Both the position numbers and the translations under genes were made by a program. This document shows positions 1-64,000 of a stretch of 64,000 nt of DNA, piece after piece. The stretch covers positions 1 to 64,000 of the forward strand of contig NZ_JADRHM010000002.1 in the NCBI RefSeq assembly GCF_018205345.1, in the 5' to 3' direction. The number at the start of each line of letters is the position of its first letter. The stretch's first letter is position 1. The stretch is from Fusobacterium sp. DD2. Its GTDB lineage: Bacteria; Fusobacteriota; Fusobacteriia; Fusobacteriales; Fusobacteriaceae. The notes beneath the pieces are model-generated. The model ran no database searches and was not told where the DNA came from. It worked only from the letters and a program-made list of their open reading frames with translations.

Positions 1-417
1 GTGTTCCAAAGATTTAGTATTTTCAATCTCTTCTGCTCTTGCTTTGTCAACAATTTCGTTCATCTCTTGAACCTGTTTCATTGCACTCTCCATTTTATAT
101 TTTAATTTTTCTTCTGGAGTCATGTTTCTTAATCTTTCTTCTTCAGCTTTCTTTTCAGCTTCAATTTTAGCTTGTTTTTCAGCTTCTAATCTTTTTTGTT
201 CTTCAATTTTTGCCTTTTCATCAGCTTTTTTAGCTTCTTCTTCAGCTTTTTTCTTTGCTATTTCCTGTTGTTTATAATACTCTCTTTTAACTTCCATTAA
301 TTTTATAGGATCATCTATAGTCCCTGGTTTATACTCAACTGTTGGTGTAGCTCCTGAACATCCTGTCATTGCTGCTGCTAAAATTAACATTCCCGCAATA
401 TATAATTTTTTTCTCAT
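1..417 (-). CDS. Coiled-coil lipoprotein, C-terminus cut by window edge
   Basis: This reading frame is open from an ATG at 417 to the left edge, giving the first 139 residues of a longer protein. The N-terminus is a lipoprotein signal peptide: a basic MRKK start, a hydrophobic stretch and a lipobox ending at Cys20 (MTGC). From about residue 40 on it is a highly charged Lys/Glu/Ala helix, rich in repeated AEEEAKKA-like units, and is surely a coiled coil. It starts 19 bases after the FadA-like gene and has a good ribosome site (GGAGGG), so the two are probably co-transcribed and both exported. I cannot name a function. The missing C-terminus might hold an anchoring domain. Confidence 0.8.
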   Translation of the reverse strand, partial: MRKKLYIAGMLILAAAMTGCSGATPTVEYKPGTIDDPIKLMEVKREYYKQQEIAKKKAEEEAKKADEKAKIEEQKRLEAEKQAKIEAEKKAEEERLRNMTPEEKLKYKMESAMKQVQEMNEIVDKARAEEIENTKSLEH

Positions 418-436
418 ATTCCCTCCTAAGTTAACC

Positions 437-823
437 TTAATTTTGGTTTCCTCTAACAGCACTTATCTTTTGGAAATCTGCAACGATTCCTTCATTTACT
501 GCAAGTGACTGCTCAAGTTTACCTAAATACTCTTTGTATTTTTTAGTTAAGGCATCAAAATCATCTTTAAAATATCTACTTTCCCTCTCGATACTTGCAT
601 CAGCAATTTTTTCTTTAACTGTAGCTATAGCTTCATTTAACTGCACAATTTTTTGTTCAGCTAGCTGACAGTTTACTTTTTCTTCTTCAAATCTTGCATT
701 TTCTTCATTTACTAACTGTTGGTATTGTGCATCTAAATCTTGAAATTCTGCCATGATGTCCTGTGAAGCATAAACCTGAGATACCAACAATGTTGCAAAA
801 AGCACCACTAAAACTTTCTTCAT
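437..823 (-). CDS. FadA-family adhesin
   Basis: A 128-residue secreted helical protein that matches the fusobacterial FadA adhesin in length and layout. A signal peptide (about residues 1-19, cut after VYA) precedes an all-helical heptad-rich body. FadA-like landmarks include LDAQYQQLVNEENARFEEEK near the mature N-terminus, RYFKDDFDALTKKYKEYLGKLE in the second helix, and a FQKISAVR ending. FadA forms helical hairpins that polymerise at the cell surface and bind host cells. This copy has a single Cys at position 52 in the loop-proximal region, which I do not recall in the classical protein. It is first in a two-gene unit with the lipoprotein and has a promoter at 935-963. Many fusobacteria carry several FadA paralogues, so I do not assign the fadA symbol itself. 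Confidence 0.85.
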   Translation of the reverse strand: MKKVLVVLFATLLVSQVYASQDIMAEFQDLDAQYQQLVNEENARFEEEKVNCQLAEQKIVQLNEAIATVKEKIADASIERESRYFKDDFDALTKKYKEYLGKLEQSLAVNEGIVADFQKISAVRGNQN

Positions 824-1243
824 AATGTCCTCCTTTTATTCGTTATGGGGATATTGGTCTCCATTTTTATACTTGTTTTGACTTTTTAAAACTTTCTTTT
901 TTTTCACCAAAAAAATGTTCTCTATTTTTTCACAATTTTATCACGAATACAATAATTTTTCAACTATTAAAGCAGTATATAAAAAAAATTTTAACTTTTA
1001 AAACCATATAAATTGTCTTAATTAAATATCTTTTGAATGATTTTAAAATGTTTTTATTTCTTTTTTACTCCCTATACTTTATATTTAACTCTAGTAGTTA
1101 AATTTCCTTTAAAATAATTAGAAAAAATTTTATATCTTCATTATACCATATCTAGGCATCATCCCTCAACCTCTATTATAGCCCACTTTTATAAATTTTG
1201 CTTGATTTTTTTATTATTTTTTATTTTTTATAGATTTTAATAA
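824..1243. other. Intergenic region between trpS and the FadA-like gene
   Basis: This very AT-rich stretch holds the adhesin promoter (935-963) and a weak 8-bp hairpin (1083-1090 with 1096-1103). I see no reading frame with a ribosome site and no tRNA-like fold. Confidence 0.6.
935..963 (-). promoter_or_regulatory. Promoter of the FadA-like/lipoprotein unit
   Basis: On the minus strand TTGAAA (963-958) and TAAAAT (940-935) are separated by exactly 17 bases. Transcription would start near 928 and leave a leader of about 105 bases before the adhesin ATG. Confidence 0.55.
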
Positions 1244-1272
1244 AAAAATGACATCTTGAAGATGTCATTTTT
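1244..1272 (-). terminator. Terminator of trpS
   Basis: An 11-bp perfect inverted repeat (AATGACATCTT and its complement) directly follows the trpS stop codon. It is A-rich on one side and T-rich on the other, so it is an intrinsic terminator for the minus strand. Confidence 0.85.
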
Positions 1273-1279
1273 ATTGCAA

Positions 1280-2275
1280 TTATTTCATATATTTATAAAG
1301 ATTTCCTACTAATCCAACTGCTTCTTTTGCTTTCATTACTTTTTCCTGTGCTATAGCTCTTGCTTTCTTTCCACCTTCAAATAATACATCTTTTATGTAA
1401 TCAGGGTGTTTAATAAGCTCTTCTCTCTTTTCTCTTGCTTCTCCAAAGTATTCAAGTATTGCATTTAATACTTCTGTTTTAGCATGCCCATATCCATAAT
1501 TTCCAGCCAGGAATTTTTCTTTCATTTCATTTTGTTTTTCAATAGTTGCAAAAAGTGCATAAAGTTTTGCTACGTTGTTGTCTGGATCTTTTGGCTCTTC
1601 AAGAGGTGTTGAATCTGTAACAATACTCATAACCTGCTTTTTCAGTTCTTTTTTACTTGCAAACATATTTATAGTATTACCATATGATTTACTCATTTTT
1701 TGTCCATCTGTTCCTGGTACAATTGCTGAATCATCTAAAATTAAAGGTTCTGGAAGTTTAAACAGGTCAACTCCATATTGCTGGTTAAATTTCATAGCTA
1801 TATCTCTTGCAAATTCAAGATGCTGCTTCTGATCTTTTCCAACTGGCACTATATCTGTATCATACATCAATATATCTGCTGCCATAAGTACTGGATAAGT
1901 TAAAAGTCCTGTGTTAGGAGAAATTCCTTTTGCAATTTTATCCTTATATGAGTGTCCTCTTTCTAATAGCCCAACTGGAGTAACGTTAGATAAAAGCCAT
2001 GAAAGTTCAGTGTGTTCAGGCACATCTGACTGTAAAAATATTGTTGATTTTTTAGGATCAAGTCCTAAAGCTAAATAATCCAATACTATATTATATGTAT
2101 TTTCAGTAACTGATTTTGGATCTGGTAAAGATGTTAATGAATGATAATCGGCAATAAAGTAAAAACAGTCATATTCTCCACTTTTTTGATTATCTACAAA
2201 TTGTTTTATCGCTCCAAAATAATTCCCTAAGTGTAGTATTCCACTAGACTGAATACCAGATAAACTTCTTTTCAT
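1280..2275 (-). CDS. trpS: Tryptophan-tRNA ligase
   Basis: A class I aminoacyl-tRNA synthetase of 331 residues, the usual length for bacterial TrpRS, which charges tRNA-Trp in the cytoplasm. The HIGH-type motif is HLGN at residues 15-18, after the typical SGIQSSG start, and KMSKS lies at 193-197. Both ATP-binding signatures are intact. The ATG follows a strong AGGAGG site. It stands alone, with its own terminator. The upstream gap to the divergent kinase is only about 155 bases. It carries an extended -10 box (TATAAT on the minus strand at 2312-2307) and no room for a T-box leader. Confidence 0.97.
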   Translation of the reverse strand: MKRSLSGIQSSGILHLGNYFGAIKQFVDNQKSGEYDCFYFIADYHSLTSLPDPKSVTENTYNIVLDYLALGLDPKKSTIFLQSDVPEHTELSWLLSNVTPVGLLERGHSYKDKIAKGISPNTGLLTYPVLMAADILMYDTDIVPVGKDQKQHLEFARDIAMKFNQQYGVDLFKLPEPLILDDSAIVPGTDGQKMSKSYGNTINMFASKKELKKQVMSIVTDSTPLEEPKDPDNNVAKLYALFATIEKQNEMKEKFLAGNYGYGHAKTEVLNAILEYFGEAREKREELIKHPDYIKDVLFEGGKKARAIAQEKVMKAKEAVGLVGNLYKYMK

Positions 2276-2430
2276 TTTGTCCTCCTAATTATTTTGATTT
2301 CTCTTGATTATACCACAATAATTTTTATCTTTCTACTATCTAAAAAAACATATTTCTTATAATTTTATTCTGTAATAGCAACTTTTGTAGTATAATCTAA
2401 TTAGAGTATAATTAAGGGAGGTATGTCAGT

Positions 2431-3378
2431 ATGCATTACTATGTGGGTATTGATTTAGGAGGTACTAATACTAAAATTGGAATTCTTGATATAGAAGGGA
2501 ATATCTATGAAAGTACTTTTATTAAAACACTGTCAGCTAACGGAGCAGAAAAAACTTTACAAAGAATTTGGGATTCTGTTAAAGAGTTAGCACAAAAAGG
2601 AAACATAAATTTAGGGAATATTAAAGGTATAGGAATTGGAATTCCTGGACCAGTTATCGATCAAAGTATCGTAGCATTTTTTGCAAATTTTCCTTGGGGA
2701 GAAAATGTAAACATCAAAGCTATGATGGAAAAAATATCAGGTATTGAAACAAAACTTGATAACGACGTAAATATCATTGCGCTGGGAGAAGCTAAATTTG
2801 GTGCAGCTAAAGGAAGTCGTGCAAGTGTTACTATCGCTTTAGGAACTGGTATCGGTGGAGGAATCTATATCGATGGACGTCTAATTTCTGGTTTCAACGG
2901 AGCTGGTGGAGAAGTTGGACATATGAAGCTTGTAAAAGATGGTAGACTTTGTGGTTGCGGTCAAAAAGGATGTTTTGAAGCATATGCATCAGCAACTGGT
3001 CTTATAAGAGAAGCAACTTCACGTCTTCTGGTAAATAAAAATAATCTTCTATACACTTTAATTGAAGGTAAAATTGATTCTTTAGAAGCAAAAGATATAT
3101 TTGATGCAGCTAAAGAGGGGGATCAGTTTTCACTTGACTTAGTTGATTATGAAGCTGAATATCTTGCAATGGGAATCGGAAATATTTTAAATATAATCAA
3201 CCCTGAAATTGTAGTTTTAAGTGGGGGAGTTGCACTTGCTGGGGACATTTTAATGAATCCACTTAAAGAAAAATTACCTAAATATGCTCTTGCAGTAGTT
3301 ACAAAAGATATAAAATTTGTACAGGGAGTATTAGGAAATCAAGCTGGTATAAAGGGTTCTATAGGATTATTCCTATAA
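2431..3378 (+). CDS. ROK-family sugar kinase (glucokinase-like)
   Basis: A 315-residue ROK kinase that should phosphorylate glucose or a related hexose with ATP. The N-terminus has the phosphate-binding GIDLGGTNTK motif (6-15). The ROK zinc site is complete: His164, Cys174, Cys176 and Cys181 in the CGCGQKGCFEA motif. EVGH at 161-164 is the typical sugar-contact segment of glucokinases. The start ATG has GGGAGG at a good distance; upstream lie two TATAAT-like boxes. It sits just before the mgl sugar transporter on the same strand, so it may phosphorylate sugar that Mgl imports. The separate promoter before mglB suggests independent control. Substrate (glucose, N-acetylmannosamine or other) cannot be settled by reading. 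Confidence 0.88.
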   Translation: MHYYVGIDLGGTNTKIGILDIEGNIYESTFIKTLSANGAEKTLQRIWDSVKELAQKGNINLGNIKGIGIGIPGPVIDQSIVAFFANFPWGENVNIKAMMEKISGIETKLDNDVNIIALGEAKFGAAKGSRASVTIALGTGIGGGIYIDGRLISGFNGAGGEVGHMKLVKDGRLCGCGQKGCFEAYASATGLIREATSRLLVNKNNLLYTLIEGKIDSLEAKDIFDAAKEGDQFSLDLVDYEAEYLAMGIGNILNIINPEIVVLSGGVALAGDILMNPLKEKLPKYALAVVTKDIKFVQGVLGNQAGIKGSIGLFL

Positions 3379-3433
3379 TTTGAAATTTTTTTTCAATTAA
3401 TCAATTTTTCAGTAATTTTTTTATTACAAAGTA

Positions 3434-3462
3434 TTGACAAATATTAAATAAAATATTATCAT
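3434..3462 (+). promoter_or_regulatory. Promoter of the mgl operon
   Basis: A perfect TTGACA (3434-3439) is followed after 17 bases by TATCAT (3457-3462). The -10 box is imperfect and other TATTAT hexamers lie nearby, so the exact start site is uncertain. It lies about 95 bases before the mglB ATG. Confidence 0.5.
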
Positions 3463-3556
3463 TATTATAAGGATGGTTAATAAAAAAACCAATTTTTTTG
3501 AAACAAATTTATTAGTTCGTATATCAAACATATATTCTTTAGGAGGGAATGAGAAT

Positions 3557-4588
3557 ATGAAAAAAACAGGACTTTTTTTAGGAGCATTATTATTAGCAGC
3601 TGGTTTAGCTGGATGTGGAGACAAACCTGCTGAACAAGCAAAATCTGCAGCACCTGAACAAAAAAAACTAAACATTGGATTTACTGCTTACAAGTATGAT
3701 GACAACTTTATCGCACTTTTCAGAAAAGTAGTTCAAGAAGAAGCTGACAAGATGAAAGACAAAGTTAATCTTACTATGAACGACTCACAAAACGCTCAAC
3801 AAATCCAAAACGACCAAATCGATGCAATGCTATCTAAAGGTGTAGATGGACTTGCTATCAACTTAGTTGACCCAGCAGCTGGTGAAACTGTTATGAAAAA
3901 AATCAAAGCTGAAGGAGTACCATTAGTATTCTACAACAAGAAACCTGCAAGATCAGTTCTTGATGCTTATGACAAAGCATATTATGTTGGTATCGACCCT
4001 AACGCTCAAGGAGTTGCTCAAGGTGAATTAATTATGAAAGCTTGGAAAGCAAATCCTGATTTAGACCTTAACAAAGACGGAGTTATCCAATATGTTATGA
4101 TTAAAGGAGAACCAGGACACCCAGACGCTGAAGCAAGAACTATTTATTCAGTAAAAACTTTAAATGACAATGGAATCCCTACTGAGCAATTAGCTCTAGA
4201 TGCTGCTATGTGGGATACTGCAGCAGCAAAAGACAAAATGGATGCATGGTTATCATCTCCTATAGGAGATAAAATTGAAGTTGTTATCTGTAACAACGAC
4301 AGTATGGCATTTGGTGCTATAGAAGCTTTAAAAGCTGCTGGTAAGAAACTTCCAGTATTTGGTGTTGACGCTCTTCCAGAAGCATTAGTTAAAATTAAAG
4401 ATGGAGAAATGGCAGGAACTGTTCTTAACGACGCTAAAGGTCAAGGTGTAGGAACTTGGGATATGGTAGTTAACTTAGCAGAAGGTAAAGACCCTACAGC
4501 TGGAACAGATTTCAAACTAGACAATAAAGAATTATTAATTCCTAGTATTGGAATTGACAAAGATAACGTTGATCAATTCGACAAATAA
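3557..4588 (+). CDS. mglB: Galactose/glucose-binding lipoprotein MglB
   Basis: The periplasmic binding component of a galactose/glucose ABC importer, 343 residues from the chosen start. An upstream in-frame start at 3473 would give a non-signal extension. The ATG at 3557 has AGGAGGG 9 bases before it and begins a lipoprotein signal peptide with the lipobox LAGC. The calcium-binding loop typical of the enterobacterial galactose-binding protein is present (DLNKDGVIQ, with [11 protein letters not shown] following). The C-terminal sugar-binding segment [14 protein letters not shown] also fits. In most Gram-negatives MglB is a free periplasmic protein; here the Cys predicts a lipid anchor. The gene is first in mglBAC and is followed by a partial terminator. 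Confidence 0.95.
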
Positions 4589-4622
4589 TTTAAGTTTATA
4601 ATTATTTTATTATATGTGATAG

Positions 4623-4652
4623 AAGGGGAGTTGTGCAGACAATTCCCTTTTT
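4623..4652 (+). terminator. Intercistronic hairpin between mglB and mglA
   Basis: Arms 4623-4634 and 4639-4650 pair over 12 positions, with two G-U pairs, around a GCAG loop, and end in a T tract. It sits between mglB and mglA and would act as a leaky terminator or RNA-stabilising stem, so that more binding protein than transporter is made. Confidence 0.6.
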
Positions 4653-4671
4653 ATAAAAGAAGGAGACTGTC

Positions 4672-6177
4672 ATGGAAAACTGCAAATATTTACTGGAAAT
4701 GAATAACATATGTAAGGAATTTCCAGGTGTAAAAGCATTGGATGGAGCAACTTTAAAAGTCAGACCACATTCAGTTCATGCACTTATGGGAGAAAACGGA
4801 GCTGGAAAATCAACTCTGATGAAATGTCTCTTTGGAATATATGAAAAAGATTCTGGAGAAATTTTATTTGAAGGAAAACCCATAAATTTTAAATCTTCTA
4901 AAGAAGCACTTGAAAATGGAGTATCAATGGTTCACCAAGAATTGAATCAGGTTTTACAAAGAAATGTTCTCGATAACATTTGGCTTGGAAGATATCCGAA
5001 AAAAGGACTTTTTATAGATGAAAAGAAAATGTATGAAGATACTAAAAAGATATTTAATGATTTAGGTATCAATGTTGACCCTCGTTCTAAAATGGGGGAT
5101 CTACCAGTTTCTGCAAGACAGATGGTAGAGATTGCTAAAGCTGTTTCATACAATTCAAAAATAATAATAATGGATGAGCCTACTTCTTCGTTAACTGAAA
5201 AAGAGGTTGAACATCTATTTACAATAATCAGAAAACTTAGAGAAAAAGGTTGTGGAATAGTTTATATTTCTCACAAAATGGAAGAGATCAAAATGATTTC
5301 TGATGATATAACTATTCTAAGAGACGGTAAATGGATTGGAACTAAATCAGTTGCAGATCTTACAACTGACCAAATCATCAGTATGATGGTTGGTAGAGAC
5401 CTTACAAATCGTTTCCCACCTAAAGACAATAAAGTTGAAGAAATGATTCTAAAGGTTGAAGGACTTACAGCTAAAAATCAACCTTCGATTAAAGACATAT
5501 CATTTGAACTACATAAAGGTGAAATTCTTGGTGTAGCAGGACTAGTTGGAGCAAAGAGAACTGACATAGTTGAAACTCTTTTTGGAATTAGAGAAAAGGA
5601 AAGCGGAAGAATATTTATACATGGTAATGAGGTTAAAAACAATACACCTAATGAAGCAATCAAAAATGGATTCTCATTAGTTACAGAGGAACGTAGAGCA
5701 ACTGGTATCTACAGCGTATTAAATATCTGTTTTAACTCTACAATATCAAACCTTGATCACTATAAGAAGAGTAAATTCTCTCTACTTAGCAATAAAAGTT
5801 TGAAAACAGACACTCAATGGGTAATTGACAGTATGCACGTTAAAACTCCTTCACAAAGAACAACAATCGGTTCTTTATCAGGAGGTAACCAACAAAAAGT
5901 TATTTTAGGTAGATGGCTTCTTACTGAACCTGAAATTCTTATGCTTGATGAACCTACAAGAGGTATAGACGTACTTGCTAAGTATGAAATATATCAACTT
6001 ATGATTGATTTGGCTAAAAAAGGAAAAGGTATTATCATGGTTTCTTCTGAAATGCCTGAACTGTTAGGAGTAACTGACAGAATATTAGTAATGAGTAATG
6101 GTAGAGTAGCTGGAATAGTTAAAACTTCTGAAACAAATCAGGAAGAAATTATGGCTTTATCAGCTAAATACCTATAA
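4672..6177 (+). CDS. mglA: Galactose/methylgalactoside ABC transporter ATPase MglA
   Basis: A 501-residue protein with two ABC ATPase domains in tandem, the standard build for sugar importers of the MglA/RbsA family. The first domain has an intact Walker A (GENGAGKST near residue 44) and Walker B ([11 protein letters not shown]). The second has the degenerate Walker A that is normal for this family (GLVGAKRTD), then LSGGNQQK and [11 protein letters not shown]. It energises uptake through MglC of sugar delivered by MglB. The ATG follows AAGGAGA. It lies between mglB and mglC, 31 bases before mglC, on one transcript. Confidence 0.95.
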
Positions 6178-6208
6178 AATTTAATTATTAAAAAGAGGAG
6201 ATAAAATT

Positions 6209-7228
6209 ATGGCCCTACGTACAAAAGATGGAAATATTGATTTTAAGAAACTTTTTATAGAAAGCGGATTGTATCTTGTTTTATTTATAATGCTTGTGTT
6301 AATTATTATTAAGGAACCTTCATTCCTTAGTATAAGAAACTTTAAAAACATTTTAACTCAATCTTCAGTTAGACTTATAATAGCACTTGGAATTGCTGGA
6401 CTTATCGTTACAACAGGTACAGACCTGTCAGCTGGTAGACAAGTTGGATTTGCTGCTGTTATCTCTGCATCACTTCTTCAAGCAGCTACTACTGCTCATA
6501 AGGTTTATCCTTCAATTCAGGATTTTCCAATTATAGGTGCAATACTTGTAGTTATGTTTGTTGGTATGATTATAGGTGCTGTCAACGGTATCGTTGTTGC
6601 AAAACTTAATGTTCACCCATTCATTGCTACATTGGGAAGTATGACTGCGGTATATGGTATTAACTCATTGTATTATGACTTTGCTGGTGGTTCACCTATC
6701 TCTGGATTTGATCCTAAGTACTCATCATTTGCTCAAGGATATTTCCAAATTGGAGATTTCACTCTTCCATATTTGATTATCTATTCATTAATAGCTACTA
6801 TAATCATGTGGATATTGTGGAATAAAACAAAATTTGGTAAAAACGTATTTGCTGTTGGAGGAAATATAGAAGCTGCTAAAGTATCTGGAGTTAACGTAAC
6901 TCTAACTCTTGTAGAACTATATGCTCTATCAGGTATCTTCTATGCATTTGGTGGTTTCCTAGAAGCAGGACGTATTGGATCAGCTACTAACAACTTAGGA
7001 TTCATGTATGAAATGGACGCTATCGCAGCATGCGTTATCGGTGGAGTTTCATTCTATGGTGGTGTTGGTAAGATATCAGGAGTTGTAACTGGAGTTATCA
7101 TTTTAACAGTTATTAACTATGGACTAACTTATGTTGGAGTTAACCCTTACTGGCAATATATCATCAAAGGTGTAATCATAGTTGGAGCAGTTGCATTTGA
7201 CGCTATCAAATATGCTAAGAAAAAATAA
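6209..7228 (+). CDS. mglC: Galactose/methylgalactoside ABC transporter permease MglC
   Basis: A 339-residue inner-membrane permease with about ten hydrophobic segments and the conserved IGGVSFYGGVGKISGVVTG region of the ribose/galactose permease family near the C-terminus. The early TGTDLSAGRQVG motif matches MglC proteins. It forms the channel with MglA ATPase subunits. The ATG has GAGGAG upstream. It closes the mglBAC operon and is followed within 25 bases by a strong two-way terminator. No regulator gene (GalS/GalR type) is next to the operon. Confidence 0.95.
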   Translation: MALRTKDGNIDFKKLFIESGLYLVLFIMLVLIIIKEPSFLSIRNFKNILTQSSVRLIIALGIAGLIVTTGTDLSAGRQVGFAAVISASLLQAATTAHKVYPSIQDFPIIGAILVVMFVGMIIGAVNGIVVAKLNVHPFIATLGSMTAVYGINSLYYDFAGGSPISGFDPKYSSFAQGYFQIGDFTLPYLIIYSLIATIIMWILWNKTKFGKNVFAVGGNIEAAKVSGVNVTLTLVELYALSGIFYAFGGFLEAGRIGSATNNLGFMYEMDAIAACVIGGVSFYGGVGKISGVVTGVIILTVINYGLTYVGVNPYWQYIIKGVIIVGAVAFDAIKYAKKK

Positions 7229-7247
7229 TATAATAATTGAGAATAAG

Positions 7248-7276
7248 AAAAACGCAGTCGATGACTGCGTTTTTTA
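7248..7276. terminator. Bidirectional terminator between mglC and the pilus operon
   Basis: A 9-bp stem (AACGCAGTC, 7251-7259, with its complement at 7263-7271) is flanked by A and T tracts. The convergent genes mglC (plus) and the last pilus gene (minus, stop at 7277) share it. Confidence 0.85.
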
Positions 7277-8002
7277 TTATATGGAAATATCTTTCTTGTA
7301 ATAAACTTTTCCTGTTTCATCTCTTATAGTTAAAAGTGCACTGTGCATATTTTTATTTTCAAGATATACTGCTGCACTTACAAGAGACTCTCCTGTTCTT
7401 GAAGAGTTTCCAAGCTTACCTTGATATACCTTTCCAGTAGCTCTATCCTCAAGGCTATAACTTAGTTTTAATGCACTATTTCCTTTTGAAACAACTGTTG
7501 CATCCATCTGCAAGCTATTTCCCCTTTTAAAGTAGTTTAATTTTGTTATCTCTCCTGAAACATTTACATTGTTTCCCATTCCATATACAGGTATTGATAT
7601 CTCTGCAAGTATCCCTATATTAGATGAGATGGCATCTGAAGAACTTTCAGATGTTGTGGTTTTCTTCTCCTGCTCCTTAAAGGTAATGTAACTTTTAAAC
7701 TCTCCATCCTCTTTTTTAGGAGTAACTCTGAATCTCACTATCTGTTTTCCTCCAGGTTTTACTGATACCTTCTTGGGAAATATTTTTATATTGTCATTAA
7801 GGTTATATTCCTCTCCAAAATTCTTATCAACTTCTGGAAAAATCTCTATTCTCAAAGGAACAGTAGTATTATTTACTATGAATAGCTCCTCTGTGTTCAT
7901 CTTACTCAGATCAAACTCAAATCTTGTTGGATAGATTGAGAAATCAAGTGACAATGATACAGTTGAGATAATTAATAATAAGATTAATACTATTTTTTTC
8001 AT
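7277..8002 (-). CDS. Periplasmic pilus chaperone, second copy
   Basis: A 241-residue exported protein with an N-terminal signal peptide (to about SLS) and a PapD-like immunoglobulin fold. The usual landmarks are present: a mature N-terminus forming the first strand (FSIYPTRFEFDLSK), a NNT turn (VNNTTVPLRIEI), and IFPKKVSVKPGGKQIVRFRV, the segment that lines the subunit-binding groove. Such chaperones donate a strand to unfolded pilins in the periplasm and carry them to the usher. It is last in the operon and longer than its sister at 8521-8958 (145 residues), with a full second domain. Two chaperones may serve different subunits. Naming a specific subfamily needs a profile search. Confidence 0.8.
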   Translation of the reverse strand: MKKIVLILLLIISTVSLSLDFSIYPTRFEFDLSKMNTEELFIVNNTTVPLRIEIFPEVDKNFGEEYNLNDNIKIFPKKVSVKPGGKQIVRFRVTPKKEDGEFKSYITFKEQEKKTTTSESSSDAISSNIGILAEISIPVYGMGNNVNVSGEITKLNYFKRGNSLQMDATVVSKGNSALKLSYSLEDRATGKVYQGKLGNSSRTGESLVSAAVYLENKNMHSALLTIRDETGKVYYKKDISI

Positions 8003-8011
8003 ATGTTTCTC

Positions 8012-8503
8012 CTATTCATACCATACTTTTACTTTTAAAGTTCCTTCATAATCTCCAGATTCTGCATTTTCTGGCACAAGTAGATTACCTTTTAATGTCA
8101 TTTTTTTCTCTCCACTTTCTAAAGCTAGTGGTTGGCTTAATTTTAGATCCAATTCTGGACTATAAGTTAATGTTGTTGAATTTGAATTTGTTTTCGATTT
8201 TAATGCTACTGTAAGTCCACTTATAGTATCTTTCCAATCCTCTGTCATTCCATCAGCAAATTGAATTTTTACCTTTTCACTAGCTTGACCTTTGATTACG
8301 ATTTCTCCATTTTCTATTGGTGCATTTTTTTTAGATCCTTTTGCAACTTTACCAAATTTAACTTCTTTTGTTGTAAGTTCTAAAGGTTCTACTACTGTAG
8401 CTGTAACTTTCACCTCTGCAGTTTGTTCACTATTAGTATTTTCTGCTCCTACTGCTGTTAGTGCCATAGCCATAAAACATACAGCTAACATTGTTTTTTT
8501 CAT
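8012..8503 (-). CDS. Probable major pilin subunit (DUF4402-like)
   Basis: A 163-residue secreted beta-rich protein with a clean signal peptide (cut near VGA). The mature part opens with VKVTATVVEPLELTTKEVKFGKVAKGS, the pattern of DUF4402-type fimbrial subunits (a strand, then 'FG.va.G'). It ends in an alternating strand (YEGTLKVKVWYE) like that of the first gene of the operon. It has no Cys. Placement between two chaperones and downstream of an usher, and its size, suggest the repeating pilus subunit. The ribosome site AGGAGG is strong, consistent with high expression. The family call is by pattern only. Confidence 0.7.
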   Translation of the reverse strand: MKKTMLAVCFMAMALTAVGAENTNSEQTAEVKVTATVVEPLELTTKEVKFGKVAKGSKKNAPIENGEIVIKGQASEKVKIQFADGMTEDWKDTISGLTVALKSKTNSNSTTLTYSPELDLKLSQPLALESGEKKMTLKGNLLVPENAESGDYEGTLKVKVWYE

Positions 8504-8520
8504 TTGTAAATTCTTCCTCC

Positions 8521-8958
8521 TTAATTTTTCACTCCGTATAACGGTAGTGCTATCTCTGTTATTATATTTAGATTAAAGATTAAATCTTTATTCCCATTAT
8601 CTATATTTGCTCCATTTTTTGGAACAACCTCTCTTAAAACAAATAGATTCTTATATTTTCCTTTTTCTAATTTATCAAGTTTTCTTACTGTAAATCTGAG
8701 TTCTTTCTTTCCTCCAGGTTTTATTGAAATCTTTTTAGGAAAAATGACTATATTTTCAGAGAGAGCTTTATATCCCTCTTCACTTTCAAAATATGCCATT
8801 AATCTCAAAGGTTTTCCTGTATTATTGGTAACTTCAAGAGAGTAGGTTCTGGTCTTTTCCATATCAATTTTAAATTTTACAGGGGACACTGAAAAGTTAA
8901 GTGAATAACTTCTAATCCCTATAAAAAACAAAAATATCAGCAAAACTAATTTTCGCAA
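8521..8958 (-). CDS. Periplasmic pilus chaperone, short copy
   Basis: A 145-residue exported protein clearly related to the chaperone at 7277-8002: the segment LNFSVSPVKFKIDMEKT, then VTNNTGKPLRLMAYFE, and IFPKKISIKPGGKKELRFTV. It stops at about the end of the first immunoglobulin domain, so the second domain of a standard chaperone is missing. It starts with TTG, 13 bases inside the end of the usher gene, behind AGGAGG, so the two are translationally linked. I see no frameshift that would restore a longer protein; it ends in a proper stop, 17 bases before the pilin ATG. It may be a one-domain chaperone or a specialised partner. Confidence 0.75.
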   Translation of the reverse strand: MRKLVLLIFLFFIGIRSYSLNFSVSPVKFKIDMEKTRTYSLEVTNNTGKPLRLMAYFESEEGYKALSENIVIFPKKISIKPGGKKELRFTVRKLDKLEKGKYKNLFVLREVVPKNGANIDNGNKDLIFNLNIITEIALPLYGVKN

Positions 8959-11507
8959 TCTTTTCCTCCTGAATCTAAAAACATATCTACATCATAACCT
9001 TCAAAATATTCACCTGTGTCTCCACCTGTTGTATCAACATCTATCTCAAGTTCTTTCTCAGAAAATTCAATATCCTCTGGCCCAAAATATATAAATCTTA
9101 TTTTGTATCTTCCAGGTAATACATCTTCAAAGAAATACATTCCATCAAATTCAGGTTTTGTCTCATCTACTATTTTTCCATCTTTTACCAGTTCAATACT
9201 TACAAGAGAGAGTTTTCTGCTGAATTTATTTTCTGGAACATCAAGTTTATTATATATATTTCCAGATATTATTGAGATAATATCCAATGGTATATCTAAA
9301 GCCATTTTTGTTGATGGTAAGGTTTTAATTCTAATCTTGCTAAAATTTGACTTATACATAGGGTCTATTGTTTTTCTATCTACTTCCAAAGACACCACTG
9401 TTGGAGTAGCAATACCATTTGCTATATAATCTCCATTTTCATTGCTGTAAAATTTACTTCCATCAATTAATACACATGCTCCTTCAATAGGAATATCTCC
9501 CTCATCAAATATATCATTTGAGTTTTTATCCAGATATATTTTCCCATGAATAGACGCATTTGTAACTGATGAACGGTTGTCATACTGTGCTGTAGGATTT
9601 CCCAAATCAAATACTTTTGTTACTTCCAAACCAGTTATTGTTTCAGATTTTGAATTCTGACTTTTTCTTGTATCAGTAGTTGTTCTCATATATATAAAGT
9701 CATCAAATTTAACACTGAAACTTATTCCATATCTCATTTTTTCCGTATCTCTGCATGGAGAATATCTTACAAATATTCCAATATCTCCATAAAGTTTATC
9801 CTGAATTATCTTTACATCCCTTTTATCAAGCTTTAAACTATAATAATCTTTCCATTTTCCTCTTTTATCTTTTTCAAATCCACCTTCTAGAATTGTAGTA
9901 AAAAATCCATAGTATGAAATAGTAGGATATACTCCATACTCATTACTTTCCTCTTCTAAACTTTTTTCAAACTTAACTGAGAGGTAGAAAGGATTAAAAC
10001 TGTAGCTGTTCCAATAAATATACATATTTTTCCTTCTATTTTTCCTATATTTTAAATAATACTTTTCTTCCAGTCCAACTTCAAGATAATTTCTATTGAA
10101 AGTTCTTCCAAGAGAAAGTGAATTATATTCTTTAATTGAATTTTCATTGTATATATACTCAGAATATTTTTCATGTGCTAACTTCATCTGCATTTTCTTA
10201 TACTTCTGAGTCAATGTTATATTATAGTTATTCTCATTAGAGTTCATTTCATAATAATTTTTAAATTCTATAAGTGTTGGTGCAATTTTATGTCTGCTGT
10301 TATACAGAATTTTATTTCTAAAAAAATCAAATTTTTTACCAGAAGGAGATGTTAACATTCCATATCCAACTCCTGCTGTAAGATTATCTGTCAATCCATA
10401 ATATAAAACAAAATTTCCCTGCTCATGACCTGTTTTACTCTCTTTTCCAATCTGCATATTTATCTTATTTTTTCCCTTTTGAAGAATGTTCAGGTCATTT
10501 ATAGAAAATACTTTTCTCTCTTCATACTTTCCATCAGCGTAATATATCTTCATAATATAACTGTCAGACATACTTCCATCTGATATCTTAAATTCAAAAG
10601 TTTTACTTGTAGGGTGGATATAGTCAAGGAGGAATGAACCAGTATAAAGTTCCACTGTTTCTGCTCCCTCTGCTTCCCCTTTTATTATTGTCATTCCACT
10701 ATCACGAAAGAAATATGTCCTCTCATTGTTCAGACTTATCCCTATTACATCACCACTTGCATTTATAAAATGTGGTTTATCCATATAGATATTTCCAAGA
10801 ACAAGGTCATTTTCTCCCAAAATATCATCATATGTAAGGTTTCCATAATTTACAATATCTCCATCTTTAAGATTTCCGTTTAAATATAAACTTCCATATA
10901 AAAACTGATTTCCATATTCATAGCTAAGATTGTCGTATTTTGGAAAATCGTAACTGTAATAATTCAACTTTACAAAACCAGGTGTTAAGACCTTTCTTCC
11001 CATAATTATATAATCATCTTTTGTATCCTCATCTTTTTGGGCATCAAATCTTAATCTGTCAATTTTTCCCTGTACTCTCTCTTCATTGGGCAAAAGAAAA
11101 TTTGGTATCAGACTAAGTGTAAGCATGGAATAATCAAAAGTTATGTTTCTAAAATCAAATTTTTCCTTTAAGCTATCCATTTCAACATAAAGTTCATCAT
11201 CTAAAATAAAAGCTTCTCTCTCATCAAGTTTTATCTTCTTTTTTTCTCCCTTAACTGTATAACTAACAGTCAATTTATCTAAATCTGTCTCTACATCATA
11301 TAATTCTAAAAAATAAAAAAGTGCAGTAATCCCAATATACACTTTTTCATTTTCTCCATCATATCTCATTGGGAAAAAGCTGTTTCTTAACTGTCCACAT
11401 CTTATCTCTGCATAGGACTCATCAAAAGTTTCATAATTTTCTACTCCTGAGGCTGTAACAAACAGTGATAAAAAACTTATTACAATAAGTATATATTTAA
11501 TTCTCAT
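8946..11507 (-). CDS. Outer-membrane usher of a chaperone-usher pilus
   Basis: An 853-residue protein with a signal peptide (residues 1-20) and a long central stretch of alternating polar/hydrophobic strands rich in Tyr, Gly and Asn, as expected for an outer-membrane beta barrel. After the signal comes a compact domain (about 25-130), then a plug-like segment, then the barrel (about 340-640). The C-terminal 200 residues hold two Ig/B-type repeats, one from 654 (GKIYLDKNSNDIFDEGD, a calcium-binding SdrD-B-like start) and one from about 748. This build recalls ushers of the alternative (CS1/CFA-type) pathway more than FimD/PapC. It overlaps the preceding gene by 11 bases and the next by 13. Exact subfamily is uncertain. 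Confidence 0.75.
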   Translation of the reverse strand: MRIKYILIVISFLSLFVTASGVENYETFDESYAEIRCGQLRNSFFPMRYDGENEKVYIGITALFYFLELYDVETDLDKLTVSYTVKGEKKKIKLDEREAFILDDELYVEMDSLKEKFDFRNITFDYSMLTLSLIPNFLLPNEERVQGKIDRLRFDAQKDEDTKDDYIIMGRKVLTPGFVKLNYYSYDFPKYDNLSYEYGNQFLYGSLYLNGNLKDGDIVNYGNLTYDDILGENDLVLGNIYMDKPHFINASGDVIGISLNNERTYFFRDSGMTIIKGEAEGAETVELYTGSFLLDYIHPTSKTFEFKISDGSMSDSYIMKIYYADGKYEERKVFSINDLNILQKGKNKINMQIGKESKTGHEQGNFVLYYGLTDNLTAGVGYGMLTSPSGKKFDFFRNKILYNSRHKIAPTLIEFKNYYEMNSNENNYNITLTQKYKKMQMKLAHEKYSEYIYNENSIKEYNSLSLGRTFNRNYLEVGLEEKYYLKYRKNRRKNMYIYWNSYSFNPFYLSVKFEKSLEEESNEYGVYPTISYYGFFTTILEGGFEKDKRGKWKDYYSLKLDKRDVKIIQDKLYGDIGIFVRYSPCRDTEKMRYGISFSVKFDDFIYMRTTTDTRKSQNSKSETITGLEVTKVFDLGNPTAQYDNRSSVTNASIHGKIYLDKNSNDIFDEGDIPIEGACVLIDGSKFYSNENGDYIANGIATPTVVSLEVDRKTIDPMYKSNFSKIRIKTLPSTKMALDIPLDIISIISGNIYNKLDVPENKFSRKLSLVSIELVKDGKIVDETKPEFDGMYFFEDVLPGRYKIRFIYFGPEDIEFSEKELEIDVDTTGGDTGEYFEGYDVDMFLDSGGKDCEN

Positions 11508-12354
11508 CTGTATACTCCACCCTCACAATAAAACTCCCCTCATATTTTCCATATTCATTAGGTTTAGTTCTACATACACCATCTATTATAAAGTGGGTAA
11601 AAGCAAATCCATCTCTATGTTTAGAAGGTGAGTATCTTCCATCTTCACTTGCATTTCTAAATCCAAGATTAACATCTAAAGTCTGCTCATTCCTCTGAGT
11701 ATTTTTTATTGTCACTTTCTTGGGCATATGTACCTTGAAGTTATTTCCCTCTTCGCTCTCTATAGTTATTTCTGCAGGTGTTCCTGTTCCTCCAAGTCTT
11801 GTGCTCAATGTTCCTCCTGCAAAGGTTTTTCCCAAGTCCATATTTTTATCAACTATAACCTTAAGTTTTTTTTGTGGTTCTATATCAGGTTGTGGCACTC
11901 CAATATAGATTGTTTCTCCATTTCCCAGTTTACCTAATTTACACCTAAGATTAGAACCATCTGTTTCTCTACTATTCCAATTAATTGTACAATCCAATAC
12001 TAATTCTATCGCAGTTACTGGTTCCCACTCTCCTATGTAATGTCTAAAATAACAGTAAGGATTCTGCCAATCAAAATATAAACTATTTGGATTTTTTAAT
12101 TCAGCTCTAGTCAACCATCCAGTGCAACTTATATCATTATTATGGGTCTCAAAAACAAAATAACTATAATTATCTTGATCGTTATAATTTTCTATAATAA
12201 ATCTGATAATTCCCCTTGCTGCACTATCAAAACCTGGTTCTGGTTGAACACGTTGAAACTGCTTATCTACCTGTACTTGAATATTCCTGGCAAAACCTGA
12301 AACTGATATAGTAAATAATAATATCAAAAAAATAAAAAAATTCTTAATTGTCAA
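11497..12354 (-). CDS. Pilin-like protein, likely tip or minor subunit
   Basis: A 285-residue secreted protein, first gene of the pilus operon. A signal peptide ends near SGFA. The first half (about 25-145) has several Cys residues (in DISCTGW, NPYCYF, VLDCTIN and LRCKLG) and could be a receptor-binding domain. The second half (from about 155) is a beta-rich pilin-like domain that ends in EYGKYEGSFIVRVEYTDEN, similar to the end of the putative major pilin. Two-domain build and first position suggest a tip adhesin. The start is unusual: a TTG only two bases after GGGAGG, so the true start may lie slightly further in; no ATG is available before the signal peptide core. I do not recognise a named family. 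Confidence 0.65.
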   Translation of the reverse strand: MTIKNFFIFLILLFTISVSGFARNIQVQVDKQFQRVQPEPGFDSAARGIIRFIIENYNDQDNYSYFVFETHNNDISCTGWLTRAELKNPNSLYFDWQNPYCYFRHYIGEWEPVTAIELVLDCTINWNSRETDGSNLRCKLGKLGNGETIYIGVPQPDIEPQKKLKVIVDKNMDLGKTFAGGTLSTRLGGTGTPAEITIESEEGNNFKVHMPKKVTIKNTQRNEQTLDVNLGFRNASEDGRYSPSKHRDGFAFTHFIIDGVCRTKPNEYGKYEGSFIVRVEYTDEN

Positions 12355-12478
12355 AACCTCCCATAAACTTTTTAAATGATATGTATCCAGTAAAATGAAA
12401 ATTAAATAGTAACATCAAAAAATATTATAAGAATTATTTTAAATTAGGAATTTTAATTAATCTACACTATTTTTTTTT

Positions 12479-12506
12479 ACTATATATGCACGAGTTTACA
12501 ATACAA
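12479..12506 (-). promoter_or_regulatory. Candidate proximal promoter of the pilus operon
   Basis: On the minus strand TTGTAT (12506-12501) and TATAGT (12484-12479) are 16 bases apart, about 120 bases before the first pilus gene. In this AT-rich sequence chance matches are common. Confidence 0.35.
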
Positions 12507-12709
12507 CATAGCATTAATCCTCGTTTTCATTATGATGAATATATACTTAAAATATCACAATTGAAAAGAACTCACATTTTTTGCAAGTCCTTCATTTAAG
12601 TCTGTTATTTTAGTCTAAATCAAACATATTTAAGTTAAAATTAAATATAATTTGATAATTTTAATATGTTTTAATAAAAACATTGCTTTTACATTTTAAT
12701 GTCACACGA

Positions 12710-12738
12710 ATTATAGTACACTTTTTTTCAAAAATCAA
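12710..12738 (-). promoter_or_regulatory. Candidate distal promoter of the pilus operon
   Basis: On the minus strand TTGATT (12738-12733) and a perfect TATAAT (12715-12710) lie 17 bases apart. A start near 12703 would give a leader of about 350 bases before the pilus genes. It is placed back to back with a plus-strand promoter at 12772-12801. Confidence 0.5.
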
Positions 12739-12771
12739 TTCTTTTTTAGAAAATTATATTTAAATTTTTTA

Positions 12772-12868
12772 TTGCATTATTTAATCAGTAGATGATATAA
12801 TTTATTTGGTACAGATGTACCTATATTAAAACCTTGTGGGAAAGAGAGCTCAATTTTGGCTCTTTTTT
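12772..12868 (+). ncRNA. Candidate short transcript with promoter and terminator
   Basis: TTGCAT (12772-12777) and a perfect TATAAT (12796-12801), 18 bases apart, precede about 60 bases that contain a small hairpin (GGTAC 12808-12812 with GTACC 12817-12821) and end in a stem (AGAGC 12845-12849 with GCTCT 12859-12863) followed by six T. No ribosome site with a reading frame is visible. It could be a small RNA, or a chance promoter near a terminator-like sequence. Confidence 0.35.
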
Positions 12869-12886
12869 CTTTTAAATAAAAAAATA

Positions 12887-12914
12887 CCCCCTTTACTGTT
12901 TGTCCAGTAAAAGG
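12887..12914 (-). terminator. Terminator of the 58-residue gene
   Basis: Two 14-base arms (TACCCC...ACTG and complement), with one G-U pair on the minus strand, are followed on that strand by a run of seven T. It lies about 40 bases after the stop of the small gene at 12954-13130. Confidence 0.8.
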
Positions 12915-12953
12915 GGTACGCATCAATCTCCAAACCTTAAGATTATTTATGTT

Positions 12954-13130
12954 CTATTTTTTAGAGTTAGAAACTATAACTCCATCCTTTATTATAAGCT
13001 TTCCATCAATAACGTAATCGTCACAATTGAGGTCCTTTGCTGTAATGTCCATGTCATCCTCTTCCTGAGAACCTAACTCTTTTCTAAACCGTCTGTGAAG
13101 TAAGTCCATAACGTCTTCTCTCGAATCCAT
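12954..13130 (-). CDS. Small hypothetical protein of 58 residues
   Basis: A short frame from ATG at 13130 to TAG at 12954, with GGGAGG placed 7 bases before the start, a promoter candidate upstream (TTAAGC 13229-13224 and TATAAT 13205-13200, 18 apart) and a strong terminator after it. The product starts MDSREDVMDLLHRRF and is acidic in the middle (QEEDDMD). It ends in IDGKLIIKDGVIVSNSKK, with a strand-like IDGKLIIKDGVIV pattern. It has no signal peptide or membrane segment, so it is probably cytoplasmic. A lone transcription unit of this kind is a real gene rather than noise, but I do not recognise the family. Confidence 0.75.
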   Translation of the reverse strand: MDSREDVMDLLHRRFRKELGSQEEDDMDITAKDLNCDDYVIDGKLIIKDGVIVSNSKK

Positions 13131-13245
13131 AAACTACCTCCCTTATATCACTAATTAACACACAATTAAATAAAAATATACAGCAACTTCCCTTACTACA
13201 TTATACAATATTTTCCTTAAAATGCTTAAACTTTTTTTATTTTAC

Positions 13246-13341
13246 TTGCAAATTTTACTAAGATAAAGTATCATATTATGATAGCATTAAATAAATTATT
13301 TTAAAAAATAAGGCCATGCTTCTTATCAGCATAGCTTTTTT
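13246..13341 (+). ncRNA. Candidate short transcript upstream of the ygiQ-like gene
   Basis: TTGCAA (13246-13251) and TATCAT (13269-13274), 17 bases apart, are followed by about 60 bases ending in a clear terminator (stem 13310-13320 with 13328-13337, then six T). The terminator also reads reasonably on the minus strand. No open reading frame with a ribosome site is present. Either this is a small RNA, or the hairpin simply insulates neighbouring units. Confidence 0.35.
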
Positions 13342-13520
13342 ATTTTTAGAAGAGAAACGTGGTTATTTCGTTGCTTACCATAGAATATTTTGTGAATTTT
13401 TATAATTTTTAGAAAATATTTTTTCCTTTTATTTATTCTTATTTTTAGGAAGATTTCGCATTTTATGGTAAAATATATTGTAGTAAAGAAGAAAATTTAG
13501 AAAAAAGATTAGGTGATATT

Positions 13521-15248
13521 ATGTTTTTACCTACAACGATGGAAGAGGTAAAAAAATTAGGCTGGGAACAGCTAGACATCATACTTGTATCTGGTGATAC
13601 ATATATTGATACCTCATATAATGGAACAGCCATAGTTGGAAAATGGCTTTATAAACATGGATTTAAAGTTGGAATTATTGCCCAACCAGACGTGGACAGT
13701 GATATTGATATAACAAGACTTGGTGAGCCAAAACTATACTGGGGAATATCTGGCGGATGCGTTGACTCTATGGTGGCAAACTATACTGCTACTAAGAAAA
13801 AAAGAAGAAGTGATGACTTTACTCCAGGGGGAGAAAATAATAAGCGTCCTGACAGAGCAGTTATCGTGTATACAAATTTAATTAAAAGATTTTTTAAAGG
13901 AAGTCCAATTCCAATAGTAATAAGTGGAATTGAATCAAGTCTAAGAAGAATTACTCATTATGACTACTGGAGCAACTCTCTAAGACGTCCTATAGTCTTT
14001 GATGCCAAAGCCGACATCATATCCTATGGTATGGGAGAGAAATCAATGTTAGCCCTAGCTGAGGCCCTTAGAGATGGAAAGCCATGGGAAGATATAAGAG
14101 GAATCTGTTATATAGGTAAGGAAGAAAAACATGGGTATTTAAGACTCCCATCATTTGAAGAGTGTAAAAGTGATAAATATAAATTTATACAGGCATTTAA
14201 TACATTCTATCACAACTGTGATCCTATTACAGCAAAGGGATTGTATCAACAATGTGGAGATAGATTTTTAATTCAAAATCCTCCTACTGAAAATTATACA
14301 ACTGAAGAGCTAGATGAGATATACTCTATGGATTTTGAGAGAGATGTTCATCCTTATTATAAGAAAATGGGTGAGGTAAGAGCACTGGATACAATACGTA
14401 ACTCAGTAACAACTCACAGAGGATGTTATGGAGAGTGTAATTTCTGTGCAATTGCTATTCATCAGGGCAGAACAGTTATTTCAAGAAGTGAAGACTCTAT
14501 AATTAAAGAGGTAAAGGAACTTGCTAGTGCTCCAAAGTTTAAAGGATACATTGCTGACGTAGGTGGTCCTACTGCCAATATGTACCAGATTGAATGTACA
14601 AAAAAATTAAAACTTGGTGCATGTCAGGATAGAAGATGTTTATACCCTGAAAAATGTCCTGCTCTTAAGATAAATCATCGTAAGCAGATTGATCTATTAA
14701 ATAAACTGAAAAAAATAGATAAAATCAAAAAAATATTTATAGCTTCAGGTATAAGATATGATATGATTCTAAGTGATACTAAATGTGGACAGGCATATCT
14801 TGAAGAGATTGTTCGTGACCATGTATCTGGACAGATGAAAATAGCTCCAGAGCACACTGAAGATAAAGTATTAAATCTTATGGGTAAACAGGGAAAAGCT
14901 CCTTTAAAAGAATTTAAAGATAGATTTTATCAAATAAATAACAAATTAGGTATGAAGCAATTTTTAACTTACTATCTAATTGCAGCTCATCCTGGTTGTG
15001 ATGAAAAAGATATGTTAGATCTTAAACGATTTGCTTCAAGAGAGCTAAAAGTAAGTCCTGAACAGGTTCAGGTATTTACACCTACACCTTCAACTTACTC
15101 AACACTTATGTATTACACAGAGATTGATCCATTTACTGGTAAAAAACTCTTTGTAGAGAAAGATAATAACAGAAAACAAAAACAAAAGGATATAGTTATC
15201 CCAAGAGAACAAAATCAAAATAGAAAAAGAAAATTTAAAAGAAAATAA
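13521..15248 (+). CDS. YgiQ-family radical SAM protein
   Basis: A 575-residue member of the YgiQ/UPF0313 radical SAM family. The N-terminal domain (MFLPTTMEEVKKLGWEQLD, DIILVSGDTYIDTSYNG) is the hallmark of the group. The iron-sulfur cluster motif CxxxCxxC is at Cys302, Cys306 and Cys309, followed by a TIM-barrel-type core and a basic C-terminal tail (RKQKQKD...RKRKFKRK). The substrate of this family is unknown to me. The ATG follows AGGTGA, and TAAAAT preceded by TGG could serve as an extended -10. It is 19 bases from der and probably co-transcribed with it. Confidence 0.9.
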   Translation: MFLPTTMEEVKKLGWEQLDIILVSGDTYIDTSYNGTAIVGKWLYKHGFKVGIIAQPDVDSDIDITRLGEPKLYWGISGGCVDSMVANYTATKKKRRSDDFTPGGENNKRPDRAVIVYTNLIKRFFKGSPIPIVISGIESSLRRITHYDYWSNSLRRPIVFDAKADIISYGMGEKSMLALAEALRDGKPWEDIRGICYIGKEEKHGYLRLPSFEECKSDKYKFIQAFNTFYHNCDPITAKGLYQQCGDRFLIQNPPTENYTTEELDEIYSMDFERDVHPYYKKMGEVRALDTIRNSVTTHRGCYGECNFCAIAIHQGRTVISRSEDSIIKEVKELASAPKFKGYIADVGGPTANMYQIECTKKLKLGACQDRRCLYPEKCPALKINHRKQIDLLNKLKKIDKIKKIFIASGIRYDMILSDTKCGQAYLEEIVRDHVSGQMKIAPEHTEDKVLNLMGKQGKAPLKEFKDRFYQINNKLGMKQFLTYYLIAAHPGCDEKDMLDLKRFASRELKVSPEQVQVFTPTPSTYSTLMYYTEIDPFTGKKLFVEKDNNRKQKQKDIVIPREQNQNRKRKFKRK

Positions 15249-15267
15249 AAAAATAGGAGGTTATATA

Positions 15268-16590
15268 ATGAAACCTATTGTTGCAATAGTTGGAAGACCA
15301 AACGTTGGTAAATCAACTTTATTCAATAATCTTGTAGGAGATAAAATCGCAATTGTTGACGATGCTCCTGGAGTAACAAGAGATAGATTATATAGAGAAA
15401 CTGAATGGAATGGAACTGAATTTGTAGTTGTTGATACAGGTGGACTTGAACCTAGAAACAACGAATTTATGATGACTAAAATAAAAGAACAGGCTGAAGT
15501 TGCTATGAATGAAGCAGATGTTATTTTATTTGTAGTAGATGGAAAATGTGGGGTAAATCCTCTTGATGAAGAGGTTGCATATATTCTTAGAAAGAAAAAT
15601 AAACCAGTTATTTTATGTGTAAATAAAATTGATAACTACCTTGATCAGCAGGGAGATATCTATGAATTCTGGGCTTTAGGATTTGAACACCTGATTGGAA
15701 TCTCAGGAGAACACAAAGTAAACCTTGGAGACATGCTTGATATGGTTACAGGTTTAATTGAAAAAATGGATTTCCCTGAAGAGGAAGAAGATGTATTAAA
15801 ACTTGCTATTATTGGTAAACCAAATGCAGGAAAATCATCTCTAGTTAACAGACTTGCTGGAGAAGAAAGAACAATAGTAAGTGATATAGCTGGTACTACA
15901 AGAGATGCTATAGATACAATCATAGAGTATGATGATCAAAAATATATGATTATTGACACTGCAGGTATTAGAAGAAAATCTAAAGTTGAAGAGAGTCTTG
16001 AATACTACTCTGTATTGAGAGCTATCAAAACTATTAAAAGAGCAGATGTATGCCTTCTTATGCTAGATGGACAGGAAGGACTTACTGAGCAGGATAAAAG
16101 AATTGCAGGTATAGCTGCTGAAGAGTTAAAACCTATTATCATTGTAGTTAACAAATGGGACCTTGTAGATAAAAATACAAATACAATGGAAAAAATGAGA
16201 GAGAGCCTTTTAGCTGAACTTCCATTCTTAAACTATGCACCTGTAGAATTCGTTTCAGCTCTTACTGGTCAAAGAACTACAAGACTTTTAGAAATCTCTA
16301 GTCAGATATTTGATGAATACAATAAGAGAATTTCTACTGGTATCCTAAACAGCGTTTTAAAAGAGATAGTTATGATGAACAACCCACCTACAAGAAAAGG
16401 AAGAGTTGTAAAAATCAACTATGCTGTACAGGTATCAGTTGCCCCACCAAAATTTGTATTATTCTGTAATTACCCAGAATTGATTCACTTCTCATATGCT
16501 AGATATGTCGAGAATAAATTCAGAGAATCATTTGGTTTTGAAGGGTCTCCTATCTTAATTAGCTTTGAGAAAAAAAATAGCGAAGAATAA
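15268..16590 (+). CDS. der: Ribosome assembly GTPase Der (EngA)
   Basis: A 440-residue protein with two successive GTPase domains, unique to Der, which is needed for 50S ribosome maturation. The first P-loop is GRPNVGKST (8-16) with DTPG-type DTGG. The second is GKPNAGKSS near residue 184, with DTAG, and NKWD as the guanine-specificity motif. A KH-like C-terminal domain follows, with the conserved NPPTRKGRVVKINYAVQ stretch. Length and motifs are standard. AGGAGG stands 9 bases before the ATG. It lies directly after the YgiQ-type gene. Confidence 0.97.
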   Translation: MKPIVAIVGRPNVGKSTLFNNLVGDKIAIVDDAPGVTRDRLYRETEWNGTEFVVVDTGGLEPRNNEFMMTKIKEQAEVAMNEADVILFVVDGKCGVNPLDEEVAYILRKKNKPVILCVNKIDNYLDQQGDIYEFWALGFEHLIGISGEHKVNLGDMLDMVTGLIEKMDFPEEEEDVLKLAIIGKPNAGKSSLVNRLAGEERTIVSDIAGTTRDAIDTIIEYDDQKYMIIDTAGIRRKSKVEESLEYYSVLRAIKTIKRADVCLLMLDGQEGLTEQDKRIAGIAAEELKPIIIVVNKWDLVDKNTNTMEKMRESLLAELPFLNYAPVEFVSALTGQRTTRLLEISSQIFDEYNKRISTGILNSVLKEIVMMNNPPTRKGRVVKINYAVQVSVAPPKFVLFCNYPELIHFSYARYVENKFRESFGFEGSPILISFEKKNSEE

Positions 16591-16681
16591 TTTTTTTCTT
16601 TTCGCTGTAACAAAAAAGACATAAAAACATTGTATTATACATACATATAAATCTTTCCCCAAGATATTTTATATATTAGAT

Positions 16682-16740
16682 AACGAACTAAAAGCAAACC
16701 GTCGGAACCCTACCGACGGTTTGTTACTATATGGTTCGTT
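16682..16740. other. Two-tier inverted repeat between der and asnA
   Basis: An inner 11-bp perfect stem (16695-16705 with 16713-16723, GC-rich for this genome, loop of seven) is enclosed by an outer 7-bp stem (AACGAAC 16682-16688 with GTTCGTT 16734-16740), separated by internal loops of 6 and 10 bases. It is not followed by a T run, so it is not a simple terminator. It could be part of a structured RNA that ends at the terminator at 16764-16797, or a protein site. Strand unknown. Confidence 0.5.
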
Positions 16741-16763
16741 TCCCAAATAACATTTTATAACTG

Positions 16764-16797
16764 AAAAAGCATCTGGAGATCCCCTAGATGCTTTTTT
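16764..16797. terminator. Bidirectional terminator between der and asnA
   Basis: Arms AAAAAGCATCT (16764-16774) and AGATGCTTTTT (16786-16796) form a stem with A and T tracts on the two sides. It ends asnA on the minus strand and any transcript coming from der on the plus strand. Confidence 0.8.
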
Positions 16798-16817
16798 ATT
16801 TTTCCATATTATATATC

Positions 16818-17813
16818 CTATAGGAATTTTGCTCCTATTTTTGCAAATTCTTCAACCATTTCTTCTGGCCAGCAAGATGCTTGAACTTCTCCAATATGAA
16901 GTTTTTCAAGGAAGAACATACAGATTCTTGATTGTCCAATTCCTCCTCCAACTGTATAAGGAAGTTCTTTAGCAAGTAGAGCTTTATGGAATTTTAATTC
17001 TTTTCTATCTTCTCTATTTGCAAGTTTTAATTGAAGGGCAAGAGTTTCTTCACTTACTCTTATTCCCATTGATGATAATTCAAAAGCTTGCTCAAGTATT
17101 GGGTTCCATACTAAAATATCTCCATTTAGTTCCCAGTCATCATAGTCAGGAGCTCTTCCATCATGTTTTTCTCCAGATTTTAAAGTCTTACCAATTTGAG
17201 ATATAAATACTGCTTTATACTCTCTGCAGATTTCATTTTCTCTTTCTTTAGCTGTAAGTTCTGGATATCTATCTTCTAATTCCTGTGATGTAATAAAATA
17301 TATATCCTCAGGTAATTTTTTAGAAAATACAGGATATTCTCTATTTACATACTCTTCTGTTTTTCTTAAAGCATCATAGATTCTCTTTACTATTTTTTGT
17401 AAAGTCTTAGTTGTTCTTTCAGCTTTGTCAATTACTAATTCCCAGTCCCATTGGTCAACATACATAGAGTGGATATTATCTAAATCCTCATCTCTTCTGA
17501 TTGCGTTCATATCTGTATAAAGTCCAGTGTGTACAGGAAATTCATATCTTTTTAGAGCCATTCTTTTCCATTTAGCAAGTGAATGAACTATTTGATATTC
17601 TTCCTTTGCATCCCAGTGTGTATCAAACTTTACAGGTCTTTCCATACCGCTTAGATCATCGTTCAATCCAGAAGACTTTCTTACGTATAGTGGTGCAGAA
17701 ACTCTTGTTAGGTTAAGTTCATAAGCTAGAGCTCTTTCAAAAAAGTCTTTTACTTTTTTAATAGCCACCTCTGTTTCGAAAAGATCTAGTTTGCAGTCAT
17801 ACTTTTTTTCCAT
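16818..17813 (-). CDS. asnA: Aspartate-ammonia ligase (asparagine synthetase A)
   Basis: A 331-residue ammonia-dependent asparagine synthetase, almost the same length as E. coli AsnA (330), making Asn from Asp, ammonia and ATP. Family motifs include SSGLNDDLSGMERPV, DTHWDAKEEYQIVHSLAKWKR, DMNAIRRDE, SMYVDQWDWE and the terminal GGGIGQSRICMFFL. The fold is that of class II aminoacyl-tRNA synthetases. I take the ATG at 17813, placed 8 bases after GAGGAGT. A GTG at 17822 lies inside that site. The gene is preceded by a leader peptide with five Asn codons and an attenuator, so its transcription is probably tuned by charged tRNA-Asn. Confidence 0.97.
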   Translation of the reverse strand: MEKKYDCKLDLFETEVAIKKVKDFFERALAYELNLTRVSAPLYVRKSSGLNDDLSGMERPVKFDTHWDAKEEYQIVHSLAKWKRMALKRYEFPVHTGLYTDMNAIRRDEDLDNIHSMYVDQWDWELVIDKAERTTKTLQKIVKRIYDALRKTEEYVNREYPVFSKKLPEDIYFITSQELEDRYPELTAKERENEICREYKAVFISQIGKTLKSGEKHDGRAPDYDDWELNGDILVWNPILEQAFELSSMGIRVSEETLALQLKLANREDRKELKFHKALLAKELPYTVGGGIGQSRICMFFLEKLHIGEVQASCWPEEMVEEFAKIGAKFL

Positions 17814-17864
17814 TAATCTCACTCCTCTATAAATAAAATATTTTTATAAACCTTAGCTATTAAT

Positions 17865-17897
17865 AAAAAAGCCATTCGGTTGCACCCGAATGGCTTT
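17865..17897 (-). terminator. Attenuator terminator in the asnA leader
   Basis: A perfect 12-bp stem (17886-17897 with 17868-17879 on the minus strand), loop of six, followed on that strand by six T. It lies after the leader peptide stop and 52 bases before the asnA ATG. So it must be read through for asnA expression. Confidence 0.88.
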
Positions 17898-17990
17898 ACT
17901 TACAATGTCGGGTACAAATCGTTTTAATCTCAAAAAGGATTTGTACCACAAGTAGAATACCTATACTACTTAAAGTCCAAATCTCGACAT
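17882..17990 (-). promoter_or_regulatory. Competing leader RNA pairings upstream of asnA
   Basis: Besides the terminator, the minus-strand leader can form: a hairpin over the leader stop codon (17971-17966 with 17955-17950); a 10-bp perfect hairpin (17947-17938 with 17920-17911); a closing stem ATGTCG/CGACAT (17990-17985, the two codons after the Asn run, with 17910-17905); and an 8-bp pairing GTACCCGA/TCGGGTGC (17915-17908 with 17889-17882). The last excludes both the 10-bp hairpin and the terminator, so it could act as antiterminator. Confidence 0.6.
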
Positions 17991-18041
17991 ATTATTATTA
18001 TTATTAAATTGTGCAGTTATTCCAAAAATAAGCGTTTTCAT
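17970..18041 (-). CDS. Asn-rich leader peptide of asnA
   Basis: A 23-residue reading frame, ATG at 18041 and TAA at 17970, with GGAGG 6 bases before the start. The peptide starts MKTLIFGITAQF, then has five consecutive Asn residues (all AAT codons, 17991-18005), then MSRFGL. A consensus promoter lies about 25 bases upstream and an intrinsic terminator about 70 bases downstream, just before asnA. This is the layout of ribosome-mediated attenuation: shortage of charged tRNA-Asn would stall the ribosome on the Asn run and let transcription continue. It has no features of a functional protein. No T-box signature (specifier stem, AGGGTGG core) is apparent. Confidence 0.85.
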   Translation of the reverse strand: MKTLIFGITAQFNNNNNMSRFGL

Positions 18042-18073
18042 CTTCTGCCTCCAACTATTAATATCTACCAACT

Positions 18074-18102
18074 AGGATACACTTTTTTGAAAGAAATGTC
18101 AA
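18074..18102 (-). promoter_or_regulatory. Promoter of the asnA leader
   Basis: A perfect TTGACA (18102-18097) and TATCCT (18079-18074) are 17 bases apart on the minus strand. Transcription would begin near 18067, 15 bases before the leader peptide ribosome site. Confidence 0.75.
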
Positions 18103-18141
18103 TGATTTTTTTGAAAAAATATTTTTATTTTATATTAATTG

Positions 18142-18183
18142 AAAAAGAAGTTCTAAAACTGTTTAACCAGAATTAAAACTTCT
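18142..18183 (-). terminator. Terminator of metK
   Basis: On the minus strand an 11-position stem (18183-18173 with 18156-18146, one G-U pair) ends in five T, directly after the metK stop. Confidence 0.65.
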
Positions 18184-18196
18184 CTTTTATATCAAA

Positions 18197-19360
18197 CTAT
18201 TTATTCATCTCTTCTAAAACTTCTTTTAAAGCTTCTACTTTGTTACATTTTTCCCATGGAAGATCTAAATCTGTTCTTCCTATATGTCCAAATGCTGCAA
18301 GATCTTGATATTTAAAGTTTCCACTTCTTAATTCAAGAGCTTTTTCTATTCCTCTAGGACTTAAATCAAATACTTTTGCAACAGCTTTAGCTAAATCAAT
18401 TTCACTAGCTCTTCCTGTTTTAAATGTATCTACTTTTATTGAAGTAGGTTCTACTACACCAATAGCATAAGATAATTGTACTTCACATTTATCTGCAAGG
18501 TCAGCAGCAACTATGTTTTTTGCTACCCATCTAGCAGCATATGCAGCAGATCTGTCTACTTTTGAAGGATCTTTTCCAGAAAAAGCTCCTCCACCATGTC
18601 TAAAGTATCCACCATATGTATCAACTATTATTTTTCTTCCTGTAAGGCCTGTATCACCATGTGGACCTCCGATTACGAATCTACCAGTAGGATTGATATG
18701 GTACTTGTTAACTTTGCTTGGATCAAGGTCATACGCCTCTAGAACAGGAACTATAACTTTCTCTATAACATCCTTTTTAATCTCTTCTTGAGTTACATCA
18801 GGATTATGTTGTACTGATAATACTATTGTATCAACGTGATCTATTCTTCCAAATTCATCATAAGCAAGTGTTACTTGAGATTTTGCATCTGGTCTAGCCC
18901 ATAGAAGTTCATTACTTCTAGTAAGTCTTGTAAGTCTAACAATGATTTCTCTTGCTAATACAAGTGCAAGTGGCATAAGTTCTGGAGTTTCTCTTACAGC
19001 TCCACCAAACATTATTCCCTGGTCTCCTGCTCCACCTGTATCTACTCCCATAGCGATATCTGGTGATTGAGAATGAATTGCAGATAATACTCCACAGTTT
19101 GCATCAAATCCCATTCCTTCAGAATATCCTATTTCAGCAATTTTACTTCTTACAATATCTTGAACATCTATATAAGTTGAAGTAGTAATTTCTCCACCAA
19201 CAATAACTTGTCCTGTAGTACAGAACACTTCACATGCTACTCTTGAGCTTGGGTCATCCTTAAGACATGCATCTAATACAGCATCTGATATTTGGTCTGC
19301 AACCTTATCAGGGTGTCCAGGTGATACAAATTCAGATGTAAAATAAGTTAAATTTTTCAT
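18197..19360 (-). CDS. metK: S-adenosylmethionine synthase
   Basis: A 387-residue methionine adenosyltransferase making SAM from Met and ATP in the cytoplasm. The ATP-binding [17 protein letters not shown] motif opens the protein. The central [10 protein letters not shown] hexapeptide region and the phosphate-loop [22 protein letters not shown] are intact. Length matches E. coli MetK (384). The ATG is preceded by GGAGG. It stands alone between its own terminator and a SAM-I riboswitch, so its product represses its own synthesis. A consensus promoter lies beyond the riboswitch. Confidence 0.98.
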
Positions 19361-19413
19361 TTTTTCCTCCTCTAATTTTTAAACAGCTCTAACCACAAAA
19401 TCTCCAAAGGCAT

Positions 19414-19556
19414 AAAAAAATCCCTTCATCCTCTGATAGATGAAGGGAATATATAACAATTTTATATTCCATCTATCAGGAGTTAGCACCACACTTCATA
19501 AAAAGCAGGTTGCTGAGATGTCACAGGGCCGGTCCCTCAATCTCTCTTGATGGTTA
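19414..19556 (-). promoter_or_regulatory. SAM-I (S-box) riboswitch of metK
   Basis: On the minus strand the conserved S-box elements occur in order: CCATCAAGAGAG (P1 5' side), GAGGGACCGGCCCTGTGA, CAGCAACC, GTGCTAACTCC, and a P1 3' side pairing with CCATC (19554-19550 with 19473-19469). Then a strong terminator follows (19448-19439 with 19430-19421, seven T). The sequence GATAGATG after the aptamer can pair with CATCTATC and so form the competing antiterminator. With SAM bound, P1 holds and transcription stops before metK. Confidence 0.95.
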
Positions 19557-19590
19557 AATACGATTTTTAATATTTCATTTTACGTGTAGC

Positions 19591-19619
19591 ATTATAACAG
19601 TAAAATGTAAAATTGTCAA
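19591..19619 (-). promoter_or_regulatory. Promoter of the metK riboswitch unit
   Basis: Perfect TTGACA (19619-19614) and perfect TATAAT (19596-19591) with a 17-base spacer on the minus strand, about 30 bases before the S-box. This is the best match to consensus in the window. Confidence 0.88.
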
Positions 19620-19627
19620 TTATTTTC

Positions 19628-21169
19628 TTATTTTTTTATTTGTCTTACAACGTCTACTACAGATCCATCTCTATATTGAACTACAGCAACAATTCTGTCT
19701 TCAAATTTGATTGGTTCTTCTTTTCCACACATAGACTCAGCTATTTCTTTTAATTCTTCAATAGTTTTTATTGGAAGATTTGAGTTTTTAAATCTTTCAA
19801 TTAAGTCTTTTCTAAGTGGATTGATAGCTATACCTCTTTCAGTAACTAGAACGTCTACAGTTTCTCCTGGAGTAGTTACTGTTGTGATTCTGTCTTTAAC
19901 AACAGAGATTCTTGCGTTAACTAATTGAGAAACGATGATACATAATTTAGCTCCTGCTGCAGTATCACTGTGTCCTCCTGATCCTCCCATGATTACTCCG
20001 TCAGATCCTGTTGTAACGTTAACGTTGAAGTTAGTATCCATTTCTGTAGCACCTAAGATAACAACGTCAAGTTTGTTTACTACTGAACCTTTGTTGTTAG
20101 CATTTGCATACATAGATGCAGACATTTTTAAGTGGTTAGCATTTTCTTTTGCTGATTTTATAGCGTTAAGGTCAAAACATTGTACGTCAAATAGAGCTTT
20201 GAATAATCCTTCTTTGAACATATCAACGATGTATCCAGTGATTCCTCCAGCTGCGAAACTTCCTACAATATTTTTCTCTTTCATTAATTTTTTAACTTCA
20301 GCTGCAACTGCAAGAGATATTCCTCCAGCTCCAGTTTGGAAACTCATTCCTTCTTTTAAGTATCCTGATTGTTCGATGAATTTAGCTGTTAAGTCAGCAA
20401 CTTTTAATCCAATAGGGTTTTTAGTAATTTGAGTTGTACCAGAAACTATTCCTTTTGGATCTCCTATAGCATCTATAACTAATACATGGTCAATTAAAGT
20501 TTGGTTGATTTCAATAGTTGTATTAGGGAAAGGAACAAGATTATCTGTTATTGCTACAACAACCTTTGCATTTTCAACGTCTGAGTGTGCATATCCTAAA
20601 GATCCACAAGCTGATTTTCCATCTACTCCGTTGATGTTTCCATATTCGTCACATGTAGGTGCTGCAACAAAAGCTATATCAACTTCAACTTCTCCAGTTT
20701 CCATTATTCTAGCTCTTCCACCGTGTGTATGCATTACTGCTGGTTTTTGAAGTTTTCCCTCAGATATTGCTTGAGCAACTGGACCTGACATATATCCAGC
20801 ATATATTTGAGTTACAATACCTTTTTCCATATATTCTACTACAGGTTTATGGCATGGGAAAATTGAACTTGCTACAAGAGTAATATCTTTGTATCCTCTC
20901 TTAACTATTTCAGCCATTACTAAGTTTAATACATAGTCTCCATTTCTTAAATGGTGATGAAATGAAATTGTCATTCCATCTTTTAATGGTAATTTATCCA
21001 TTAAAGTTGCTAAATCTTTTTGTAATTTATTATCTTTGTGAGTTACAGTTTTAAAAGTGTAGTTCTTTTTCATAACTCCAGTTGTATTTGCAAGATACCC
21101 GTTATATTGAGTAACTTTTCCGTATCCTTCTATAAACTCAGGAACTTCTCTTCCTAGAACGTTTTTCAT
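19628..21169 (-). CDS. citF: CitF-type lyase alpha subunit (citrate or citramalate CoA-transferase)
   Basis: A 513-residue protein of the citrate lyase alpha-subunit family, which swaps acetyl for citryl (or citramalyl) on the acyl carrier protein. Family motifs include SFHHHLRNGDYVLN, MHTHGGRARIMETGEVEVDIAF, and GGSGGHSDTAAGAKLCI. Length matches E. coli CitF (510). The gene ends an operon that begins with glutamate mutase and methylaspartate ammonia-lyase, so the natural substrate here is probably citramalate rather than citrate. It follows citE by 23 bases; a GAGGTG site precedes the ATG. No citC, citX or citG is in the window. Confidence 0.93.
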   Translation of the reverse strand: MKNVLGREVPEFIEGYGKVTQYNGYLANTTGVMKKNYTFKTVTHKDNKLQKDLATLMDKLPLKDGMTISFHHHLRNGDYVLNLVMAEIVKRGYKDITLVASSIFPCHKPVVEYMEKGIVTQIYAGYMSGPVAQAISEGKLQKPAVMHTHGGRARIMETGEVEVDIAFVAAPTCDEYGNINGVDGKSACGSLGYAHSDVENAKVVVAITDNLVPFPNTTIEINQTLIDHVLVIDAIGDPKGIVSGTTQITKNPIGLKVADLTAKFIEQSGYLKEGMSFQTGAGGISLAVAAEVKKLMKEKNIVGSFAAGGITGYIVDMFKEGLFKALFDVQCFDLNAIKSAKENANHLKMSASMYANANNKGSVVNKLDVVILGATEMDTNFNVNVTTGSDGVIMGGSGGHSDTAAGAKLCIIVSQLVNARISVVKDRITTVTTPGETVDVLVTERGIAINPLRKDLIERFKNSNLPIKTIEELKEIAESMCGKEEPIKFEDRIVAVVQYRDGSVVDVVRQIKK

Positions 21170-21192
21170 TTATAAACACCTCGCCTTAATAA

Positions 21193-22065
21193 TTAATCAA
21201 TAAGTCCCATTAATTTCGCCATATCTAATGTATGAATAGCTCTGTTGATAATAGGAAGGTCAACCATTTTTCCATCAAGTGAAAATACTCCAAGTCCTTG
21301 TTTAGCAGCGTCTTCTTTAGCAGCCATAACTCTTTGAGCGTGGTTGATTTCTGCTGCTGATGGAGCATATACACTGTGAATAGTATCGATTTGTCTTGGG
21401 TTTATACTTAATTTTCCTGTAAATCCAAGCATTTTAGCTTTTAAAGTGTCAGCTATTAATCCATCGTAGTCATTTGTATCTGTAAATGGAGTATCTATAG
21501 CATCAACTTTACATGCTTTACAAGCATTTATAATTTTAGTTCTTGCATATAGAAGTTCATCAGATGCTTTTGTTCTCTTAACTCCTAAATCCACAGCCAA
21601 GTCTTCTCCTCCTAATAAAACAGAGATAATTCTTGGGCTTGCTTTAATAGTTTCGTATACTTTTTCTACTCCGTAAGTAGTTTCTACTAATGGGTGAACT
21701 TTTATTGAGTTATGTTCAAATCCCATTTCTTCTTCTATTTTAGTTAATCTCTTATCTAATTCTGCTACGTCTTCTGGACAAGCTTTTGGAAGTAATATAG
21801 CATCTGGTTTAAGTCTTGCTATAACATCCACGTCTTTATCTGCATAAGGTGTAGATAAAGGATTTATTCTTACAACTACTTCTACTTCATCATAGCTCAT
21901 AGTTTTTAATGCTTCGCTGATAAGTACTCTTGCAGCATCTTTTTCTGTAAGTGCAACAGCATCTTCTAAGTCAAATATAACAGCATCTGATCCGAAAACA
22001 GCAGCTGTTTGAAGCATCCCTGGGTTATTTCCAGGCATAAATAACATTGTTCTTCTTAATTTCAC
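21193..22065 (-). CDS. citE: CitE-type lyase beta subunit (citryl/citramalyl-ACP lyase)
   Basis: A 290-residue HpcH/HpaI-CitE family lyase, which cleaves the acyl-ACP thioester to an oxo-acid plus acetyl-ACP. Motifs are RRTMLFMPGNNPGML, SDAVIFDLEDAVALTEKDAAR (metal-binding region), and VLLGGEDLAVDLG. It starts with GTG at 22065, 7 bases after GAGGTG. With citramalate the products would be pyruvate and acetate, the last step of the methylaspartate pathway encoded just upstream. It lies between citD and citF on one transcript. Confidence 0.93.
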   Translation of the reverse strand: MKLRRTMLFMPGNNPGMLQTAAVFGSDAVIFDLEDAVALTEKDAARVLISEALKTMSYDEVEVVVRINPLSTPYADKDVDVIARLKPDAILLPKACPEDVAELDKRLTKIEEEMGFEHNSIKVHPLVETTYGVEKVYETIKASPRIISVLLGGEDLAVDLGVKRTKASDELLYARTKIINACKACKVDAIDTPFTDTNDYDGLIADTLKAKMLGFTGKLSINPRQIDTIHSVYAPSAAEINHAQRVMAAKEDAAKQGLGVFSLDGKMVDLPIINRAIHTLDMAKLMGLID

Positions 22066-22100
22066 AATAAAACACCTCTCATAAAATGAATAATAGAATA

Positions 22101-22361
22101 TTATAAACTTCTAGCTACAGCAGCTTCGATTCTAGCTCTAATAGTATAGTCAAGAGCTCCTTTGTCTTGAGCTTGTACCTGTACGCTATCAATACCAAGT
22201 TCTAAAAGTTTAGCTTTTATAACCTCTCTGATATGGTCACCAAACTGTTTTTCTACAGTACTTTCTAATTCTATTTCAATCCCATCTTCAGAAGGAGTAA
22301 GAATTAAGAATATATCATTTGATTCTAAAGTTCCACATTTTGCAGCTTTCTTTATAGTCAT
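22101..22361 (-). CDS. citD: CitD-type acyl carrier protein (gamma subunit)
   Basis: An 86-residue acyl carrier protein of citrate lyase type. The prosthetic group attaches to Ser14 in the conserved GTLESND. SSVEKQFGD-like STVEKQFGDHIREVI and the C-terminal DKGALDYTIRARIEAA also match CitD. In known systems the cofactor is phosphoribosyl-dephospho-CoA, added by CitG/CitX, which are not in this window. GAGGTG precedes the ATG. A hairpin separates it from mal upstream. Confidence 0.93.
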   Translation of the reverse strand: MTIKKAAKCGTLESNDIFLILTPSEDGIEIELESTVEKQFGDHIREVIKAKLLELGIDSVQVQAQDKGALDYTIRARIEAAVARSL

Positions 22362-22388
22362 TTACTTCACCTCATCATAATTAAAGGA

Positions 22389-22413
22389 AAAAGGTAGTCA
22401 TAAACTACCTTTC
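22389..22413 (-). terminator. Intercistronic hairpin between mal and citD
   Basis: A 9-bp stem (22412-22404 with 22398-22390 on the minus strand) followed by a short T run. It lies between mal and citD in an otherwise continuous operon, so it is probably a partial terminator or an mRNA end-stabilising stem. Confidence 0.55.
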
Positions 22414-22445
22414 CCATAAGTTTATTATTAATTTTTAAAAGAAAA

Positions 22446-23693
22446 CTATTTATTTTTTCTTCTATTTACTAAAGCTTCAACTCTTCCCATTTCGTTGAAT
22501 ACGATCATGAATCCTTCGTCAACACCCATTCCTGGTTTAGCTAGTACTTGAAGAGCTCCACATGCCATACCGATGTTAGTAGTAACTTCAGCAGATCTGT
22601 TAGTTTCGTTACAAGTTCCTCCACAGTAAGATCCGATTCCTACTTTGTTACAGTAAAGGATAGCGTCAGCGATGTTGTTAACTCCTCCTAAGTCTGGAGT
22701 TTTTATTTGTACAACGTGTCCAGCTTTTTTGTCTGCGAATAATTTGATGTCTTCTAAAGTATTACACCATTCGTCAGCAACTAATTCTGCTCCAATTCCT
22801 CTTCCGTCGATTTCTGCTCTTAAAGCTGCCATAGCTTCGATTTGTTTATCTCTATCTTCAACGTCCATAGGTCCTTCTATTCTTAATTTGAATGGTTTTG
22901 CAGCTTCAACTAAAGTAGCGATGTAATCAGCCATTTTTTTAGTATCGCAATCAAATGCTGCTCCGATTGTTCCATAAACGTCAATGTGGAAAATTGGGTT
23001 GTAATCTTCGTTAGTTCTTTTTGCTAAGATTCTGTCTCTTAACCATTTAACGTAGTCAAGTAAGATTTCTCCTTTTTCTCCTAATTTTTCTTTTACGTTG
23101 TTAATTAAAGCGTGAGGTAAAACGTCAGCACCTTTAATTATCATTTTGTCAGCATTTTCATATCTGTTGTCTCCAGATTGAGTGAATATAGGTCTTCTAG
23201 TAATTTCTAATCCTGTATTGTAATCTTTTTGGATAACTTCTGCCATAGTTACTTTTCTAGCTTTTGCAACTGCATCTAGTAAAGCTTGAGTTATTCCGTA
23301 TCTGATAGCTGTATGCATTCTTTTTCCATCTATTTTCATAGAGTCGAATTCTTCAGCTAATGATTTAAAGTTGTCTAATTCTCTTCCTATTAATTTTGGA
23401 GCGATTTCTTTCTCGATAACTGGGATGAAATCTTTAGCTAGGAATAATGGGTCTCTTCCTCCTGCACCTGAGTATTGAACTGCTGCACAGTCTCCGAAAG
23501 CCACTTGACCATCTTCAAGAATTAATTGAACAGAGATTGATTCTCCTGCTTGTCTGATGTTTTCAAATCCTGGAGTTACAGTTTCTCCTAAATAGAACAT
23601 ACCATCATGTCCTGCTCCTGCTTTTATAGCTCTTTGGTCATCAAAATAGAATCCAGTTTTTCCTGCTGAACAAACTACATCTATAATTTTCAT
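22446..23693 (-). CDS. mal: Methylaspartate ammonia-lyase
   Basis: A 415-residue enolase-superfamily enzyme that converts (2S,3S)-3-methylaspartate to mesaconate and ammonia, close to the clostridial enzyme in length (413). Signature segments are MKIIDVVCSAGKTGFYFDDQ, FHIDVYG, RIEGPMD, ELVADEWCNT (metal-binding Asp/Glu ends of strands) and QIKTPDLGG, containing the catalytic Lys. An in-frame start at 23750 would add residues unlike the family. The ATG at 23693 has AGGAGG before it. It follows glmE by about 170 bases, in which a hairpin sits. Confidence 0.96.
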   Translation of the reverse strand: MKIIDVVCSAGKTGFYFDDQRAIKAGAGHDGMFYLGETVTPGFENIRQAGESISVQLILEDGQVAFGDCAAVQYSGAGGRDPLFLAKDFIPVIEKEIAPKLIGRELDNFKSLAEEFDSMKIDGKRMHTAIRYGITQALLDAVAKARKVTMAEVIQKDYNTGLEITRRPIFTQSGDNRYENADKMIIKGADVLPHALINNVKEKLGEKGEILLDYVKWLRDRILAKRTNEDYNPIFHIDVYGTIGAAFDCDTKKMADYIATLVEAAKPFKLRIEGPMDVEDRDKQIEAMAALRAEIDGRGIGAELVADEWCNTLEDIKLFADKKAGHVVQIKTPDLGGVNNIADAILYCNKVGIGSYCGGTCNETNRSAEVTTNIGMACGALQVLAKPGMGVDEGFMIVFNEMGRVEALVNRRKNK

Positions 23694-23723
23694 ATATATT
23701 CCTCCTAAAGTATTTTTGTAAAG

Positions 23724-23756
23724 GTTGAGGGCGATGTGTATCATCCCCAACCTCTC
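23724..23756 (-). other. Imperfect hairpin between glmE and mal
   Basis: GGTTG and GGGATG on the minus strand can pair with CATC and CAACC further along, with internal mismatches, in the untranslated gap between glmE and mal. It lacks a clear T run. It could stabilise or process the message. Confidence 0.35.
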
Positions 23757-23867
23757 TATATTATTATTAACCTAATTTTATAAAAAATGCAACAATTATA
23801 TATAACTTGCTAATATATAATATATATCATTCATTAGATATATACTACATATTCTCTCAGATTATAC

Positions 23868-25325
23868 TTATTTTCCTTCTGGTCTTCCAATTAATGTTCC
23901 TTTACCAACTGCGAATATATCGTCAACTGTCATTTGGAAATTAACAGGTCTTCCTTCGTATTTTCCTCTTTCTTCTAATTGAGCTTTATTGTAGTCAATT
24001 AATTCTTTTGTGAATGGAACGTTTCCAACTGATAGGTATCTTACTTTTCCTACGTTGTCTCTAGCTGGCATCATTTTACCTGCGTTGTAGATTGATGGAG
24101 CGAATGGAACGTCTAGTACACCTTGTTCGAATGCTTTAACGATTCCTACTGCCCAGTCTCCATTTCCTAATTCATAAACTTTATCTAAGATACATTTAGT
24201 TTCAGCTTTGATTATTCTGATATCTTCTTCTAATTCAGGTGAAGATGATAATTGTTGTCCTCTAAGTAGGTTTAATACCATCTTAGTTGCTCTGATTCCT
24301 GCAGCGTTAGCTTCTTTTGTAGGTACTCCAATTGCTTCGTGAGGAGTTTTTACGATAACTTTAGTTGCTCCAGATAATGCAGCAGCAGAAGCTCCATTTG
24401 AAATTACTCCAAATGCTTTTGCTTCATCTTCAGGGAATCCTCCCATCCATTGGTGGAATACAGTTGTTAATTCGATTCCTTTGTATCCTTGTTTGTCGAA
24501 GTATTCATTTGCTTGTTCTTCTAATGCTCTGATTGCAGCGATGTCTTGGATTAAGTTTCCACATTGTCCATATCCTAGAGTTATACTCTTAACACCTTGT
24601 TCTGCAGCTAGTAATCCTTCAAGAATTCCAACAGCATTTGACATTGAAGGTGGTACTAATGTTCCTGTTAATGGTCCGAATGGTTCTCTGTTTATTGATA
24701 CTCCATGTTCTTCATACCATCCAACTAGTCTGTCAACATATTGCCAGTCGATTATTGTTTTTTCTATTGAAACGTTTTTAGCGTAAGGAACGTTATAAGA
24801 AATTCCTCCACCTTCGTTTGAAGTGAATCCAGCAGCCATCATGATTTCAGATAGTAATCTAGCATCTGGAGTTCCGTGTCTTAATTGTAAAGGTAGGTTA
24901 GTAGCTTCAACAACTTCTCTACATCCTTTAACTCCGTGGTTAACACCTGGGAATCCATTAAGAAGTGATCTTCCAGCTTTTTTAGATTCTTCTATACCTC
25001 TTTCACAGTTTTCATATTTATTTTGTCTAGTGTATGAGTCGATTGTACTTGGTAGTAAATCTGCTCCACCTTCTTTATCTAGGAAGTTTAGTAATTCTAT
25101 ATGTTGTTCAATTAGTGCAACCCCTGCTCTAGGTTGTGCTAATGTTATTCCTCTGTTTTTTGCGTCCATTAATTTTTTAGCAAAGCTTTTTGATGCAGGA
25201 AGTGATTTGTGATATTTTACAGCTTCTTCTAAGTCAACTTCTGCCCCTGTAGGCCATCCTTTTAAAACTTCTTCTCTCATTTGGAAGAACTCTTCTTCAG
25301 TCCATTTTCTAAATTTAAGTTTCAT
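23868..25325 (-). CDS. glmE: Glutamate mutase epsilon subunit
   Basis: A 485-residue catalytic subunit of coenzyme B12-dependent glutamate mutase (methylaspartate mutase), which rearranges L-glutamate to (2S,3S)-3-methylaspartate. Conserved segments are [50 protein letters not shown] and [21 protein letters not shown]; length equals the clostridial enzyme (483). It forms the active site together with cobalamin held by GlmS. AGGAGG precedes the ATG. Order glmS-glmL-glmE-mal is the classical one. Confidence 0.97.
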
Positions 25326-25357
25326 TTATTAAATAATCCTCCTTGATTTTTTCATTA

Positions 25358-26776
25358 CTAATTTTCTGCTTTAGCTTCTACTAAGTATTTTTTCATTACT
25401 CTTATTGCCACTTCAGGATAATCCTGAGCTAATAATCCCATAGAAGATAAGATATAAGTTTTATCTACTAGGAATTTAGGGTTCAATGGTTTTAAATGAA
25501 CAGGGTCATTTTCATTGAAATTTCCAGCTTTTAATATTCCACCTGGATTTAAGCTGTGAATTATAACTCCTCCTGTACCTATAACATATGGAGTTTCAAT
25601 TAAGTCTTTTCCATTTTGATTAAACATTGTTCCCATTGGTGTGTATACGCATTCTAGTACTCCACAGTGTCTTGTCATAGCAAGCTCAGTTGCAGCCATT
25701 GCCATTGCTTCATCAAATCTGATTTCTTCTTCAGTTTGAGGAACAATTCTAATGTTCTCAAATCTACGTTTACACTCTGATTTTACGTCTACTTTTTTCA
25801 ATGAATCATGTAGATAGTTTCTGATTTTTCTAGTTCCAGCAGCTTCTAGAAGTGCTAGAGCAGAATATCTCATTCCTAAGTCTCCCTCAACAGTTCTCTT
25901 AGCAAATGGTTCTTCTAATCCTTTTATCATTACTGAAGGTTTAGTAGGTTCTCCTTTTGCAATTGAGTGAATATCTGTAGTAGCTCCACCGATGTCAACG
26001 ACTATTAAGTCTCCTATACCTTCTTCATCATCAGTTCCTGTTGAAAGAATTTCAGCCGCTTTTAGTACCGCAGCAGGAGTAGGCATTAAAATTCCTCTTA
26101 TAAACTCTTCTGCCTGTTTCATTCCTTTTGCTTCAACTATTCTATTCATAAATACCTTACGTATTTCCTCTCTACAAGGTTCTACGTTAAGTTTATTTAT
26201 AAATGGCATAACGTTTTCTGCAATGTAATAGTCTATCCCAGCTGTTTTAAATACCTCTTCAATTTCGTCAATAGCTGCTTTATTTCCAGCCACAACTACT
26301 GGTACCTTAATCTGATGCTCAGCAATCATTTTTGCGTTGTGAATTATACATTCCTTGTTTCCACCATCTGTTCCACCAGCTAACAATATTATATCCAAAG
26401 CTGTGTTTTCAATTTCTTCCATCTCTCTGTGGTTTAGTTCATAAGAGTAAGTTTTGATTACTCTGGCACCTGCACCAAGAGCTGCTTTCTTTGCAGCTTC
26501 AGCTGTTAGATCAGGAACAAGCCCTATAGCAATCATCTTAAGGCCTCCTGCAGCAGATGAACATGCAGTTTTACCTACGAATTCGATTTGATCAAAATCA
26601 ATTTTTTTACTGATTTCGGCTTTTAACTTTGTATAAGCCTTTTCAAATCCTATCATAATGTCATCTTCTACAGTGGTAATATCTTTGGCAGTAGCAAGGA
26701 TAACTTCGTTGTCCATATCAACAGCTGTTAACTTAGTATATGTACTTCCGAAATCTATAGCTAAGTAAACTTTCAT
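25358..26776 (-). CDS. glmL: GlmL/MutL protein of the glutamate mutase operon
   Basis: A 472-residue actin-fold ATPase (ASKHA superfamily) found between glmS and glmE, thought to help assemble or reactivate the B12 enzyme. The phosphate motif AIDFGSTYTKLTAVD is near the N-terminus, a second IVVDIGGATTDIHS lies near residue 265, and LLAGGTDGG is also present. I take the ATG at 26776; the GTG at 26785 lies closer to the ribosome site. Intact, with no sign of truncation. Confidence 0.95.
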   Translation of the reverse strand: MKVYLAIDFGSTYTKLTAVDMDNEVILATAKDITTVEDDIMIGFEKAYTKLKAEISKKIDFDQIEFVGKTACSSAAGGLKMIAIGLVPDLTAEAAKKAALGAGARVIKTYSYELNHREMEEIENTALDIILLAGGTDGGNKECIIHNAKMIAEHQIKVPVVVAGNKAAIDEIEEVFKTAGIDYYIAENVMPFINKLNVEPCREEIRKVFMNRIVEAKGMKQAEEFIRGILMPTPAAVLKAAEILSTGTDDEEGIGDLIVVDIGGATTDIHSIAKGEPTKPSVMIKGLEEPFAKRTVEGDLGMRYSALALLEAAGTRKIRNYLHDSLKKVDVKSECKRRFENIRIVPQTEEEIRFDEAMAMAATELAMTRHCGVLECVYTPMGTMFNQNGKDLIETPYVIGTGGVIIHSLNPGGILKAGNFNENDPVHLKPLNPKFLVDKTYILSSMGLLAQDYPEVAIRVMKKYLVEAKAEN

Positions 26777-26845
26777 AATTACCACTCTCTTCTAAAATAA
26801 TATTTTGTACACTATAATCTGTATTTTTTAAAATTTTTATTTAAA

Positions 26846-27265
26846 CTATGCAATACCTAAATCTTTTTTAAGATCTTCAGTTGTTTCTTCAATTGGAGTA
26901 CCTGGTCTGTATACTCTGTTGAATCCCATAGCTTTAAATCTTTTTTCAACGTCTTCCCATACTTGTTTACCAACAACTATGTTTCCTCCAACATAAAGAA
27001 GAATGTCGTTTAGTCCAGCTTCTTCACATTTTTCTCTCATTCCTTGACAGTCTAATTCTCCGTGTCCGTATAGAGAAGAAACGATAATTGCATCTGCACT
27101 TGTTTCAACTGCTGCGTTGATAAAGTCAGCTTGTGGTGATAAAACTCCAACGTTTACCACGTCAAATCCATTAGCTTCTAATACGTGATGAATAATTTTG
27201 TTCCCAACTGCGTGACAGTCTGAACCTATAACTCCAATTACTACTTTTTTTCCATTTTTCTTCAT
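26846..27265 (-). CDS. glmS: Glutamate mutase sigma subunit (cobalamin-binding)
   Basis: A 139-residue B12-binding subunit of glutamate mutase. The DxHxxG motif of base-off cobalamin binding is GSDCHAVG, with His18 as the lower cobalt ligand. [13 protein letters not shown] and [11 protein letters not shown] also match. The ATG at 27265 is 9 bases after GGAGG. The ATG at 27274 abuts the site and adds only three residues. First gene of the seven-gene operon ending with citF. A promoter candidate (TTGCTT 27337-27332, TATATT 27315-27310, 16 apart) lies upstream. Confidence 0.96.
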
Positions 27266-27309
27266 GAAAAACATCCTCCTTGTGTCTTATATTAAAACCT
27301 TTTGATAAT

Positions 27310-27337
27310 AATATACTACATTTTTACAAAAAAGCAA
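27310..27337 (-). promoter_or_regulatory. Candidate promoter of the glutamate mutase operon
   Basis: On the minus strand TTGCTT and TATATT are 16 bases apart, about 45 bases before glmS. This is a moderate match only. The rest of the gap to rimP (27338-27629) is extremely AT-rich and shows nothing I can interpret. Confidence 0.4.
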
Positions 27338-27629
27338 TAGTTATTTATATTATGAATAATTAACATTAAAAAATTTAATTTAATATATCCATCCTTTATT
27401 TTATAAGGTTTTTCAAACACTCACCATACTTTTTTCGAACTTTTTTTGAAAAAAATTTAAAAATGTAGCTTTTTTTATCATTTAATATATTAATGTTAAA
27501 TATAACTATTTTATATTATAACACAAAATACGGAATTTTATTATATTTTTCTTTTTTTGTCATTTTTTAACCGAGAAATTTCTCTCATATGTAAAAGGTA
27601 GAAAAAAAATATTTTATTCCTACTAACAA

Positions 27630-27658
27630 TTGATTTTTTTACAATTATATGCTACAAT
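27630..27658 (+). promoter_or_regulatory. Promoter of the rimP-nusA-infB operon
   Basis: TTGATT (27630-27635) and TACAAT (27653-27658) with a 17-base spacer. A start near 27665 gives a leader of about 110 bases before rimP. Confidence 0.65.
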
Positions 27659-27686
27659 AACTTGAATAAAGTAGTATGCTAGTTAT

Positions 27687-27739
27687 AAAGGGAGTGGGTA
27701 AATTTCTATCCACTCCCTCTTTAGTAGAGTATAGAAATT
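27687..27739 (+). promoter_or_regulatory. Structured leader RNA before rimP (hairpin or pseudoknot)
   Basis: AGGGAGTGG (27689-27697) pairs perfectly with CCACTCCCT (27710-27718), extended inward by up to three pairs. The hairpin loop segment AATTTCTAT (27701-27709) is the exact complement of ATAGAAATT (27731-27739). The two 9-bp helices would stack with no spacer between them, with connecting loops of 3 and 12 bases, which fits an H-type pseudoknot. A T run (27748-27755) follows some way on. Function unknown; autoregulation of the operon is a guess. Confidence 0.55.
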
Positions 27740-27773
27740 CTTTAGTATTTTTTTTAGAAATGAGGTGAAAACT

Positions 27774-28253
27774 ATGGCAAATTCAAGCAATGAAGCGATT
27801 ATTCAAAAAATTGAAAAAATAGTAACTCCAGTTATAGAAGAGATGAATCTTTCTCTTGTTGATGTTGAGTATATGCAAGATGGTGGTTACTGGTATGTGA
27901 GAATATACGTAGAAAATATGAGTGGTGACATCACATTAGAAGATTGTGCAGCAATCAGTAATAAAATTGAAGATGACGTAGATAAGCTAATTGATAAAAA
28001 ATTCTTCTTAGAGGTTTCTTCTCCTGGAATAGAAAGACCTCTTAAAAAAATAGGAGATTTTGTAAGATTTAAAGGTGAAAAAGCAAAATTAAGTTTAAAA
28101 CATAAAATTGACGATTGTAAAAACTTTGAAGGTATCATAACTGATTGTAAAGATGAAATTATATTTTTGGAAATTGATGAAAACAAAACACTAGAAATTC
28201 CTTTTTCAGAAGTAAGAAAAGCTAATCTTGTTTATGAATTCGATGAGTTTTAA
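27774..28253 (+). CDS. rimP: Ribosome maturation factor RimP
   Basis: A 159-residue RimP (YlxS/YhbC) protein needed for 30S subunit assembly. Motifs include LVDVEYMQDGGYWYVRIYVE, ITLEDCAAISNKIEDDVD and FFLEVSSPGIERPLKK. The ATG at 27774 is 6 bases after GAGGTG; a GTG at 27765 overlaps that site and is rejected. First gene of the housekeeping run, in the conserved order rimP-nusA-ylxR-ylxQ-infB-rbfA. Its leader is structured. Confidence 0.95.
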   Translation: MANSSNEAIIQKIEKIVTPVIEEMNLSLVDVEYMQDGGYWYVRIYVENMSGDITLEDCAAISNKIEDDVDKLIDKKFFLEVSSPGIERPLKKIGDFVRFKGEKAKLSLKHKIDDCKNFEGIITDCKDEIIFLEIDENKTLEIPFSEVRKANLVYEFDEF

Positions 28254-28279
28254 AAAGGTTTTCAGGAGGGTATATTAGG

Positions 28280-29344
28280 ATGAAAAGTAAAGACGCTAAA
28301 GTATTTTTACAAGCTTTAGAAGAGCTAGAAAAAGAAAAGGGTATTAGTAAAGAAAGTCTTCTACTAACTGTTGAGCAAGCTCTGTTGGCTGCCTACAAGA
28401 AAAATTACGGAGAAGAGGAAAATGTTGAAGTTGAAATAGACAGAGAAACTGGAGATGTTAAAATCTATGAAGTTAAAACTGTTGTTCCAACTGAAGATCT
28501 ATATGATGCAGCTGTTGAAATTTCTTTAGACGATGCTCTAGAAATTAAAAAGAGAGTTAAAATCGGTGATGTTATAAGAATCGAAGTTAACTGTGAAGAC
28601 TTCAGAAGAAACGCTATTCAAAATGGAAAACAGATAGTTATCCAAAAAGTGAGAGAGGCTGAAAGACAATATATATATGACAGATTTAAAGTCAGAGAAC
28701 ATGATATCATCAATGGTATAATCAGAAGAATAGATGACAGAAAAAATGTTTTCGTAGAATTTGACGGAATAGAAGCTGTCCTAACTCCAAATGAACAATC
28801 CCCTGCTGATACATACAGAGTTGGAGAAAGATTAAAAGTTTATTTAGCTGAAGTAGAAAAAACAAACAAATTCCCTAAAATAGTTATATCTAGAAAGAAC
28901 GAAGGTCTTTTAAGAAAACTATTTGAATTAGAGATACCAGAGATAACTTCAGGTCTTATCGAAATCAAAGGGGTGGCAAGAGAAGCAGGGTCAAGAGCAA
29001 AAGTTGCTGTATATTCTGCTGATCCTAACATTGATACTGTTGGTGCATGTATAGGACAAAAAGGACTTAGAATCAAAAATATAGTTAATGAACTAAATGG
29101 TGAAAAAATAGATATCGTTGTATGGAAAGAATCTGTACAAGAGTTCGTATCTGCAGTTTTAAGCCCAGCAAAGGTTATAAGTGTAGAGGTGCTTGAAGAT
29201 GAAAATACAGCTAGAGTTATTGTTGATAATTCACAACTATCTTTAGCTATTGGTAAAAATGGACAAAATGCTAGACTAGCTGCTAAGTTAACTGGAATGA
29301 GAGTTGACATAAAAACTGCAAATAGTGTTGAAGAAGGAGAATAA
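28280..29344 (+). CDS. nusA: Transcription termination/antitermination factor NusA
   Basis: A 354-residue NusA with an N-terminal RNA-polymerase-binding domain (MKSKDAKVFLQALEELEKEKG), an S1 domain (about 130-200, IINGIIRRIDDRKNVFVEFDG) and two KH domains (GACIGQKGLRIKNIVNEL, then LAIGKNGQNARLAAKLTG). It ends soon after KH2, without the acidic repeats of E. coli NusA, as in Gram-positive versions. AGGAGGG precedes the ATG. It acts on RNA polymerase pausing and termination, and couples to the ribosome. Confidence 0.97.
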   Translation: MKSKDAKVFLQALEELEKEKGISKESLLLTVEQALLAAYKKNYGEEENVEVEIDRETGDVKIYEVKTVVPTEDLYDAAVEISLDDALEIKKRVKIGDVIRIEVNCEDFRRNAIQNGKQIVIQKVREAERQYIYDRFKVREHDIINGIIRRIDDRKNVFVEFDGIEAVLTPNEQSPADTYRVGERLKVYLAEVEKTNKFPKIVISRKNEGLLRKLFELEIPEITSGLIEIKGVAREAGSRAKVAVYSADPNIDTVGACIGQKGLRIKNIVNELNGEKIDIVVWKESVQEFVSAVLSPAKVISVEVLEDENTARVIVDNSQLSLAIGKNGQNARLAAKLTGMRVDIKTANSVEEGE

Positions 29345-29346
29345 TT

Positions 29347-29874
29347 TTGGAAAGCACAACTGTTCATGAAAGAACTTGTTTTATTTGCAAAAAGAAAGAT
29401 GAAAAAAAGAATCTTTTCAGATTGGTTAAAACTGGAGATTCACAATATAGTTTTGATGAAAAGCAAAGACAACAAAGCAGAGGTTATTACGTGTGTAAAA
29501 ATCATGAATGCTTAAAAAGATTGTCTAAACACAAAAAAATAAAAATGAGTACGGAAGATTTAATGAAAATGCTAAATCTTTTGAAAAAAACGGAAAAGGA
29601 CTATTTAAATATTTTGAAGGCAATGAAAAACTCACAGGCTTTATCTTTTGGTATGAATATGGTTTTAGAAGATATTGAGCATATACATTTCCTAGTTCTT
29701 GCAGAAGATATAAGCGAAAAGAATGAGAAAAAACTTCTTGCAAAGGCACAAGAACTGAACATTAGTTATGTGTATTACGGAAATAAGAACCAACTTGGAG
29801 AAATATTTGGGAAAAGTGAAGTCAGTGTTATTGCTGTGAAAAGTAAAAAGATGGCCCGTGGACTCATAGACTAA
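29347..29874 (+). CDS. YlxR-YlxQ fusion (DUF448 plus L7Ae-like domain)
   Basis: A 175-residue protein joining two families that in most bacteria are separate neighbours between nusA and infB. Residues about 8-70 form the YlxR (DUF448) domain, with RTCFICKKKDEKKNLFRLVK and SRGYYVCKNHECLKR; Cys11, Cys14 and later Cys residues are placed as in the family. Residues about 80-175 match the small L7Ae/L30e-like YlxQ protein (SQALSFGMNMVLEDIEHIHFLVLAEDIS). The start is TTG, 2 bases after the nusA stop, behind GGAGAA; no ATG is in frame nearby. YlxR has been linked to RNase P modulation, and L7Ae-like proteins bind kink-turn RNA, so an RNA-binding role is likely. Confidence 0.88.
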   Translation: MESTTVHERTCFICKKKDEKKNLFRLVKTGDSQYSFDEKQRQQSRGYYVCKNHECLKRLSKHKKIKMSTEDLMKMLNLLKKTEKDYLNILKAMKNSQALSFGMNMVLEDIEHIHFLVLAEDISEKNEKKLLAKAQELNISYVYYGNKNQLGEIFGKSEVSVIAVKSKKMARGLID

Positions 29875-29896
29875 CCTAAATTTAGGAGGTATGTGA

Positions 29897-32095
29897 ATGA
29901 AAAAAAGAGTACATGAGTTAGCTAAGGATTATGGAATAAATAACAAGGAGTTTATGGCTTTGTTAAATGATGAACTTCAAATAGAAGTTACGTCTCATCT
30001 ATCTAGCTTAGCTGAGAAAGATATTGATAAAATAAAGTCTTATTTTGACAATATGAGTAAACAGAAAGCAGAGAAAAAAGAGAAGAAAGATAAAAAAGGA
30101 GCTACATTGAAAAAAAGATTTTTAGAAGAAGAGGAAATGTTTGACGAAGAGGACACCTCAACAGGAAGAAAAAACAAAGGTAACAACAATAAAAAGAACG
30201 GTAAAAAAGGTTCTTTTGAAAACAAAAACGATGACAAGAACAAAAAGAAAAATAAAAAGAAAAAAGGTAGAAGAACTGACTTCGTAATGAAGACTGTTGA
30301 AGCTGCTGGATCTGAAACTATTGAAGAAGATGGAATGAAAATCATAAAAATCAGAGGAGAAATCACAGTTGGTGACTTCGCTGATAGACTTGGAGTTCCT
30401 AGTTCTGAAATAATCAAAAAACTGTTCCTTAAAGGACAAATGCTTACTATTAACAGCCCACTATCTATAGATATGGCAGAAGAAATCGCTGTTGATTACG
30501 ATGCACTTGTAGAGGAAGAGGAAGAAATCGAATTAGAGTTTGGAGAAAAATTTGCACTTGAAGTTGAAGATAAAGAGGAAGATCTTGTTGAAAGACCACC
30601 TGTAATCACTATCATGGGACACGTTGACCACGGTAAAACTTCATTACTAGATGCTATCAGAGCAAGTAACGTTGTATCTGGAGAAGATGGTGGAATCACT
30701 CAAAAGATTGGTGCTTACCAAATAGTTAAAAACGGTAAGAAAATAACATTTGTTGACACACCAGGTCACGAAGCTTTTACTGATATGAGAGCTAGAGGAG
30801 CTCAAGTAACTGACATAGCTATACTAGTTGTAGCTGCAGATGACGGTGTAATGCCACAAACTGTTGAAGCATTATCACACGCTAAAGCTGCAGGAGTACC
30901 TATCATTGTTGCAGTTAACAAAATAGATAAACCTGAAGCTAACCCTATGAAAGTTAAACAGGAACTTATGGAACATGGGCTTGTTTCTGTAGAATGGGGA
31001 GGAGATACTGAGTTTGTTGAAGTATCTGCTAAGAAAAAACTTCATCTTGACGATTTATTAGATACTATACTTATAACTGCTGAAATTCTTGAATTAAAAG
31101 CAAATCCTAAGAAGAGAGCAAAAGGTGTAGTTCTAGAATCTAAACTTGATCCAAAAGTTGGACCAATAGCAGACGTACTAGTTCAAGAAGGAACTTTAAA
31201 AATAGGAGACGTTATTGTTGCTGGAGAAACTTATGGTAAAGTAAGAGCACTATTAAATGATAGAGGAGAAAGAACTGAACTAGTTGAACTTTCTCAACCA
31301 GCTGAAATTATTGGATTTAACGAAGTGCCTCAAGCTGGAGATACTATGTATGTAATTCAAAATGAACAACATGCAAAGAGAATCGTTGAAGAGGTTGCTA
31401 AAGAGAGAAAACTTGCTGAAACAAGCAGAAAAACAATAACTCTTGAATCACTATCTGAGCAATTTGATCATGAAAATGTAAAAGAGTTAAATCTTATCTT
31501 AAGAGCTGATTCTAGAGGATCTGTTGATGCTTTAAAAGAATCACTTTTAAAACTTTCTACTGATGAAGTTGCAGTTAACATCATTCAAGCTGCTGCTGGA
31601 GCAATTACTGAAAGTGACGTAAAACTTGCTGAAGTATCAAATGCTATCATTATTGGATTCCACGTAAGACCTACTACTAAAGCTATAAAAGAAGCTGAAG
31701 ATGATGGTGTAGAAATCAGAACTTCAAATATTATTTATCATATTACTGAAGATATTGAAAAAGCACTTACTGGTATGCTTGATCCAGAATTTAAAGAAGT
31801 ATACCTTGGAAGAGTTGAAATCAAAAAAGTATTCAAAGTTTCTAAAGTTGGAAACGTTGCTGGATGTGTCGTAGTTGACGGAAAAGTTAAAAGAGATGCC
31901 AGCGTCAGAGTACTTAGAAATGAAGTAGTAATATATGAAGGAAAACTTGCATCACTTAAGAGATTTAAAGATGATGCTAAAGATGTAATTCAAGGTCAAG
32001 AATGCGGACTTGGAATAGAAAATTTCAACGATATCAAAGAAGGAGATATTGTTGAGGCATTCGAAGTGCAAGAAATAAAAAGAACTCTAAAATAA
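29897..32095 (+). CDS. infB: Translation initiation factor IF-2
   Basis: A 732-residue IF-2, the GTPase that brings fMet-tRNA to the 30S subunit. The N-terminus has the IF2_N fold ([20 protein letters not shown]), then a long Lys/Asn-rich linker (about 60-130), a second IF2_N-like segment, and the G domain starting near residue 235: [23 protein letters not shown]. Domains 2, 3 and the tRNA-binding C-terminal domain follow. AGGAGG precedes the ATG. It is in the conserved place between ylxRQ and rbfA. Confidence 0.97.
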
Positions 32096-32128
32096 TCTGG
32101 AACATAATAACAGAAAGAGAGTGATAAT

Positions 32129-32485
32129 ATGAAAAGACAAAGATTGGCTGGAATTGAAAAGGAAATGGCAAGAGTAATATCTCAAGCTATATTCTTAGAA
32201 GTTAAAAATCCTAAAGTTAAAGGACTTGTATCAGTAACTAATGTAAGAGTTACTGAGGACCTTAAATTTGCTGATGTATATTTCAGTATACTTCCAAGTT
32301 TAGATAATCAAGAAGCTGACAAAGAAACTGTTCTTGAAGGTTTAAATGAGATCAAAGGATTTTTAAGAAAAAAAGTAGCTGAAGAAATTGAAATTAGATA
32401 CATTCCTGAAATAAGAGTTAAAATAGATGATTCTATTGAACATGCAGTAAAAATATCAAAACTTTTAAATGACTTAAAAGGGTAG
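32129..32485 (+). CDS. rbfA: 30S ribosome-binding factor RbfA
   Basis: A 118-residue cold-shock ribosome assembly factor with the family core MKRQRLAGIEKEMARVISQ, VSVTNVRVTEDLKFADVYFS and RYIPEIRVKIDDSIEHAVKISKLL. It binds the 30S subunit near helix 1 of 16S rRNA. It ends only 8 bases before the ATG of the recJ gene, whose ribosome site lies in its last codons. Confidence 0.95.
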   Translation: MKRQRLAGIEKEMARVISQAIFLEVKNPKVKGLVSVTNVRVTEDLKFADVYFSILPSLDNQEADKETVLEGLNEIKGFLRKKVAEEIEIRYIPEIRVKIDDSIEHAVKISKLLNDLKG

Positions 32486-32493
32486 TGATTTAC

Positions 32494-34212
32494 ATGCACT
32501 GGGAATATAGTTCACTACCTCAATCTCTTATTGAAACTAAGGCTATGCAACTAAAAAAAGACAAACTACTTACAACCTTATTACTCAATAGAGGATTTTC
32601 AGATGAAAAGAGCGCAAATGAATTTATAAACCCTAAAATTGAAGATTTTAGAGATCCCTTTAAATTTGAAAAAATGGATGAAATAGTAGATCTCATACTT
32701 GATAAGAAAAATAAAAATGAGAAAATATTTATTTATGGAGATTATGATGTAGACGGAATAACTGCTGCAGTGTTCTTGGTGAAAGTTTTAACTGAAATTG
32801 GAATGGATGTAGACTATTATATTCCTAACAGAATGGAAGAGGGTTACGGCCTGGATAAAAAAGCCATTAACTTCATGCATAAAAAGAACTGTACTTTAGC
32901 AATAACTGTTGATACTGGAGTAAACTCCATAGAGGATGTCAAATATGCAGAGTCTTTGGGAATGAAAGTAATCGTTACAGATCACCATAAATCTATTAAG
33001 GATAAAGAGGATGAGGAACTTCTCCTTTTAAATCCAAAACTTAGTGACACTTATGAGTTTAAATACCTTTCTGGTGCTGGAGTAGCACTAAAGGTAGCTC
33101 AGGGTGTATACTTAAAATTAAAGGAAGATTTGAAAAAACTATACCAATATATGGATATAGTGATGATAGGTACAGTTGCAGATGTAGTACCTATGATTGA
33201 TGAAAATAGAATAATAATAAAAGAGGGATTGAAAGTCTTAAAAGATACAAAAGTTAAAGGACTTATGTATCTTCTGAAATATCTAAAATTTCAGAATAAG
33301 ACTCTCAATACCACTGATGTGAGCTATTTCATTTCCCCTATGATTAATTCACTTGGAAGAATAGGTATCTCAAAAATGGGAGCTGATTTTTTTCTTAAAG
33401 ATGATGAATTTGAAATATACAATATTATAGAAGAGATGAAAAGAGCTAATAAAAAAAGAAGAGAGCTCGAAAAAAATATATATGATGATGCCAATGCCAA
33501 AATACTTAAAATGAAAGATGGAAAACCAAAATGTGCTTTCCTTTATTCAGATAAATGGCATCCTGGAGTCATTGGTGTCGTATCTTCAAGGCTAAGTATA
33601 AAATACAATATGCCTATTGCACTAGTTGCACTTAAAGACAACATTGGAAAAGCATCTTGTAGAAGTGTAAAAGGAATTAGTGTTTTCAATATTTTTGAAA
33701 AGATGAAAGATAAACTTGTTAGATTTGGTGGCCATGATTTAGCTTCTGGATTTATTGTAAAACAGGAAAATCTTAGACTTATAGAAAAAATATTTAAAGA
33801 AAATATCCGTAAAATGGAAGTGCAGGAAGAAAAAAAATCATTAAAAATAGATTTAGAGTATCCTATTGAAAATATAGGTGATAAAATATTTAATGCAATG
33901 GAGTCTTTAGGCCCTTTTGGACTTGATAATCCTCACCCATTATTTATTGATAGGGACCTGTCTTTTGAATATATAAAAAAATTTGGTGTCAATAACAGGC
34001 ACTTTAATGGTATTATAAAGAAGAATGGAAAAACCTACCACATGGTAGCCTTTGATTTAGGTCACAAAATCAATGAACTTGAATCTAGAATACAAAATTT
34101 TGATATAGTCTACTACCCTGAAAAAGTAATTTATCGTGGGGAAGAGATTGTACAAATCAGAATAAAAGATATAAAAATAAAAGATGACTTTTATGAAATC
34201 TTTACTAAATAG
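32494..34212 (+). CDS. recJ: Single-stranded-DNA exonuclease RecJ
   Basis: A 572-residue DHH-family 5'-3' exonuclease, close in size to E. coli RecJ (577). The catalytic motifs are present: YGDYDVDGITA (motif I), TVDTGVNS (II), VTDHHKS (III, the DHH), and GRIG with a later SLGRIGISKMGADFFL segment. The DHHA1 RNA/DNA-binding part includes WHPGVIGVVSSRLS and FGGHDLASGF. I take the ATG at 32494; the GTG at 32485 overlaps the rbfA stop and lacks a spaced ribosome site. It acts in mismatch and recombination repair. Confidence 0.95.
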   Translation: MHWEYSSLPQSLIETKAMQLKKDKLLTTLLLNRGFSDEKSANEFINPKIEDFRDPFKFEKMDEIVDLILDKKNKNEKIFIYGDYDVDGITAAVFLVKVLTEIGMDVDYYIPNRMEEGYGLDKKAINFMHKKNCTLAITVDTGVNSIEDVKYAESLGMKVIVTDHHKSIKDKEDEELLLLNPKLSDTYEFKYLSGAGVALKVAQGVYLKLKEDLKKLYQYMDIVMIGTVADVVPMIDENRIIIKEGLKVLKDTKVKGLMYLLKYLKFQNKTLNTTDVSYFISPMINSLGRIGISKMGADFFLKDDEFEIYNIIEEMKRANKKRRELEKNIYDDANAKILKMKDGKPKCAFLYSDKWHPGVIGVVSSRLSIKYNMPIALVALKDNIGKASCRSVKGISVFNIFEKMKDKLVRFGGHDLASGFIVKQENLRLIEKIFKENIRKMEVQEEKKSLKIDLEYPIENIGDKIFNAMESLGPFGLDNPHPLFIDRDLSFEYIKKFGVNNRHFNGIIKKNGKTYHMVAFDLGHKINELESRIQNFDIVYYPEKVIYRGEEIVQIRIKDIKIKDDFYEIFTK

Positions 34213-34228
34213 AATTTAAGGAGGAACA

Positions 34229-35515
34229 ATGAAACACGAATTAAAAAAACTTGCAAACTCTGCAGTAGAAATCACAATTTCTTTAACTGCTGAAGAAGTA
34301 AAACCTATTAAAGAGGAAGTAACAAAGGAATTAGCTAAAAAAGTTGAAGTTCCAGGATTCAGAAAAGGGCATGTACCAGTAAGTACTGTTGAAACTCAAT
34401 TCAAAGAAAACATCAAAGAAGAAGTTACTGACAAAGTATTACATAAATACTATGAAGAAGTAATCAAAGCTGAAGATATTATGCCTATCAGCTACATTTC
34501 TAATGTAAATGCTGAACTTAAAGATACATTTACAGTAACATTTAACGTAGATGTTTATCCAGAAGTTAAATTAGGAGAATACAAAGGATTAGAAGTTGAA
34601 AAAGAAACTTTCGAAATGACTCCAGAAAAATTAGATGAAGAAATCAAAATGATGGTAAACAGCAGAGCTAAATTAGAAGATACTGAAGAAGGATACAAAG
34701 CTCAAATGGGTGACACTGTTGATTTAGCATTTGAAGGATTCATGGATGGAGTTCCATTTGAAGGTGGAAAAGCTGACTCTCATATGTTAAAATTAGGATC
34801 AAAAATGTTCATCGATAACTTCGAAGATCAACTAGTTGGATACACAGCTGGACAAGAAGGAGAAATTACAGTTAATTTCCCTGCTGAATACCACGTTGCT
34901 AGCTTAGCTGGAAAACCTGCAGTATTCAAAGTAAAAGTAAACGCTATCAAAAAACTTTCAGTTCCTGAATTAAACGACGAATTAGCAAAAGAATTTGGTG
35001 CTGAATCAGTTGAAGATTTAAAAGCTAAAACTTCTGAAAGAGTTACAGCAAGAGAAGAAGACAGAATCAAAGGACAATATATTGCTAAATTATTAGAAAA
35101 ATTAGCTGGAACAACTGAAGTTGAAATCCCTGTATCTATGGTAGCTTCTGAAGTAAGAGCTAGAATTGGAGAAATGGAACAACAATTAGCAGCTCAAGGA
35201 ATCAAACTTGATATGTACTTACAAATGACTGGAATGGATTTAAATAAATTACAATCTCAAATCGCTCCAATGGCAGCAGGAAAAGTTAAATCTGACCTAA
35301 TGTTAAGAGAAATCATCAAAGCTGAAAATATCGAAGCAACTGATGAAGAAGTAAATGCAAAAATGACTGAACTTGCTAAGATGTATGGAATGGAATTACC
35401 TCAATTAGAAGAACAACTTAAAAAACATAACAACTTAGAAAACTTCAAAATGTCTGTAAAAGAAGAATGCTTAATGCAAAAAGCTATAGATGTTTTAGTT
35501 AATAATGCAAAATAA
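34229..35515 (+). CDS. tig: Trigger factor (ribosome-associated chaperone)
   Basis: A 428-residue trigger factor with an N-terminal ribosome-binding domain carrying the signature VPGFRKGHVPVS (GFRxGxxP), a central FKBP-type isomerase domain (about 160-240, GDTVDLAFEGFMDGVPFEGGKADSHMLKLGS), and a helical C-terminal cradle. It holds nascent chains at the ribosome exit. GGAGGA precedes the ATG. Its place before clpP-clpX-lon is conserved in many bacteria. Confidence 0.97.
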   Translation: MKHELKKLANSAVEITISLTAEEVKPIKEEVTKELAKKVEVPGFRKGHVPVSTVETQFKENIKEEVTDKVLHKYYEEVIKAEDIMPISYISNVNAELKDTFTVTFNVDVYPEVKLGEYKGLEVEKETFEMTPEKLDEEIKMMVNSRAKLEDTEEGYKAQMGDTVDLAFEGFMDGVPFEGGKADSHMLKLGSKMFIDNFEDQLVGYTAGQEGEITVNFPAEYHVASLAGKPAVFKVKVNAIKKLSVPELNDELAKEFGAESVEDLKAKTSERVTAREEDRIKGQYIAKLLEKLAGTTEVEIPVSMVASEVRARIGEMEQQLAAQGIKLDMYLQMTGMDLNKLQSQIAPMAAGKVKSDLMLREIIKAENIEATDEEVNAKMTELAKMYGMELPQLEEQLKKHNNLENFKMSVKEECLMQKAIDVLVNNAK

Positions 35516-35523
35516 TAATATAA

Positions 35524-35553
35524 AGTACAGGAAGTAATATTACTTCCTGTACT
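35524..35553. repeat. Perfect 30-bp palindrome between tig and clpP
   Basis: Bases 35524-35538 are the exact reverse complement of 35539-35553 (half-site AGTACAGGAAGTAAT). As RNA it would fold into a stem just after the tig stop codon, but no T run follows, so it is not a classical terminator. It may stabilise the upstream message, be a processing site or bind a dimeric regulator. Confidence 0.7.
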
Positions 35554-35617
35554 CTTAAATAAATATTTAAACAATTGAAAGATTCTATTATTTAACTATT
35601 TATTTAAGGAGGTAGTT

Positions 35618-36193
35618 ATGTATAATCCAACTGTTATAGAAACAAATGGTAGGTCAGAAAGAGCCTACGATATATATTCAAGACTTTTAAAAGATAGAAT
35701 AATTTTTTTAGGAACAGAGATAGATGACAACGTTGCTAACGCAATAGTTGCTCAACTTCTTTTTTTAGAATCTGAAGACCCTGAGAAAGATATTATTATG
35801 TATATAAATAGTCCTGGAGGAGTGGTTACAGCAGGTATGGCAATATATGATACAATGAACTATATAAAGCCAGATGTTCAGACAGTATGCATTGGACAAG
35901 CTGCAAGTATGGGTGCTCTACTTCTTTCTGCAGGAGCAAAAGGAAAAAGATTTGCTCTTGAAAATTCAAGAATAATGATTCACCAGCCACTTGGTGGGGC
36001 TAAAGGACAGGCTACTGATATTGAAATTCAAGCTAAAGAAATAGTAAGAATTAAGAAAAACTTATCTGAAATCCTGTCTAAAGCAACTGGAAAAGATATT
36101 GACCAAATTATGAGAGATACTGAAAGAGATAATTATATGTCTGCTCAGGAAGCTGTTGAGTATGGTTTAATTGACCAGGTTTTTAAAAAATAA
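35618..36193 (+). CDS. clpP: ATP-dependent Clp protease proteolytic subunit
   Basis: A 191-residue serine protease that forms the 14-subunit chamber served by ClpX. The catalytic triad is Ser97 (GQAASMGA), His122 (MIHQPLGG) and Asp171 (RDNYMSA). Residues [24 protein letters not shown] match the usual N-terminus. AGGAGG precedes the ATG. It lies 21 bases before clpX and after the tig palindrome. Confidence 0.98.
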
Positions 36194-36214
36194 GAGTAGA
36201 AGGGAGATTTAACA

Positions 36215-37462
36215 ATGAATAATAAAAAAGCAAGATGCTCTTTCTGCGGAAGTACTGAAGATGAAGTTTCAAAGTTATTTAGCGGAATAGACGGATCTCT
36301 TATTTGTGATAGATGTATCGAAAGCTGTTATGATATTTTAGAGCTATCAAGAGAAAATATAAAAGAAGCTCTTCCAGCAGATTTATCTGACGATACTTTA
36401 TTAACACCAAAAGAGATAAAAGCAAAACTTGATGAATATGTAGTTGGGCAGGAAGGACCAAAAAAAATACTTTCTGTAGCTGTATATAACCACTATAAAA
36501 GAATTTTAGACAATGCTAAAAACGAAGAAGAAAACAATGTTGAAATTCAAAAATCAAATGTACTTTTAATAGGTCCTACAGGATCTGGAAAAACTTTACT
36601 TGCTCAAACTCTTGCAAGAAGTTTGAAAGTACCTTTTGCAATTGCTGATGCTACAACTCTTACAGAAGCTGGATACGTAGGAGATGACGTTGAAAATGTA
36701 TTAGTTAGACTTTTACAAGCTGCTGACTATGATGTAGCTGCTGCAGAAAAAGGAATAATATACATAGATGAAATTGATAAAATAGCTAGAAAATCTGAAA
36801 ATGTATCTATTACAAGAGATGTTTCTGGTGAAGGGGTTCAACAATCACTATTAAAAATTATAGAAGGAACTAAATCACAAGTTCCTCCTCAAGGTGGAAG
36901 AAAGCATCCTAATCAGGAACTTATTGAGATTGATACAACAAATATCCTATTTATTGTTGGTGGAGCATTTGAAGGACTTGAAAAAGTTATCAAAACAAGA
37001 ACTAACAAAAAAGTTATAGGTTTTGGTGCTGATGTAACTAAACAAAATGATGAAAAAGTTGGTGAAATTTTTGCTAAAGTTTTACCAGAAGACCTTGTAA
37101 AACAGGGAATAATTCCTGAACTAGTAGGTAGATTACCGATAATCACTACTTTACAAGATCTAGATGAAGAAGCACTTATAAAAATACTTACAGAGCCTAA
37201 AAACTCTATAGTTAAACAATATAAAAAATTATTTGACTTAGAAAATGTGGAGTTAGAATTTACTCCAGAAGCTCTTAAGAAAATTGCGAGCCTTGCACTA
37301 GAAAGAAAAATAGGTGCTAGAGGATTAAGAGCCATCATTGAACAAACAATGCTTGAGCTTATGTATGAAGTACCTTCTGATGACACTATAGAAAAAGTGG
37401 TTATCACTGAAGATGCTGTTCTTGATCCTAAAAAGGCTATTGTTGAAAAAAATACAAAATAA
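36215..37462 (+). CDS. clpX: ClpX unfoldase subunit
   Basis: A 415-residue AAA+ unfoldase. The N-terminal zinc finger is [10 protein letters not shown]...LICDRCIE (four Cys, binding adaptors and substrates). Walker A is [13 protein letters not shown] and Walker B is [10 protein letters not shown]; the IGF loop that docks on ClpP is VIGFGAD near residue 270. ClpX unfolds tagged proteins and feeds them to ClpP. GGGAGA precedes the ATG, and lon follows after 15 bases. Confidence 0.98.
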
Positions 37463-37477
37463 TGGAGGAATGACTGT

Positions 37478-39784
37478 ATGAGTAAAACATTACTTTTACC
37501 TACTAGAGATTTGATCGTATTCCCTGGGATAGTGACTCCTCTTTATGTAGGTAGACTAAAGAGTATCAATACTCTAGAAAATGCTGTAAATAATAAAAGC
37601 AAATTAATATTGTGTATGCAGAAAAATCCTTCTGTTGAAGATCCTGATTTATCAAAGGATATCTACACTTTTGGTGTATTAGTTAACATATTACAAATAG
37701 TTAAAATGCCTAATAATAACATCAAAGTTCTTGTAGAAGCAGAAGACAGAGTAGAAATATCTAATCCTGAAATTGTGGATGATTTATATAAGGCAGATTT
37801 TAATATATTAAAATCTGAAGATAGCAACACTAAAGAAGTACAGGCTATATATAGAAAGGTTTTAAACCTATTTGAAAAATATATCTCAGTAACAGGAAAA
37901 ATCTCTTCAGAACTTCTTCTAAATCTGAAAGGAATAAAAAATATAAGTAATGCATTAGATATAATCGCATCAAATGTTCCTACTAAAACAGATACAAAAC
38001 AGGAATTACTTGAAATCCTTGATGTAAAAGAAAGAGGAATGAAGATACTTGATGTTCTTACAAATGAAATGGAAATCGCTGCTTTAGAGAAAAAAATAGA
38101 TGATAGAGTAAGAACAAAAATGAATGAAGCACAAAAAAACTTTTATCTAAGAGAAAAAATCACTGCCATGAAAGAAGAGATGGGAGATTTTTCTCAAGAT
38201 GATGATATGTTAGAATTAGCTAAGAAAATAAAGAAGGCAAAACTTCCTAAAGAGGCAAAAGAAAAAATAGACAGCGAAATGAAAAAATTGGCTAAAATGC
38301 CTCCATCTTCAGCTGAGTCTACAGTTACTAGAAACTATATTGAAACTGTAATTGAGCTTCCATGGGCAAAATCTACTAAGGATATCGTTGACCTAAAAAA
38401 AGCCAATGAAATACTTGAAAGAGATCACTATGGTCTTAAAGATGCAAAAAATAAGGTCCTTGATTTCTTAGCAGTTAAAAAACTTAACTCAAATATGAAA
38501 GGAAGTATCCTTTGTTTTGCTGGACCTCCTGGTATCGGTAAAACTTCACTTGGAAAATCTATTGCTGATGCAATGGGTAGAAAATTTGTAAGAGTTTCAC
38601 TAGGTGGAGTAAAAGATGAGGCTGAAATAAGAGGACATAGAAGAACATATATTGGATCAATGCCTGGTAAAATTATGAAAGCTCTTAAAGATGCTGGAAC
38701 TAATAACCCAGTTATTCTTTTAGATGAAATAGATAAGATGTCAAATGACTTTAAAGGAGATCCTGCTTCTGCTATGCTTGAAGTATTAGACCCTGAGCAA
38801 AACAGCCATTTTGAAGACCATTACATCGATATGCCATTTGACCTTTCAAAGGTATTCTTTGTAGCTACAGCTAATGATTTGAGAACTGTGGCTCCACCAT
38901 TGGTAGATAGAATGGAAATTGTTAGTCTTTCTTCTTATACTGCATTTGAAAAACTTCATATTGCAAGACAATATCTTATAGATCAGGCAAAAGAAGAAAA
39001 TGGACTTAAAAATATAGAACTTTCTCTTTCAGACAATACAATTCTTAGAATTATTTCTGAATACACAAGAGAAGCTGGAGTAAGAAGCTTAAAGAGAGAA
39101 ATTATAACTATCTGTAGAAAAGTAGCCAGAGATGTTGTTGAAAATAAAAAGAAAAAAGTTATTATCAAAACAAATAACTTAGAAAAATATTTAGGAAAAC
39201 CTAAATATAGACCTGAAAGACAAGCTGGAAAAACTCCTAAAGTTGGAGTTGTAAATGGTCTTGCATGGACTTCAGTTGGAGGAGTTACTCTTGAAGTACA
39301 AGGTGTAGCTATTCCTGGTAAAGGAGAACTTTCTCTTACTGGTACTTTAGGTAAAGTAATGACTGAATCAGCTCAAGTTGCATATACATATGTTAAAGCA
39401 CACCTTGATAAATATAAACCAACTCAGGAAGATTTCTTAGAGAAAAAGAATATTCACCTACACTTCCCAGAAGGAGCTACTCCAAAAGATGGACCTTCAG
39501 CTGGTATAACTATTACAAGTGCTATAATATCTGTAATAACTGGAAAGAAATTAAGACAGGATATAGCAATGACTGGAGAGATCACTATAACTGGTGATGT
39601 ACTTGCTATAGGTGGAGTAAAAGAAAAAGTAATAGGGGCTCACAGAGCTGGTATTAGAGAGGTTATTCTCCCTGAAGACAACAGAGTTGATCAGGATGAA
39701 ATACCTGTAGAAGTATCAAAGGATATGACTATCCATTTTGCTAAAACTTATGATGATGTAGAAAAGTTGGTTTTTGCTGATTAA
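37478..39784 (+). CDS. lon: ATP-dependent protease Lon
   Basis: A 768-residue Lon protease. It has an N-terminal substrate-binding domain (LLLPTRDLIVFPGIVTPLYVGR), a coiled-coil region, an AAA+ domain with GPPGIGKTSLGKS and ILLDEIDKM, and a C-terminal protease domain with the catalytic Ser in PKDGPSAGIT and the Lys in VKEKVIGAHRAG. It destroys misfolded and regulatory proteins. GGAGG precedes the ATG. It is followed by engB, as in many bacteria. Confidence 0.98.
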   Translation: MSKTLLLPTRDLIVFPGIVTPLYVGRLKSINTLENAVNNKSKLILCMQKNPSVEDPDLSKDIYTFGVLVNILQIVKMPNNNIKVLVEAEDRVEISNPEIVDDLYKADFNILKSEDSNTKEVQAIYRKVLNLFEKYISVTGKISSELLLNLKGIKNISNALDIIASNVPTKTDTKQELLEILDVKERGMKILDVLTNEMEIAALEKKIDDRVRTKMNEAQKNFYLREKITAMKEEMGDFSQDDDMLELAKKIKKAKLPKEAKEKIDSEMKKLAKMPPSSAESTVTRNYIETVIELPWAKSTKDIVDLKKANEILERDHYGLKDAKNKVLDFLAVKKLNSNMKGSILCFAGPPGIGKTSLGKSIADAMGRKFVRVSLGGVKDEAEIRGHRRTYIGSMPGKIMKALKDAGTNNPVILLDEIDKMSNDFKGDPASAMLEVLDPEQNSHFEDHYIDMPFDLSKVFFVATANDLRTVAPPLVDRMEIVSLSSYTAFEKLHIARQYLIDQAKEENGLKNIELSLSDNTILRIISEYTREAGVRSLKREIITICRKVARDVVENKKKKVIIKTNNLEKYLGKPKYRPERQAGKTPKVGVVNGLAWTSVGGVTLEVQGVAIPGKGELSLTGTLGKVMTESAQVAYTYVKAHLDKYKPTQEDFLEKKNIHLHFPEGATPKDGPSAGITITSAIISVITGKKLRQDIAMTGEITITGDVLAIGGVKEKVIGAHRAGIREVILPEDNRVDQDEIPVEVSKDMTIHFAKTYDDVEKLVFAD

Positions 39785-39805
39785 TTAAATAGAAAAGAGG
39801 TAAAT

Positions 39806-40411
39806 ATGAAGATAAAACAAGCTGAATTTGTAAAATCAGCAGTGTATGAAAAAGATTATCCTGAAGAATTAGACAATATGGAATTTGCATTTGTCGGAAG
39901 ATCAAATGTTGGGAAATCTTCTCTTATCAATAGTATTACTGGAAGAAAAAAATTAGCAAAAACAAGTAAGACACCTGGAAGAACTCAACTAATAAACTAC
40001 TTTAAAATAAATAATGAGTTTTATATAGTTGACCTTCCAGGATATGGATTTGCAAAGGTTCCAAAGGCTATGAAAGCTGAATGGGGTAAAACCATGGAAA
40101 GATACGTTGCAAGTCCTAGAAAAAAACTTGTATTTGTTCTTCTTGATATAAGAAGAGTTCCAAGTCAAGAAGATATAGAGATGCTTGTGTGGCTAGACCA
40201 CCATGAAATCCCATTTAAAATAATATTTACAAAGATGGATAAAGTTTCAAATAATGAAAAATTTAAATGTTTAAAAGATATAAAGAAAAAAGTTGAATTT
40301 CATAATGATGATGTACTTTTCCATTCATCATTAAATGATTCAGGTAAAGAAGATATATTAGATTATATAGAGTCTCTTTTAAAGAAAGAGAATGTTATAG
40401 AGGAGGAATAA
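39806..40411 (+). CDS. engB: Ribosome biogenesis GTP-binding protein EngB (YsxC)
   Basis: A 201-residue GTPase of the EngB family, needed for late 50S assembly. Motifs: FVGRSNVGKSSLIN (P-loop), SKTPGRTQLINYF (switch region), DLPGYGFAKVP (G3), and FTKMDK (G4). Length and N-terminus (EFVKSAVYEKDYPE) are standard. It ends immediately before the valS ATG with no gap, so translation is coupled. Confidence 0.97.
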   Translation: MKIKQAEFVKSAVYEKDYPEELDNMEFAFVGRSNVGKSSLINSITGRKKLAKTSKTPGRTQLINYFKINNEFYIVDLPGYGFAKVPKAMKAEWGKTMERYVASPRKKLVFVLLDIRRVPSQEDIEMLVWLDHHEIPFKIIFTKMDKVSNNEKFKCLKDIKKKVEFHNDDVLFHSSLNDSGKEDILDYIESLLKKENVIEEE

Positions 40412-43072
40412 ATGGAAGAGTTGAACAAGACATATTCCCCTAGGGAAATAGAGTCAAAATGGTACAAAATATGGGAAGAGTCTAAGTATTTTGCAGGAAA
40501 AATGGATGAAGGAAAAGAGAGCTATTCAATAGTAATCCCTCCTCCAAATGTAACTGGAATCCTTCATATGGGGCATATACTGGATAACTCTATTCAAGAC
40601 ACACTTGTTAGATATAAAAGAATGTGTGGATACAATACTTTATGGGTTCCTGGATGTGACCATGCTGGTATTGCTACTCAAAATAAAGTAGAAAGAATGC
40701 TTGCAGAACAAAATCTTACTAAAGAAGATTTAGGAAGAGATAAATTTATTGAAGAAACATGGAAATGGAAAGAAAAATATGGTGGAATTATCACTACACA
40801 ACTTAGAAAAATCGGAGCATCTCTTGACTGGGATAGAGAGAGATTCACTATGGACGAAGGACTTTCTAAGGCTGTTAAAAAGATATTTGTAGACCTATAC
40901 AATGATGGTCTAATCTACCAAGGAGAATATATGGTTAACTGGTGCCCAAGATGTGGTACTGCTCTTGCTGACGACGAAGTTGAACACGCTGAGCAAGATG
41001 GGCATTTATGGCATCTTAAATACCCAGTAAAAGATTCTGATGAATATATCATCATTGCTACTTCAAGACCTGAAACTATGCTTGCTGACGTTGCAGTAGC
41101 TGTTCATCCTGAAGATGAAAGATATAAACACCTAGTTGGAAAAAAACTTATTCTACCATTGGTAGGAAGAGAAATTCCTGTTATAGCTGATGAATATGTA
41201 GATATGGAATTTGGAACTGGAGCTCTTAAAATAACTCCTGCTCATGACCCTAATGACTTTAACTTAGGTAAAAAATACGATCTTCCAATTATCAACATGC
41301 TAACTCCAGATGCAAAAATCACTGCTGAATTCCCTAAATATGCTGGAATGGACAGATTTGAAGCTAGAAAAGTTATTGTTGAAGAATTAAAAGAAAATGG
41401 AACTTTAATTAAAATAGAAAATCTTCACCACAATGTAGGTCACTGCTATAGATGTGATACTGTAATTGAACCAAGAGTATCTAAACAATGGTTTGTTAAA
41501 ATGGAACCACTTGCTAAAAAAGCTCTTGAAGTAGTTAGAAATGGTGAAATTCAAATAATTCCTAAGAAAATGGAAAAAATATACTTCAACTGGCTTGAAA
41601 ATATAAGAGACTGGTGTATCTCAAGACAACTTTGGTGGGGACACAGAATCCCAGCATGGTATGGTCCTGATAACCACATCTTTGTTGCAATGTCAGAAGA
41701 AGAAGCTTATGAACAAGCTAAAAAACACTATGGAAAAGATGTTGAATTAACCCAAGAAGAAGACGTACTAGATACATGGTTCTCATCAGCATTATGGCCT
41801 TTCTCAACTATGGGTTGGCCTGAAAAGACTAAAGAACTTGAAACATTCTACCCAACTTCTACACTTGTAACTGGTGCAGATATTATATTCTTCTGGGTAG
41901 CAAGAATGATTATGTTCGGTCTTTATGAAATGAAAGAGATACCATTTAAAAACGTATTCTTCCACGGAATCGTTAGAGATGATCTTGGTAGAAAAATGTC
42001 TAAATCTTTAGGAAACTCACCAGATCCAATCAATCTAATTGAAGAATTTGGTGCAGATGCTATAAGATTCTCTATGCTTTATAACACTTCTCAAGGACAA
42101 GACGTATATTTCTCAGAAAAACTTCTTGAAATGGGAAGAAACTTTGCTAACAAAATCTGGAACATGGCAAGATTTGTTATAATGAACTTAGATGGATTCG
42201 ACATTACAAAGGTTAAAAAAGAAGATTTAAAATTTGAACTAGTTGATGAATGGATATTCTCAAGAATGAATGAAACAGCTAAAACTGTTCATGAAAATCT
42301 TGATAAGTTCCAACTTGATAATGCTGCAAAAGCTATATATGAATTCTTAAGAGGAGACTTCTGTGACTGGTATGTTGAACTTGCAAAAGTAAGATTATAC
42401 AACAATGAGGACTCTGAAAAAGCATCAAAAGTAACTGCTCAATATGTATTATGGACAGTACTTGAAAATGGACTTAAAATGTTACATCCATTTATGCCAT
42501 TTATAACTGAAGAAATTTGGCAAAAAATAAAAGTTGACGGGGACACAATTATGCTTCAAAAATTCCCTGAAACTGATAATTCACTTATAAAACCTGAAGT
42601 AGTTAAATCATTTGACTACATCAAAGAAGTAATCTCTTCTCTTAGAAATATAAAAGCTGAAATGGGAATATCTCCAGCTAAAGAGGTTAAAGTTGTTATT
42701 AAAACAAGTGATGAAAATGAACTTAAAACACTTGAAGACAACTATATTTTCATTACAAAATTAGCTAAGATAGAAGATATGAAATATGGAAAAGATATGG
42801 AAAAACCTGATCAAAGCGGATTTAGAGTTGCTGGAAATTCAGAAGTATATATGATTCTTACTGGACTTCTTAACTTAGAAGCTGAAATCAAAAAAATACA
42901 GGATCAAATTGAAAAAGTTCAAAAAGATCTTGATAAAGTAAATGCTAAACTTGCAAATGAAAAATTCGTTTCAAGAGCACCAGAACATATCTTAGAAAGA
43001 GAAAAAAGAATTCAGAAAGAATATCAGGATAAAATGGATAAACTTACTGAAAACCTTAAAAATTTACAGTAA
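40412..43072 (+). CDS. valS: Valine-tRNA ligase
   Basis: An 886-residue class I synthetase charging tRNA-Val. HIGH motif: GILHMGH in PPPNVTGILHMGHILDNS; KMSKS in GRKMSKSLGNSPDP. The editing domain (ATSRPETMLADVAVAVHPEDERY) and the C-terminal coiled coil typical of ValRS (LEAEIKKIQDQIEKVQKDLDK...) are present. The ATG abuts the engB stop, with GAGGAGG just inside engB. No T-box upstream: it is at the end of a long operon. Confidence 0.98.
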   Translation: MEELNKTYSPREIESKWYKIWEESKYFAGKMDEGKESYSIVIPPPNVTGILHMGHILDNSIQDTLVRYKRMCGYNTLWVPGCDHAGIATQNKVERMLAEQNLTKEDLGRDKFIEETWKWKEKYGGIITTQLRKIGASLDWDRERFTMDEGLSKAVKKIFVDLYNDGLIYQGEYMVNWCPRCGTALADDEVEHAEQDGHLWHLKYPVKDSDEYIIIATSRPETMLADVAVAVHPEDERYKHLVGKKLILPLVGREIPVIADEYVDMEFGTGALKITPAHDPNDFNLGKKYDLPIINMLTPDAKITAEFPKYAGMDRFEARKVIVEELKENGTLIKIENLHHNVGHCYRCDTVIEPRVSKQWFVKMEPLAKKALEVVRNGEIQIIPKKMEKIYFNWLENIRDWCISRQLWWGHRIPAWYGPDNHIFVAMSEEEAYEQAKKHYGKDVELTQEEDVLDTWFSSALWPFSTMGWPEKTKELETFYPTSTLVTGADIIFFWVARMIMFGLYEMKEIPFKNVFFHGIVRDDLGRKMSKSLGNSPDPINLIEEFGADAIRFSMLYNTSQGQDVYFSEKLLEMGRNFANKIWNMARFVIMNLDGFDITKVKKEDLKFELVDEWIFSRMNETAKTVHENLDKFQLDNAAKAIYEFLRGDFCDWYVELAKVRLYNNEDSEKASKVTAQYVLWTVLENGLKMLHPFMPFITEEIWQKIKVDGDTIMLQKFPETDNSLIKPEVVKSFDYIKEVISSLRNIKAEMGISPAKEVKVVIKTSDENELKTLEDNYIFITKLAKIEDMKYGKDMEKPDQSGFRVAGNSEVYMILTGLLNLEAEIKKIQDQIEKVQKDLDKVNAKLANEKFVSRAPEHILEREKRIQKEYQDKMDKLTENLKNLQ

Positions 43073-43130
43073 AATATTCTTTTATGCACATAGAAGTATA
43101 ATCTAAAAAGAGGGATAAGGAGATGAAGTT

Positions 43131-43445
43131 ATGAACTTAGAAGAGAAAATTTTTAGAGCGTTACTTGATTTTGAAGCAAAAGGAGATATTTACGAAGAAA
43201 AAGAAAAAGTTATACTTGGATGTATGGCAAATGGAACTGAAGTAGAAAAAGTAAAAAAATGCTTAAGTACTTTGGATCTTGAAAAAACTCTTACTGATCA
43301 CTCATTAGATGAGATAAATGATGCAGTACAACGTCTAACTGAAAAAGATTTTATACAATCAAGAAAAATATCTGAAACTACTGGAAGATATTTCTATGAA
43401 ATAATAAAATCTGAATGTGATTTGGATGAATTTTTAGAAGGATAA
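43131..43445 (+). CDS. Hypothetical protein, 104 residues
   Basis: A small cytoplasmic protein, predicted mostly helical and acidic, with no signal peptide or membrane segment. It begins MNLEEKIFRALLDFEAKGD and its C-terminal part (SLDEINDAVQRLTEKDFIQSRKISETTGRYFYEI) resembles a small winged-helix or a regulatory domain, but I cannot name it. The ATG follows AAGGAGATGAAG. It is about 60 bases after valS and before a strong terminator. Confidence 0.75.
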   Translation: MNLEEKIFRALLDFEAKGDIYEEKEKVILGCMANGTEVEKVKKCLSTLDLEKTLTDHSLDEINDAVQRLTEKDFIQSRKISETTGRYFYEIIKSECDLDEFLEG

Positions 43446-43450
43446 AATTT

Positions 43451-43487
43451 AAAAAGGGGGAGAAATGGGTATCTCCCCTCTTTTTTT
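43451..43487 (+). terminator. Terminator after the valS-linked small gene
   Basis: Stem GGGGAGA (43457-43463) with TCTCCCC (43472-43478), flanked by A tract and a run of seven T. It ends the long rimP-valS transcript. Confidence 0.85.
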
Positions 43488-43502
43488 GGAGGTATAGAAT
43501 AA

Positions 43503-44285
43503 ATGATAAAGGCTGTTTTTTTTGATGTAGATGGAACTCTTGTAAGCTTTAAAACACATAAAGTACCTAAAAGTACATTAGATGCTATAAAAACTATGCA
43601 GGATAAAAATATCAAAGTATTTGTAGCTACAGGACGTCACCCATCTATTTTATATATGGGTAATAATGTTGCTGAGATTAAATTTGATGGTTTTGTAACT
43701 CTAAATGGTCAATACTGTTTTAATGATAAGCATGAAGTACTTTATGAAAATCATATTTGTAAAGAAGATATAGAAGCTATTGTTGATTTTGTTAAAGAGA
43801 ACAATATCACTTGTACTTTTGTTGAAGATAAAGAGATGTATGTAAATCAGATTGATGACTGTGTAAGAAATGTATTGGAAAGTGTAAATCTTCCATTACC
43901 ACTAGTTACAGATGTATCAAGAGCTGTTAAAGCTAAAATATTCCAGCTTAATCCTTATATTCCTGTAGATTACCAGGATACATTTATGAGTGTACTTCCA
44001 AATTGTGAAGCTACCAGATGGAGCCCTCTATTTATAGATGTTATTCCTGCTGGTGGTGGAAAGCATGTAGCTGTTAAGAAAATAATGGAACACTATGGGT
44101 ATACTAAAGATGAAGTTATGGCTTTCGGTGACGGTGGAAACGATAAAACTATGATTATGGCTGCTGGAATAGGTGTAGCTATGGGAAATGCCAACGAAGA
44201 ATTAAAAGAGGTAGCAGACTACATTACAGACACTGTAGATAATGATGGTGTTGTTAAAGCACTTAAACATTTTGGTGTTATATAA
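43503..44285 (+). CDS. Cof-type HAD-family phosphatase
   Basis: A 260-residue HAD hydrolase of the Cof/YidA subfamily. Motif I is FFDVDGTLV (Asp8 nucleophile, Asp10), motif II is VATGRHPS, and motif IV is GDGGNDKTMI near residue 215. A cap domain lies between. Such enzymes remove phosphate from sugar phosphates or cofactors, with broad specificity, so no substrate can be named. GGAGG lies well before the ATG, right after the terminator. Confidence 0.9.
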   Translation: MIKAVFFDVDGTLVSFKTHKVPKSTLDAIKTMQDKNIKVFVATGRHPSILYMGNNVAEIKFDGFVTLNGQYCFNDKHEVLYENHICKEDIEAIVDFVKENNITCTFVEDKEMYVNQIDDCVRNVLESVNLPLPLVTDVSRAVKAKIFQLNPYIPVDYQDTFMSVLPNCEATRWSPLFIDVIPAGGGKHVAVKKIMEHYGYTKDEVMAFGDGGNDKTMIMAAGIGVAMGNANEELKEVADYITDTVDNDGVVKALKHFGVI

Positions 44286-44402
44286 AAAATAAATAAAATT
44301 ATAAAAAATAATTATACTTTATCCATTTTTTATGATAGAATTAAACATATGTAAAAGTATTTATTTTATATATGAAGAATATAATTTAGGGAGTTGGTGT
44401 CT

Positions 44403-45275
44403 TTGGATTTACATTATTTGAGAATATTTTACGAAGTAGCTAGAGAGAGAAGTTTTACCAAAGCTGCAAGTAAACTTTATATAAATCAGTCAGCAGTCTC
44501 TATCCAGGTAAAAAAGTTTGAAGAGATTTTAAATGCTAAACTGTTTGATAGAAGTTCTAAGAAAATCAAGCTAACTTATACTGGGGAAGCATTATACAAA
44601 ATGGCTGAGGATATCTTTGATAAAGTTAAAAGAGCAGAAAAGGAAATTTCAAGAATTATTGACTTGGACAGAGCAAGAATTGCCATTGGTGCAACATCTG
44701 TAATCGGTGAACCATTAATTCCAAGACTTATGAATGGATTTTCAAAAGCTCATGAAGAGATTGAATATGAAATTGTTATTGGTCAAAAAGATTGGCTTCT
44801 AAAGCTTTTAAAAGAAGGGGATTTGGACATACTTATAATTGACGAACAACACTTAAATGACCCTAACCTTGAAGTAATAACAATAGAAAAAATGCCATAT
44901 ACTTTGGTAAGTACTAAGGAATATCATAGTATGGAAAGCGTTGCAAAAGATCCTTTAATTACAAGAAAAAATATTCCTAATAACAACGAGGCTCTTGCAG
45001 CAATTGAAGATAAGTTTAGAGTTTCATTTGATTCTAAAATAAATGTTAACGGAAGTCTTGAAGTTATCAAAGGAATGGTAAGAGAAGAGATAGGTAACGT
45101 TATTCTTCCTTATTACGCTGTACATAAAGAAGTTGAAACTGGAGAATTTAAAGTTATATATAAGGTAAATGAAGTAAAAGACGGATATCAAATCGTCATC
45201 ACTAAAGATAAGAAGAGTCTTATCCAAATCATTAAATTTATCAACTTTATTCAAGATTATAAGATTCAACACTAG
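44403..45275 (+). CDS. LysR-family transcriptional regulator
   Basis: A 290-residue LysR regulator. The N-terminal winged helix (LHYLRIFYEVARERSFTKAASKLYINQSAVSIQVKKFEEIL) is typical and a substrate-binding domain follows (about 90-290). I use a TTG at 44403, 9 bases after AGGGAG; the TTG at 44394 and GTG at 44397 are too close to that site. No divergent partner is present, which is unusual for the family; the next gene, gmhA, follows in 8 bases and may be co-transcribed. Effector unknown. Confidence 0.88.
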   Translation: MDLHYLRIFYEVARERSFTKAASKLYINQSAVSIQVKKFEEILNAKLFDRSSKKIKLTYTGEALYKMAEDIFDKVKRAEKEISRIIDLDRARIAIGATSVIGEPLIPRLMNGFSKAHEEIEYEIVIGQKDWLLKLLKEGDLDILIIDEQHLNDPNLEVITIEKMPYTLVSTKEYHSMESVAKDPLITRKNIPNNNEALAAIEDKFRVSFDSKINVNGSLEVIKGMVREEIGNVILPYYAVHKEVETGEFKVIYKVNEVKDGYQIVITKDKKSLIQIIKFINFIQDYKIQH

Positions 45276-45283
45276 GAGGATAT

Positions 45284-45859
45284 ATGAACTTACTGCAATC
45301 GTATAAAACTGAATTTGAACTTCTTGAAAATTTTATAAAAGAAGAAGAAAAAAGAGGAGAAACTGAAAAAACAGCTAAAGCTTTAGCTGAGGTTTTTAAA
45401 AATGGAAATAAAGTTATGATATGTGGTAACGGTGGAAGCAACTGTGATGCTCTTCACTTTGCTGAAGAATTTACTGGTAGATTTAGAAGTGATAGAAAAG
45501 CTCTTCCTGCAATAGCTCTTTCTGACTCATCTCATATTACATGTGTTGGAAATGACTATGGATTTGACTACATCTTCTCAAGAGGAGTAGAAGCTTATGG
45601 AAAACAGGGAGATATGTTCTTTGGTATCTCTACAAGTGGTAATTCAGCAAATGTAATAAAAGCTGTAGAAGCAGCTAAAAAAATTGGAATGAAAACTTGT
45701 CTTCTACTAGGAAAAGATGGAGGAAAGTTAAAGGGAATGGGAGATTTTGAATTTATCATTCCTGGAAAAACTTCTGATAGAATTCAGGAGATCCATATGA
45801 TGATACTGCATATTATCATTGAGGGAGTAGAAAAAATTCTTTTCCCTGAAAATTATTAA
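45284..45859 (+). CDS. gmhA: Phosphoheptose isomerase GmhA-like (SIS domain)
   Basis: A 191-residue SIS-domain protein matching GmhA, which turns sedoheptulose 7-phosphate into glycero-manno-heptose 7-phosphate for the lipopolysaccharide core. Motifs: ICGNGGSNCDALHFAEEFTGRF (with a Cys where Ala is common), GISTSGNSANVIKA, and the terminal EIHMMILHIIIEGVE. AGGAGG precedes the ATG. The rest of the heptose pathway is not nearby. Linked in tandem with a LysR regulator. Confidence 0.9.
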   Translation: MNLLQSYKTEFELLENFIKEEEKRGETEKTAKALAEVFKNGNKVMICGNGGSNCDALHFAEEFTGRFRSDRKALPAIALSDSSHITCVGNDYGFDYIFSRGVEAYGKQGDMFFGISTSGNSANVIKAVEAAKKIGMKTCLLLGKDGGKLKGMGDFEFIIPGKTSDRIQEIHMMILHIIIEGVEKILFPENY

Positions 45860-45865
45860 TAAATT

Positions 45866-45895
45866 AAAAAGCCAGCTTTTTATTGCTGGCTTTTT
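45866..45895. terminator. Bidirectional terminator between gmhA and the metal operon
   Basis: An 11-bp perfect stem (AAAAAGCCAGC 45866-45876 with its complement 45885-45895) with A and T tracts on the two sides, between convergent genes. Confidence 0.9.
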
Positions 45896-45898
45896 TTA

Positions 45899-46693
45899 TT
45901 ATTCAAATTGAACTACTAGAGATGAATCATGTACTTCCTGTTTATCTTTATCTATTGATCTCACTGCTCTTATTACCCATTTTCCAGCTTTTGAAGGAAC
46001 GAAGGCAAATACTCCATTGTCATCAGTAAAGACTCTTAATGAAGATTTAGGAATCTCTGCATTAGGAATATAACTATTTTTATTCATATCTATTTTAACA
46101 TTTAAAAGATCTATATCCACTCTTGCGTTCTTAATTGGATTTCCATCTTTATCTACAAATTTAGCTCTAAATACATTATCTTTCCAAGCATTTACTGGAT
46201 TTAGAAGTGGTACTATCTCATCATAACCTGGTGCTACTCTCTGATTATAGTCAGATCCTGCTGAATCTTTTGTAACAATTAATTTTACAATTGGATAAAA
46301 ATGGTATCCAGAATCCTTTGTTTCTCCAGGATTCATTACAAATACCCAGCTTCCTCCACCTTTTAATCCATCCTGTTTACCATATACAGCGTCAAAGGTT
46401 ACAGTTTGCCCTTTAGGACTCTTTATAAATCCCTGTTTAACTTTAGAAGTCAGGTCCTGTTTTTCTCCATTATGAATTACAAAGAAATCCACTGGTAGAG
46501 TAGTTTTTCCATCTACAGTCCCTACACTTATAGTTCCCATATCCTTTCCCTCAGCTGGATGCCCCAACATAACTTTCATTTTTACTTCATTTTTTCCACT
46601 GACATCAAGATTATCAGTATACATAAAATGATCATGTGCAAACAAACTTGATGAAAGAACTAGTGCTCCAAGTAAAAATATCCCTTTTCTCAT
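45899..46693 (-). CDS. DUF4198-type periplasmic protein
   Basis: A 264-residue exported protein of the DUF4198 family, often found beside nickel or cobalt uptake genes. A signal peptide ends at FA and the mature protein begins with HDHFMY, a His-rich N-terminus that could bind metal. A C-terminal carboxypeptidase-regulatory-like Ig domain follows (FRAKFVDKDGNPIKNARVDIDLLN...DDNGVFAFVPSKAGKW). It is last in the metal ABC transporter operon. GGAGGG precedes the ATG. Its role in metal capture or signalling is inferred from context. Confidence 0.82.
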   Translation of the reverse strand: MRKGIFLLGALVLSSSLFAHDHFMYTDNLDVSGKNEVKMKVMLGHPAEGKDMGTISVGTVDGKTTLPVDFFVIHNGEKQDLTSKVKQGFIKSPKGQTVTFDAVYGKQDGLKGGGSWVFVMNPGETKDSGYHFYPIVKLIVTKDSAGSDYNQRVAPGYDEIVPLLNPVNAWKDNVFRAKFVDKDGNPIKNARVDIDLLNVKIDMNKNSYIPNAEIPKSSLRVFTDDNGVFAFVPSKAGKWVIRAVRSIDKDKQEVHDSSLVVQFE

Positions 46694-46730
46694 ATAAATC
46701 CCTCCGCTTTCTATATTTTATTTTTGTTGC

Positions 46731-47150
46731 TTACTTCTCAGTCATTGACTCTTTCCAATCACCAAAATCATAATCAGCTACTGCTTTTTTCCATTTTTCC
46801 ATATCTTTTTCTTCAAGCTTTGGACCTTTTTTTCCCAATACGTGATCCTCTCCGCCATTGAAATATACTTCATATTTAGGGGTAAGTGGTTTTGGTATAG
46901 TTATTGAATTATCCTTTCCAAATTTTCCTTTATAGATAATCTCCTTCCCATTAAAAGTGTCCTCAGGGCCATTATAAGCTCTGTCTTTTACAATAATACA
47001 CTCGACACCTTCAGCAGATGCACCATTTGAAAATCCTCCCTCTATATAGATAGTTCCATCATCATTGTCATCTACTGATAGAAGAGGTGCATGAGCAAAA
47101 GCTACAACACAAGTAAAAACCATAAGTAACGTTACAAGAATCTTTTTCAT
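46731..47150 (-). CDS. Secreted protein with His at its mature start, 139 residues
   Basis: A signal peptide (to FA) precedes a mature protein starting HAPLLSVDDNDDGTIYIEGGFSNG, with an acidic DDNDDG stretch that could bind a cation. The rest has alternating strands and ends in a charged helix (KLEEKDMEKWKKAVADYDFGDWK). The HAP/HDH starts of this and the next gene are alike, hinting at metal binding at the N-terminus. It sits between the second binding protein and the DUF4198 gene; AGGAGG precedes the ATG. I do not recognise a named family. Confidence 0.75.
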   Translation of the reverse strand: MKKILVTLLMVFTCVVAFAHAPLLSVDDNDDGTIYIEGGFSNGASAEGVECIIVKDRAYNGPEDTFNGKEIIYKGKFGKDNSITIPKPLTPKYEVYFNGGEDHVLGKKGPKLEEKDMEKWKKAVADYDFGDWKESMTEK

Positions 47151-47164
47151 TGTTCCTCCTTAAC

Positions 47165-48043
47165 TTAGTGATTCAACCCCTTTAAAAGAGCATCACTGTT
47201 TTCTCTATATACTTTTAAAATAGCTTGGGGATCCATCTTTCCATCTTTATCATATGGGATATCCAGGGTATTTATATATACAAATGTTCCACCTGCATTT
47301 TCTATTGCTTTTATTACTTTTTTCTTTACCCATCTATCTGAAACTATAGTTTTTATTCCATATTGTTCAATTATATCTTTAACATTCTCTTCATTTAATT
47401 TTGAATAATCATAATATTCTGTATAGATATTCATATCATTTAAAAAATAATTAAGATTTTCTGATAGAGATATAACTTCAGAAGTAGCTGTATCAAGAAG
47501 TCTTTTATCTATATTTTTTTCCTCAACTAATAATTCCTTTGAAAATTTTCTAAGGTTATTTTCAATTTTTTTACTATTTTTAGGATATATCTTCTCTAAA
47601 TCTCCAGCTATAAGATTTGCCATCTTAATAAGATTTTTACTGCTCATCCAGATATATGGATTGATTTTTCCACTCCTATATTCATTTACAAATAAAGTCG
47701 GTTTCTTATCATCATAGTTGTGACTTGCATCTATCTCAATAATATGAATATTTTTAAGTCTTGCTTTTGCATATATCATATCCTCTGGCCAGACGTGAGC
47801 GATATCTACTACAGCCTGAGCTTTTTTAGCTATATCCAGATTGAAGTTTTCCTCTTTCATAGCTTCTCTTGATGTAGTCATAGATACATCAGATTCAAAA
47901 GGTGTATAGCTTTCAATATCAGTTCCCTCAGTTAGAATACTTACAAGGGAATATAAAGGCTGTATAGAAGTTATAACTATATTTTTTCCATAAGCTACAA
48001 TACCAGTAAATAATAATATCAATATGAATAATAATTTTTTCAT
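47165..48043 (-). CDS. Second metal-ABC binding-protein paralogue, ligands altered
   Basis: A 292-residue exported protein of the ZnuA/TroA cluster-9 binding-protein fold, with a signal peptide to about YG. It lacks key metal ligands. Where this family has NPHIW the sequence is NPYIW (128-132), and where a HDAFGYF-type His motif is expected it reads SENLNYF. It also lacks a His-rich loop. It therefore may not bind Zn/Mn in the usual way, or may bind something else. The ATG at 48043 is used; the preceding GTG overlaps. It is directly downstream of the permease gene. Confidence 0.75.
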   Translation of the reverse strand: MKKLLFILILLFTGIVAYGKNIVITSIQPLYSLVSILTEGTDIESYTPFESDVSMTTSREAMKEENFNLDIAKKAQAVVDIAHVWPEDMIYAKARLKNIHIIEIDASHNYDDKKPTLFVNEYRSGKINPYIWMSSKNLIKMANLIAGDLEKIYPKNSKKIENNLRKFSKELLVEEKNIDKRLLDTATSEVISLSENLNYFLNDMNIYTEYYDYSKLNEENVKDIIEQYGIKTIVSDRWVKKKVIKAIENAGGTFVYINTLDIPYDKDGKMDPQAILKVYRENSDALLKGLNH

Positions 48044-48045
48044 CA

Positions 48046-48936
48046 CTACTCTCCCTCTCTAAATCCTTTAAACATAGCCCTCATAATTATAGTGAGGATA
48101 AATATAAATGCTGATATAAGTATAATTGCTCCTCCAGATGGAATAGATATCTCATAATATATAGGAATAAATATTCCAACAAGACAGCTGATTAAAGCAA
48201 ATATAATGCTATAAAGTATAAAACTTCTCATGGATTTTGAGATATTTTTTGCTGCAGCTGCAGGAATAAGAAGCAATGCCTCTACCAATATTGAACCAAT
48301 TATCTTAACAGAAGCTATTGTTATGATAGTTACCATTACTATAAAAATATATTCCAGAAGTTTTACTCTAACTCCCTTTACACTTGCAAGACTTGGATTA
48401 AAACTTGCAAGTAGCATCTTATTAAAATATGGCACAATAACAGTTAAAATGATTATTGATGTCACTACCAGTATAAATATATCTGTATCATTTACTGTAA
48501 GGACAGAACCAAAAAGGATATTCTCTAAAATATGGGAGTTAACTTTTCCTGCAACATATATTAGAAGTGCTCCTCCTAAGGCAATCGACATAGCAAGAAA
48601 TACACCTATTAAGGTATCTGAAGACATCTTTGTTCTATTCTTTGTATAGTTTATTATCAGCCCAAAAAGTATACAGTAAGCAAAAAGCGATATATAAGGT
48701 GAGTAATACGGCTCACCTACAAGTATCCCTATAGCTATCCCTGTCATAGCAGCATGACCTACTGCTTCTGAAAAGAAAGCCATTTTTTTACTTACTACCA
48801 TTGTTCCCATAGCTCCCAATATAGGCCCTACAAATAAACCACATATAAGTGCATTAATAACAAAACCATATTTAAATGGAAAGGGTAATACACCCTGTGT
48901 TGCCAGATTTATTAAAAATTCTCTTATACTATCCAA
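48046..48936 (-). CDS. Metal ABC transporter permease (ZnuB/TroC-type)
   Basis: A 296-residue inner-membrane permease of the ABC-3 family (Zn/Mn importers), with about eight hydrophobic segments and the family motif ALICGLFVGPILGAMGTMVVSKKMAFFSEAVGHAAMTGIA in the first part. I take the TTG at 48936, 7 bases after GGGGG, giving a start just past the end of the ATPase gene. An alternative TTG at 48957 would overlap that gene. It works with the ATPase at 48950-49639 and the binding protein at 49641-50546. Confidence 0.9.
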   Translation of the reverse strand: MDSIREFLINLATQGVLPFPFKYGFVINALICGLFVGPILGAMGTMVVSKKMAFFSEAVGHAAMTGIAIGILVGEPYYSPYISLFAYCILFGLIINYTKNRTKMSSDTLIGVFLAMSIALGGALLIYVAGKVNSHILENILFGSVLTVNDTDIFILVVTSIIILTVIVPYFNKMLLASFNPSLASVKGVRVKLLEYIFIVMVTIITIASVKIIGSILVEALLLIPAAAAKNISKSMRSFILYSIIFALISCLVGIFIPIYYEISIPSGGAIILISAFIFILTIIMRAMFKGFREGE

Positions 48937-48949
48937 AATTATCCCCCAC

Positions 48950-49639
48950 TTATCCAAATATTCTCATGATATTCTCTTCTGTAAGCTCTTTTTTTGGGTC
49001 TCCACTAAACATAACCTTTCCCCGAATGCATGTAACTACATCAGCCATCTCTTTTACCTGTAAAAGGTTATGATGAATCCATAAAATAGTTACTCCTTTA
49101 GATTTAAGCTCTTTTATAATTTCACGGAAATAATCTTCTCCCAATCTGTCTATTCCTGTCAATGGTTCATCTAAAATAAGAAGCTTAGGTGTTGGATAAA
49201 GAGCCTGAGCAAGTAGTACCCTTTGTCTTTCTCCACCGGATAAATTTCCAAGAAGTCTTTTTCTTTTTTCATATACACCTAATTTTTTCAAAAGTGATTC
49301 AACCTCTTTTTTTACCTTCCCAGATAATCCTAAAAAACAGGGTTTAATCTGACAGGTCATTCCCATAAAATCTTCCACTGTAATTGGAAGAGTTCTTTCA
49401 AAATCCAAAAGCTGTGGAACATAACCAATATTTCTTTCCCCTTCATATATCATATTTATCTCACCTTGAAAGGGCATCTGTCCCAGTATACATCTGAGTA
49501 AAGATGTCTTTCCTCCACCATTAGGTCCAACGAGGCAGTGAACTTCTCCTTCATTTATTGTGAGATTTATATCTTTTAATATCTCATTATTTGACAGAGT
49601 GAGACTTAAATTTTTTATCTCAATTTTTATTCCATTCAT
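48950..49639 (-). CDS. Metal ABC transporter ATPase (ZnuC-type)
   Basis: A 229-residue ABC ATPase: Walker A GPNGGGKTS, Q-loop YVPQLLDF, signature LSGGERQRV, Walker B LLILDEPLTG. Similar in length to ZnuC/TroB. It lies 2 bases after the binding-protein gene and drives metal uptake through the adjacent permease. Confidence 0.92.
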   Translation of the reverse strand: MNGIKIEIKNLSLTLSNNEILKDINLTINEGEVHCLVGPNGGGKTSLLRCILGQMPFQGEINMIYEGERNIGYVPQLLDFERTLPITVEDFMGMTCQIKPCFLGLSGKVKKEVESLLKKLGVYEKRKRLLGNLSGGERQRVLLAQALYPTPKLLILDEPLTGIDRLGEDYFREIIKELKSKGVTILWIHHNLLQVKEMADVVTCIRGKVMFSGDPKKELTEENIMRIFG

Positions 49640-49640
49640 C

Positions 49641-50546
49641 TTATTTTCCTCTTTTTTTAGCTACTTCCTGTATAGCAGATACCACTTCATCTAAGTCCTG
49701 CTTTATAAATTTTTCAAAGCCATCAACTTCATAAGGTCCATTTGTCAAATGAGATAAATATCTTACTTCAACTCCAGTTTCCTTATTGATAGTGTCTACA
49801 TACTTACTGTTAAATGCCTTTTCTCCAAATATGACATCTACCTTTTCTTTCTTTATTTTATTTATAACTTTTTCAAGCTCTGCTGCACTTGGTTGTACTC
49901 CATGAGCAGGTTCTATTACAGCTTTGACCTCAATTCCAAATTCTGAAAATAGATAGTCATATCCTCCATGAGCTGTTGCAACTCTTAAGTCCATTCCTTC
50001 CAATCCTTTTATTTTTTCTAAAGCATCTGATTTTATCTTTCTTAATTTTCTTGCATATTCCCTTGCATTTTTCATATAGAGAGCTTTATACTCTGGATTT
50101 ATCTCTCCAAGTTCTTTTGCAATATTGTATACTTGCTGAATAGAAGCTGTTATAGATATAAAAGTATGTGGATTTAAAATCTTTTCAGAGTTTTGTGTTC
50201 CAGCAATTGGCATTAAAGATACATTTTTATTAGCATATATAACTTTTATCCTGTCTTTGTTTTTAGCTGCATCTAACATTTTAAAAACAAACTCGTCATG
50301 GCCAATACCATTTACCACTAATACATCTATATTATCCATTTTAGTAATATCTTCTGCTCTTACCTGATAGTTATGTGAATCATAGATATCCAATCTCACT
50401 ACAGGTACTACATTTGCAGTATCTCCAACTATATTTGTTACATAACTATAATAGGGTTGAAGAGTTACTCCAATATTGAGCTTATCCTTTGCAAATGAAG
50501 CTATTCCCAAAATAAACATTGCCACAAGTAAAACTATCTTCTTCAT
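49641..50546 (-). CDS. Metal ABC transporter binding protein (ZnuA/TroA-type)
   Basis: A 301-residue periplasmic binding protein with a signal peptide (to SFA). The metal-site residues of the family can be followed: His58 (DSHNY), His127 (NPHTF), His193 (ATAHGGYDY) and His215/Glu242 (EPAHGV, FGEKAFNS). Zinc, or manganese, is the likely metal. There is no long His-rich loop. AGGAGG precedes the ATG. It is second in the operon. Confidence 0.9.
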   Translation of the reverse strand: MKKIVLLVAMFILGIASFAKDKLNIGVTLQPYYSYVTNIVGDTANVVPVVRLDIYDSHNYQVRAEDITKMDNIDVLVVNGIGHDEFVFKMLDAAKNKDRIKVIYANKNVSLMPIAGTQNSEKILNPHTFISITASIQQVYNIAKELGEINPEYKALYMKNAREYARKLRKIKSDALEKIKGLEGMDLRVATAHGGYDYLFSEFGIEVKAVIEPAHGVQPSAAELEKVINKIKKEKVDVIFGEKAFNSKYVDTINKETGVEVRYLSHLTNGPYEVDGFEKFIKQDLDEVVSAIQEVAKKRGK

Positions 50547-50548
50547 AA

Positions 50549-51130
50549 TTACTCCTCCTTGTACTTTCTTCTCTCTTCGTTTCCAGTGTATGATACTACT
50601 CTTTTCATAATATCTCTCATATCCTCATATCTATTTCTTACAACACTGGTATTGATATGCTCCTTAGAGTAGTAGATATTACTTTTACCTATATCTTCTT
50701 TATTTATCTCTACCAGAAAATTTCCTGTCACATCAAAATTATTACTCTTTCCAAGATATATTGGCTGATTATCATGATATATGAGCTCCCAGTCAATCTC
50801 TCCTTTATTTTTCCATGTTTCATCCTTTACAAATGGCGGAATACCCTCCTCTTCAAGGAGTTTTATCTCAGGATAATTTCCTGTTTCCTCTTTCAGTCCC
50901 TCTATATCAGTTAAAGAATTTAACAGCTCTGAATAAATTCCAAGTTCAATGCTATTAAAACTTTTATAAGAACTTATCTCATTCTTCTCTATCTTCTGTA
51001 TAAATATTGGTTTTTCTCTCAATTTTAAAAGAGCCGAAGCTATAGAAATTATAACTATAAAAGCCAGTATCAGATAAAGAGTTTCCCCTTTTGAGCTTGA
51101 AGATTTTACCCTATATATACTTTTTTCCAT
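50549..51130 (-). CDS. Single-pass membrane protein at the start of the metal operon
   Basis: A 193-residue protein with one hydrophobic segment near residues 17-35 (TLYLILAFIVIISIASALL) and a soluble, probably periplasmic, region of about 150 residues rich in Glu, Lys and Asn. The ATG at 51130 is 9 bases after AGGTGG; a TTG at 51160 has no ribosome site. The gene is 2 bases from the binding protein and first in the operon. I do not recognise it. Its place suggests a role in capture or handover of the metal, which is only inference. Confidence 0.75.
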   Translation of the reverse strand: MEKSIYRVKSSSSKGETLYLILAFIVIISIASALLKLREKPIFIQKIEKNEISSYKSFNSIELGIYSELLNSLTDIEGLKEETGNYPEIKLLEEEGIPPFVKDETWKNKGEIDWELIYHDNQPIYLGKSNNFDVTGNFLVEINKEDIGKSNIYYSKEHINTSVVRNRYEDMRDIMKRVVSYTGNEERRKYKEE

Positions 51131-51218
51131 AAACTCTTTCCACCTCATTTTTATTGACAAATTTCAAATTATTCTCTTAAATTAATTCACAATCTGTTCA
51201 TTTAATCTATACTATTTT

Positions 51219-51247
51219 AGAATACACTATGAATTTTCTAAAGTCAA
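51219..51247 (-). promoter_or_regulatory. Promoter of the metal ABC operon
   Basis: TTGACT (51247-51242) and TATTCT (51224-51219) with a 17-base spacer on the minus strand, about 85 bases before the first ATG. I see no convincing Fur/Zur-type inverted repeat over it. The rest of the 51131-51440 gap is AT-rich and shows no further feature. Confidence 0.6.
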
Positions 51248-51440
51248 CAAATATTTAGTATATCAAAATATTCATTTTTTATAATTTTAATATTTATTAA
51301 TTTTATATGTTATAATATTCTATTATATCTTTTATCAATAGCTACTTTTCAATTTATATAATATTAATCAGGGAATAAATATTTAATTTATGGTATTTTT
51401 ATGATAAAATATTGTATCTTTGCAGAAAGGGGATTTTTAT

Positions 51441-51980
51441 ATGGTAAAAACTTTTATATTTTTTATACTTCTTAGTATCTCTATCTATGCACATCCTCAT
51501 GTTTTCTTCACAGGTGCTTTTCAACTTAATGTTGAGAAAGATGAAGTTAAGACTTTGGATGTAACTGTGTATCTCGATGAAATGAACACGGTACTTTTCA
51601 CTGAAAAAATACCAAAAGGAAAGACCATTACAGATAAAGATCTCTCTTTTTATAAGGATGTTATACATGATCTTCGGATTCAGTGGGATGGAAAGGACAA
51701 AAAATTTAACCCAATATTTAAAGATGCAGAAATAGAGGATGACTCTTTAAAAATTAATATTGAAATACCTATCTATGAAAAGATAGATAATAAAACCTCA
51801 ATTGTTTTTGCTATCTATGATACTGAATATTTTTATACATATGATTACGAAAAGGAAGATTTTCATATAACTATGCAAAATAGTGATTATTCTGCTAAGT
51901 TTTCCTTAAAGGAGAATATGAAAAAACCATTTTACTATGGTATGGTATACCCTAAAGAGTATGAGGTGAAATTCTATTGA
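51441..51980 (+). CDS. DUF1007-family periplasmic protein
   Basis: A 179-residue protein with a signal peptide (to IYA) and a mature start HPHVFFTGAF, the typical HPH opening of DUF1007 proteins. The rest is a beta-rich domain (DVTVYLDEMNTVLFTEKIPKGKTI). Members are usually paired with NicO-type transporters, as here: the next gene starts 3 bases before this one ends. The ATG at 51441 follows AAAGGGG; the TTG at 51420 has no ribosome site. Metal handling in the periplasm is likely. Confidence 0.85.
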   Translation: MVKTFIFFILLSISIYAHPHVFFTGAFQLNVEKDEVKTLDVTVYLDEMNTVLFTEKIPKGKTITDKDLSFYKDVIHDLRIQWDGKDKKFNPIFKDAEIEDDSLKINIEIPIYEKIDNKTSIVFAIYDTEYFYTYDYEKEDFHITMQNSDYSAKFSLKENMKKPFYYGMVYPKEYEVKFY

Positions 51981-52696
51981 AACGCAAATTTACTATACTT
52001 ATAATCATCATTGGAATTATTGTACTTTTTTTATTTAACAGAGAGCTCTTTTTCAAACTTCAACAGATACAGCTTAAAATAATGAGGCAATTTGTATTCA
52101 GTGTAAAGAAAAATGATGTTATATACTGGTCTCTTTTAATATTTAGTTATGGTGTTATTCATTCTATAGGACCAGGACATGGAAAAACATATCTCCTTAC
52201 ACTTCATTTAAAGCATAAGAAGCCCACACTTATACTTTATTCAGCTTTCATAGCTTATACTCAAGCCCTTATTAGCTTTATAATTATCTATGTTATTTTT
52301 GGGCAAAATAAAGCTTTTAATGCTCTACAGGTAAAATATCTTGATGAATTTGGAAAGCATTTATATGGAATTACTCTTATACTTCTAGCTCTTTTTAATA
52401 TGGTAAATGAATTTACAGAGAGAAAGATAAAAGATAAGTTTTTTGTAATAGGAGTATTTTTCCCCTGCTCAGGGGTACTGAGTCTTTTACTTACCATTAC
52501 AGTACTGGGACATCGTGAGTATCTTTTTCCAAGTACAATTATAATGTCAACTGGAATGTTCTGTACCTTAGCTGTATTTTCAATGATTATTGATAAGATA
52601 AATTTTAAAATCAATCATGAAAACAGGGTAAATAAGATTATTTTCTCCTACTATACACTTCTTCTTTTAATTGGGATATATGTTCTTGTAAGATAG
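51977..52696 (+). CDS. NicO-family nickel/cobalt transporter
   Basis: A 239-residue inner-membrane protein with about six hydrophobic segments. The family motif is HSIGPGHGKTYLL (His-rich helix), and the second conserved region is FFPCSGVLSLLLTITVLGHREY. NicO proteins move Ni or Co, some inwards and some outwards. It starts with TTG at 51977, overlapping the DUF1007 stop, 8 bases after GAGGTG; translation is coupled. Together they face a Zn/Mn-type ABC operon on the other strand. Direction of transport cannot be read. Confidence 0.85.
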   Translation: MKRKFTILIIIIGIIVLFLFNRELFFKLQQIQLKIMRQFVFSVKKNDVIYWSLLIFSYGVIHSIGPGHGKTYLLTLHLKHKKPTLILYSAFIAYTQALISFIIIYVIFGQNKAFNALQVKYLDEFGKHLYGITLILLALFNMVNEFTERKIKDKFFVIGVFFPCSGVLSLLLTITVLGHREYLFPSTIIMSTGMFCTLAVFSMIIDKINFKINHENRVNKIIFSYYTLLLLIGIYVLVR

Positions 52697-52719
52697 ATTA
52701 ATTCAATTCAAAAAATAAA

Positions 52720-52760
52720 AAAGTCTGTAGCCACCTGATATTTAGGCAGTTACAGACTTT
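52720..52760. terminator. Bidirectional terminator between the NicO gene and glgA
   Basis: Arms AAAGTCTGTA (52720-52729) and TACAGACTTT (52751-52760), with an inner GCC/GGC pairing, between convergent genes. A-rich on the left and T-rich on the right. Confidence 0.82.
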
Positions 52761-52767
52761 CATATTA

Positions 52768-54150
52768 TTACATTATTTTTTTATACACATCTATATATTC
52801 CTGTGCAGGTCTATTCCAGCTACTGTCTCTTTCTTTACCATGTTTTACAATAAGATTCCACTGTTTTTTATCTCTGAAAATCTTAATAGCGTAATCAATT
52901 ATTTTCAACATTACTTCAGGTGTTGCATCAATAAAGCTGAATCCATTTCCCTGTCCAGTGTATTCATTATAAGGAGTAACAGTATCTTTAAGTCCTCCTG
53001 TTTCTCTTACAATAGGTACAGTTCCATATTCCATAGCTATCATTTGAGATAATCCACATGGCTCAAATAGTGATGGCATTAGAAACATATCTGCTCCAGC
53101 ATATACCTCAAGTGAAAGTGGTTGATTGAATCCTATATATGAGCAGACTCTTCCTCTGTACTGATTTTCTTTCCATCTGAAGAAATCTTCATAATATGGC
53201 TCTCCACTTCCTAAAAGAACAAACTGTATTCCAAGGCCCATCATTCTATCAAAGGCTTGAGTAATCATATCTATTCCTTTTTGTCTATCAAGTCTTGATA
53301 TTATTGCAACTAAAGGTACATTTGGATCTACATTAAGCCCTAGAGATTTTTGAAGTTTAGCTTTTAAAGAACTTTTTGATTCTTTTGGAGCCTTATATAC
53401 AGATGTATCTATTCCATTTACTATACCAGTAAGTTTATAGTCAAATTTTCTAAATAGTCCATCTATACCCTCTCCATACTCTGGAGTCTTTATCTCATGT
53501 GAGTATGTTCTACTTACAGTAGTTACATAGTCTGCATATACCACTCCACCTTTTAAAAGTGATATAACATCATAGAACTTAAGTCCATCTTCCTGGTAAT
53601 ATCTTTCTCTATCTATTTCAAGAGTTTCCTCAATTTCAATATTTGGGAAAAATCCCTGGAATCTTAAATTATGAATAGTAAATACTGTCTTTATATCATG
53701 TTGAAGACCTCTTTCTCTTACATATATAGGAATCAAGGCAGTATGCCAGTCATTACAGTGAATAATATCTGGTGTAAACCCAGTGAGATCAAATGTCTCA
53801 ACTACTGCTTTTGAGAAAAATGTAAATCTTTCACAGTCGTCTATCTCCCCATATACTTTAGGTCTTGCAAAATATTGCATATTATCTACAAAATAATATG
53901 TAACACCATCAAGCTCATACTCTTCTATTCCAACATAGGCATTATAGTGTGATACCCATATTTTTTTATGTCCTAGATGTTTCATTGCAAATCTGTATTG
54001 TTCAGGTATCTGTTGATACTTAGGTAGTATTACCCTTGCATCTACACCTTTATTTTTTAATGCTTTTGGCAAAGAATACGCAACGTCACCAAGTCCACCA
54101 GTCTTAATAAAAGGCCACGCTTCACCAGTAGCAAAAAGAACTTTTATCAT
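52768..54150 (-). CDS. glgA: Glycogen synthase GlgA
   Basis: A 460-residue GT5 glycosyltransferase that elongates alpha-1,4-glucan from ADP-glucose. The ADP-glucose loop is FIKTGGLGDVAYSLPKAL near residue 15. HCNDWHTALIPIY, GIVNGIDTSVY and PSLFEPCGLSQMIAMEYG are present. Last gene of the glycogen operon. GGAGG precedes the ATG. Confidence 0.97.
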   Translation of the reverse strand: MIKVLFATGEAWPFIKTGGLGDVAYSLPKALKNKGVDARVILPKYQQIPEQYRFAMKHLGHKKIWVSHYNAYVGIEEYELDGVTYYFVDNMQYFARPKVYGEIDDCERFTFFSKAVVETFDLTGFTPDIIHCNDWHTALIPIYVRERGLQHDIKTVFTIHNLRFQGFFPNIEIEETLEIDRERYYQEDGLKFYDVISLLKGGVVYADYVTTVSRTYSHEIKTPEYGEGIDGLFRKFDYKLTGIVNGIDTSVYKAPKESKSSLKAKLQKSLGLNVDPNVPLVAIISRLDRQKGIDMITQAFDRMMGLGIQFVLLGSGEPYYEDFFRWKENQYRGRVCSYIGFNQPLSLEVYAGADMFLMPSLFEPCGLSQMIAMEYGTVPIVRETGGLKDTVTPYNEYTGQGNGFSFIDATPEVMLKIIDYAIKIFRDKKQWNLIVKHGKERDSSWNRPAQEYIDVYKKIM

Positions 54151-54159
54151 TTTTCCTCC

Positions 54160-55341
54160 CTACTTATTGACGTTAAGATTTAAAGTTGATTTTTCTATAA
54201 AATCAAATATGTTTTTATAATGTTTATCATCCCATTGGATGCTCTTTTCAATTACTAATGGATAGTTTCTAGAAGCACTAAGTTTTTCATTAGATTTAAC
54301 TACGTTGTTTTTATCTACAATGATATTTTTTAGTATAGCTCCTGATTTTACAACACTATCTTGAAGAAGTACACAATCTTCTACTACTGCTCCCTCTTCT
54401 ACTACTGCTCCTCTTGCAAGTATTGAGTTTTTAACTACTCCACCTATTATACATCCATTTGCAATTAAAGTATTGCTAACTTCTGCTGTGTCTCTAAATA
54501 GTGAAGGTGGTGTATTTTTACTCTTAGTATAGATATTTCTGTCTTTGTTAAACAGGTCATCTCTAACCTCTTTTTTAAGAAGATCCATATTAAAGTTAAA
54601 GTACTCTTTTGTAGAGTTGATACAAGCAAGGTATCCTTTAAATTCGTAACCATTTATACTTACTCTTCCAAGGTTTCTAGTTAAAAGGTCTCTTACTGTA
54701 TAGTAAACTCCCTCTTGGATTCCATCACAGATCATTTTAATAAGAAGTTCTTTACTTAGTACAAAGGCTTCAAGAGATATGTTTTCATCTCTTTTGAAGA
54801 AAAGGTTTTGTCCAATTCCAACTACTTCACCTTTTTCATTTACCTTTACACTGTCACAGTTGTCAAATCTTTCATTTGCCTGTTTAACTTTTTTATAAAC
54901 CATAGTTATATCTTTTCCACTCTCTTCGTGAGCTCTTATTACATCATTTACATCAAGGTTACATACCATGTGTGAGCTTAGTACAACTACGTTATTTTGC
55001 TTACTACGGAAGAAATATTCCATATTTTTCTTAACTCTTTTTAAGTTAGTAGTATATGTAGAATCAGCCATTTGATTAAACATAAATATTCCATCTTTTC
55101 TTCTATCCAAATCCCATTCTGTTCCACGTCCAATGTGGTCAGTTAATGAGTTCAAATCTTCGTTTCCTGCAAATATTCCTACGTTTCTTATTCCTGCATT
55201 TACCAAGTTTGATAAAGCAAAGTCTATTATTCTATAAGTTCCCCCTACTGGTACAGAGGCTAATGGTCTCATTTTAGTAAGAGCTCTTATATTATCTAAT
55301 TTCTCAGCTAAAAATATTATAGCCATATAATTGTTAATCAT
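54160..55341 (-). CDS. glgD: GlgD, regulatory subunit of ADP-glucose pyrophosphorylase
   Basis: A 393-residue homologue of GlgC that lacks the catalytic GGxGxRL nucleotide motif (here AIIFLAEKLDNIRALTKMRPLASVPVGG). This matches GlgD of Firmicutes, which forms a heteromer with GlgC and modulates it. A left-handed beta-helix follows at the C-terminus (repeats around 285-350, such as AVVEEGAVVEDCVLLQDSVV). GGAGG precedes the ATG. It lies between glgC and glgA. Confidence 0.95.
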   Translation of the reverse strand: MINNYMAIIFLAEKLDNIRALTKMRPLASVPVGGTYRIIDFALSNLVNAGIRNVGIFAGNEDLNSLTDHIGRGTEWDLDRRKDGIFMFNQMADSTYTTNLKRVKKNMEYFFRSKQNNVVVLSSHMVCNLDVNDVIRAHEESGKDITMVYKKVKQANERFDNCDSVKVNEKGEVVGIGQNLFFKRDENISLEAFVLSKELLIKMICDGIQEGVYYTVRDLLTRNLGRVSINGYEFKGYLACINSTKEYFNFNMDLLKKEVRDDLFNKDRNIYTKSKNTPPSLFRDTAEVSNTLIANGCIIGGVVKNSILARGAVVEEGAVVEDCVLLQDSVVKSGAILKNIIVDKNNVVKSNEKLSASRNYPLVIEKSIQWDDKHYKNIFDFIEKSTLNLNVNK

Positions 55342-55359
55342 ACTTTATCCTCCCCAACC

Positions 55360-56505
55360 TTATTTTATAGCGTTACTCTTTATAATTTCTCCAGCACCTA
55401 TTACTACTATCTCTTCATTATCTCCAACAACTGTGTTCTTTTCAATAAATACATTTTCATCTATTATTGATTTATTGATAATTACATTTTCTTCAATTGT
55501 TGTATTAGGCATTATTACAGAGTTATAAATTTTACTGTTCTTTCCAATTTTTACACCTGGGAATATAACTGAATTTGAAATCTCTCCTTCAATTTCACAA
55601 CCTTTTTCAACAAGTGAGTTAACTATTTTAGCTCCTTCACTTACATATAGAGGTGGATATATTCCTTGACGTGTATAGATTCTCCAAGACTTATCAAATA
55701 GTTGTAATTTGTTGTCTGGTTTTAAAAGGTCCATATGTGCATCCCAGAAACTTGAAATAGTTCCAACGTCTTTCCAGTATCCTTCAAATGGATAAGCAAA
55801 TAGTTTCATCTTATCTTTTAGAAGATTTGGTATGATATTTTTACCAAAGTCATTACTTGAGTTTGGATCCTTTTCATCTTCAATAAGGTATTGTTTTAAT
55901 ACGCTCCATTTGAAAATATATATTCCCATTGAAGCAAGTGTGCTCTTTGGATTTTGTGGTTTTTCTTCAAATTCATATATAGATAGATCTTCATTTGTAT
56001 TCATTATTCCAAAACTTGGAGCATCTTTTAGTGGTACATTGAATACCCCTATTGTTACATCTGCATCTTTATCTATATGGAATTTAAGCATTTTTGCATA
56101 GTCCATTTTGTAAATGTGGTCTCCTGAAAGAATCAGTACATGTTCAGGAGAATATTTATCTATAAATGCTATATTCTGATATATTGCATTGGCAGTACCT
56201 TTGTACCATCCACCTTCATCATTTTTCTTAGTGTGAGGTTGTAATACTGTTACTCCACCATTCATTCTATCCAAATCCCATGGTGATCCATTTCCTATAT
56301 GCTCATTTAATACATGAGGCTCATACTGTGTAAGTACTCCAACTGTATCTATACCTGAATTTGAGCAGTTACTTAATGTGAAATCTATAATTCTATATTT
56401 TCCTCCAAAAGAAACTGCTGGTTTAGCTATTTTCTCTGTTAATTTTTTTAAACGGCTTCCTTGTCCTCCTGCTAATAACATAGCAATTATTTGTTTCTTC
56501 TTCAT
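55360..56505 (-). CDS. glgC: Glucose-1-phosphate adenylyltransferase GlgC
   Basis: A 381-residue catalytic subunit making ADP-glucose from glucose 1-phosphate and ATP. The nucleotide motif [15 protein letters not shown] and [19 protein letters not shown] are intact, as is the [16 protein letters not shown] segment. The C-terminal beta-helix ([29 protein letters not shown]) carries allosteric contacts in the family. GGGGGAT precedes the ATG. Pairs with GlgD downstream. Confidence 0.97.
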
Positions 56506-56521
56506 GGCTATCCCCCTAACA

Positions 56522-58474
56522 CTATTTTTTTACTTTTTTGTTGTTCTTTAAAATAGTACCTGATATTTTATCCTTCTTGGTGCTCTCTTTTTTCTCTGTT
56601 TTCTTATCAACCTTCTTTCTCTGCTTCTCCGCTTTTAAAAAGATTACGGAATTTCCCTGTATGTCAACTTCTATATGCTGTTCCTTAAAATGCCATCCCT
56701 CATCCTTTGGTATATATATTTTTCTCTTTGTAAATCCGCTTCCACCATACTTAGGATCATCACTGTTAAGAAGTGTTCTGTATCTGCTTGTCTTTTCCAC
56801 TCCTATTTTATATCCATGTTTTGCTTCACCTGAGAAATTAAATATACCAACTATACTTTCTTCCTGATCTTTAGATTTCCTTCTAAATATGATCACATTT
56901 CCATCGTGATTTTCATGCTCTATCCATTCAAAAGTGTCTCCAGTATCTGACCAGAGAGATTTTTCTTTAAGGTACATCTTATTTAAGTCTCTTGTATAAT
57001 CAAGCATCTTTTTGTTCTCTTCTTTTTTTAGAAGATCCCATTCAAGTTGCTCATAAAATCTCCATTCAAGCCCCTGTGCAAATTCATTACCCATAAAATT
57101 TAATTTCTTACCTGGGTGAAACATCTGGTAACCATATAGTGCTCTTACATTTGCCATTTGAGCCCCTAGGAATCCAGGCATTTTATTCAATATAGATTTC
57201 TTTCCATGTACTACTTCATCATGTGAAAGAGGTAATACATAGTGCTCTGAAAAGGCGTACATAAATGAAAATGTAAGTTTTCCATGATGGTCTTTTCTGA
57301 ATAACGGGTCAACTTCAAAATATTTTAAAGTATCATTCATCCATCCCATATTCCATTTTCCATCAAATCCAAGTCCTCCATCTTCAACTGGCTTAGTTAC
57401 ATTTGGCCAGGCTGTAGAATCTTCACCTATTATTACACAATTTGGAAAATCTTCATGAATTACAGAATTAAATTTCTTAAAAAATTCAACTGCACCAAGG
57501 TTTTCCTTTCCACCATATTGATTTTTAATATCATCATGGTCTAAAGTTGGTAGATATAGCATATTTGCAACTGCATCTATTCTTATTCCATCTATGTGGA
57601 AAATATCAAACCAAAAGTTTACATTTGAGATTAGAAAACTTTGTACTTCATTTCTTGTAAGGTCAAAGTTACATGTTCCCCACTCTCTATTTTCTCCCAT
57701 TCTTGAATCTGCATACTCATATGTAGGTGTTCCATCAAATCTATATAACCCATGAGCATCTTTACAGAAATGTCCTGGTACCCAATCCAGAATAACTCCT
57801 ATATTGTGTCTATGCATATAGTTTATAAAATACATAAAATCTTCAGGAGTTCCATATCTGCTTGTTACTGAATAATATCCAGTTCCCTGATATCCCCATG
57901 ATGCATCAAGTGGGTATTCATTTACTGGCATTATCTCAATATGAGTATAATTGAGATCTTTTACATATTTACAAAGTTTTTCAGCAATTTCTCTATAGTT
58001 TAACCAGTGTCCTTCATCATCAAGCTTCCATGATCCTAAATGAACTTCATAGATATTTACAGGTTCATCTAAACCTATACTTCTCTTATTTATCCATTTA
58101 GTATCATTCCATTTAAACTCTGGAATACCATAAATCAAGGAAGCAGTCTTAGGTCTCATCTCTGAGTAAAATCCATAAGGATCTGCTTTAAATACTACAT
58201 TTCCATCTGCCTGTTCAACTTTAAATTTATAAAGATCATATTTTTTTAGACCTTTGACAGCTAATTCCCAAATTCCTTCATTGTTGATTTTATTCATACA
58301 ATGGTCTCTTCCATCCCAATTATTAAAATCTCCAACTAATGATATACTTCTTGCATGAGGAGCCCATACACGGAACATCACTTCATCATCTCCTATAAAG
58401 TGTGCTCCCATATATTTATATGCCTGCCTATGTTCTCCTCGATGAAACAAATAAATGTCCAATTCGTTTTCCAT
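56522..58474 (-). CDS. glgB: 1,4-alpha-glucan branching enzyme GlgB
   Basis: A 650-residue GH13 branching enzyme. An N-terminal beta-sandwich carries [23 protein letters not shown] (CBM48), then the barrel with nucleophile region [16 protein letters not shown] and acid [10 protein letters not shown]. The C-terminal tail (about 620-650) is very Lys-rich ([18 protein letters not shown]...), an unusual low-complexity extension. I take the ATG at 58474 behind GGAGGAAG; a TTG at 58489 is rejected. Confidence 0.96.
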
Positions 58475-58507
58475 TTTCTTCCTCCCCAAAACCCAAAAAC
58501 TAAACTA

Positions 58508-60889
58508 CTATAACTTAGCAGGAACTATATGCCAAATTTCATCTGCATACTCTTTTATAGTTCTATCAGATGAGAATTTTCCAGCATTAGCTATATTCAT
58601 CAATGATTTTCTAGCCCAGTCCATTCTATCTGTATACTCTTTATTTATAATCTGTTGAGTTCTTCTATAAGCCTCAAAGTCTTCTAATACAAAGTATTGA
58701 TCTGCCTGTTGCCAAGGTGCATTTTCCATAAGTAATCTATGAATAGTTCCGTATACACCATTTCCTAAGTCGTTAAATGTTCCATCAACAAGTGAGTCCA
58801 CTACTTTTTTAAGTCCAACTACACTGTTGTAAGGTACATGTGGATCATATCCATTCTTTCTCATCTCTTCTACTTCTTTTACTGTAAGTCCAAAGATATA
58901 GTTGTTATCTATTCCTGCTTCTTCAACTATCTCAACATTGGCTCCATCCATTGTACCTAATGTCAATGCCCCATTTAGCATAAATTTCATATTACCAGTT
59001 CCAGATGCTTCTTTACCTGCTGTAGATATCTGTTCAGATATATCTGCTGCTGGGAATATCTTCTGAGCAACTGATACTCTATAGTTTTGTACAAATACAA
59101 CTCTTAATTTATCATTTACTGCAGGGTCTCTATTTACCATCTGTGCAACTTCATTTATAAGTCTTATTATTCCTTTAGCTACAAAATATCCAGGTGCTGC
59201 CTTAGCTCCAAAAATATATGTAACAGGAGTAAAGCTCATATTTGGATATGCTTTTAGTCTATTATACAAATCTATAATCTGGAATACATTTAAAAGCTGT
59301 CTCTTATATTCATGTAGTCTTTTAATCTGTACATCAAATATAGAATCTGGATTTATAATTATATCCTGAGTTCTATGTAGATATTCTGCAAGTTCAACTT
59401 TCTTTTCATGTTTAATATCAAGTATTCTTTGTAGAACTTTTTCATCATTAACATACTGTTCAAGTTTTTTAAGCTCAGTAAGATTTGTTATCCATCCATC
59501 ACCGATAAGCTCTGTTATATAGTCAGCAAGTTGTGGATTTGACTCAAGTAGCCATCTTCTTTGAGTTATTCCATTAGTCTTATTTAGGAATTTTTCTGGA
59601 TATAATTCATACCAGTCTTTCAACTCTTTTTTCTTTAATATCTCTGTATGCAACTCTGCAACACCATTTACTTTTGAACTTCCATATATTGCAAGCCAAG
59701 CCATATGAATCATATTGCCATTTATTATCTGCATTCTATTTTGTCTTCCTTGATCATTAGGAAATTTTTCAGCAAGAACTCCTCTTAACTGATTATCTAT
59801 TCCCTGAGTTATCTGATAAACTCTAGGCACTACCTGTTCAAATAATCCTACCCACCATTTTTCTAATGCTTCTGCAAGTATTGTATGGTTTGTATATGAG
59901 AATGTCTTCTCAACTATTGCCCATGCATCTTCCCATTTAAGTCCTTCAAGGTCTATAAATATTCTCATAAGTTCTGGAATACCAATTACTGGGTGAGTAT
60001 CATTTAGTTGAATAGCAACATAGTCTGAGAATTTACTGAAATCTGTTCCATGAACCTTTTTATATTTCTTAACAATATCCTGAAGTGATGCTGATACAAA
60101 GAAATATTGCTGTTTCAATCTAAGTTTCTTTCCTTCATCAGTAGAGTCATTTGGATATAATACTCTTGATATATCTTCACTTAAAGTCTTATCCTGAGTT
60201 GCATGAAGATAATCCTGTTGATTAAATTTTCCAAGATCCAAGTCAACTAAAGAGTGTGCTTCCCAAAGTCTTAAGGTATTTATATTTTTAGTTCCATAAC
60301 CAATTATTGGCATATCATATGGTAATGCTCTTACACTTCCATCTCCAAAAGTTACTATAACCTCGTCATCTGGACGCATTACTGACCATACATCACCGTA
60401 TTTAAGCCAGGTTTCAGGTTTTTCTATCTGATATCCATCTCTAAATTCCTGATTGAATATTCCATTTCTATATCTTATTCCATACCCTTGCCCAGGAAGA
60501 TTTAAAGTGGCAAGTGAATCCAGAAAACATGCTGCAAGTCTTCCAAGACCACCATTACCAAGTGCTGAATCCTCTTCTGCATCTTCAACTTTATTATAGT
60601 CAATTCCCAGTTCTTTAAATAACTCTTTTACCTCTTTTTCAATTCCTAAGTTAATAAGGTTATTACCTAGTGCTCTTCCCATTAAAAACTCTGCTGAAAG
60701 ATAAAAAGCCTGTTTTTGTTGAGAATACAATTTTTCTGTATCATACCAATCTTCTGCAATTTCCTGCATTATGGTTTCTCCAAGTGCTCTGTAGATTTCA
60801 AAATCTTTAGCTTCACAAAGCTCTTTACCAAAACTTATTTTTAAGTTCTTAAGCAATTGCTCTTTTAAATATTCTTTTTCAATTACCAT
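58508..60889 (-). CDS. glgP: Glycogen phosphorylase GlgP
   Basis: A 793-residue GT35 phosphorylase that releases glucose 1-phosphate from glycogen. Pyridoxal phosphate attaches to the Lys of GTGNMKFMLNGALTLGTMDGANVEI near residue 645. DSLATLNLPGQGYGIRYRNGIFNQ, ALGNGGLGRLAACFLDSLA and the ITQRRWLLESNPQLADYI segment fit. Length equals E. coli GlgP. GAGGGATG precedes the ATG. It is second among the metabolic genes of the operon. Confidence 0.97.
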   Translation of the reverse strand: MVIEKEYLKEQLLKNLKISFGKELCEAKDFEIYRALGETIMQEIAEDWYDTEKLYSQQKQAFYLSAEFLMGRALGNNLINLGIEKEVKELFKELGIDYNKVEDAEEDSALGNGGLGRLAACFLDSLATLNLPGQGYGIRYRNGIFNQEFRDGYQIEKPETWLKYGDVWSVMRPDDEVIVTFGDGSVRALPYDMPIIGYGTKNINTLRLWEAHSLVDLDLGKFNQQDYLHATQDKTLSEDISRVLYPNDSTDEGKKLRLKQQYFFVSASLQDIVKKYKKVHGTDFSKFSDYVAIQLNDTHPVIGIPELMRIFIDLEGLKWEDAWAIVEKTFSYTNHTILAEALEKWWVGLFEQVVPRVYQITQGIDNQLRGVLAEKFPNDQGRQNRMQIINGNMIHMAWLAIYGSSKVNGVAELHTEILKKKELKDWYELYPEKFLNKTNGITQRRWLLESNPQLADYITELIGDGWITNLTELKKLEQYVNDEKVLQRILDIKHEKKVELAEYLHRTQDIIINPDSIFDVQIKRLHEYKRQLLNVFQIIDLYNRLKAYPNMSFTPVTYIFGAKAAPGYFVAKGIIRLINEVAQMVNRDPAVNDKLRVVFVQNYRVSVAQKIFPAADISEQISTAGKEASGTGNMKFMLNGALTLGTMDGANVEIVEEAGIDNNYIFGLTVKEVEEMRKNGYDPHVPYNSVVGLKKVVDSLVDGTFNDLGNGVYGTIHRLLMENAPWQQADQYFVLEDFEAYRRTQQIINKEYTDRMDWARKSLMNIANAGKFSSDRTIKEYADEIWHIVPAKL

Positions 60890-60920
60890 CTTTCATCCCT
60901 CGCATATCTATATATATTAA

Positions 60921-62429
60921 TTATCTGTTAAATGATTTTGTAACTTCTCTAAGTCTGGCTGCTGTATCATCTGTAAGTGCACTTTCATCCATTCTCCATC
61001 TCCAGTTTTCACCAACAGTAGCAGGAGTATTCATTCTTGCATCTGATTCAAGTCCTAAAAGATCCTGCATCTGTACAAGTACCATATTTGCTACACTGCT
61101 CCAAAGAGTCTCTATTACTCTCCAGTTGATTGGATCCCAGAAATTTCTTCCTCTAGGAGTAAGCCATTGTTTTAGATATTCATCACATCTATACTTAGTT
61201 CCACTATCTAAAGATTCATACCATCCAACTATTGTGTCATTGTCATGAGTTCCACTATATGCTACACAATTTTCTATATATTTATGTGGTAGATATTTAT
61301 TTTCATCATCTCCAAAGGCAAACTGAAGTATTCTCATTCCAGGATATCCACTTCTTCTTAAAAGTCTTTCAACCTGTGGTGTTAAGAATCCTAAATCTTC
61401 AACTATTATTGGAAGTTCTCCAAGCTCTTTTTCAATAGCTCTAAAGAGCTTCATTCCTGGTCCTTTTTCCCATTTACCTTTAATTGCTGTCTTTTTACCA
61501 GCTCTTATACTCCAGTAAGCTTCAAATCCTCTAAAGTGATCTATTCTCACAATATCATATATGTTAAAAGAAAATCTTATTCTTTCAATCCACCATCTGT
61601 AACCTGTTTTTTCCAATTCTCTCCAGTTATACAGTACATTTCCCCAAAGTTGTCCTGTCTTGCTAAAATAATCTGGTGGGCATCCTGCAACTTTTTTCAC
61701 TCTCTTAGATTTTGTAAATTGGAAAAGATTACTGTATTCCCATGTATCTGCACTGTCTGTTGCAACAAAAATAGGAATATCTCCTATAATCTTTATCCCT
61801 TTACTATTTGCATAATCTTTAAGTCTATACCACTGAGTATAAAAAATAAATTGAACAAACTTGAAATAATTAAAATTCTCTTTATCTTTCTCATTGAGCT
61901 CAATTTTTTTTATATCTCTACGTCTATAATCTTTAGGCCATCTGTTCCATGGCATTCCACTAAATTTGATTTTAAGTGCCATATAAAGTGCATAGTTTTC
62001 AAGCCAGAAGCTATTTTCGCTTTCAAATTTTTCAAATTTGGATTTCAGTTCTCCATCCTCTTTTACTCTTTTTGAAAACACTTCAAAAGCTTTTCTTAAA
62101 ACAGCTTCCTTCTTTATATGTACTCTACTATAATCAACTTTTCCTTTATTATTATTTTTCAAACCTTCAAGTTCTTCAAAAGATATATAATTGTTATCAG
62201 CAAGTTCTTTTGGATCTATAAATAAAAAATTTCCTGCAAAAGCTGAATAACATTGGTATGGTGAATCTCCAAATCCTGTCGGTCCCAATGGAAGTATCTG
62301 CCATAATTTCTGTCCTGATTTTTCTAAAAAATCCACAAATTCATAAGCACCTTTCCCAAAATCGCCTATTCCATACTCTCCTGGAAGAGATGAAATATGC
62401 ATTAAAATTCCGCTACTTCTTTCAAACAT
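60921..62429 (-). CDS. malQ: 4-alpha-glucanotransferase (amylomaltase)
   Basis: A 502-residue GH77 enzyme that transfers maltodextrin units, working with GlgP in glycogen breakdown. Motifs: RSSGILMHISSLPGEYGIGDFG, RIDHFRGFEAYWSI (nucleophile region), IIVEDLGFLTPQV (acid/base Glu), and YSGTHDNDTIVGW. GGGAGG precedes the ATG. It is 22 bases after the regulator gene, so the operon is regulator-led. Confidence 0.96.
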   Translation of the reverse strand: MFERSSGILMHISSLPGEYGIGDFGKGAYEFVDFLEKSGQKLWQILPLGPTGFGDSPYQCYSAFAGNFLFIDPKELADNNYISFEELEGLKNNNKGKVDYSRVHIKKEAVLRKAFEVFSKRVKEDGELKSKFEKFESENSFWLENYALYMALKIKFSGMPWNRWPKDYRRRDIKKIELNEKDKENFNYFKFVQFIFYTQWYRLKDYANSKGIKIIGDIPIFVATDSADTWEYSNLFQFTKSKRVKKVAGCPPDYFSKTGQLWGNVLYNWRELEKTGYRWWIERIRFSFNIYDIVRIDHFRGFEAYWSIRAGKKTAIKGKWEKGPGMKLFRAIEKELGELPIIVEDLGFLTPQVERLLRRSGYPGMRILQFAFGDDENKYLPHKYIENCVAYSGTHDNDTIVGWYESLDSGTKYRCDEYLKQWLTPRGRNFWDPINWRVIETLWSSVANMVLVQMQDLLGLESDARMNTPATVGENWRWRMDESALTDDTAARLREVTKSFNR

Positions 62430-62451
62430 CTGTTCCTCCCAAATCTTTACA

Positions 62452-63237
62452 CTACCTAATCAAATTCTTATGCTCATGCAAAGTATCTATTTTAATTTTT
62501 TCATCAAATGATTCCTCGTATATCTTAGCAAGCTTAGCCATATATATATCACCATGAATATGTTCAGATATTATCTTTATAAAAACTTCATCATTGGTGT
62601 ATATACCATCTATGCTGTCATCTCTTTTAGTAACTACAAAACTATATCTAAGATCTGCTACCATCATAATTCGTGTAGGATTATTATAGCTCTCTACCAC
62701 ATTACTCTTATGATATACCTCTATATCTAATCCCATATCATCAACTTTATTAAAAGAAAAAATAATTACTCTTACTCCTCTTTCAATAGCTCTCCTTAAT
62801 GAATCTCTATATTCTAAAAGTTTGAAATCACTATTTATATAAATTTCATCTGTAGCATTGTCTATTATTTTGGTAAGGATTTTACTTATATTTTCCATTC
62901 CTTGGATTTTATAGAAAAATTCTTTCTCTCTTTTTATTTTCAGTCTACTGAGGGAGTGTTTTAATCCCTTCATATTAGCACTAAATTTTTTTTCTAAATC
63001 ACAAAATAACAGTTCTGGATCCTTAGCCTCATATTCTTTCGTACTTCCTGGTATCATCAAAATATATCCATTCTTATACATAAGGTCTAAAGTTTGATAA
63101 ACTGTTGATTTAGCAACGCCTAATTCTTTTGTAAGTTTATAACCATTAGCTTTTCCTATTTTTAATAGTGTTGTGTATATAATCGCTTCAGTTTTGGAAA
63201 AACCAAAGTTAATTAGATGCGTTATAATTTCTTTCAA
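62452..63237 (-). CDS. TrmB-family transcriptional regulator
   Basis: A 261-residue regulator of the TrmB family. The N-terminal winged helix (LINFGFSKTEAIIYTTLLKIGKANGYKLTKELGVAKSTVYQTLDLM) is followed by a coiled linker and the C-terminal TrmB-type, PLD-like sugar-binding region (about 110-240). Archaeal TrmB controls maltodextrin uptake and gluconeogenesis. Here the gene leads malQ-glgP-glgB-glgC-glgD-glgA, so glycogen metabolism is the obvious target. It starts with TTG at 63237 behind AAGGGGATA. An inverted repeat lies at its promoter. Confidence 0.88.
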   Translation of the reverse strand: MKEIITHLINFGFSKTEAIIYTTLLKIGKANGYKLTKELGVAKSTVYQTLDLMYKNGYILMIPGSTKEYEAKDPELLFCDLEKKFSANMKGLKHSLSRLKIKREKEFFYKIQGMENISKILTKIIDNATDEIYINSDFKLLEYRDSLRRAIERGVRVIIFSFNKVDDMGLDIEVYHKSNVVESYNNPTRIMMVADLRYSFVVTKRDDSIDGIYTNDEVFIKIISEHIHGDIYMAKLAKIYEESFDEKIKIDTLHEHKNLIR

Positions 63238-63257
63238 TCTTATCCCCTTCTCTATAA

Positions 63258-63279
63258 AGTAGTCTTTTTTTAGACTACT
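63258..63279 (-). promoter_or_regulatory. Inverted repeat at the trmB-glycogen promoter (operator candidate)
   Basis: AGTAGTCT (63258-63265) and AGACTACT (63272-63279) are perfect inverted copies with a 6-base T spacer. It lies just downstream of a TATAAT box and upstream of the trmB start, where a repressor would block transcription. It could be the autoregulatory site of the TrmB protein. As RNA it is also a hairpin. Confidence 0.6.
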
Positions 63280-63292
63280 ACTGTATATTACA

Positions 63293-63321
63293 ATTATATC
63301 TCAAATAGTGTTTACTTTCTA
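63293..63321 (-). promoter_or_regulatory. Promoter of the trmB-glycogen operon
   Basis: Perfect TATAAT (63298-63293) with a weak -35 (TAGAAA, 63321-63316) 17 bases away on the minus strand. The weak -35 would fit an activated or tightly regulated promoter. Confidence 0.5.
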
Positions 63322-63463
63322 TATCTTTTACCAGTTTTTTACACACATTATAATGAAAATTATATCGTTTTATTTCATTATTTTAGAATTCCAAACAAGG
63401 TTTCATTCTGTTTTCACACTATAAACACCCAATAATTATATACTTTTTACAACGATTATAAAA

Positions 63464-63492
63464 TTGACAATCCTACTAAGAAATGATAAAAT
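63464..63492 (+). promoter_or_regulatory. Promoter of the small right-edge gene
   Basis: Perfect TTGACA (63464-63469) and TAAAAT (63487-63492) with a 17-base spacer, about 35 bases before the ATG at 63527. Confidence 0.7.
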
Positions 63493-63526
63493 AAAGGCGT
63501 AAAAATATTAGAATGAGGTGAATAAT

Positions 63527-63787
63527 ATGACAGGATTTGATAGTTGGGAAGAGAACTTATATGACTCAACATTTGATACAATGTTTGATGCTCTTTCAGA
63601 ACAATATAAAAATGGAGAAATTACAGTTGAAGAACTTAAAAGAAATATAGAAGAACAACAACAAGTTCTTTTAAATGCTTTCTTTGAAGGAGAAACTAAA
63701 TCTGCTTATTGTAATGCAGTTGTTGATGCACATCAATTTGTACTTGCTTTAATCAACAAAGGTAAATTAAAAGTAGAAAATAACTAG
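63527..63787 (+). CDS. Hypothetical protein, 86 residues
   Basis: A small acidic cytoplasmic protein with no signal peptide, predicted mainly helical (SWEENLYDSTFDTMFDALSEQYKNG). It has a KNGEITVEELKRNIEEQQQ segment that looks like a short-linker helix pair. The ATG at 63527 is 6 bases after GAGGTG; a GTG at 63518 overlaps the site. Followed after 27 bases by the DJ-1-type gene, likely one operon. I do not recognise a family. Confidence 0.8.
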   Translation: MTGFDSWEENLYDSTFDTMFDALSEQYKNGEITVEELKRNIEEQQQVLLNAFFEGETKSAYCNAVVDAHQFVLALINKGKLKVENN

Positions 63788-63814
63788 AATCCAAAAAGGG
63801 GGATGAACAAGTTT

Positions 63815-64000
63815 ATGAGTAAAAAAGTATATATATTGTTAGCTGACGGTTTTGAGTTAATAGAGGCATTAACACCAGTAGATGTTTTAAGAAGAGGTGG
63901 AGTTGATGTTGCAACTGTATCTATAAATGACGATTACGATGTTGCTTCAGCTCAAAAGGTAACAGTTAAGAGTGATGTTCTTCTTTCTCTACACGATTTA
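63815..64000 (+). CDS. DJ-1/PfpI-family protein, C-terminus beyond window
   Basis: Open to the right edge, with 62 residues visible: MSKKVYILLADGFELIEALTPV begins the protein. This is the Rossmann start of DJ-1/PfpI proteins, with the conserved Glu in DGFELIE. The catalytic Cys lies beyond the window. The usual role is as glyoxalase/deglycase, chaperone or unknown. An ATG at 63803 is immediately after the ribosome site (AAAGGGGG), so the ATG at 63815 is preferred. Confidence 0.82.
   Translation, partial: MSKKVYILLADGFELIEALTPVDVLRRGGVDVATVSINDDYDVASAQKVTVKSDVLLSLHDL

Follow-up and report, generated by a model that had tools for sequence, protein, structure and literature searches.

Most of what is known about chaperone-usher pili comes from Proteobacteria. 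The cleft of the classical chaperones carries the PapD pair Arg8/Lys112, and classical pilins share a motif made of a glycine 14 residues from the end and a penultimate tyrosine. In the accessible sections of PMC4654587, the classical and alternative types are placed in beta- and gamma-proteobacteria only, and the archaic type also in alpha- and delta-proteobacteria, Cyanobacteria and Deinococcus-Thermus; Fusobacteriota are not among the phyla named there for archaic systems (PMC4654587). The same sections describe the carboxylate anchor of the archaic chaperone CsuC, which consists of an Arg in strand F of domain 1 and a Tyr and an Arg in domain 2 (PMC4654587). No description of chaperone-usher pili in Fusobacteria was found in the titles and abstract openings of the literature, in agreement with the remark of an earlier note on this DNA that pili are poorly described in these bacteria.

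The operon presented here, from a gut-type Fusobacterium, likely encodes a divergent chaperone-usher system, which would very probably make a hair-like, adhesive surface fibre. It is read as a variant of the known kind of pilus in which one chaperone, P0003, has lost the second half usual in such proteins.

The operon and its subunits

The window, i.e., the whole stretch of 64,000 nucleotides from Fusobacterium sp. DD2 that was analysed, contains five minus-strand genes (7277-12354) which form one transcription unit. In the order of transcription, they encode an adhesin-like subunit (P0001), an usher (P0002), a one-domain chaperone (P0003), a pilin (P0004) and a two-domain chaperone (P0005); these genes and their order are established. 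Two of the junctions between neighbouring genes are overlaps, of 11 and 13 bases, and the other two are gaps of 17 and 9 bases. The five reading frames have the coordinates given in the earlier note, and a hydrophobic signal-like stretch is present at the N-terminus of each protein, as its description of five exported proteins in a tightly overlapping set implied. AGGAGG stands just upstream of the TTG start of P0003, and GGAGG upstream of P0004. The called TTG start of P0001 lies only 2 bases downstream of GGGAGG and is therefore doubtful; the true start may be an in-frame ATT two codons later. A terminator-like hairpin is recognisable in the sequence after P0005, the last gene (7248..7274, minus strand). 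Upstream of the operon, the sequence most like a promoter (12710..12738, minus strand) agrees at 10/12 positions, and such matches occur at chance level in the region. An invertible promoter is not claimed, as the inverted repeats in front of the operon are AT-rich and only imperfect copies of each other. No Rfam family was matched in the operon region.

P0004 (163 aa; 8012..8503, minus strand) is the candidate for the major pilin. It matches DUF4402 at E 6e-5, and residues 175-281 of P0001 do so at E 4.2e-6; both matches are real and near the Pfam cut-off. DUF4402 is also matched by 17 of the 18 pilins of the P0004 family, so the DUF4402-like pilin of the earlier note is retained. G150, Y152 and Y162 are invariant in 18/18, and the glycine 14 residues from the end and the penultimate tyrosine are shared with classical pilins. 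A putative donor-strand-like segment at the N-terminus (residues 30-40; 8384..8416, minus strand) is conserved in the pilin alignment with the pattern V-x-V-x-A-x-V-x-P. Comparison of the pilin profile with the PDB found no relative. Iterated pilin profiles from the loci drifted into chaperones and their counts were set aside; hence, the pilin counts rest on separate family alignments and a domain scan of the 18 pilins.

P0001 (285 aa; 11497..12354, minus strand), encoded by the operon's first and most upstream gene, consists of a variable N-domain with 4 Cys and, by contrast, a conserved C-terminal pilin domain (residues 166-285; 11500..11859, minus strand). G269, Y271 and G273 of this domain are invariant in 20/20 sequences and Y281 nearly so. 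A profile comparison pairs this domain of the P0001 family with the pilin family at E 2.4e-14. A two-domain pilin-like protein with Cys residues had been proposed for this gene, and the domain match together with the contrast in conservation supports it.

The usher

P0002 (853 aa; 8946..11507, minus strand) is read as a divergent outer-membrane usher. Scanned alone, it gave no PF00577 match at E 1, and none was found in its own genome either. Direct Pfam and NCBIfam scans were uninformative for usher identity, a PDB search returned no useful match, and no PapC_N, PapC_C, TcfC or CooC_C match was seen in Pfam (TcfC and CooC_C checked to E 1). At family level, the homology to PF00577, in plug region and domain order, is established. 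Among 48 aligned relatives, five are recognised by PF00577 (best 5.5e-13). Of the 14 matches that PF00577 has in 98 Fusobacteriota genomes, 13 belong to members of the P0002 family, including ushers 35-36% identical to P0002. In hhalign, the family aligned with five E. coli K-12 ushers in the plug region (probability 96.5, E 7e-10); eight column shuffles reached a probability of 0.1 at most, and a reversal reached 0.6. Taken singly, 5/5 K-12 classical ushers aligned at the same P0002 residues (228-382), as did 0/10 non-usher K-12 proteins. The plug-like Ig domain (residues 261-338; 10494..10727, minus strand) lies within the best-matching part.

Moreover, Pfam matches in P0002 and its relatives define two C-terminal SdrD_B/CarboxypepD_reg-like domains at approximately residues 650-830 (9018..9560, minus strand). 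The SdrD_B-like match of P0002 itself (residues 769-820, E 5e-6) is real and near the Pfam cut-off, and the PDB matches of the family profile cover the SdrD-like end only (E 0.004). The SdrD-B-like repeats that the earlier note placed at the C-terminus of the 853-residue usher are thus borne out. Judged from its sequence, P0002 would form a barrel in the outer membrane and carry, besides a plug, two domains at its C-terminus. Hydrophobicity averaged over the family alternates between residues 365 and 640 as strands would, to a degree equalled by 0/2000 shuffles. The structure model (mean pLDDT 33, from an alignment of two sequences) is unusable for the barrel. Its VIA rows for FimD (9bog, Z 7.5, rmsd 14.8, 144 aligned) and the Caf1A middle domain (3fcg, Z 7.4, rmsd 3.4, 70 aligned) were discounted because they were tied with many unrelated Ig domains. 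The earlier note had held that a missing usher profile hit and a missing predicted barrel would speak against an usher. The outcome was mixed: P0002 by itself matches no usher profile, the quality of its model does not allow a barrel to be recognised, and the family-level matches decide for an usher.

The two chaperones

P0005 (241 aa; 7277..8002, minus strand) has two Ig domains. PapD_N does not match P0005 alone and matches P0003 at E 0.005, under the cut-off, and chaperone homology is established for the family: 13 of 28 relatives match PapD_N (best 7e-9), and the family profile finds archaic CsuC as the only significant solved chaperone in the PDB (E 3.4e-5). These matches uphold the assignment of P0005 as a two-domain chaperone. 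Against the K-12 chaperones, the two-domain profile scored E 8e-6 and the one-domain profile E 9e-5, with shuffles at 0.3 or more. All 120 two-domain chaperones examined have, as P76, the proline that is invariant in the superfamily, and the donor-strand residues V110, F112, M114 and Y116 of CsuC line up, by eye, with alternating hydrophobic residues in the family.

P0003 (145 aa; 8521..8958, minus strand) aligns with domain 1 of P0005, to which it is 38% identical, and stops there. The predicted structure shows a PapD-like domain 1 in full, so one chaperone of the operon has indeed a single domain, as first noticed. Foldseek matched the model to CsuC, in the top row, and PapD (E 6.6e-7 to 1e-6), and VIA to SfaE (Z 12.5, rmsd 2.6, 105 aligned). 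MSP and WxLIP domains match it in VIA as well as chaperones do; therefore, a chaperone role does not follow from the fold alone. A putative G1 donor strand spans residues 130-141 (8536..8571, minus strand), with L130, I132, T134, I136, L138 and L140 in alternation. It was placed from the sequence, the model, which has a strand at residues 135-144, and a correspondence with CsuC by eye. P0003 ends right after this strand and thus lacks the domain that bears two of CsuC's three C-terminus-anchoring residues.

One-domain proteins make up 19 of 140 chaperone matches; five of the 19 are divergent, 124-139 aa long and possibly not chaperones. One-domain chaperones occur in 16 of 85 usher neighbourhoods, in several groups of the tree. 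A single origin was rejected by the AU test (p 4e-5) on 12 one-domain and 69 two-domain sequences, the latter thinned at 70% identity, with the five divergent proteins left out.

This recurrence bears on the quite unlikely possibility that P0003 is a decaying, functionless leftover of a two-domain chaperone. The protein is short, starts with TTG and has a long branch in the chaperone tree (1.1-1.2 changes per site), but its frame is open and preceded by AGGAGG, its donor strand is kept, and the 17 bases between its end and the next start leave no room for a lost domain. It is decidedly improbable that P0003 is instead a fibre subunit or terminator, i.e., a self-complete Ig domain at the base or tip. 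The complete Ig domain of the model would suit such a role, and other members of the superfamily with the same fold, such as MSP, are structural; its homology to two-domain chaperones argues against it, as does the retained alternating G1 strand, which would be needless in a subunit. Of the two usual chaperone domains, P0003 appears to retain just the one with the donor strand, and its task is probably to serve a single specific subunit, either the tip or the first shaft subunit.

As for the mechanism, the fibre would be built mainly from P0004 and tipped by P0001, whose variable N-domain would do the binding and whose C-terminal domain is that of a pilin. The periplasmic PapD-like chaperones would complete the unfinished Ig fold of the subunits with their own G1 strand and bring them to the outer-membrane usher P0002, where the N-terminal segment of the following subunit may take the place of the chaperone's donor strand. 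P0005 is presumed to act as the full chaperone, and P0003 may hold its subunit without the second-domain contribution to C-terminus anchoring which is used by CsuC and EcpB. A more tentative proposal, put at somewhat below even, is that one-domain chaperones, with only their donor strand to hold subunits, arose repeatedly in a separate Fusobacteriaceae branch of these pili and act as dedicated single-subunit partners beside full chaperones. If true, they would represent minimal donor-strand complementation, against the view that non-classical systems need the second domain for anchoring. Their repeated appearance offers a natural experiment on the purpose of that domain.

Placement and distribution of the family

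The earlier note compared the operon to the alternative CS1/CFA pathway, an assignment which is not sustained. That it is an alternative (alpha-clade) pilus is now very unlikely. The N-terminal pattern of the pilins resembles that of CS1-type pilins, carboxypeptidase-regulatory-like C-terminal domains are shared by EcpC and the usher family, which resemble each other weakly there (P 0.006), and PapD_N is equally weak in EcpB. However, the alternative usher EcpC has TcfC and CooC_C and no PF00577, whereas P0002 has neither of the former and its relatives match PF00577. TcfC exceeded the cut-off in 0/98 Fusobacteriota genomes; its matches in family ushers are weak (2/48 at E 0.1 or better; in ten scanned, one at E 0.0048, below the cut-off), and those of the 98-genome search sit in stretches without a protein matching the usher or chaperone profile. 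Furthermore, P0003 and P0005 lack EcpB_C, and the PDB search with the chaperone profile gave CsuC, not CfaA or EcpB. Even less probable is that the operon exports surface Ig proteins through some other barrel, one bearing SdrD/carboxypeptidase-regulatory domains and not a true usher. Recognisable similarity is limited to the plug and C-terminal domains, the barrel part being too diverged, but the plug match is specific and collinear with ushers, and chaperones adjoin the usher gene in all of the 85 cases examined. With the classical pathway (FimCD, YehBC and others of E. coli K-12), the operon shares the usher plug region, chaperone domain 1, the invariant proline and the pilin motif; it differs by the missing PapC_N and PapC_C and by the Arg8/Lys112 pair, whose aligned columns hold R in 15% and K in 20% of 120 two-domain chaperones.

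A canonical archaic (sigma, Csu-like) system, previously unrecorded in Fusobacteriota, is a stronger contender and still rather unlikely. The CsuC matches of the chaperone profile and of the P0003 model favour it, as do weak SCPU matches in 9 of 18 pilins (E 0.1 or better, best 9e-5) and the wide distribution of archaic systems, the widest according to the accessible sections of PMC4654587. Compared with the Csu pili of Acinetobacter (CsuC, CsuA/B, CsuD), however, the column aligned with CsuC Arg89 is not basic in the 120 two-domain chaperones, where the alignment is uncertain, the pilins are of the DUF4402 type, and P0004 has no SCPU match at E 1. The additional one-domain chaperone and SdrD_B-like usher ends are not met in what those sections say of archaic systems (PMC4654587). 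Overall, chaperones and pilins lean weakly to the archaic pathway, and sequence comparison suggests that the family is a divergent branch of the chaperone-usher superfamily which spans the Fusobacteriaceae and stands closer to archaic than to alternative (CS1/CFA) systems.

The usher family was found in 39/98 Fusobacteriota genomes by a single-sequence search. The usher profile picks out 40/98, and the chaperone profile exactly these genomes as well; this agreement is not fully independent since both profiles were built from the same loci. Genome G040 was set aside, its usher match covering the C-terminal domain only. Most members of the family are missed by the standard usher model. A chaperone lies within 6 kb on the same strand for 85/85 family ushers in the loci examined (83 distinct sequences; L031 and L033 are one F. 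mortiferum contig). This co-occurrence is established and, with the family-level homology, bears out the earlier reading as a chaperone-usher operon of an adhesin-like subunit, usher, DUF4402 pilin and two chaperones. Such a family would give gut-type relatives of Fusobacterium an unstudied set of adhesins. Searches of plasmids, phages and viral contigs yielded no relatives of use; one stretch of a Polaromonas plasmid protein was 28% identical, over the C-terminal domains only. The F. mortiferum operon L031 comprises SBP_bac_5, adhesin, usher, MORN_2 protein, DUF4402 pilin and chaperone. The usher is 48% identical to P0002, and adhesin, pilin and two-domain chaperone are the same, but peptide-binding-like and MORN_2 proteins are present and the one-domain chaperone is missing, the reverse of the operon in the window.

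Layout of the operon

Five genes follow one another in the same orientation, on the minus strand, from 12354 to 7277. They encode P0001 (a two-domain adhesin-like subunit, 285 aa), P0002 (a divergent usher, 853 aa), P0003 (a one-domain PapD-like chaperone, 145 aa), P0004 (a DUF4402 pilin, 163 aa) and P0005 (a two-domain PapD-like chaperone, 241 aa), the last being nearest 7277. Their junctions are overlaps of 11 and 13 bases and gaps of 17 and 9 bases. These genes form a divergent chaperone-usher operon, most likely for a pilus; its homology and anatomy are shown, its mechanism and fibre inferred. The Fusobacterium sp. DD2 genome holds one usher of the P0002 kind and two chaperones.

A terminator-like hairpin (7274-7248, minus strand) stands 3' of P0005 at the end of the operon, and another (12919-12884, minus strand) closes the preceding unit. 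Just upstream of the operon, an uncharacterised 58-aa ORF (12954-13130, minus strand) is followed by a terminator-like hairpin. The best promoter-like match lies at 12738-12710 on the minus strand, such matches near the operon being at chance level (33 vs 36.6 in shuffles). The true start of P0001 is uncertain: in 12341-12363 (minus strand), GGGAGG lies 2 bases 5' of the called TTG and 8 bases 5' of an in-frame ATT.

Usher homology and linkage to chaperones

Taken alone, P0002 has above noise in Pfam only SdrD_B (E 5e-6) and CarboxypepD_reg, with no useful match in PDB and none in NCBIfam. A single-sequence search found its relatives, all of one family, in 39 of 98 Fusobacteriota genomes, with at most 8 matching places per genome. 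The family was assembled from 80 stretches fetched around most of these places, followed by an iterated HMM search, and 48 members were aligned. PF00577 is matched by 5 of the 48; across the 98 genomes it occurs at 14 places, 13 inside usher-family members and the last in a frame of 98 aa that is interrupted by stops. When the family profile was compared with five E. coli K-12 ushers, the match reached probability 96.5 and E 7e-10 and was strongest at residues 233-383 around the plug; the controls stayed at 0.1 or less (8 column shuffles) and 0.6 (reversed profile). All 5 single classical K-12 ushers, and 0 of 10 non-usher K-12 proteins, align around the plug.

The succession of parts in P0002 fits an usher: an N-terminal domain and a short strand-rich part precede the plug (261-338), and a long strand-rich part and two C-terminal domains come after it. 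The structure model of P0002, built from two sequences, has a mean pLDDT of 33, too low to reveal a barrel. Hydrophobicity alternation at usher residues 365-640 was reached by 0 of 2000 shuffles (FimD family, 1/2000); it is the only hint of strands in the putative usher barrel. With Cu_amine_oxidN1 matched by 9 of 48 family ushers (best 4.9e-5) and no PapC_N match in the Pfam scan of P0002, the N-terminal domain that would receive the chaperone may differ in type.

The chaperone profile matched 140 proteins in the fetched loci: 120 exceed 200 aa, 19 are below 160 aa and one of 172 aa is cut by a contig end. Among 28 two-domain chaperones, 13 match PapD_N (best 7e-9) and 6 match WxLIP_PGBD. In the PDB, the sole significant match of the profile was CsuC of the archaic Csu pilus (E 3.4e-5). 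The superfamily-invariant proline described for CsuC, Pro59 (PMC4654587), has its equivalent in P76, kept in 120/120 two-domain chaperones. The classical cleft residues are without conservation in these proteins and the column aligned with CsuC Arg89 is not basic.

Each of the 85 ushers longer than 600 aa in the fetched loci has a same-strand chaperone no more than 6 kb away. Profile searches gave both chaperones and ushers in the same 40 of the 98 genomes, an agreement of limited independence as both profiles were built from the same loci; 57 genomes have neither and one further genome matches the usher C-terminal domain only. Together with the family-level usher homology and the PapD_N and CsuC matches, this linkage upholds the chaperone-usher operon proposed in the earlier note.

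A probable one-domain chaperone

Over domain 1, P0003 is 38% identical to P0005, and it ends after the sequence matching the G1 donor strand. A model of P0003 from three sequences, with mean pLDDT 70, shows the strands of a PapD-like domain 1 and a disordered stretch at 115-132 preceding the last strand (135-144). The top Foldseek rows were CsuC, PapD and FaeE. In VIA, SfaE scored Z 12.5 (rmsd 2.6, 105 aligned) and a WxLIP protein Z 13.3 (rmsd 2.0, 111 aligned); MSP domains scored little lower. Hence, the modelled fold is clear, but the chaperone role is not settled by it, because WxLIP and MSP proteins score near chaperones.

Short chaperones like P0003 occur in 16 of 85 usher neighbourhoods. 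In L043, L044, L047 and L049 they abut or overlap neighbouring genes, so no space is left there for a lost domain. In the domain-1 tree, which has few columns and P0003 on a long branch, 12 clear one-domain proteins require 4 changes, and a single clade is rejected (p 4e-5). In CsuC, two of the three residues anchoring the subunit C-terminus sit in domain 2, as described in PMC4654587; the surprising point is that a one-domain chaperone would have to work without them or with help. Searches of open-licence papers returned none on one-domain chaperones and none on DUF4402.

Subunits, pathway type and neighbourhoods

The N-terminal alternating segment is kept in P0004 and most relatives, and G150, Y152 and Y162 are invariant in 18/18 pilins. 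Counted from the C-terminus, the conserved glycine takes position 14 and the second tyrosine the penultimate position, as in classical pilins. DUF4402 is matched by 17 of the 18 pilins and SCPU by 9. The C-terminal 120 residues of P0001 match the P0004 family (E 2.4e-14). Among 33 proteins in the same position, the N-terminal half is less conserved (most-frequent-residue fraction per block 0.23-0.33 at 16-165 vs 0.31-0.52 at 166-285), which fits a putative tip adhesin whose binding domain varies. Four of the five cysteines of P0001 lie in its N-domain and are peculiar to it, the other 32 proteins having 0 to 2.

The earlier note had likened the operon to the alternative CS1/CFA type. The C-terminal domains of the usher family do resemble those of the alternative usher EcpC, a small point in favour. 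However, EcpC possesses TcfC and CooC_C but lacks PF00577, the family shows the reverse, and TcfC was absent above cut-off from the 98 genomes; the alternative type is thus not supported. The CsuC match and the SCPU pilin matches suggest an archaic affinity but do not establish it. In titles and abstract starts of the open-licence literature, no chaperone-usher, archaic usher or fimbrial chaperone operon of this kind was described in Fusobacteria, and the available part of one survey (PMC4793230) omits the chaperone-usher pathway.

Directly 3' of 27 of the 85 ushers lies a MORN_2-kind protein of ~300 aa (L031:5703-12622 and 26 other loci, L032-L041 and L043-L058), and in 24 of these 27 an SBP_bac_5-like protein is encoded one or two genes upstream. 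The Fusobacterium virulence literature deals with MORN2 proteins; a connection with a pilus would be new to us. An usher of 1299 aa (L076:1545-5444) carries additional C-terminal SdrD_B-like repeats, and three further stretches match the usher end domain. Proteins of ~1000 to 1930 aa downstream of some ushers of a more distant subfamily (L106, L108, L111 and others) could be large adhesins using the same route. Usher genes interrupted by stop codons (G019:C1:171242-173790, G022:C229:13206-15742, G026:C1:3194886-3197414) are consistent with gain and loss of usher loci. In L037 and L038, pilin and chaperone genes alternate behind a single usher; the two-domain chaperones number as many as four, which looks as though every subunit came with a chaperone of its own.

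Follow-up and report, generated by a model that had tools for sequence, protein, structure and literature searches.

The asnA gene of Fusobacterium sp. DD2 is preceded by a short ORF with five consecutive Asn codons, a set of competing RNA helices and an intrinsic terminator, and this leader is, very probably, a transcription attenuator in which the ribosome serves as the sensor of charged tRNA-Asn. Attenuation of the trp/his type, governed by the charging of tRNA-Asn, had been proposed for asnA in a first-pass annotation of this DNA, and the conservation of the leader in related genomes, the covariation of its helices and the lack of a T-box all argue for such regulation. The element is the Asn version of an RNA scaffold that is found upstream of at least 12 kinds of amino acid genes in Fusobacteriaceae, and the scaffold copies are likely to share common descent. 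In what follows, the window is the whole stretch of DNA that was analysed, 64,000 nucleotides long (contig NZ_JADRHM010000002.1 of assembly GCF_018205345.1, positions 1 to 64,000); coordinates are window positions, and all parts of the asnA leader are on the minus strand.

Organization of the asnA leader

The leader is located between metK (18197-19360, minus strand), the gene directly before it, and asnA (16818-17813), which lies downstream on the same strand and encodes aspartate--ammonia ligase, or asparagine synthetase A (NCBIfam TIGR00669, 359.9 bits compared with the cut-off of 292.8). A SAM riboswitch (RF00162, 65.9 bits) is present at 19466-19556 on the minus strand, upstream of metK. 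The leader itself starts with a -35 hexamer, TTGACA (18097-18102), and a -10 hexamer, TATCCT (18074-18079), separated by a 17-nt spacer, and continues with the Shine-Dalgarno sequence GGAGG (18048-18052) and an ORF of 23 codons (17970-18041) for the peptide MKTLIFGITAQFNNNNNMSRFGL, in which the five AAT sensor codons occupy positions 17991-18005. A promoter scan by itself was not above chance; a promoter-like pair with the 17-nt spacer is found 5' of the leader in most of the relatives checked, the TTGAC(A/T) hexamer recurs there in many of them, and GGAGG, GAGG or GGAG precedes the leader ATG in relatives.

Downstream of the Asn run, the RNA consists of segments that can form mutually exclusive helices. 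Segment 1a (AUGUCG, 17985-17990), the codons directly 3' of the run, is complementary to segment 3b (CGACAU, 17905-17910). Segment 1b (GAUUUGGACUUUAAGUAG, 17966-17983), at the end of the ORF, pairs with segment 2 (CUACUUGUGGUACAAAUC, 17938-17955) along 17983-17966 and 17955-17938, a helix (1b:2, denoted 1:2) that was absent from the first-pass annotation. The core of segment 2, GGUACAAAUC, pairs either with 1b or with segment 3 (GAUUUGUACC, 17911-17920), in the latter case forming the 10-bp hairpin 2:3 (17947-17938 with 17920-17911). The antiterminator, 3:4, joins the face 17917-17908 to segment 4 (UCGGGUGCAA, 17880-17889), which comprises the top of the 5' arm of the terminator and the loop; the competing 8-bp pairing that was originally noticed (17915-17908 with 17889-17882) is confirmed, and it can be lengthened to 10 bp (17917-17908 with 17889-17880). 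Segments 4 and 5 are the arms of the intrinsic terminator, a perfect 12-bp stem followed by a U-run (17868-17897). The other parts named in the first-pass annotation, namely the promoter hexamers with their 17-nt spacing, the ribosome site, the 23-codon frame with five AAT codons, the terminator, the hairpin that shares a strand with the antiterminator and the complementarity between 1a and 3b, are all present in the window sequence where they had been placed.

The window leader folds far more stably than shuffled sequences do (z = -5.3). When the helices possible between the Asn run and the terminator were enumerated and ranked by stacking energy, the top four were the terminator (-22.3), 3:4 (-19.1), 2:3 (-16.5) and 1a:3b (-9.7). 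Five AAY triplets in a row occur only three times in the 2.36-Mb genome, once in the asnA leader, once within an ORF of 366 amino acids and once in a frame that amounts to only 49 residues from stop to stop. The full arrangement of leader, helices, terminator and asnA was found again in relatives.

Distribution of Asn-run leaders

Among the 98 Fusobacteriota genomes, 78 have asnA, and the upstream regions were inspected for all of these. The Asn codons and the stems, the conservation of which in related genomes had been named as a check in the first-pass annotation, are indeed retained, with compensatory changes: 33 of the 47 asnA-bearing Fusobacteriaceae genomes have an Asn-run leader in front of the gene, a count that includes two loci (L002 and L016) where the 5' part or the start of the leader is outside the stretch inspected. 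About one third of the asnA-bearing Fusobacteriaceae are without the leader. The 33 leaders fall into seven genus groups of Fusobacteriaceae, in whole or in part. The peptide is TAQFNNNNNMSRFGL in the subclade of the window, reads ..INNNNNNMLGFGLK or ..NNNNNNGNMSGFELT in the sister group g5, and is MFKLIITSNNNNNNNNMRGFVYR in g14 and MFINFNNNNYNCxNNNNNNNN.. in g3; group g13 has an Asn-run leader as well, and g2 and g11 contribute single genomes. A deep-branching genome outside Fusobacteriaceae (L064) has the asnA leader MKTVVTSIANNNNL. In the asnA upstream regions inspected, the leader is missing from the other subgroup of the window's genus and from g4 and g6, and it was found neither in the 30 Leptotrichiaceae asnA loci nor in any of the 80 asnA loci of a second collection, mostly from Bacillota.

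The Asn run is retained in relatives as a mix of AAT and AAC codons with in-frame Ser, Gly, Cys, Tyr, Val and Met interruptions, so that a slipping microsatellite is insufficient as an account of it. The leaders in g3 (L014-L028, L049) have many more Asn codons and different downstream pairings.

Several loci depart from the common arrangement. In L045 (G055:C38), the leader MFKLITIFNNNNNT is kept, the switch and the terminator are deleted, and the leader stop is about 33 nt from asnA; this is possibly a natural constitutive variant or an effect of MAG assembly. In one close relative (L002), an insertion of about 700 nt, partly masked as N, separates the leader and terminator from asnA. Two g5 genomes have two asnA copies each, every copy with its own Asn leader (L012 and L048 in G030; L013 and L047 in G033), and the asnA copy on G030:C16 has an in-frame TGA inside the gene.

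Compensatory changes in the competing helices

Thirteen asnA leaders were aligned (alignment A1), and the helices were further assessed with a swap test, in which the duplex energy of a segment with its own partner is compared with the energies obtained with the partners from other genomes. Among the asnA leaders, the cognate partner is better for 1:2 and for 4:5 (in both cases, 0 of 20,000 permutations), for 3:4 (p = 0.0004) and for 2:3 (p = 0.004), with 1a:3b being marginal (p = 0.055). For the control combinations 1:4, 2:4, 2:5 and 3:5, the cognate partner is not better, and these controls weigh more than the p values because sequence relatedness affects all combinations alike.

Counted by individual pairs in the asnA leaders, both sides have changed in 4 pairs of the terminator and in 3 of the 6 pairs of 1a:3b. 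The letters of 3:4 differ by lineage, with UUGUACCCGA:UCGGGUGCAA in the window, UGAUUUAUGCCC:GGGUAUAAAUCA in L011, GAUUUUAGCCCA:UGGGUUAAAAUC in L017 and GUACCC:GGGUAC in L047; the 4-side of this helix is located partly in the terminator loop, where it is free of the terminator's own constraint. On MAFFT columns, the ON structure (1:2 together with 3:4) shows few both-side changes because indels shift the register, and helices defined at the level of individual sequences were used instead, together with the swap tests.

The swap test was also applied to 64 elements of the wider scaffold class described below. It supports 1:2, 3:4 and 1a:3b, also when partners are exchanged only within one amino acid class, and the control pairs are unsupported; in this larger test, 2:3 and 4:5 (S2:S3 and S4:S5) are partly circular because their arms were defined by pairing, which does not apply to 1:2, 3:4 and 1a:3b. 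The pairing logic put forward from the window alone, with 3:4 set against both 2:3 and 4:5 and with AUGUCG pairing to CGACAU, is thus borne out by compensatory changes. In g3 (L014-L028), the Asn leader and the terminator are kept and the pairings are unlike those of the window; there, and this is a lead only, the direct partner of the upper part of the terminator's 3' arm may be the ORF segment AUUUCCRUUA.

Proposed mechanism and the modelled effect of ribosome position

The order of the segments suggests how the leader could work. When asparaginyl-tRNA is scarce, the ribosome would stall on the five AAT codons and cover segment 1a, so that 1a:3b would be blocked and segment 1b would stay free to form 1b:2; this helix would free segment 3 for the antiterminator 3:4, and asnA would be transcribed. 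When asparaginyl-tRNA is plentiful, the ribosome would reach the stop codon and cover 1b, so that 2:3 would form, segment 4 would pair with segment 5, and transcription would end before asnA. The window's genome contains asnS, and because of its presence, direct charging of tRNA-Asn is possible. Ribosome-polymerase coupling in Fusobacteria is an assumption of this proposal, and we infer such coupling, along with the translation of the leader, the stalling, the kinetics and the direction and size of the response to asparagine, from the arrangement of the parts. Directly 3' of the 1:2 hairpin, many elements of the scaffold class share a conserved stretch that resembles AUCCAUUUUG(U) (17938-17930 in the window; also L032, L205 and L199); it is not present in every asnA leader. 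The spacing of this stretch resembles that of an elemental RNA polymerase pause site, as would be expected if the polymerase and the ribosome are coupled.

The effect of ribosome position was modelled in equilibrium folds of the transcript, taken as far as segment 4, with the footprint of the ribosome blocked. For the window leader, the antiterminator has the probability of 0.60 with the ribosome stalled on the Asn codons, compared with 0.04 with the ribosome at the stop codon and 0.62 with no ribosome; the respective values for the 2:3 hairpin are 0.06, 0.96 and 0.00. In silico, then, the position of the ribosome would select the structure of the window leader, in the direction needed for induction on starvation. 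Across the scaffold class, the antiterminator is likelier with the stall than with the ribosome at the stop codon in 52 of the 64 elements (Wilcoxon p = 6e-7). The equilibrium switch is absent in many His and Pro members that have very long 2:3 hairpins, and in such leaders, kinetics would have to be invoked to explain switching. The equilibrium fold also predicts basal read-through of an untranslated window leader, which would set it apart from the trp leader of E. coli.

A shared scaffold with exchangeable sensor codons

The extent of the scaffold class became apparent from covariance models. The model R1 was built only from the asnA leaders of the window's subclade and g5, and its next best matches are the asnA leaders of g14 and g13 (E about 1e-10). 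R1 also matches leaders with other codon runs, namely MMMM before metN and metG (E 5e-5 to 2e-4), HHHHH before the binding protein of an amino acid ABC transporter, PIPP before a gene for a PutP-like symporter and TTKTT before one that resembles threonyl-tRNA synthetase; the gene names for these matches were read from translations and later backed by NCBIfam matches of orthologous loci. A broader model, R2, has matches in 50 of the 61 Fusobacteriaceae genomes, with up to 8 per genome, and the Thr, Tyr, Trp and aromatic runs among them were outside its training set. In the window's own genome, R2 has two matches, the asnA leader, which is in the training set of both R1 and R2, and a His leader. 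The His leader (L208; G000:C1:39464-39618, plus strand) is located outside the window, encodes MEQFLDLSINKKTIHHHHHR and precedes the gene for an amino acid ABC transporter binding protein, which suggests that this gene belongs to a histidine transporter.

To compare leader codons with gene functions, 60 R2 matches were fetched and 39 downstream proteins were scanned with NCBIfam. The codons agree with the downstream gene in all 27 cases with a resolvable specificity or pathway, although these are orthologues in related species, with the number of independent cases being nearer a dozen distinct pairs of amino acid and gene. The agreeing pairs are His with hisZ; Met with metG, metN, metY, homoserine dehydrogenase and aspartate kinase; Thr with thrS and asd; Pro with putP; Tyr with tyrS; and Phe, Trp or Tyr with DAHP synthase. 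Some further pairs are compatible, with the specificity of the protein not being resolvable: His with HisJ-like binding proteins, Trp with a sodium-dependent transporter, and Tyr with AgcS carriers and a TrpX-like binding protein. Among the 39 scanned proteins, the one downstream of L296 had no NCBIfam match.

Two arrangements within the class differ from a single leader before a single gene. The attenuator model matches twice in series upstream of an AgcS carrier that has a Tyr leader (L244:161-307 and 402-529; L255:161-312 and 365-499). In G003, near-identical Met leaders (..TTMMNMMPLGVGTKN) precede metY, metN and aspartate kinase (L264, L266 and L267), as if recently duplicated.

Relationship to the trpB motif

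The scaffold class overlaps with a published structured RNA, the trpB ncRNA motif (RF04312, SRC-39-1). Narunsky et al. (2024) reported over 900 copies of this motif from Firmicutes and Fusobacteria and considered it a strong candidate for a riboswitch (PMC11109978). The authors did not rule out a classic attenuator and placed the antiterminator in the right shoulder of P1 (PMC11109978). This P1 corresponds to the 2:3 hairpin of the scaffold and P2 corresponds to the terminator; the difference is that the published model begins downstream of the leader ORF. RF04312 matches several members of the scaffold class below its gathering score of 59 bits, the best match in Fusobacteriota having 52.4 bits, and the window asnA leader (L001) gives no match up to E = 5. 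The below-threshold matches in Clostridia include His-run leaders before hisZ and a binding protein as well as Tyr/Phe leaders before transporters.

The copies above the gathering score that were inspected in Lactobacillales genomes (L345-L374) are all accompanied by a leader ORF: each of the 30 has, upstream of the motif, a short ORF with Trp codons that is preceded by a Shine-Dalgarno sequence and ends 9-27 nt before the modelled motif. Two Trp codons are present in 27 of these ORFs (mostly W-Q-S/N-W-R-R) and one in the remaining 3. The six proteins tested that are encoded downstream of such copies are TrpB (2) and the tryptophan ABC transporter protein TrpX (4); no earlier report of a trpX leader was found in the open-access literature.

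The simplest reading of these sequences is that the trpB motif would be the 3' half of leader-peptide attenuators. More generally, a single scaffold with exchangeable codons (Asn, His, Met, Thr, Pro, Tyr, aromatic and Trp) is probably a ribosome-read counterpart of the T-box in Fusobacteriaceae and parts of Bacillota, with the trpB motif being its 3' half and having no ligand of its own. The Rfam model RF04312 is extendable in the 5' direction, to take in the Trp-codon leader ORF.

Alternative explanations

The asnA leader might instead be a riboswitch that binds a ligand, or a T-box, sensing asparagine or tRNA-Asn directly, with the ORF being incidental. A terminator together with alternative hairpins would indeed fit a riboswitch, the publication on the related trpB motif put it forward as a strong candidate for one (PMC11109978), and T-boxes are often found upstream of asnA in Bacillota, with 13 of the 40 scanned asnA loci of the second, mostly Bacillota, collection exceeding the gathering score of RF00230. 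However, a T-box, which the first-pass annotation had itself set against attenuation, was detected with the RF00230 covariance model neither in the window leader nor in the window's genome, and among the 61 Fusobacteriaceae genomes, only 2 have one above the cut-off. Furthermore, the Asn run, the frame, the Shine-Dalgarno sequence and the ORF are kept across lineages while the RNA sequence changes, and codon identity follows the downstream gene across the scaffold class, a match that would be unnecessary for a ligand pocket in the 3' half. Direct sensing is, accordingly, a very improbable explanation. No other Rfam families were found in the window leader; chance hits, such as a mir-3119 match in L012, were dismissed.

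Even less probable is a role for the leader peptide itself, be it in nascent-chain arrest or as a small protein. Some residues 3' of the Asn run are conserved, as in MSRFGL, MSGFGLK and MRGFVYR, but the N-terminal residues vary freely, and the C-terminal codons that are conserved fall on segments 1a and 1b, so that RNA pairing explains their conservation.

Finally, the AT-rich composition of the genome, in which (AAT)n can grow by slippage, and the position of asnA downstream of metK on the same strand might point to a chance microsatellite combined with a terminator that merely ends the metK transcript, but this is the least probable explanation given the rarity of five AAY triplets in the genome, the AAC codons and in-frame interruptions in relatives, the promoter-like pair upstream of most of their leaders, and the compensatory changes and versions with other codons before matching genes, neither of which would be expected.

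Comparison with known attenuators and implications

As a ribosome-mediated attenuator, the asnA leader would resemble the trp, his, leu and thr attenuators of Proteobacteria, which likewise combine a short ORF with a run of cognate codons, alternating helices, an intrinsic terminator and downstream genes for the same amino acid. The differences are the Asn sensor, the occurrence in Fusobacteriota, the five-segment cascade (1:2, 2:3, 3:4 and 4:5) to which 1a:3b is added, and the many amino acid versions on one scaffold that are detected by one covariance model. To our knowledge, the proteobacterial amino acid leaders are unrelated to each other in sequence. In Rfam, they make up separate leader families, for example, RF01859 (Phe_leader).

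With the T-box leaders of asnA in Bacillota (RF00230), the Fusobacteriaceae leader shares the regulated gene and the sensing of tRNA charging through premature termination, but the T-boxes bind tRNA directly whereas the proposed sensor in Fusobacteriaceae is the ribosome. A replacement of the T-box by leader peptides with His codons has been described in bacilli, before hisS paralogues and hisZ (Naville and Gautheret 2010, PMC2965389); those leaders belong to a different phylum, and the text includes neither an Asn case nor Fusobacteria (PMC2965389). A search of the open-access literature gave no previous description of a leader peptide for asnA. Leader-peptide attenuation as such is already known, and what would be new is asparagine as the sensed amino acid, the phylum and a common scaffold with exchangeable codons.

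Asparagine would thus join the amino acids that are sensed by leader-peptide attenuation, and the mechanism would be placed firmly in Fusobacteriota, where T-boxes are scarce. Since asnA is regulated by a T-box in many Bacillota, this would be a clean swap of one sensor for another. The Trp-codon leaders would give a direct, testable answer to the question of what the orphan trpB motif senses. For Fusobacteriota, the interchangeable codon runs on one scaffold offer a ready map of amino acid regulation, in which the leader codons would let transporters of unknown specificity be assigned.
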